Shown piece by piece: positions 1 through 17,514 of a DNA stretch of 17,514 nt. Numbering within the stretch: position 1 is the first letter of the stretch; each line of letters starts with the position of its first letter. A model generated the notes under the pieces. The model saw only the letters and a list, made by a program, of their open reading frames with translations. It searched no databases and was not told where the DNA came from. Both the position numbers and the translations under genes were made by a program. This DNA is from Aureococcus anophagefferens (lineage: Eukaryota; Sar; Pelagophyceae; Pelagomonadales; Pelagomonadaceae), in contig NW_008705566.1 of the NCBI RefSeq assembly GCF_000186865.1, forward strand, positions 1,251,927 to 1,269,440, in the 5' to 3' direction.

Positions 1-1692
1 CACTGGCGCATGGTCGGCGACGGCGCGCGCAACGCCTTCTTCGCGGGCGCCGTCGCCGACGCCGTCGCGGCGCGGCCGCCGGGCGCCGCGCGCGTCCTCG
101 ACGTCGGCGCCGGCACGGGCCTGCTGTCGCTCGCCGCGGCGCGCGCGGGCGCGGCGCGCGTCGACGCCGTCGAGCGGTGCCCGGCCATGGCGCGGGTCGC
201 CGAAAAGACCGTCGCGGCCCACGGCGCGGGCGACGTCGTGCGCGTCCACCGCTCGGCGTCCGCGGACTTTGCCGCCGGCGAGCGCTACGACGTCGTCGTC
301 GCCGAGGTTTTGGACGCCGCGGTCTTCGGCGAGGGCTTCCTGGCGACGGTCGGCGACGCGACGCGGCGCCTGGGCGCGCCGACCTGCGACGTCGTGCCGC
401 GCTTCGCGACGCTGCGGGCGCTCGGCGTCGAGAGCGCGGAGCTCCGGCGGAGCTACGCGGCGCCCGGCGGCGCCTTCGCGCGCGAGCCCTACACGGTCGC
501 GGACCTCGACGCCGTGGAGCACGGGGCGCTCGTCGAGTGGACGCTGCCCGAGTGGGACCTCGTGGCCGCCGCGACCTACGCGACGGCGTCGCGGCCCCGG
601 CGCGCCGCGCCCCTCGGCACCGCGCGCGGCGTCGTTATGGAGGCCGGGACGCTCCACGCGATCGCCGCGTGGTTCGTGCTCCGGTCCGGGTCGTCGCGGC
701 TCTCGACGGGCCCCGCGGCGTACGACGACGGCGCCTGCCCCCGCGCGACGTCCTGGACGCAGGCGCTCTTCCACGTCGAGGCCGCGCCGCCGCTCGCGCG
801 CGGCGCCGTCGTCGAGCTGCGCGCGGCCGCGGCGCCCCGCGACGACCTCGTCGACGTGCTCGTTCTGGAGTACCGCGTCGACGGCGGGCCCTGGGCGCCC
901 TGCGCGCCGCCGCCGGACCCGCGCGGGCCCGCGCCGCCGTCGGGCGACGACGTCGCGCGGCTCAACGACGCCGCGTTCGCGGCCGCGCACGGCCGGGCCG
1001 TCGCCGAGGCGGCGGCGGGTAGCGGCGGCGCGCCCGTGGCGCACGTCGGCGTCTTCGGGAGCGCGGGGCGCGCGCGCGGCGGCGGCGCCGTCGTCGTCTC
1101 GCACTGCCCCGTCGAGGCCTCCGGCCTCCTCCGGCCCGGGGCCTTCGACCTGCCGCGCGCGCGCGCCGCGGCCGTCGTGCCGCTCGCCGCGGCCGCCGTG
1201 GGCAAGCTCGTGTCGTCGCCGGCCCTCGCGCGGTGCTACTACGCGGCGGACGCGCTCGGCTTCGACGTGTCCGCGCTCGACGCGTTCGCGTCGCCGCGCG
1301 CGCGCGACGTCGACCCGCGCGCGTTCCCGGACCTCGCCGACGTCTCGCGGCCCTTCGAGCTCCGGCGCCTCGACTTCTGCGCCGACGGCGGCGAGGCCCG
1401 CGCCGCGGACGCGGCGACGGCGACGGTCGTCGCGACGGCCGCGGGCGTCGCGCACGCGCTCCTCTTCTGGTGGCGCCTCGACTACGGCGGCGGGCGGTTC
1501 CTGTCGACGCGGCCGGACCTGGACGACGGCGGCGCGCCGTCGAGCCACTGGCGCTGCGCGGCCGTCGTCCTCAACCGCACCGCGGGCATCCCCGTCGCCG
1601 CGGGCTCGACCGTCGCCGTGACGCTCGCCGTGCGCTACGAGGCCCTCGACGTCCTCAAGGTCGCCGTGGCGCCGCCCGCCGCCGCGGACTAA
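1..1692 (+). CDS. PRMT9: PRMT9-like protein arginine N-methyltransferase (5' end missing)
   Basis: A SAM-dependent arginine methyltransferase with two tandem PRMT modules. Numbering from the first ATG (nt 10), the SAM-binding motif VLDVGAGTGLLS is at about residues 29-40. The double-Glu loop AEVLDAAVFGEG has E99 and E108, nine apart as in active PRMTs. The first module ends with an ATSW element standing where the THW loop lies. The second module (about 350-560) has no clear SAM motif but ends with SSHWRCAAVVL. The FGEG loop, the WFVL/STGP stretch, a PVEASGL motif and the SHW-x-CAAVV end resemble animal PRMT9 more than PRMT7; PRMT9 methylates the splicing factor SF3B2. The frame is open to the window edge (H-W-R before the first Met), and HWRMVGD matches the helix that precedes PRMT cores, so the real start, possibly with TPR repeats, lies upstream. 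No intron is visible. The family is clear; the choice of PRMT9 over PRMT7 is less sure. Confidence 0.82.
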   Translation, partial: HWRMVGDGARNAFFAGAVADAVAARPPGAARVLDVGAGTGLLSLAAARAGAARVDAVERCPAMARVAEKTVAAHGAGDVVRVHRSASADFAAGERYDVVVAEVLDAAVFGEGFLATVGDATRRLGAPTCDVVPRFATLRALGVESAELRRSYAAPGGAFAREPYTVADLDAVEHGALVEWTLPEWDLVAAATYATASRPRRAAPLGTARGVVMEAGTLHAIAAWFVLRSGSSRLSTGPAAYDDGACPRATSWTQALFHVEAAPPLARGAVVELRAAAAPRDDLVDVLVLEYRVDGGPWAPCAPPPDPRGPAPPSGDDVARLNDAAFAAAHGRAVAEAAAGSGGAPVAHVGVFGSAGRARGGGAVVVSHCPVEASGLLRPGAFDLPRARAAAVVPLAAAAVGKLVSSPALARCYYAADALGFDVSALDAFASPRARDVDPRAFPDLADVSRPFELRRLDFCADGGEARAADAATATVVATAAGVAHALLFWWRLDYGGGRFLSTRPDLDDGGAPSSHWRCAAVVLNRTAGIPVAAGSTVAVTLAVRYEALDVLKVAVAPPAAAD

Positions 1693-1814
1693 GGAGAACT
1701 GTGACCATACCCCGCCGCGCCGCCGGTTCTCCTCCTGCCGCCCTGGGCCGGAGATCAGGTAGCGCGCGCGGTACTCGAGCCGCTATCCTGCGGGATATGC
1801 CGGTGTTGTTTTAA
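1693..1814. other. Convergent intergenic spacer between PRMT9-like and SohB genes
   Basis: These 122 bp separate two convergent stop codons and must hold both 3' untranslated regions and poly(A) sites. No AATAAA signal is visible on either strand. The right end is locally AT-rich: TTTAATTA spans the SohB stop codon on the other strand. Confidence 0.6.
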
Positions 1815-3305
1815 TTAGGGCGCGGCGGCGGCGTGGACGCGCTCGTGGGGGGACGCGGGCGCCGCGAGGCCGAGGCCGCCGAGGACGGCGGCGTTGAGCG
1901 CCTCGAGGAGCGACCTCGGCCGCTCGCGCGCGGGCTTGACGAGCACGACGTCCTGGGTCGCCATCTTCTCCCGCAGGAGCTCGCCGCTCGTCATCAAATC
2001 GTCGACGACGCCCGGGGGCGCGAGGCTGGCGATCCAGGCTTCCCCGGTCGCCACATCCTCGATGTCGCTGTCCGCGCGGTTCGTCGCGACGAGGTCCTTG
2101 AAGGCGCCGTGGATCTCCTCCAGTTCGCTCTGGAGCTTCGCCTTGGCCTCGTCCGTCGCCTCCGTGACCGGCGTCACCGTGCGCTTGTACCTGCCGGCCG
2201 TGAACTGGAGGAAGTCGATCTTCTCCCGGTCGAGCACCCGGTGGAAGTTCGGGATCATGGTGATCACGCCGACGGAGCCGACGAAGGCGAACGGCGCCGC
2301 GACGACGCGGTCGCTGCAGACCGCGAGCATGTAGCCCCCCGACGCGGCGACGACGTCGACGGCCGCCGTGACGCCGACCCCCGTCGTCCTGCGCAGCCGC
2401 AACACCAGGCTCGCCGCGAGGCCGAAGTCCGACACGCTGCCCCCGGGAGACGTCACGCGGAGCACGAGCTCGTCGTGGCGCGTCGCGACGGCCGAGAGCA
2501 GGTCGACGACGGCCTCGAGCCGCGCGACGGCGCCGCGGGACCCCAGCTGCTTCTCCGTCGTGTCGAAATCGTAGACGAAGCAGCGCGGCCGCAGCGCCGC
2601 GGCGACGTCCGCGGCGTCGCCGCCGTCGCCGCCGAGCGCGTCGCGGACGAACGTCGCCCGTTCCGCCACGGCCTCGGCGTCCGCGGCCTCGCGCGCCTTC
2701 GCCGCCCGCGCGTGCGCCGCGGTCAGCGTCTCCCGCGCGTCGGCGGGCAGCGCGTCGTAGCCCGTCTCCAGCAAGTCGTCGAGCGCGGACCGGGCCTTGC
2801 GGAGCTTGGCGTCGTCGTTCAGGAGGTGGAACTCGAAGCCCGCGGAGCCGTCGTCGTCGTCGGCGCCGCGGCCGCCGAGCGCCGCGAGCGGCGACGGCCT
2901 CGGCTTCTTGCCCGTCCGCGCGGACGCGAGCGCCGGCGGCCGGGGGGCCTTGGACGCCGCGGCCGCCGCGCCGCAGCCCGCGAGCGCGCCCGCGCCCAGG
3001 AGCGCGCCGCCGACGACGTCGGGATTGGCGGCGAGCGCGCAGAGCGCCGCGGCGACGTCGGCGTAGTGCGCGTGGCCGAGCACGCCGACGCCGGCCAGCG
3101 CCGCGAGGCCGCCGGCGCCGCCGAGGGCCTTGACGGCCGCGCTCGGGCCTCGCTCCGCGCCGCGCCGCAGCAGCAGGCGCGGCCGCGTCGGCTCGTCGGC
3201 GGCTGTGGCGAGGCAGCGCAGCAACGAGTGGCGCTGCGCCTGCGCTGCGCGCGCGAAGCAGCGCATCATGCTCATTTCCTTTCCACAGCAACCTCGCGGC
3301 ACCAT
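1815..3305 (-). CDS. sohB: SohB-like signal-peptide-peptidase-type serine protease (peptidase family S49), organelle-targeted
   Basis: A 496-residue S49 serine protease of the Ser/Lys-dyad class, which cleaves membrane-associated peptides. The match to bacterial SohB is strong over residues 240-460: TSPGGSVSDFGLAAS, AASGGYMLAVCSDRVVAAPFAFVGSVGV, PNFHRVL, TAGRYKRTVTP and the DIEDVATGEAW segment. S322 in ASGGYM is the expected nucleophile and K374 in GRYKR the expected base. They are 52 residues apart, the same spacing as S147 and K199 of Bacillus SppA. The N terminus (MSMMRCFARAAQAQRHSLLRCLATAAD) is rich in Arg and Ala and lacks acidic residues, like a mitochondrial presequence. Hydrophobic stretches at about 57-78 and 96-116 could anchor it in a membrane. 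The ATG at 3305 is used; the Met at 3275 is equally plausible. The upstream RRP46-like gene ends only 39 bp away on the same strand. Mitochondrial rather than plastid location is inference. Confidence 0.9.
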   Translation of the reverse strand: MVPRGCCGKEMSMMRCFARAAQAQRHSLLRCLATAADEPTRPRLLLRRGAERGPSAAVKALGGAGGLAALAGVGVLGHAHYADVAAALCALAANPDVVGGALLGAGALAGCGAAAAASKAPRPPALASARTGKKPRPSPLAALGGRGADDDDGSAGFEFHLLNDDAKLRKARSALDDLLETGYDALPADARETLTAAHARAAKAREAADAEAVAERATFVRDALGGDGGDAADVAAALRPRCFVYDFDTTEKQLGSRGAVARLEAVVDLLSAVATRHDELVLRVTSPGGSVSDFGLAASLVLRLRRTTGVGVTAAVDVVAASGGYMLAVCSDRVVAAPFAFVGSVGVITMIPNFHRVLDREKIDFLQFTAGRYKRTVTPVTEATDEAKAKLQSELEEIHGAFKDLVATNRADSDIEDVATGEAWIASLAPPGVVDDLMTSGELLREKMATQDVVLVKPARERPRSLLEALNAAVLGGLGLAAPASPHERVHAAAAP

Positions 3306-3344
3306 CAGCCTAGGACCTGCTTACGAGGTTAATTACGAGGCGTC
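3306..3344 (-). other. 39-bp gap between two co-directional genes
   Basis: Only 39 bp separate the RRP46-like stop from the SohB ATG on the minus strand, too little for a usual terminator plus promoter. On the minus strand CTCGTAA occurs twice and surrounds a TAATTAA. The same TAATTAA heptamer lies at the SohB stop near 1812. Confidence 0.6.
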
Positions 3345-3974
3345 TTACGACGCGGCCGCCTGCTGGGCGAGGGCCGCGGCCGCGAGGGCCGTGACCTCGG
3401 TGCGCGCGGCGGCGACGACGGCGGCGACGTCCGCGGCGTCGAAGGGCTCGCCGGCCGTGTCCATGGCGAGGACCGCGGGCTCGTCCGTCGTCGCGTCCAT
3501 GGTCACGTTGCAGGTCGTCGGCCGCGGCGCGTCGCCGCCGTCGGCCGCGGCCGCCGCGACGACGACGTCGACGCCCAGGGGCACGGCGAGGAGCGGCAGG
3601 CGCGCGTCGAGGGCCGCGAGCGCGCACGCGTTGACGACGCAGCGCCGCGCGGCGCCGCCGTCGTGGAGCACGAGGCAGTAGACCGAGGCGACCTGGCGCG
3701 GGAAGGCCGCGCAGTCCAGCGCGGGCGCGAGCAACCCGCGCGCCGCCTCCTCGAGCGTCCGCTCCGCGAGCACGCGGTCCGCGCCGCCGCGGTCCGCGAG
3801 CTGGACGCGCACCTCGAGGCCGCCGCGCGCCGCGTCCTGCGACGAGGCCCGCTCCGGGTTGTGCTGGGGACCGGAGGCCGTCGCGAGCACGACCGTGGCG
3901 CCGTCGACGTAGCGGCACGAGCCCTGCGCGCCCTCGCTGGAGCCGAGCTCGAAGGTCGGCCCGGAGACCGCCAT
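3345..3974 (-). CDS. RRP46: RRP46/EXOSC5-like subunit of the RNA exosome ring (RNase PH domain)
   Basis: A 209-residue RNase PH-fold protein, a likely subunit of the six-member ring of the nuclear and cytoplasmic exosome, which threads RNA to its nucleases. The family signature is in order: GSCRYVDGATVVLATASGP (about residues 18-36), the EEAARGLLAPALDCAAFPRQVASVYCLVLHDGG segment, then VVNACALAALDARLPLL, matching the LNAA-x-ALVDAG-PM motif of EXOSC5 and Rrp46. No phosphorolytic active site is recognisable, as usual for eukaryotic ring subunits. The start MAVSGPTFELG at 3974 lies directly before the domain. The frame stays open upstream to 4169, but that extension resembles nothing and overlaps the divergent promoter. 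The assignment within the ring (RRP46 rather than MTR3 or RRP41) is moderately sure. Confidence 0.78.
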   Translation of the reverse strand: MAVSGPTFELGSSEGAQGSCRYVDGATVVLATASGPQHNPERASSQDAARGGLEVRVQLADRGGADRVLAERTLEEAARGLLAPALDCAAFPRQVASVYCLVLHDGGAARRCVVNACALAALDARLPLLAVPLGVDVVVAAAAADGGDAPRPTTCNVTMDATTDEPAVLAMDTAGEPFDAADVAAVVAAARTEVTALAAAALAQQAAAS

Positions 3975-4167
3975 GTCGCGGGCGCTCGACCTCTGCGCGT
4001 CTCCCGACGCCGGCGACGGTGCCGACGCCCTGGGCAAACAGCAGCGAGTGCCGAACAGCTCGGCGTACCGCCTCGCCGCAGTTGCAAGATGCAGTTCAAT
4101 CGCCAAACGCTGCAGTCCTGTGTGGAGTTTTTTTTTAGATGGAGGTCCAGCAACTGCGCCTGTAAGC
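3975..4167. promoter_or_regulatory. Divergent promoter/5' UTR region between RRP46-like and nucleoside hydrolase genes
   Basis: These 193 bp lie between two ATGs that point away from each other, so they must serve both genes. The right half is less GC-rich than the flanking genes. A run of nine T followed by AG (4128-4138) looks like a 3' splice acceptor for a 5'-UTR intron on the plus strand, and a nine-codon upstream ORF follows directly. No TATA box is visible. Confidence 0.55.
4139..4165 (+). CDS. Short upstream ORF before the nucleoside hydrolase
   Basis: ATG, seven further codons and TAA (MEVQQLRL). The uORF stop is two bases from the hydrolase ATG, and +4 is G. If transcribed, ribosomes would meet this ORF first and would have to reinitiate or scan past it. 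It follows the T9-AG tract directly, so a splice acceptor there would make it the first sequence of an exon. It may have arisen by chance. Confidence 0.35.
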   Translation: MEVQQLRL

Positions 4168-5525
4168 ATGCTCGACGTCTGGCTGGACTTCGACCCCGCC
4201 GGCTTCGTGGCGACGGGCCTCGACGTCGACGACGATTTGGCCTACCTCTGCGCGCGGGCCTTGGAGCGCCGCGGCGACCTGCGCCTCGTCGGCGTGTCGG
4301 TCGTCGCCGGCAACGCCGCGCTCCGCGACACGGTCGCCGACGCCGAGGTCTTGCTGCGGCACGCGGGCGACGACGCGCCGATCGTCGCCGGCGCGAGCTG
4401 GGACGACATGCGCGTCGCGTGGCCGTCGATGAGGCGGCTCCACTTCCTCCGCGGCGACGTCGCCGGGGCCGCCGGGGCCGCGGCCCGGGCCATGCGCCGG
4501 GCCGTCCGGGCGGCGGCGCCGCGGACGGTGACGATCCTCGCGCTGGGCCCGCTGACGAACGTCGCCGCGCTCCTCGCGCTCGACCCGGCGGTCGCGCGGC
4601 GCCTGCGCCGCGTCGTCGCCATGGGCGGCGCGCTCGACGGCGGGCCGCTGGACCTCAACTGGATGTCGGACCGCGCCGCCGCGCGCGCGCTGCTCGCCGC
4701 GGGCGTGCCGACGACCGTCGTGCCGCTCGACGCGTGCGCGCAGGCCGCGTTCGCCGCCGCGGACGTCGCCGCGGTCGCCGCGTGCCCCGGTGCCGCGGCC
4801 CGCGCGCTCGCGCCGAAGATGCGGCTCCAGGCCTACGCGATGCCGCTCCTCGTCAACGGGCGCCTCGCGCGGCGCTTCCCGGACACGGCGCACGCGGCCC
4901 TTTTGAACGGCGCCGCCGCCTTCGTGCCCTGGGACGTCGTCGCGCTCTTCGCCGCCGCCAGGGCAGGAAAAGGGTGATTCAACGTCGCTTCAACGTGAGT
5001 GTTCTGCGCGCGCGCGTTTCGGAAACAGCACCCACGCTTCGAGAGCGCTCCGAGAGATGATCGCTCGTCCAAAAATCAGCCGAAACGAGCGGAAAACGAC
5101 CGAGATATGAGCCTTTGAAGTTGGGAATTTCGCAACCTTTTCCTGCCCAGGCCGCCGCGGACCCGGCGTCCTACTTCGACGAGTGGCGCGAGGTCGCGCT
5201 CGCGGCGCCGCCCTGCGACGCCGGCGAGCCCTGCGACGGCACCGTGTCCGCGCTCGTGTCGGCCCGGCCCGTCGCCAACGTCACGGCCTGGCTCGAGGGC
5301 GACGACGCGCGCGCGTTCGGCGTCGGCTCGGGCCTCGCGCTCGCGCCGACGCGCCTGCGCGCCGGCGCCGTCGTCGCGTCGATGCGGGCGCTCCTCTGCG
5401 AGGTGCCCGCGGCCGGCCCGCGCCCGCGCGTGATCCCCGGCGCCGCGCCGCACGCCGCGGCCGCGGTCGCGGCCGCGGTCGCCGCGCCCCTGCTCCTGCG
5501 CCGGTGGTGGCGTTGTCACTCTTAA
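4168..5525 (+). CDS. Nucleoside hydrolase (IUNH family), two exons split by an introner: join(4168..4950,5151..5525)
   Basis: Hydrolyses the N-glycosidic bond of ribonucleosides for base and ribose salvage. The joined product is 385 residues. Exon 1 (261 aa) carries the Ca-binding N terminus in a variant form, D7-F-D9-P, then ten residues, then VDDD (V20, D21-D23). It also has the family hallmark ILALGPLTNVAALL (123-136), the MGGA segment (152-155) and LNWMSD (163-168). The late active-site Asp is D256 in VPWDVVALF; the residue usually His before it is Trp here. Exon 2 resumes with AAADPASYF, as expected after this helix, and ends in an Ala-rich hydrophobic tail with Arg and Trp that could be a membrane anchor. 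Without exon 2 the frame stops at TGA 4975-4977 inside the introner. The start at 4168 is chosen because homology begins there and A is at -3. Substrate preference cannot be read from the sequence. Confidence 0.85.
4951..4958. repeat. Left copy of the 8-bp target-site duplication
   Basis: GCCGCCGC, identical to 5151-5158 directly after the element. The left copy falls within the intron and supplies its GC donor; the right copy is exon sequence. Confidence 0.82.
4959..4973 (+). repeat. Introner left terminal inverted repeat
   Basis: CAGGGCAGGAAAAGG; pairs with 5136-5150 with one mismatch at the second base. Confidence 0.9.
5136..5150 (-). repeat. Introner right terminal inverted repeat and 3' splice site
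   Basis: CCTTTTCCTGCCCAG on the plus strand; the reverse complement of the left end apart from one base. It doubles as polypyrimidine tract plus AG acceptor. Confidence 0.9.
5151..5158. repeat. Right copy of the 8-bp target-site duplication
   Basis: GCCGCCGC at the first codons of exon 2 (Ala-Ala-Ala). Identical to 4951-4958. Confidence 0.82.
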
Positions 5526-5551
5526 GAGGGCGCGGGGGGCGGCAGGGGCAC
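5526..5551. other. 26-bp convergent spacer
   Basis: Only 26 bp separate the hydrolase stop (5525) from the MIC60 stop (5552), so the two transcripts must overlap at their 3' ends or process within each other's coding sequence. A perfect palindrome, CTCTTAAGAG (5519-5528), covers the hydrolase stop codon. Confidence 0.7.
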
Positions 5552-6718
5552 TCAGTTGACCTTGGCGGGCGACACCTGGACGAGCGCGACCTTCGCGCGG
5601 ACGACGGCCGCGGCCTGGTCCGCGGCGAGGCGGCCCCTCGCGGCGGCGAGCCAGTCGTCGGGCGGCGCCGGCGCCGCCGCGGGCCGCGACGCCCGGGCGG
5701 CCTCGAGCGCCGCGACCGCGGCCGCGAGGTCGCCGCCGGCGAGCGCGTCCGCCGCGGCGTTGAGCGCCGCGAGGCCCGCGTCGGCGGCCTCGGACGTGTA
5801 GAGGCCCGCCCGGGCCATGAGGGACGCCAGGGCGTGGCCGAGGACGCCGTCCTGGCCGTCGGGCACGAGGAGCCACGTCCGCGTGGGCACCTCGACGGCG
5901 GACGCGAAGCGCGCGCGGAGCTCGTCGAGCGACGGCGCGCCGCCGGGCGGCGCGCCGCCGAGCGCCGCGGCGACGACGGCGCCGCCGTCGACGCCGGCGA
6001 AGGCCGCCGACGCCGCGGCGCCGTCGATCGCGGCCGCGGACGCGGCGAGGCGGCCCGCGACCGCGAGGCCGGCGAGCGCGGCGCGGTGCGCGCGCTGCTG
6101 CGCGGCGTCCTGGTCCATCTTGACGGCGATCTGCGACACGGACCCCGCCAGCGCCGCCTCGAGGGCCGCGGCGAGGGCCGCGCGCTCGGGGCCGCCCGCG
6201 CGCGCGGCCGCGCGGACGGCCGCGTCCTCGGCCGCGCGCGCGTCCGCGGCTCCCTGCGCGGCCGCCGCGGCCTCGGCGACGGCCGCCGCCGACGCCTCGC
6301 GGAGCGCCGCCTCCTGGGCCCCGAAGGCCATCTCGAGCCCCGCGCGCGCCTCGGCCCGGGCCGCGGCGACGGCGTCGGCGAACGCGGCGTCGCGCGCGCC
6401 GGCGACCGCGAGCCGCTCGTCCGCGAGCGCGCGCTTCAGCGCGGCCGTCTCCGCCTCCACGGCCGCCGCCCGCGTCGCCGCGGTCTCCTCGTCGACCTCC
6501 CGGAAGAGCTGGTTGAGGCGCCGCGCCTCCCAGTCCGTGCGCTCGCGCATGGCCGCGGCGGCGGCGAGGATGCGCGACCGCAGCTCCGGCGCCGTCGGCG
6601 GCTTCGGCGGCGGGGCGAGGGACGACGCGGAGTCCGGCGCGCCCTCGGTCGACGCGCAGGTCGCCAGCGTGCCGACGACGGTGGCGGGGGTTTTTAGGAG
6701 CCGTAGCATGGCCGCCAT
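5552..6718 (-). CDS. MIC60: MIC60/mitofilin-like subunit of the mitochondrial MICOS complex
   Basis: A 388-residue protein with the C-terminal mitofilin signature, which builds crista junctions of the inner mitochondrial membrane. The signature lies at about residues 279-380: TRTWLLVPDGQDGVLGHALASLM, then a helical segment, GGDLAAAVAALEA, PPDDWLAAARGRLAADQA and a final helix. Residues about 35-240 are strongly helical, Ala/Glu/Arg-rich and coiled-coil-like, as in MIC60. The N terminus MAAMLRLLKTPATVVGTLATCAS could be a short presequence, but the single transmembrane helix usual after it is not obvious. The start at 6718 is chosen over the longer frame to 6916 because the extension lies antisense to RPIA exon 1; the Met at 6709 is an alternative, and a missing upstream exon is possible. 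The divergent RPIA ATG is 76 bp away. Confidence 0.8.
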   Translation of the reverse strand: MAAMLRLLKTPATVVGTLATCASTEGAPDSASSLAPPPKPPTAPELRSRILAAAAAMRERTDWEARRLNQLFREVDEETAATRAAAVEAETAALKRALADERLAVAGARDAAFADAVAAARAEARAGLEMAFGAQEAALREASAAAVAEAAAAAQGAADARAAEDAAVRAAARAGGPERAALAAALEAALAGSVSQIAVKMDQDAAQQRAHRAALAGLAVAGRLAASAAAIDGAAASAAFAGVDGGAVVAAALGGAPPGGAPSLDELRARFASAVEVPTRTWLLVPDGQDGVLGHALASLMARAGLYTSEAADAGLAALNAAADALAGGDLAAAVAALEAARASRPAAAPAPPDDWLAAARGRLAADQAAAVVRAKVALVQVSPAKVN

Positions 6719-6794
6719 GCGCTCTTGCCACTCGCTGCCCAGGCCGATGCTGCAGTGGTGCGCCGCGCTGGTGTCACACGAGCTCCTCGATCTT
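6719..6794. promoter_or_regulatory. 76-bp divergent region between MIC60 and RPIA starts
   Basis: Both start codons point outward from these 76 bp, which must hold at least part of two promoters and 5' UTRs. No TATA or CCAAT element is visible. Core promoter sequence may extend into one of the coding regions. Confidence 0.55.
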
Positions 6795-7712
6795 ATGACG
6801 CGCATCGTCCTCGCCCTGTGGTGCCTCGCGACCGCCCGCGCTTTCGGCACCCGCGGTGGCTGCTCTCGCGGTCTCACGAAGATGTCGGCGACGGCCATGT
6901 CGCAGGACGAGCTCAAGAAGCAGGTCGGCTACCAGGCCATCGATGACTACGTCAGGAGCCGCGTCCCGGGGGGCGCGCCGCGCGGCTCGGCACCGCGCGC
7001 GCCGCGACGACCCATGGCAGGACCCGCGCATCCCTAGGTCACGAGCGGCATGAAGGTGGGCCTCGGCACGGGCTCGACGGCCGCGTTCGCCGTCGAGCGT
7101 CTCGGCGCGCTGCTCAAGAGCGGCGAGCTCACGGACATCATCGCCGTGCCGACGTCCGTGCGCACGAAGGAGCAGGCCGAGGAGCTCGGCATCCCGCTGA
7201 CGACGCTCGACGAGTTCAGCCGCCTCGACGTCGCCATCGACGGCGCGGACGAGGTCGACCCCGACCTGAACCTCGTCAAGGGCGGCGGCGGCGCGCTCCT
7301 CCGCGAGAAGATGGTCGAGATCGTCGCGGACAAGTTCATCGTCATCGTCGACGAGAGCAAGCTCTGCGACGCCCTCGGCCCGGGCTTCCCCATCCCCGTG
7401 GAGATCACGCCGTTCTGCCACGAGCACACGATCCGCGTCATCGCCGACCTCCCCGCGCTCAAGGGCAAGTGCACGCCCGTGCTCCGCCTCGGCTCGTCGA
7501 CGAACAACGCCAAGGACGGCGACGAGCCCGCCGTCACGGACAACGGCAACTACATCGTCGACCTCGAGTTCGCGGACCCGCTCGCGGACGCGCCCGCCGC
7601 CGCCGCGCAGCTCAAGGCCACGTGCGGCGTCGTCGACCACGGCATCTTCATCGGCATGACGACGGCCTGCATCATCGCCGGCTCCGACGGCATCTCCGTC
7701 AAGACGCCCTAG
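6795..7712 (+). CDS. RPIA: Plastid-targeted ribose-5-phosphate isomerase A, two exons: join(6795..6950,7038..7712)
   Basis: Interconverts ribose 5-phosphate and ribulose 5-phosphate in the Calvin cycle and pentose phosphate pathway. The spliced product is 276 residues. Residues 1-18 form a signal peptide (MTRIVLALWCLATARA then FG); Phe after the predicted cleavage site marks heterokont plastid import. The enzyme starts at SQDELKKQVG. Splicing joins DDY to VTSGMKVGLGTGST, the phosphate-binding loop. The catalytic set of E. coli RpiA (D81, D84, K94, E103) is kept with identical spacing as D120, D123, K133 and E142, in DGADEVD and KGGGGALLREK. The C terminus HGIFIGMTTACIIAGSDGI is typical. The intron is GT-AG (GTCAGG to CCCTAG), 87 nt, phase 0. 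The divergent MIC60 gene starts 76 bp upstream. Confidence 0.93.
6951..7037 (+). other. GT-AG intron of RPIA (87 nt, phase 0)
   Basis: Donor TAC/GTCAGG and acceptor CCCTAG/GTCACG are set by homology: DDY-VTSGMKVGLGTGST is the normal RpiA sequence. The intron is GC-rich and lacks the inverted ends of the introner. The tetramer GTCA begins both the intron and exon 2. Confidence 0.85.
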
Positions 7713-7738
7713 GGGCGCCCCCTGGGGTCTAAGGCGTC
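7703..7738 (+). repeat. Nested inverted repeats around the RPIA stop codon
   Basis: GACGCC (7703-7708) pairs with GGCGTC (7733-7738), enclosing CCCTAGGG over the stop codon and the palindrome GGGGCGCCCC (7712-7721). The RNA could fold into a compact stem at the coding end. In sequence this GC-rich, chance pairing is not excluded. Confidence 0.4.
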
Positions 7739-7869
7739 GCCGACCACGACGCGCGGGCCGCGCGCGCGCTCCGAGCCGGGTCGGGCCGCGCGGCCTTCTC
7801 GAGAGCGCCGACTCGAACGAGGCGTTACGACCCGGGGGGCTTCTCCTCCGGGCGCGGGGCCGCGCGCGC
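7713..7869. other. Convergent spacer between RPIA and the unknown plastid protein
   Basis: 157 bp, very GC-rich, between two stop codons. It must contain both 3' ends. Apart from the inverted repeats at its left edge I see no gene or RNA in it. Confidence 0.55.
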
Positions 7870-9447
7870 TCAGTCGCCGCCGAGGGAGCGGTCCGCGCTC
7901 CAGACGTAGGCCGCCTCCTCGTCGCCGGCCCAGTCGCCCTGGGAGACGAGGTCCTCCAACGTGAAGTCCGTGTACTCGAGGCGGATCTCGAGGAGCTTCG
8001 GGTTGATGACGTCCTCGATCTCGGCCTTGGCCGCGACCATCTCGGCCGCGCGGAGCTCGCGGAGGCGCACGCCGAGCGCGAAGGGGAGCACGAGCTCGCC
8101 GCCGCGGATGCCGTAGGCGGGCTCGCCGCGGTAGGCCCAGAGCGCCTCGAGCGCGACGGCCGCGTCCGCGCCCGCGGCCTCGGGCCGGACCTCGCGCTGG
8201 CCCGGCGGCGGCCGCGTCGCCTTCTTCTGGAGGTCGCTGCGCGGGTCGCCGCGCGCGAGCTTGGGCAGCCACAGGTCCCCAAAGTCCTTGAGGAACGCGA
8301 GGCACGCCGCCTTGGCCGCGGCCGCGCGCGCGGCGTCGTCGCCGTCGACGAAGCCCGCCTCGCGGCGCTCGCGGCGCACGCGGCGCCGCTCCATGACGCG
8401 CGCGCGCGCGACCTCGTCGAGGTCGTCGATGTCGTCGCCGTCGCCGTCGACCTCGGCCTCGCGGCGCAGGTAGGCCGCGTCGAAGGCGTTCGCCGGCGTG
8501 AGCGCCGCGACCTCGGCGACGAGCGCGGTCAGCGCGCGCGAGAGCGTGAGGCGGTCGAGCGCGCGGCGGTCGAAGCCGTAGAGCGGCATCTCCTCGTCCT
8601 GCGTGAACGTCGAGTACGCGGTCTCGCCGCCCTCCGCGAGCTCGGCGTCGCGCGACATCTCGGGCGTGCCGAGCTGCTTGGTCGTCGCGCGGTCGTCGGC
8701 GACGCGGTCGAGGTCGAGCTCCGACGCGTAGTCGAGGTGGAACGCCCACGTCTCCACGAGGGCGTTCGTCGTCACGAGGAGCTGCGTGAGGAAGCTCTTG
8801 GGGTACATGACCTGGTCGTAGATCTCGACCTGGGGGCCCTGCGCCGCGAGGAACGGGTTCGCGCGCTCGCGCGCGCTCAGGAACTTGGCGGGCTTGGCGA
8901 CGCGGATCTCGATCGTGCTCTCCGGCGCGGTGGCCAGGCCGACGAGGTAGTCGACGTAGCCCGTGTTGAGGCCGCCGAACTGCGCGGGGTAGGTCCCGGG
9001 GAAGCCCGCCTGGCCCTCGCCGCGCTGGCGGCTGTCGAGGTGCTCGTGGCCCATGAAGGACTTGAGGAATTTCACGTTGGGCTCGTTGCGCAGGTCCGCG
9101 CTGTAGTAGAGCTGCTGCTGGACGCCGCGCTGGACGAGGAAGTCGCCGAGGTTCGCCGCGCCGCCGCCGCCGGACGCCGCGGCGGACGCGGCCGCCGGCG
9201 CCGCCGCCGCGGGAGGCGCCGCGGGCGCCGCCGCGGGCGGAGCCGCGGGCGCCGGCGGGGGAGCGGCTGCCGCGGGCGCCGCAGGGGGAGCGGCTGCCGC
9301 GGGCGCCGCAGGGGCCGCCGCCATGCCGCGCGACGCCATGTATTCCTCGTACGACTGAAAGACGCGCGTGCCCGTGCGCGGGAACGACTTGGGGGCGAAG
9401 CCCTGCGCGCCCAGCGCGAGCGCCGCGATGATCGCAGCCTTGAACAT
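7870..9447 (-). CDS. Plastid-targeted protein of unknown function with Ala/Pro-rich linker
   Basis: A 525-residue protein I do not recognise. Residues 1-16 form a signal peptide (MFKAAIIAALALGAQG) followed by FAPKSFPRTG; Phe directly after the predicted cleavage site and basic and hydroxyl residues next are typical of heterokont plastid preproteins. SYEEYMASRG (32-41) comes next, then an Ala/Pro-rich linker (43-92) and a Gly run (93-96). The rest (about 98-525) looks globular: NLGDFLVQRGVQQQLYYSADLRNEP, a FMGHEHLD stretch, FPGTYPAQFGGLNTGYVDY, a MYPKSFLTQLLVTTNALVETWAF helix, an acidic segment GDGDDIDDLDE (335-345) and a Lys/Arg/Glu-rich C-terminal half. No catalytic motif, transmembrane helix or Cys cluster is evident. 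It is divergent from the dioxygenase gene and could share its regulation. Confidence 0.82.
   Translation of the reverse strand: MFKAAIIAALALGAQGFAPKSFPRTGTRVFQSYEEYMASRGMAAAPAAPAAAAPPAAPAAAAPPPAPAAPPAAAPAAPPAAAAPAAASAAASGGGGAANLGDFLVQRGVQQQLYYSADLRNEPNVKFLKSFMGHEHLDSRQRGEGQAGFPGTYPAQFGGLNTGYVDYLVGLATAPESTIEIRVAKPAKFLSARERANPFLAAQGPQVEIYDQVMYPKSFLTQLLVTTNALVETWAFHLDYASELDLDRVADDRATTKQLGTPEMSRDAELAEGGETAYSTFTQDEEMPLYGFDRRALDRLTLSRALTALVAEVAALTPANAFDAAYLRREAEVDGDGDDIDDLDEVARARVMERRRVRRERREAGFVDGDDAARAAAAKAACLAFLKDFGDLWLPKLARGDPRSDLQKKATRPPPGQREVRPEAAGADAAVALEALWAYRGEPAYGIRGGELVLPFALGVRLRELRAAEMVAAKAEIEDVINPKLLEIRLEYTDFTLEDLVSQGDWAGDEEAAYVWSADRSLGGD
9257..9310 (-). repeat. Two exact copies of a 27-bp unit in the Ala/Pro linker
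   Basis: The 27-bp unit at 9257-9283 is repeated exactly at 9284-9310 and starts again at 9311. It encodes nine residues of the Ala/Pro linker, so copy-number change keeps the frame and alters linker length. Confidence 0.85.
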
Positions 9448-9865
9448 CGTTGCGCAGGTGCGACGATGCGGAGGTGCGACTCCGCGCGACGAGATCCCTC
9501 AAGTGCGACTCAATCGACTGCTCGGCGGCTCAGTGAAGGCAATGTTGAACCCGCTAAATACGCATGCTCCGATCGAGGCTTGAGCTGTGCGTGTCCACGA
9601 GCCAGGGACGTGCAGCGCGTGTCGACGGCGGCGAGATCGGTGGCGACTGAGTCGTCCGTGGCGGCCGCCGCCGGCGCGCACGCTGCGCCGCGGCGCACGC
9701 CTGATTTCACTCAGACTCCGTCTTCGGGCGGATGCCCCTCGAAGCCTGGCGTCTGCGAAGCCTGTTTTCCGGTGCACATGTGAGCCTCGAGACGATTGAT
9801 TCGCGTCGTTGAAGGCGGTCGTTGATGCTAGGTTGCAAGTTGAGTGCGAGTCGTCGATGTTCGCC
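9448..9865. promoter_or_regulatory. Divergent promoter/5' UTR region of the two plastid-protein genes
   Basis: 418 bp between outward-pointing start codons. Near the unknown gene, AGGTGCGAC occurs at 9456-9464 and 9472-9480, with the variant AAGTGCGAC at 9501-9509. A start-stop element, ATGTGA, lies at 9778-9783 upstream of the dioxygenase. An out-of-frame ATG at 9824 overlaps the dioxygenase start. No TATA box, RNA gene or conserved ORF is visible. Confidence 0.55.
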
Positions 9866-10486
9866 ATGGCATTGTCTCGCCTCAACAAGCTCCTCGCCGC
9901 CCTCGTCTTGACCTCTGCGACCGCCTTCGTCGCCCCGCGGGTACCCGTGAGCCCTCTCGTCAAGCACAGCGTGCTCGCGGACCCGGAAGCTGCGCCCGCG
10001 CCGGGCAGTTACGCCGCGGCGCGGGCCGCGGCGCAGGCCGCCAAGAGCGGCGCTCCCGCGGCAGCCGTGCCGCCCGCACCGCCCGCGGCGCCCGTTGCCG
10101 CCCCCGGCGAGCGATACGTGCCCGATGCGAAGGTCATGCGCGCCGTGCTCTCGACGCTCGGCGAGCGCATCGGGCCGAGCGGAAGACCGCTCAGCCAGGG
10201 ACGCCAGCTCGACAGCTTCACGAAGAACGTCGACGAGATCATCACTGCTTTCGGCGGCGTGCCTTCCGCGGCCGTCGCGCCGCCCCCGCCGCCGCCGCCG
10301 ACCGTCGCGCCGCCCCCGCCGCCGCCCGCGCCGCCGCCGGCGCCGCCGGCGCCGCCGACCGTCGCTTCGCGCCCCCCCCCGCCGCCGCCCGCGGCCGCTG
10401 CGCCACCGCCGCCGCCGCCGCCGCTGCCCACGGCCGCCGCGCCGCCGCCGCCGCCGCCGCCGCTGCCCACGGCCTCCGCGCCGCCT

Positions 10487-10518
<32 letters not shown>

Positions 10519-12088
10519 CGCGGACTCGCGGCCGCGGCAGTCGTCGATCCCTCCTCCGCCGCCGCCGGCCGCGGCCGCGCCGCCGCCGCCGGCCGCGCCC
10601 GAGGCCGCCGCGGCGCCCGCGGCGCCGTCGAAGCCGCGGTCGTCGCCGCCCGTCGAGGTCGCGCCGGTCTCGACGCCCCAGCCGCCGTCGCCGCGCGAGC
10701 TCCGCGAGGCCGCGGCGGCGCTCGACGCGGCGACGGTGTCCTACCTCGTCGAGGAGGGCCAGCACCTCGACGTCGAGACGGCCGACGCGGCCTTCTGGGC
10801 CGTCGTCGACGCCGTCGACGCGGCCGAGGCCGCGGACGAGCCGCTGCCCGGGGACGTGCCGCGGATGCTGCACCACGTCTTCGACGCGGACATGCGCCAC
10901 CTCCTCGAGCGGTCGCAGACGCGGACGAACATGACGTGCCTCAAGCCCGAGCGGACGGGCGCGTCCGCGTTCGCGGACAACATCGCGTACATGCTCGACG
11001 ACACGGCGATGGGCGACCTGCCGCTCGAGGAGGGCCGCAAGTGCAAGGGCGGCGAGTGCTGCGCCGACTGCTCGCGCAGCGTCTTCCCGACGTTCGCGAA
11101 CGCGGAGGAGTGCGACGTCGCGACGTTCCCCGGGCTCGACAAGTTCACGTTCAACGCGCTCGGCGACGCGCCGAGCGCGACGATCCTCCACTTCGTGCGC
11201 CTCATCGAGCGCGTGCGCCGTACCATCGCCCACGAGTACGGCCTGCCGCTCTTCACGGTGCTCCCCGTCCAGGCCTACAGCCGCAAGTACGTCGCGGGCG
11301 CGACGCAGACGGGCGGCGGCGGCTCCGAGGGCGACAGCGTGACGCTGCACTGCGACGAGGAGACGCACACGAACTACCACTACTCCTGCGTCGTCTACCT
11401 CAACACGCAGGGCGAGGACTTCGAGGGCGGCAACTTCATCTTCAACGACCTCGCGTCCGACGAGGAGATCGCCGCGCGCGAGGCGCGCGGCGGCGACGAC
11501 GACGACGCGCCCGCCGCCGCCGCGGGCGGCGGCGACGACGAGGACTTCGTCGACGACGAGGTCTGGCTGCTCGGCGACGAGTTCGAGGACGACGACGACG
11601 TGCCCGACGACTTCCTCGACGCGGACCTCGCCGCGAAGCTCGCGGCCGCGGAGGGCCTGGGCGACGAGGAGGGTTTAGGCATGACGCCCGAGGCGCTCGC
11701 GAAGGCGCGGCGCGCGGAGCGCAGCCTCACGCCCTTCGGCCCGACGAGGGGCGCCGCCGTCATCTTCTCGTCGGGCTGGGAGAACATGCACGAGGTCGAG
11801 CGGATCACGAGCGGCACGCGCTACGCGGTGCCGTGCTTCTTCACGACGTGCCCCGTGCCCGAGGGCGCCTACGCGCAGATGGCCGAGGGCAAGCCCGACA
11901 CCCACGAGAAGATGGCCGACGACTGGCTCCACCTGCTCCTCGCCCACATCAAGGACGAGGACCCGCTCAGCGCCATGGGCCGCGTCAAGGAGCTCCTCAT
12001 GAAGTGGCACTACCTCTGCACGCCCCTCGACGCGCACCCCGCGGAGGCGCAGCTCCTCGCGCGCAAGCACCTCTGGACGTCGTCGTGA
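9866..12088 (+). CDS. Plastid-targeted prolyl-hydroxylase-like 2OG-Fe(II) dioxygenase with polyproline linker
   Basis: A 740-residue 2-oxoglutarate/Fe(II) oxygenase of the prolyl hydroxylase superfamily. Residues about 1-18 form a signal peptide (MALSRLNKLLAALVLTSATA) followed by FVAPR, the heterokont plastid signature. An Ala/Pro-rich stretch and a helical segment follow, then a polyproline linker (about 136-255, runs of 6-9 Pro). The catalytic core has H495 and D497 in VTLHCDEETH, H642 in ENMHEVERITSG and R652 in GTRY; the last is ten residues after the His, the usual spacing for the 2OG-binding residue. The strands YSCVVYLN, FEGGNFIF and GAAVIFSSGWENMHEV resemble leprecan-type prolyl 3-hydroxylases. 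A Cys cluster (C393, C398, C399, C402) precedes the core, and an Asp/Glu-rich insert (about 529-612) splits it. The ATG at 9866 has a good context (gccATGG); 9857 is an in-frame alternative. Substrate and plastid location are inferred. Confidence 0.87.
10270..10630 (+). repeat. Polyproline-coding low-complexity tract
   Basis: CCG/CCC-rich sequence encoding repeated blocks of six to nine Pro separated by TVA, LPTAA, LPTAS or AAA. The block APPPPPPPLPTA occurs twice in tandem, and another (VAPPPPPP) also recurs. This is an FH1-like polyproline-II linker and a likely site of length polymorphism. Confidence 0.85.
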
Positions 12089-12137
12089 CGGCCGGCGCGA
12101 CTAAGGCCAGATCTCTACGCCGCCGGGGGGTCGCGGG
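12089..12137. other. 49-bp convergent spacer
   Basis: Separates the dioxygenase stop from the channel stop. It contains a CTAAGG hexamer; the same hexamer occurs at or after the PRMT9-like and RPIA stops. No hairpin or poly(A) signal is clear. Confidence 0.5.
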
Positions 12138-15100
12138 TCACGCGTCGAGGGAGAAGATCTTCTCGGCCTCCTCGAGGTCCACGGAGTCCGAGTGGGACGC
12201 GCGCGCGGACGCCGGCGCGGGCGCGGGCGTCGGCGCGGCCGCCTCGCCGTCGTCCTCGTTGACCTCGGTGATGGAGTGGCGCGTGCGCTCCGCGGAGCTC
12301 CGGTCCGCGGACGCGCGGTCCCCCAACAGGGGCGAGCCGCCCGTGATGGCCTCGACGGGCGCGCGCTCGAGGCTCCGCGCGACCTCGTCGAAGACGGAGC
12401 CGGACGCGCGGTTCTCCACGGACGGGCTCCGCGACAGGAGGCCCCCGGGCCGGGAGCGCGCCGCGCCGGAGGCGCCGGCGACGCGCGACTTCGACGCGAG
12501 GCCGAGGCGGTCCATGCCCGACGAGATGAGGTTGATGGAGTTGGCGCGCATGTTGCCGCGCTTCGGCGGCGCGCGGCTCGGCCCGGGCGTCGGCGCGTCG
12601 ACGTAGTTCACGCCGATCGTCGGGTCGCGGTCCGCGGCGCCGCCGGCGCCGTCCCCGTCGCCGTCGGCCTCCTCGAGCTTGAGGGACGCGGTCTCGCCGT
12701 CGCCCTTGCCGCCGGAGCCCGCGGACGCGCGGCTCGCCGTCGACGACTGGCGGTCGCCCATGGACGCGTTGCGGCTCAGGCCGCGGCTCAGGTGGCCGCG
12801 CGCGTGCATGCGGTCGATGAGCGTCTCCGTCGTCGACGTCGGCGCCGGCGACCGCGGCGAATTCGGCGACGGCGGCGCGGCGGGCTCGTCGCCGCCCTTC
12901 TCCTCGCCCTCGACGATGGGCGCGTCCGCGGGCGTGAGCGACCCGCGCTTGCCCACGAGGCCGCTGATGGAGCCGCGCGCGGAGAAGGACGCCTGGCGCA
13001 GGCCCTGGCCGAAGCGGCCCAGGCCCCGGCGGCCGGACTCGGACGGCGACGCCGCGCCCTCGCCGTCCGTCGACGAGTCGCCGCCGCCGCGGCCGGAGAC
13101 GGACGGCGACCGGTCGACGACCGTGTTCGTGCGGATGGACGAGATGGACCGGCGCAGCGTGCCCATGCGCGAGCTCTCGCGGCGCACCATGGACCCGCGG
13201 CGGCCGGAGCCGCTCTTCTCGCGCTCCTTGTCCTCCTTCTCCTTCTTCGCGCGCGCGCGCTCGCGCGCGAGCTTCTGCACGAACTCCTTGAAGTGGGGGA
13301 ACTGGATCGTCATCTCGCGGAAGTCCGCGCGGCTCAGGGACATGAGCTCGCTGAAGCCCTCGGAGCGCACGGACGCGTTGCGCACGGCGATGTCGCCCTC
13401 CATGAGCGCGGACTCGCCGAAGAACTGGCCCTGGCGGAGCGTGACGACGACGACGTCGGGCATGCCGGCCTTGGCGACGACGACGTTGGCGTTGCCGCGG
13501 ACGATGAAGTACATCTCGTCGCCCTGGTCGCCCTGGCGGATGATGTAGTCCTTGGGCATCATGATCCGCGGCCGGAGCGACTGGACGACCGTGAGGATCT
13601 CCGCGACGGAGCACGTGCGGAAGAAGGGCACGGACTCGATGAGGCGCCGCTTCAGGTAGAGGTCGATCTCGGCCTTGAGCGTCCGCGGGATGTCGCGCAT
13701 GAGCTTCTCGACGCCGCTGCCGTCGCCGCAGAGCCAGAGGTACTGGTAGTAGGACACGACCTTGTTCAGCGTGCGGCTCGGGATGTTGCGGCTCCGGAGG
13801 AAGGTCTGGATCTGCTCGAGGTGGCGCACGCGCTCGGACCGCGTCGCGTCCATGTTCGCGAGCAGGCTCGACGCGGACGCGACGAAGAACGACTGGAAGA
13901 TGAGGCCGATGATGAAGACGACGGCCGTGAAGGCGGACTGGAGCGTGTTGTGGGGCGTCGGGCCGTCGGCTAAAGCGTTGGAGATGGCCCAGTAGGACGC
14001 CCAGGAGTAGGCCGACGCGATGACCTCGAGCGACGGCACCTTGCCGTGCTCCCAGGCCGCGCCCGTGCGGTCGCCGTGGAGGTAGGGCAGCCACTCGGAG
14101 TTGTCCCAGCGCCGCGTGGGCCAGACGCGGCGGCAGACGTACCAGTAGACGCAGGCGATGACGTGCAACGTGCCCATGCTGGAGAACATGAGCCCGCCGA
14201 AGCGCAGCGCGGACGGGTTCACGACGGAGCCGCTCACCGCGGACTTGATGAGGTTCAGGCGCCAGATGCGCGTCATGCGCAGCACCTTGATCAGGTGGAC
14301 GACGTCGCAGACGCCGGGCCGGCCCGCGAGCCCCCCCGTCGCCGGGACGAGGCCCCAGGCGCCGAGCCAGCGCAGCGTCGGCAGCGCGGAGATCGCGTCG
14401 ACGGCCGCGTGGGGCGTCCGCGTGTAGTGGTCCCAGATGGGCCCGCCCTCGTTTACCTCCTCGAGCGTGTTGCTGTCGACGAAGGTCGTGCGCGCCGTCA
14501 CGGCCCAGTCCAGCAGCATGATGGCGTCGCCGAGCAGCTCGAGGATCCGCTCCGAAGTCCGGTTCGCGGGGCACCCGAAGCCGACGCGGAGCGTGACCAC
14601 GACGAACGTCATGATGCAGACGACGGCGACGACGCCGTCCCAGGCCAGGCGCCCGGCGCTCAGGCGCCGGAAGACGGGCAGCGACCAGCCCGACGTCTGG
14701 GCCATGAGCTTGGCGACGTCGTCGGAGCTGAGAAGCGACGCGGACATGCGCCGCGGCGACCCCAAAATCTCGTGGCCCTTGGCGCCGCCGAAGATCTGGG
14801 GGATGTTGAACTTGCGGCTGCCCCGGCCCCGCGACGACCCGGCGACGGGGTCCCGGAAGTCGTCGGCCTTGGCCTTGGCCGCGTGCGCCTCGGGGATGAC
14901 CTTGCACGCGGAGCCCGCGCGCGACCGCGCGCCGGGCCCGGGCAGCGCGCCGATCGTGTCGTCCTTCTCCTCCTCCTCGCCGGGCTTCTCCTCGCGGCTC
15001 CGCCGCTTCTTCATGAGGTCCTCGAGCATCTCCTTCGACGACCGCCGGTGCGTCTTCTTCTCCGACTCCAGAACCTCGAGCGACGCGACGACGCCGCCCT

Positions 15101-16640
15101 CGACGGCGCGGACGTCGGCCTTGGCCTTGGGGTACTTGTCCATGCCCATGGTCGTCACGTCCGTGTCGTCGCGGCCCGTCGCCACGCGGAGCGCGCCGTT
15201 CCGCGCGGCGGCGACGGCGACGTGCGTCGGCACGTCGCCCAAGGACCGCCGCTTCGGCTCCTCGGCGCGCGCGGCGGCGCCGCGCTGGCCCAGCGTCTCG
15301 CCGAAGGACCGCCGCTGGGACTGGAGCAGGCTCGGCCGCGCGGCCTCGCCGCTGTTTCGCGGCGACGGCGACGGTTTCGGGCCGTCCTTGGGCGACGGCC
15401 CCAGACCCAGGGGGTCGTCGCGGCTCCGCTCGCCGGACCGCCGCGGCGCGGCCGCGTCGGCGATGCCGTCCCGCGACCGCCGGAACGAGTTGCGCCGCGA
15501 CGCGGGCGAGAGCGCGCCGAGGTCCGCAGGCTTGTCGGTCTTCTTCTCCTCCGCGGCCGCCGCGTGCGCGAGCGCCGCGGACGTCGCGGACCGCGCGTGC
15601 TCCAGGGGCGCGCGCGTCCCCTCCGGCGGCCGCTTCGCCTCGGCCTCGGCGTCGAAGGCCGTCACGGGCGTCGACGCGGGCGCCGCGGGCTTGGCGGACA
15701 CCGTCGCGGACACCGCGCCCGCGGCGGCCGCGGCGAGCGCGCGCGCGCCCGCGCCGAAGGACCGGCGCGGCGCGCGCGCGGCGGGCGCGGGCCGGGCGCC
15801 GCCCGTCGCGGCGACGGCGGCCGCGGCGACCGCGCGGTGCGCGTCCTCGGGCGACTTCTCCTCCGTGCCCTCGTCGATATTGGCGAAGGACGGCCGCCGC
15901 ACGGCCCCGTCGCCCGCGGCCTTGCCCGCGGCCTTGGCGTCGCCGGCGACGCGCGCGGCGTAGTCGTCGATGACGCGCTGCACGGGGATGGGGCTCGTGG
16001 ACGCCTCCCCCTCGCCGGTCTTCATCGCGCGCTTCAGTTTCAGGCCGAGGCTGATCTTCTTGATCGCGCCCTTGAGCGACGCCTTGCCCTTGCTCGGGCT
16101 CGGCTTCGTCGACTCGCCGGCCTTCTTCTCGTCGGGGCCCGGCGAGTCGCGGCCCCCGTCCTTCTTCTTCCCGTCCTCGCGGCCGAGGCCCTCGTCGAGC
16201 GACGCGACGACGGCGGACGCGGAGCCCACGCCGCTCGGGCGGCCGCCGTAGTCGTCGCCGAGCGCGTCGCGGATCGCCGTCTTCATCATGGCCTGCTGCG
16301 TGTTCGAGAAGTCCTTGGCCTTCTTCTTCTTGCGCTTCTTCCGCTCGCCCAGCGGCGCGCCGTCGCCGTCGGAGCCGCTGTCGCTCTCGTCGGAGCCGCT
16401 GCTGTCGCTCCCGGAGCCGAGGGAGTTGAGGCTGTTCCGCACGTGGGACACGCGCCGCCGGAGCTGCCGCACGCACGTCGACACCTGCTTCTTCTGGTCC
16501 CGGTCGAGCTTCGCCTCGTAGTGGTGCACGAGCTCGTCGAGCGCCTCGACGAGGCTCCCGAGCGCGCGCGGGCCCCGGTTCTTCGTCTTCTTCTCCCATT
16601 CGTGCTCCAGCCAATCGGCCAGCGGCGACAGGAACACCAT
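12138..16640 (-). CDS. Cyclic-nucleotide-gated-type cation channel (six TM segments, C-linker, CNBD), 1500 aa
   Basis: A plasma- or endo-membrane ion channel of the CNG/HCN/EAG superfamily in one unbroken frame. The N-terminal 640 residues are mostly disordered, with a KKRKKKK run (101-107). S1 is at about 667-687. S4 is at about 780-800 with K785, R788, R791 and R794 every third residue (LIKVLRMTRIWRLN), a voltage-sensor pattern. S5 is at about 815-838, the pore at 876-897, S6 at 903-928, the C-linker at 930-1005 and the CNBD at 1007-1110. The phosphate-binding cassette FGESALMEGDIAVRNAS keeps Glu1076 and Arg1087, so nucleotide binding is plausible. The pore reads YWAISNALADGPTPH and lacks the GYG/GFG of K channels; it recalls the GETP filter of animal CNG channels. 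The tail (1110-1500) is Ser/Arg-rich. The ATG at 16640 has gcc before it and G after. Confidence 0.9.
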   Translation of the reverse strand: MVFLSPLADWLEHEWEKKTKNRGPRALGSLVEALDELVHHYEAKLDRDQKKQVSTCVRQLRRRVSHVRNSLNSLGSGSDSSGSDESDSGSDGDGAPLGERKKRKKKKAKDFSNTQQAMMKTAIRDALGDDYGGRPSGVGSASAVVASLDEGLGREDGKKKDGGRDSPGPDEKKAGESTKPSPSKGKASLKGAIKKISLGLKLKRAMKTGEGEASTSPIPVQRVIDDYAARVAGDAKAAGKAAGDGAVRRPSFANIDEGTEEKSPEDAHRAVAAAAVAATGGARPAPAARAPRRSFGAGARALAAAAAGAVSATVSAKPAAPASTPVTAFDAEAEAKRPPEGTRAPLEHARSATSAALAHAAAAEEKKTDKPADLGALSPASRRNSFRRSRDGIADAAAPRRSGERSRDDPLGLGPSPKDGPKPSPSPRNSGEAARPSLLQSQRRSFGETLGQRGAAARAEEPKRRSLGDVPTHVAVAAARNGALRVATGRDDTDVTTMGMDKYPKAKADVRAVEGGVVASLEVLESEKKTHRRSSKEMLEDLMKKRRSREEKPGEEEEKDDTIGALPGPGARSRAGSACKVIPEAHAAKAKADDFRDPVAGSSRGRGSRKFNIPQIFGGAKGHEILGSPRRMSASLLSSDDVAKLMAQTSGWSLPVFRRLSAGRLAWDGVVAVVCIMTFVVVTLRVGFGCPANRTSERILELLGDAIMLLDWAVTARTTFVDSNTLEEVNEGGPIWDHYTRTPHAAVDAISALPTLRWLGAWGLVPATGGLAGRPGVCDVVHLIKVLRMTRIWRLNLIKSAVSGSVVNPSALRFGGLMFSSMGTLHVIACVYWYVCRRVWPTRRWDNSEWLPYLHGDRTGAAWEHGKVPSLEVIASAYSWASYWAISNALADGPTPHNTLQSAFTAVVFIIGLIFQSFFVASASSLLANMDATRSERVRHLEQIQTFLRSRNIPSRTLNKVVSYYQYLWLCGDGSGVEKLMRDIPRTLKAEIDLYLKRRLIESVPFFRTCSVAEILTVVQSLRPRIMMPKDYIIRQGDQGDEMYFIVRGNANVVVAKAGMPDVVVVTLRQGQFFGESALMEGDIAVRNASVRSEGFSELMSLSRADFREMTIQFPHFKEFVQKLARERARAKKEKEDKEREKSGSGRRGSMVRRESSRMGTLRRSISSIRTNTVVDRSPSVSGRGGGDSSTDGEGAASPSESGRRGLGRFGQGLRQASFSARGSISGLVGKRGSLTPADAPIVEGEEKGGDEPAAPPSPNSPRSPAPTSTTETLIDRMHARGHLSRGLSRNASMGDRQSSTASRASAGSGGKGDGETASLKLEEADGDGDGAGGAADRDPTIGVNYVDAPTPGPSRAPPKRGNMRANSINLISSGMDRLGLASKSRVAGASGAARSRPGGLLSRSPSVENRASGSVFDEVARSLERAPVEAITGGSPLLGDRASADRSSAERTRHSITEVNEDDGEAAAPTPAPAPASARASHSDSVDLEEAEKIFSLDA
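13950..13988 (-). other. Pore/selectivity-filter segment of the channel
   Basis: Encodes AISNALADGPTPH between S5 and S6 where K channels have T-x-GYGD. The acidic residue followed by G-P-T-P is reminiscent of animal CNG channels. Potassium selectivity is unlikely. Confidence 0.6.
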
Positions 16641-16770
16641 GGCGACGAGCCGCGCGCCGCCGCGAACCGCGCCGGCGCCCCGCCCCGGGACGAGGCCCTA
16701 GAAGGCACGAGGCTCCTAGACGACACCGGCCAGCCCTGCGAGGAACGATGCAACGAGACGGTCGCCCCGC

Positions 16771-16786
16771 CCCGGCCGAGGCCGGG
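16771..16786. repeat. GC-rich inverted repeat
   Basis: CCCGGCC and GGCCGGG separated by GA, 16 bp in all, in the 5' region of the channel gene. It could bind a dimeric regulator or fold in the 5' UTR. Confidence 0.6.
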
Positions 16787-16817
16787 ACGAGACCGCCGCG
16801 AACCCGGAAACCGCGCC

Positions 16818-16837
16818 CCCGCTCCGGCCGGAGCGGG
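16818..16837. repeat. Perfect 20-bp palindrome
   Basis: The half-site CCCGCTCCGG is followed directly by its reverse complement. It lies 180 bp upstream of the channel ATG and 32 bp from the 16771-16786 palindrome. A dimeric transcription-factor site or cruciform is possible. Confidence 0.65.
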
Positions 16838-16955
16838 ACAAGGCCGAAGACGACGGGACGCGTACACGGGCAGCCTTGCGTTTCATGCATCAGGCAAGGT
16901 TGACGTTGTACATGATATCCATTGCTTGCAGTGCAGTGGTGAGGCGAGGCAATAT

Positions 16956-17085
16956 GCCTCGACGTGGAACAAGGCTTCCAGCCGGCTCATTCGACGGCTA
17001 GTTCCGGCGCGTCCGAACACGCCTCGACGTGGAACAAGGCTTCCAGCCGGCTCGTTCGACGGCTAGTTCCGGCGCGTCCGAACAC
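16956..17085 (+). repeat. Tandem direct duplication, 2 x 65 bp
   Basis: Units 16956-17020 and 17021-17085 abut exactly and differ at one base (A16989 versus G17054). The second ends three bases before the J-protein ATG. Each unit can fold: GGAAC pairs with GTTCC and, inside, AGCCG with CGGCT. The unit length is not a multiple of three and each contains an in-frame TAG in some frames, so the repeat is regulatory or untranslated rather than coding. Confidence 0.95.
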
Positions 17086-17088
17086 AAC

Positions 17089-17514
17089 ATGGCCGACGCT
17101 GCTCCCTGCCTCGTCACGATCGCGCAGCTCGAGCAGGCGCGGAGCCTCCTGCGCCAGAAGAAGTACTGCGACTGCGCGGCGCTGCTCGTCAAGGCGCGCG
17201 TCGACGACGCGCCGGCGACGGCGGCGTCGGCCTGGGGCACGCAGACCTCGAGCCTCCGCGACGGCGGTCGCACGCTCGACGCGGCCATGCGCGCGCTCCG
17301 CGCGGACGCGCGCGCGTGCCTCGGCCTCGGCGCGCGCGCGACCGCCGCGGACGTGCGCCGCGCGCACCGCCAGCTCGCGCTGCAGCACCACCCGGACAAG
17401 ACCGGCGGCAAGACGAACGACCTCTTCGCCGCGATCCAGGCGGCCCACGACGACCTCTCCGAGGCCCTCGCGCGGCGCGAGGCGCTCGCCGCGGAGCGCG
17501 ACCGGCCCGCGGCG
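17089..17514 (+). CDS. J-domain (DnaJ/HSP40-type) protein, 3' end missing
   Basis: 142 codons run from ATG 17089 to the window edge without a stop. The ATG has A at -3 and G at +4. The J domain spans about residues 76-125: ACLGLGARATAADVRRAHRQLALQHHPDK with the HPD tripeptide at 101-103, which stimulates the ATPase of HSP70, then DLFAAIQAAHDDLSEAL as the last helix. The loop after HPD is short (KTGGKTND). An N-terminal helical region (about 8-70, IAQLEQARSLLRQKKYCDCAALL) precedes the J domain, so this is not a classical type I or II DnaJ; it may be a type III co-chaperone with an HSP70-recruiting role set by the unseen C terminus. The start is preceded directly by the 65-bp tandem repeat. Confidence 0.85.
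   Translation, partial: MADAAPCLVTIAQLEQARSLLRQKKYCDCAALLVKARVDDAPATAASAWGTQTSSLRDGGRTLDAAMRALRADARACLGLGARATAADVRRAHRQLALQHHPDKTGGKTNDLFAAIQAAHDDLSEALARREALAAERDRPAA

Follow-up and report, generated by a model that had tools for sequence, protein, structure and literature searches.

A transposable inverted-repeat element predicted to splice as an intron in a nucleoside hydrolase gene of Aureococcus anophagefferens

A nucleoside hydrolase gene of Aureococcus anophagefferens is interrupted by a short segment bounded by repeats. The locus raises the question of whether this segment is a transposable element that entered the gene as DNA and is removed as an intron, or an insertion that simply broke the gene. 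The window, i.e. the whole stretch of DNA analyzed, is 17,514 nucleotides long and corresponds to G000:C6:1251927-1269440 in the 49-Mb genome; positions are counted from its first letter. Sequence comparisons lead to the prediction that the insert is a copy of an inverted-repeat family, inserted as DNA, that is spliced as a 200-base GC-AG intron. We assign this reading a probability of about 0.94.

Table 1. Features of the window that bear on the insert, with the basis for each.
Feature	Positions	Strand	Basis
S49 peptidase, neighbor gene	1818-3305	minus	NCBI Aureococcus anophagefferens protein P0030
Exon 1, nucleoside hydrolase gene	4168-4950	+	PF01156, E = 2.3e-33; translation
Predicted intron, 200 bases, GC-AG, phase 0	4951-5150	+	removal restores 385-aa frame; no insert at junction in relatives
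Left copy of the target duplication, GCCGCCGC; its opening GC is the predicted donor	4951-4958	+	exact match to 5151-5158
Non-autonomous inverted-repeat element (introner), 192 bp, body direction F	4959-5150	+	hundreds of genome copies
Left terminal inverted repeat CAGGGCAGGAAAAGG	4959-4973	+	14/15 match to right end
Right terminal inverted repeat CCTTTTCCTGCCCAG, which holds the AG acceptor and its pyrimidine-rich tract	5136-5150	+	AG at exactly one end in 125/127 copies
Target duplication, right copy; exon 2 start	5151-5158	+	8/8 identity with left copy
Exon 2, nucleoside hydrolase gene, with TAA stop	5151-5525	+	carries on alignment to relatives; second genome match of P0001

A first-pass annotation had described 15-bp terminal inverted repeats (TIRs), an exact 8-bp flanking duplication and a 192-bp body of lower GC content, and all three are found at the positions in Table 1. 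The terminal repeats CAGGGCAGGAAAAGG and CTGGGCAGGAAAAGG share 14 of 15 positions, and the element has a GC content of 54.7%; the exons on either side have 78.4% and 81.1%. The acceptor arises from the lone mismatch between the repeats, where one end has CA and the other AG; the right repeat is both the pyrimidine tract and the AG acceptor. Local repeats are not the proof, because a generic search of the window alone for target duplications combined with TIRs gives 22 pairs against 33 in a control, many of them GC-rich chance pairs. The proof comes from the genome-wide family.

Exon 1 consists of 783 bp (261 codons, phase 0) and ends at a codon boundary. The TAA of the gene is at 5523-5525, and the 124 aa exon 2 product shows no match to Pfam families. 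Removal of positions 4951-5150 gives a frame of 385 codons (385 aa), as had been claimed, and with the element retained the frame meets a stop at residue 270. The assignment to nucleoside hydrolases holds as well, both from the exon 1 domain and from an alignment to relatives that runs across the junction. The closest relative, P0001, is 98% identical to the window protein, displays a single continuous 385-aa frame and comes from a 7,991-base contig. When P0001 is searched against the genome, the sole matching locus is the window gene, to which it aligns as two pieces that abut at the element.

Ten of the 27 relatives found were aligned across the junction at protein level. Nine of the ten are continuous across 4950/5151; the tenth, P0022, stops short of it. 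P0001 and P0002 show no gap, and seven relatives show a one-residue gap five residues downstream. No unrelated intron is found at the same site in the relatives at this protein level, where the genes of the relatives are predicted as one frame. An intronless allele or genome likely lies behind P0001, although metagenome gene prediction favors uninterrupted frames. The stop at residue 270 is what would be expected of an unspliced insertion that merely broke the nucleoside hydrolase gene. We give this explanation very little credence: the window exons are stop-free and 98% and 96% identical to the continuous relative, and the frame and donor rules described below hold family-wide.

The minus-strand neighbor, the S49 peptidase, shows long blocks identical to P0030 and other parts that differ like another gene model; it is 51% identical to a relative in Pelagophyceae sp. 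CCMP2097. Farther along the window, positions 10251-10750 have an 89% GC content, with many GCC-type repeats, and are situated within overlapping long open frames.

The element is highly repeated. The genome holds 379 exact occurrences of the TIR core GGGCAGGAAAAGG and 0 of its reversed control, so the related copies that the first-pass annotation wished to see counted are present. A DNA search scored 40 of 1,670 first-look candidates. Besides the window's own copy and a single short piece, the 41 matches listed contain at least 39 copies that are close to full length, with 94-98% identity. The first sampling, of 92 loci, gave 87 copies with a terminal AG, among them the one in the window. Forty further stretches and the departures from the rules were then added to give 132 copies; one spurious call, in L023, was dropped, which leaves 131 copies from 123 loci. 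For this set a terminal AG was required and the caller demanded a duplication match of at least 5/8. The caller missed L117, which has no duplication, and L118, where there is a one-base shift, and made no calls in L132 and L141; L019, L066 and L076 were without a callable duplication in the first calling and were judged by eye.

Terminal inverted repeats are present family-wide. The length is exactly 192 bp in 95/132 copies, and the target duplication is 8/8 in 104/131 copies and 7/8 in 18/131. One copy of 107 bp (L035:1409-1515) has a large internal deletion and retains both ends, the GT donor, the AG and an exact duplication. Clusters are also found: three introners each in L016 and L029 (3-kb locus), and two in L041, 164 bases apart.

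The acceptor rule was assessed in the 127 copies called without the AG condition (Table 1). The two exceptions are L116, with AG at both ends, and L063, in which a one-base shift is needed to place AG at an end. Some of these loci had been retrieved through the AG end itself, but the first 92 had not; there, 93 calls were made, five were judged spurious (L006, L010, L015, L017 and L018), and the rule holds in 87 of the 88 real calls. Among the sampled copies, none retains CA...TG unchanged at both ends.

The duplicated target begins with GC in 69 of the 131 copies, GT in 58, GA in 3 and TC in 1, i.e. with GY in 127/131, and the background of GY in sampled exons is 20.5% (10,238/49,862 positions). 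Where no duplication was required, the 14-base acceptor end CTTTTCCTGCCCAG shows 406 occurrences, and the next bases are GY in 400, A, C or T in 3 and GR in 3. An older, diverged end is followed by GY in 29/31 cases, with a pattern that omits sites with T at the third base. The claim that the element supplies the AG acceptor and the duplication the GC donor is thus borne out as a sequence rule across the family.

Six copies depart from the GY rule. In L116 and L118, AG stands at both ends and the GC/GT donor is read on the opposite strand; the targets of L120-L122 begin with GAGC, and L117 has no detectable duplication. L116 and L118 (G000:C8:1609776 and C21:630682) have the ends CTGGG and CCCAG and are in principle spliceable in either direction. 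L120, L121 and L122 (G000:C18:112268, C38:272246 and C66:17109) are the only copies met that have an intact duplication with a GA start; it is as if a rare GA-AG donor would be tolerated in a GAGC context. The TC start of L154 is likely a change in the left target since insertion, because the right target copy has GC.

Beyond GY the donor displays no consensus. RAGT at +3 to +6 matches at 0 or 1 positions in 97/131 copies, and no match to the U1 consensus is found beyond GY in the donors of the 131 copies. Phases of the GT-copy introns are 31/2/19, and 30/1/21 are expected from codon-wise GT; among GC copies, phase 0 is somewhat overrepresented (33/21/13, p = 0.03). Two other candidate signals were discarded. 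An internal GTGAGT at 4995-5000, considered as a hidden donor, lies on the opposite strand in copies with a reversed body, which still keep the frame rule. An RNA stem between the TIRs was also considered; a 220-base stretch folds with a TIR stem, but not clearly above shuffled sequences (z = −1.35; 24/200 as good).

The relation of the copies to reading frames was assessed by a codon test that uses the strong third-position GC of the genome, with the element and one target copy removed. It could be applied to 130 of the 132 copies, the other two having short flanks. Codon phase is equal on both sides after removal in 126/130 copies, where chance would give about one third, and in 116/130 the removed stretch has a length not divisible by three. 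The copies lie in the sense direction in coding-like DNA in 122/130 cases and antisense in 1; the remaining 7 are in non-coding-like DNA, one of them the call later dropped. In 80 of the first 87 copies, removal of the predicted intron strengthens the coding signal. Of twenty 1-kb stretches at round coordinates, 8 are coding-like in one direction and 7 in the opposite one; the remaining 5 are non-coding-like, including two that consist entirely of N.

A mechanism can be proposed in which a transposase acting in trans would paste the element into coding DNA and duplicate the 8-bp target. Where the first two duplicated bases happen to be GC or GT, these and the downstream AG would allow splicing that leaves the mRNA unchanged. 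Such spliceable insertions would survive and the remainder would be lost. The combination of GY, AG, sense direction and preserved frame argues that the surviving copies are insertions that would be spliceable without altering the message.

The sense orientation in coding DNA (122/130) and the GY...AG ends would also be accounted for, with no survival filter, if copies spread as spliced RNA, i.e. through reverse splicing of an excised intron into a second transcript, followed by reverse transcription back into the genome. A reverse-spliced intron would bring the bases of its source gene along, but the 5′ 8 bases of each copy duplicate its own downstream exon (8/8 in 104/131). The duplications are locus-specific and therefore point to DNA insertion and not to reverse splicing. 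TIRs also indicate DNA transposition, and an RNA-spread family would be expected to have neither TIRs nor target duplications, both of which are found here. A route through RNA is accordingly highly improbable. For most introners outside ascomycetes a DNA-transposition view is given in section 8 of one paper (PMC9860276).

A more serious alternative, though still an unlikely one, is that the transposase prefers targets beginning with GC or GT, so that the rule would not result from a survival filter. GY follows 400/406 acceptor ends, there are almost no neutral copies, and five of the seven non-coding-like copies have GY as well, the others being a copy that lost its left G and the spurious call. 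With a symmetric enzyme, RC should be as strict at the distal end of the target as GY is at the start. Among 87 copies, RC there reaches 33%, which exceeds every other position compared, though only just: those lie at 13-32%, a range that excludes three positions forced by GY itself. A strict symmetric target preference is therefore not the cause of GY. GT is, in addition, enriched 2.9-fold over GC (GT:GC = 52:67 in the copies vs 2186:8052 in the background, p = 6e-8), which fits donor strength and is as a splicing filter would predict.

A survival filter by itself is nevertheless insufficient, because neutral insertions with any target should persist outside coding DNA. Non-coding-like DNA holds 7/130 copies, compared with 17/72 random 240-bp tiles (Fisher p = 2e-4; 25/80 tiles were non-coding-like before 8 tiles of N were taken out). 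This shortage does not fit a plain survival filter. Insertion bias toward GC-rich gene regions, described for introners in general in section 9 of the same paper (PMC9860276), may be a reason for it; intergenic copies may also have been lost, or may be missing from the gapped assembly.

The body of the element is found in two directions relative to the acceptor, 79 F and 52 R among the 131 copies, and 49 F and 50 R among 99 copies found by pattern. Sense orientation in coding-like DNA holds for 73/79 F and 49/51 R copies, and the upstream end is CA or CG in 73/79 F and 49/52 R copies. The 5′ ends of the reversed copies are CA in 31, CG in 18, CC in 2 and CT in 1, so that 51/52 have no T at position 2. 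The acceptor is thus not tied to one end of the body, since both directions obey the frame and end rules. Body direction would then seem hardly to matter for intron making.

A first tree of 87 copies showed one reversed clade. The larger tree has 129 rows, three rows having been left out as short or undecided, and its best version shows 15 switches of direction. After collapsing of branches the count becomes 8 (below 50 or 70), 5 (80), 3 (85 and 90) and 1 (95); from 85 upward, both supports of a branch had to reach the value. The clearest switch is L124, an R copy within a young F group. Repeated switching of the body direction is suggested, but a single reversed clade is not rejected in the 129-row tree (p-AU 0.08). 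Because of this value, and because the switch count drops with the support threshold, the history may also consist of one or few switches.

One tentative explanation, which we do not favor, is a two-way introner in which the body flips between fixed inverted repeats, with CA upstream and the AG acceptor downstream; such a flip explains a switch of direction in one step. An alternative to which we give about even odds is that the two directions arose from one or a few events of point mutation, with no flipping: terminal TG would mutate to AG at the end that becomes the downstream one, with the reverse change at the opposite end. L116 and L118, with AG at both ends, are the intermediates expected of such mutations, and few events may suffice given the p-AU of 0.08. 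Two exact changes are needed for each switch, though, and both the 15 switches of the best tree and the near absence of T at 5′ position 2 in reversed copies speak against it. If the two-way introner is true, the terminal TG-to-AG change alone would turn an ordinary transposon into an intron maker, and this change may be tolerated at only one end because transposition would need the other.

Searches of the genome did not reveal a mobilizer. The hAT domains PF05699 and PF14291 gave no match in the gapped assembly, with silent controls; the KDZ domain PF18758 gave no match, again with a silent control, and the MULE domain PF10551 gave none with a control that responded. Given their controls, the hAT and KDZ results are no sign of absence. 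PF21787, a P-element-like transposase domain, gave one fragment (G000:C25:178372-178818; L166:4773-5219) beside an assembly gap and with 3 in-frame TAG codons. No introner ends are found near it in the readable 5.7 kb (4,262 of the 10,000 surrounding bases are N), and the fragment is not linked to the family as its mobilizer. On contigs C1-C4, none of the single TIR places among those listed (100 of 379 places) shows a longer element, and the remaining, paired places in that list are short by spacing. MITEs of the hAT and P superfamilies have 8-bp target duplications and short TIRs that begin with CA. The window family resembles them in the 8-bp duplication and in its short TIRs with CA at one end; the genome gives no hAT domain match (controls silent), and the P-like fragment lacks these ends in its readable surroundings. 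Viral spread was also considered and rejected: the 18-letter end pattern is found in 3 viral contigs, none with a second end nearby, and these hits are attributed to chance. Candidate introners have been reported in mirusviruses; these did not match a database of eukaryotic introners (PMC12768974).

The window offers a clean, checkable case of the birth of an intron by DNA transposition, in which target, duplication, predicted splice sites and frame can all be read and a close relative appears to be without the intron. The family as a whole is a natural experiment in which hundreds of insertions test the needs of the algal spliceosome. The apparent needs are GC or GT together with AG; GT survives 2.9 times better, and the donors have no other consensus in common. 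A body indifferent to direction would narrow the requirements for intron making to the two ends.

Huff, Zilberman and Roy 2016 (Nature 538:533) reportedly described the introners of A. anophagefferens as non-autonomous TIR elements that carry one splice site and co-opt the other from the duplicated target, with an intron phase that is said to follow codon-wise GT availability. The window family is of the same TIR type, with one carried and one co-opted splice site, and the phases of its GT copies likewise match codon-wise availability. The copy in the window is not known to differ from those elements. Direct repeats and TIRs of constant length are noted for A. anophagefferens introners in one paper (PMC7789003). 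A typical length near 210 bp is quoted in another, compared with 200 bases for the intron predicted here (PMC9481584).

Gozashti et al. 2022 display in Fig. 2B introners with TIRs and target duplications that carry the 3′ splice site and obtain the 5′ site from the duplication (PMC9860276), and the window family is like this type in all these respects. The Symbiodinium microadriaticum example of that figure has 4-bp duplications and the window family 8 bp. The Aureococcus sp. example in Fig. 2F of the same paper has both splice sites within the element and lengthens the transcript by 12 bp (PMC9860276), whereas the window family adds none, judged by frame. Multiple copies, TIRs, a duplication of constant length, one carried and one co-opted site and a preserved frame support placement among the TIR/target-duplication introners, as predicted from sequence, and the fit to a published transposon mechanism proposed in the first-pass annotation is likewise supported. 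No paper on two-way introner use was identified in a literature comparison that lacks the full text of Huff 2016. The intron-making mechanism is not new, being already known from the published introners of A. anophagefferens; the two-way use of the element is the part that may be new.
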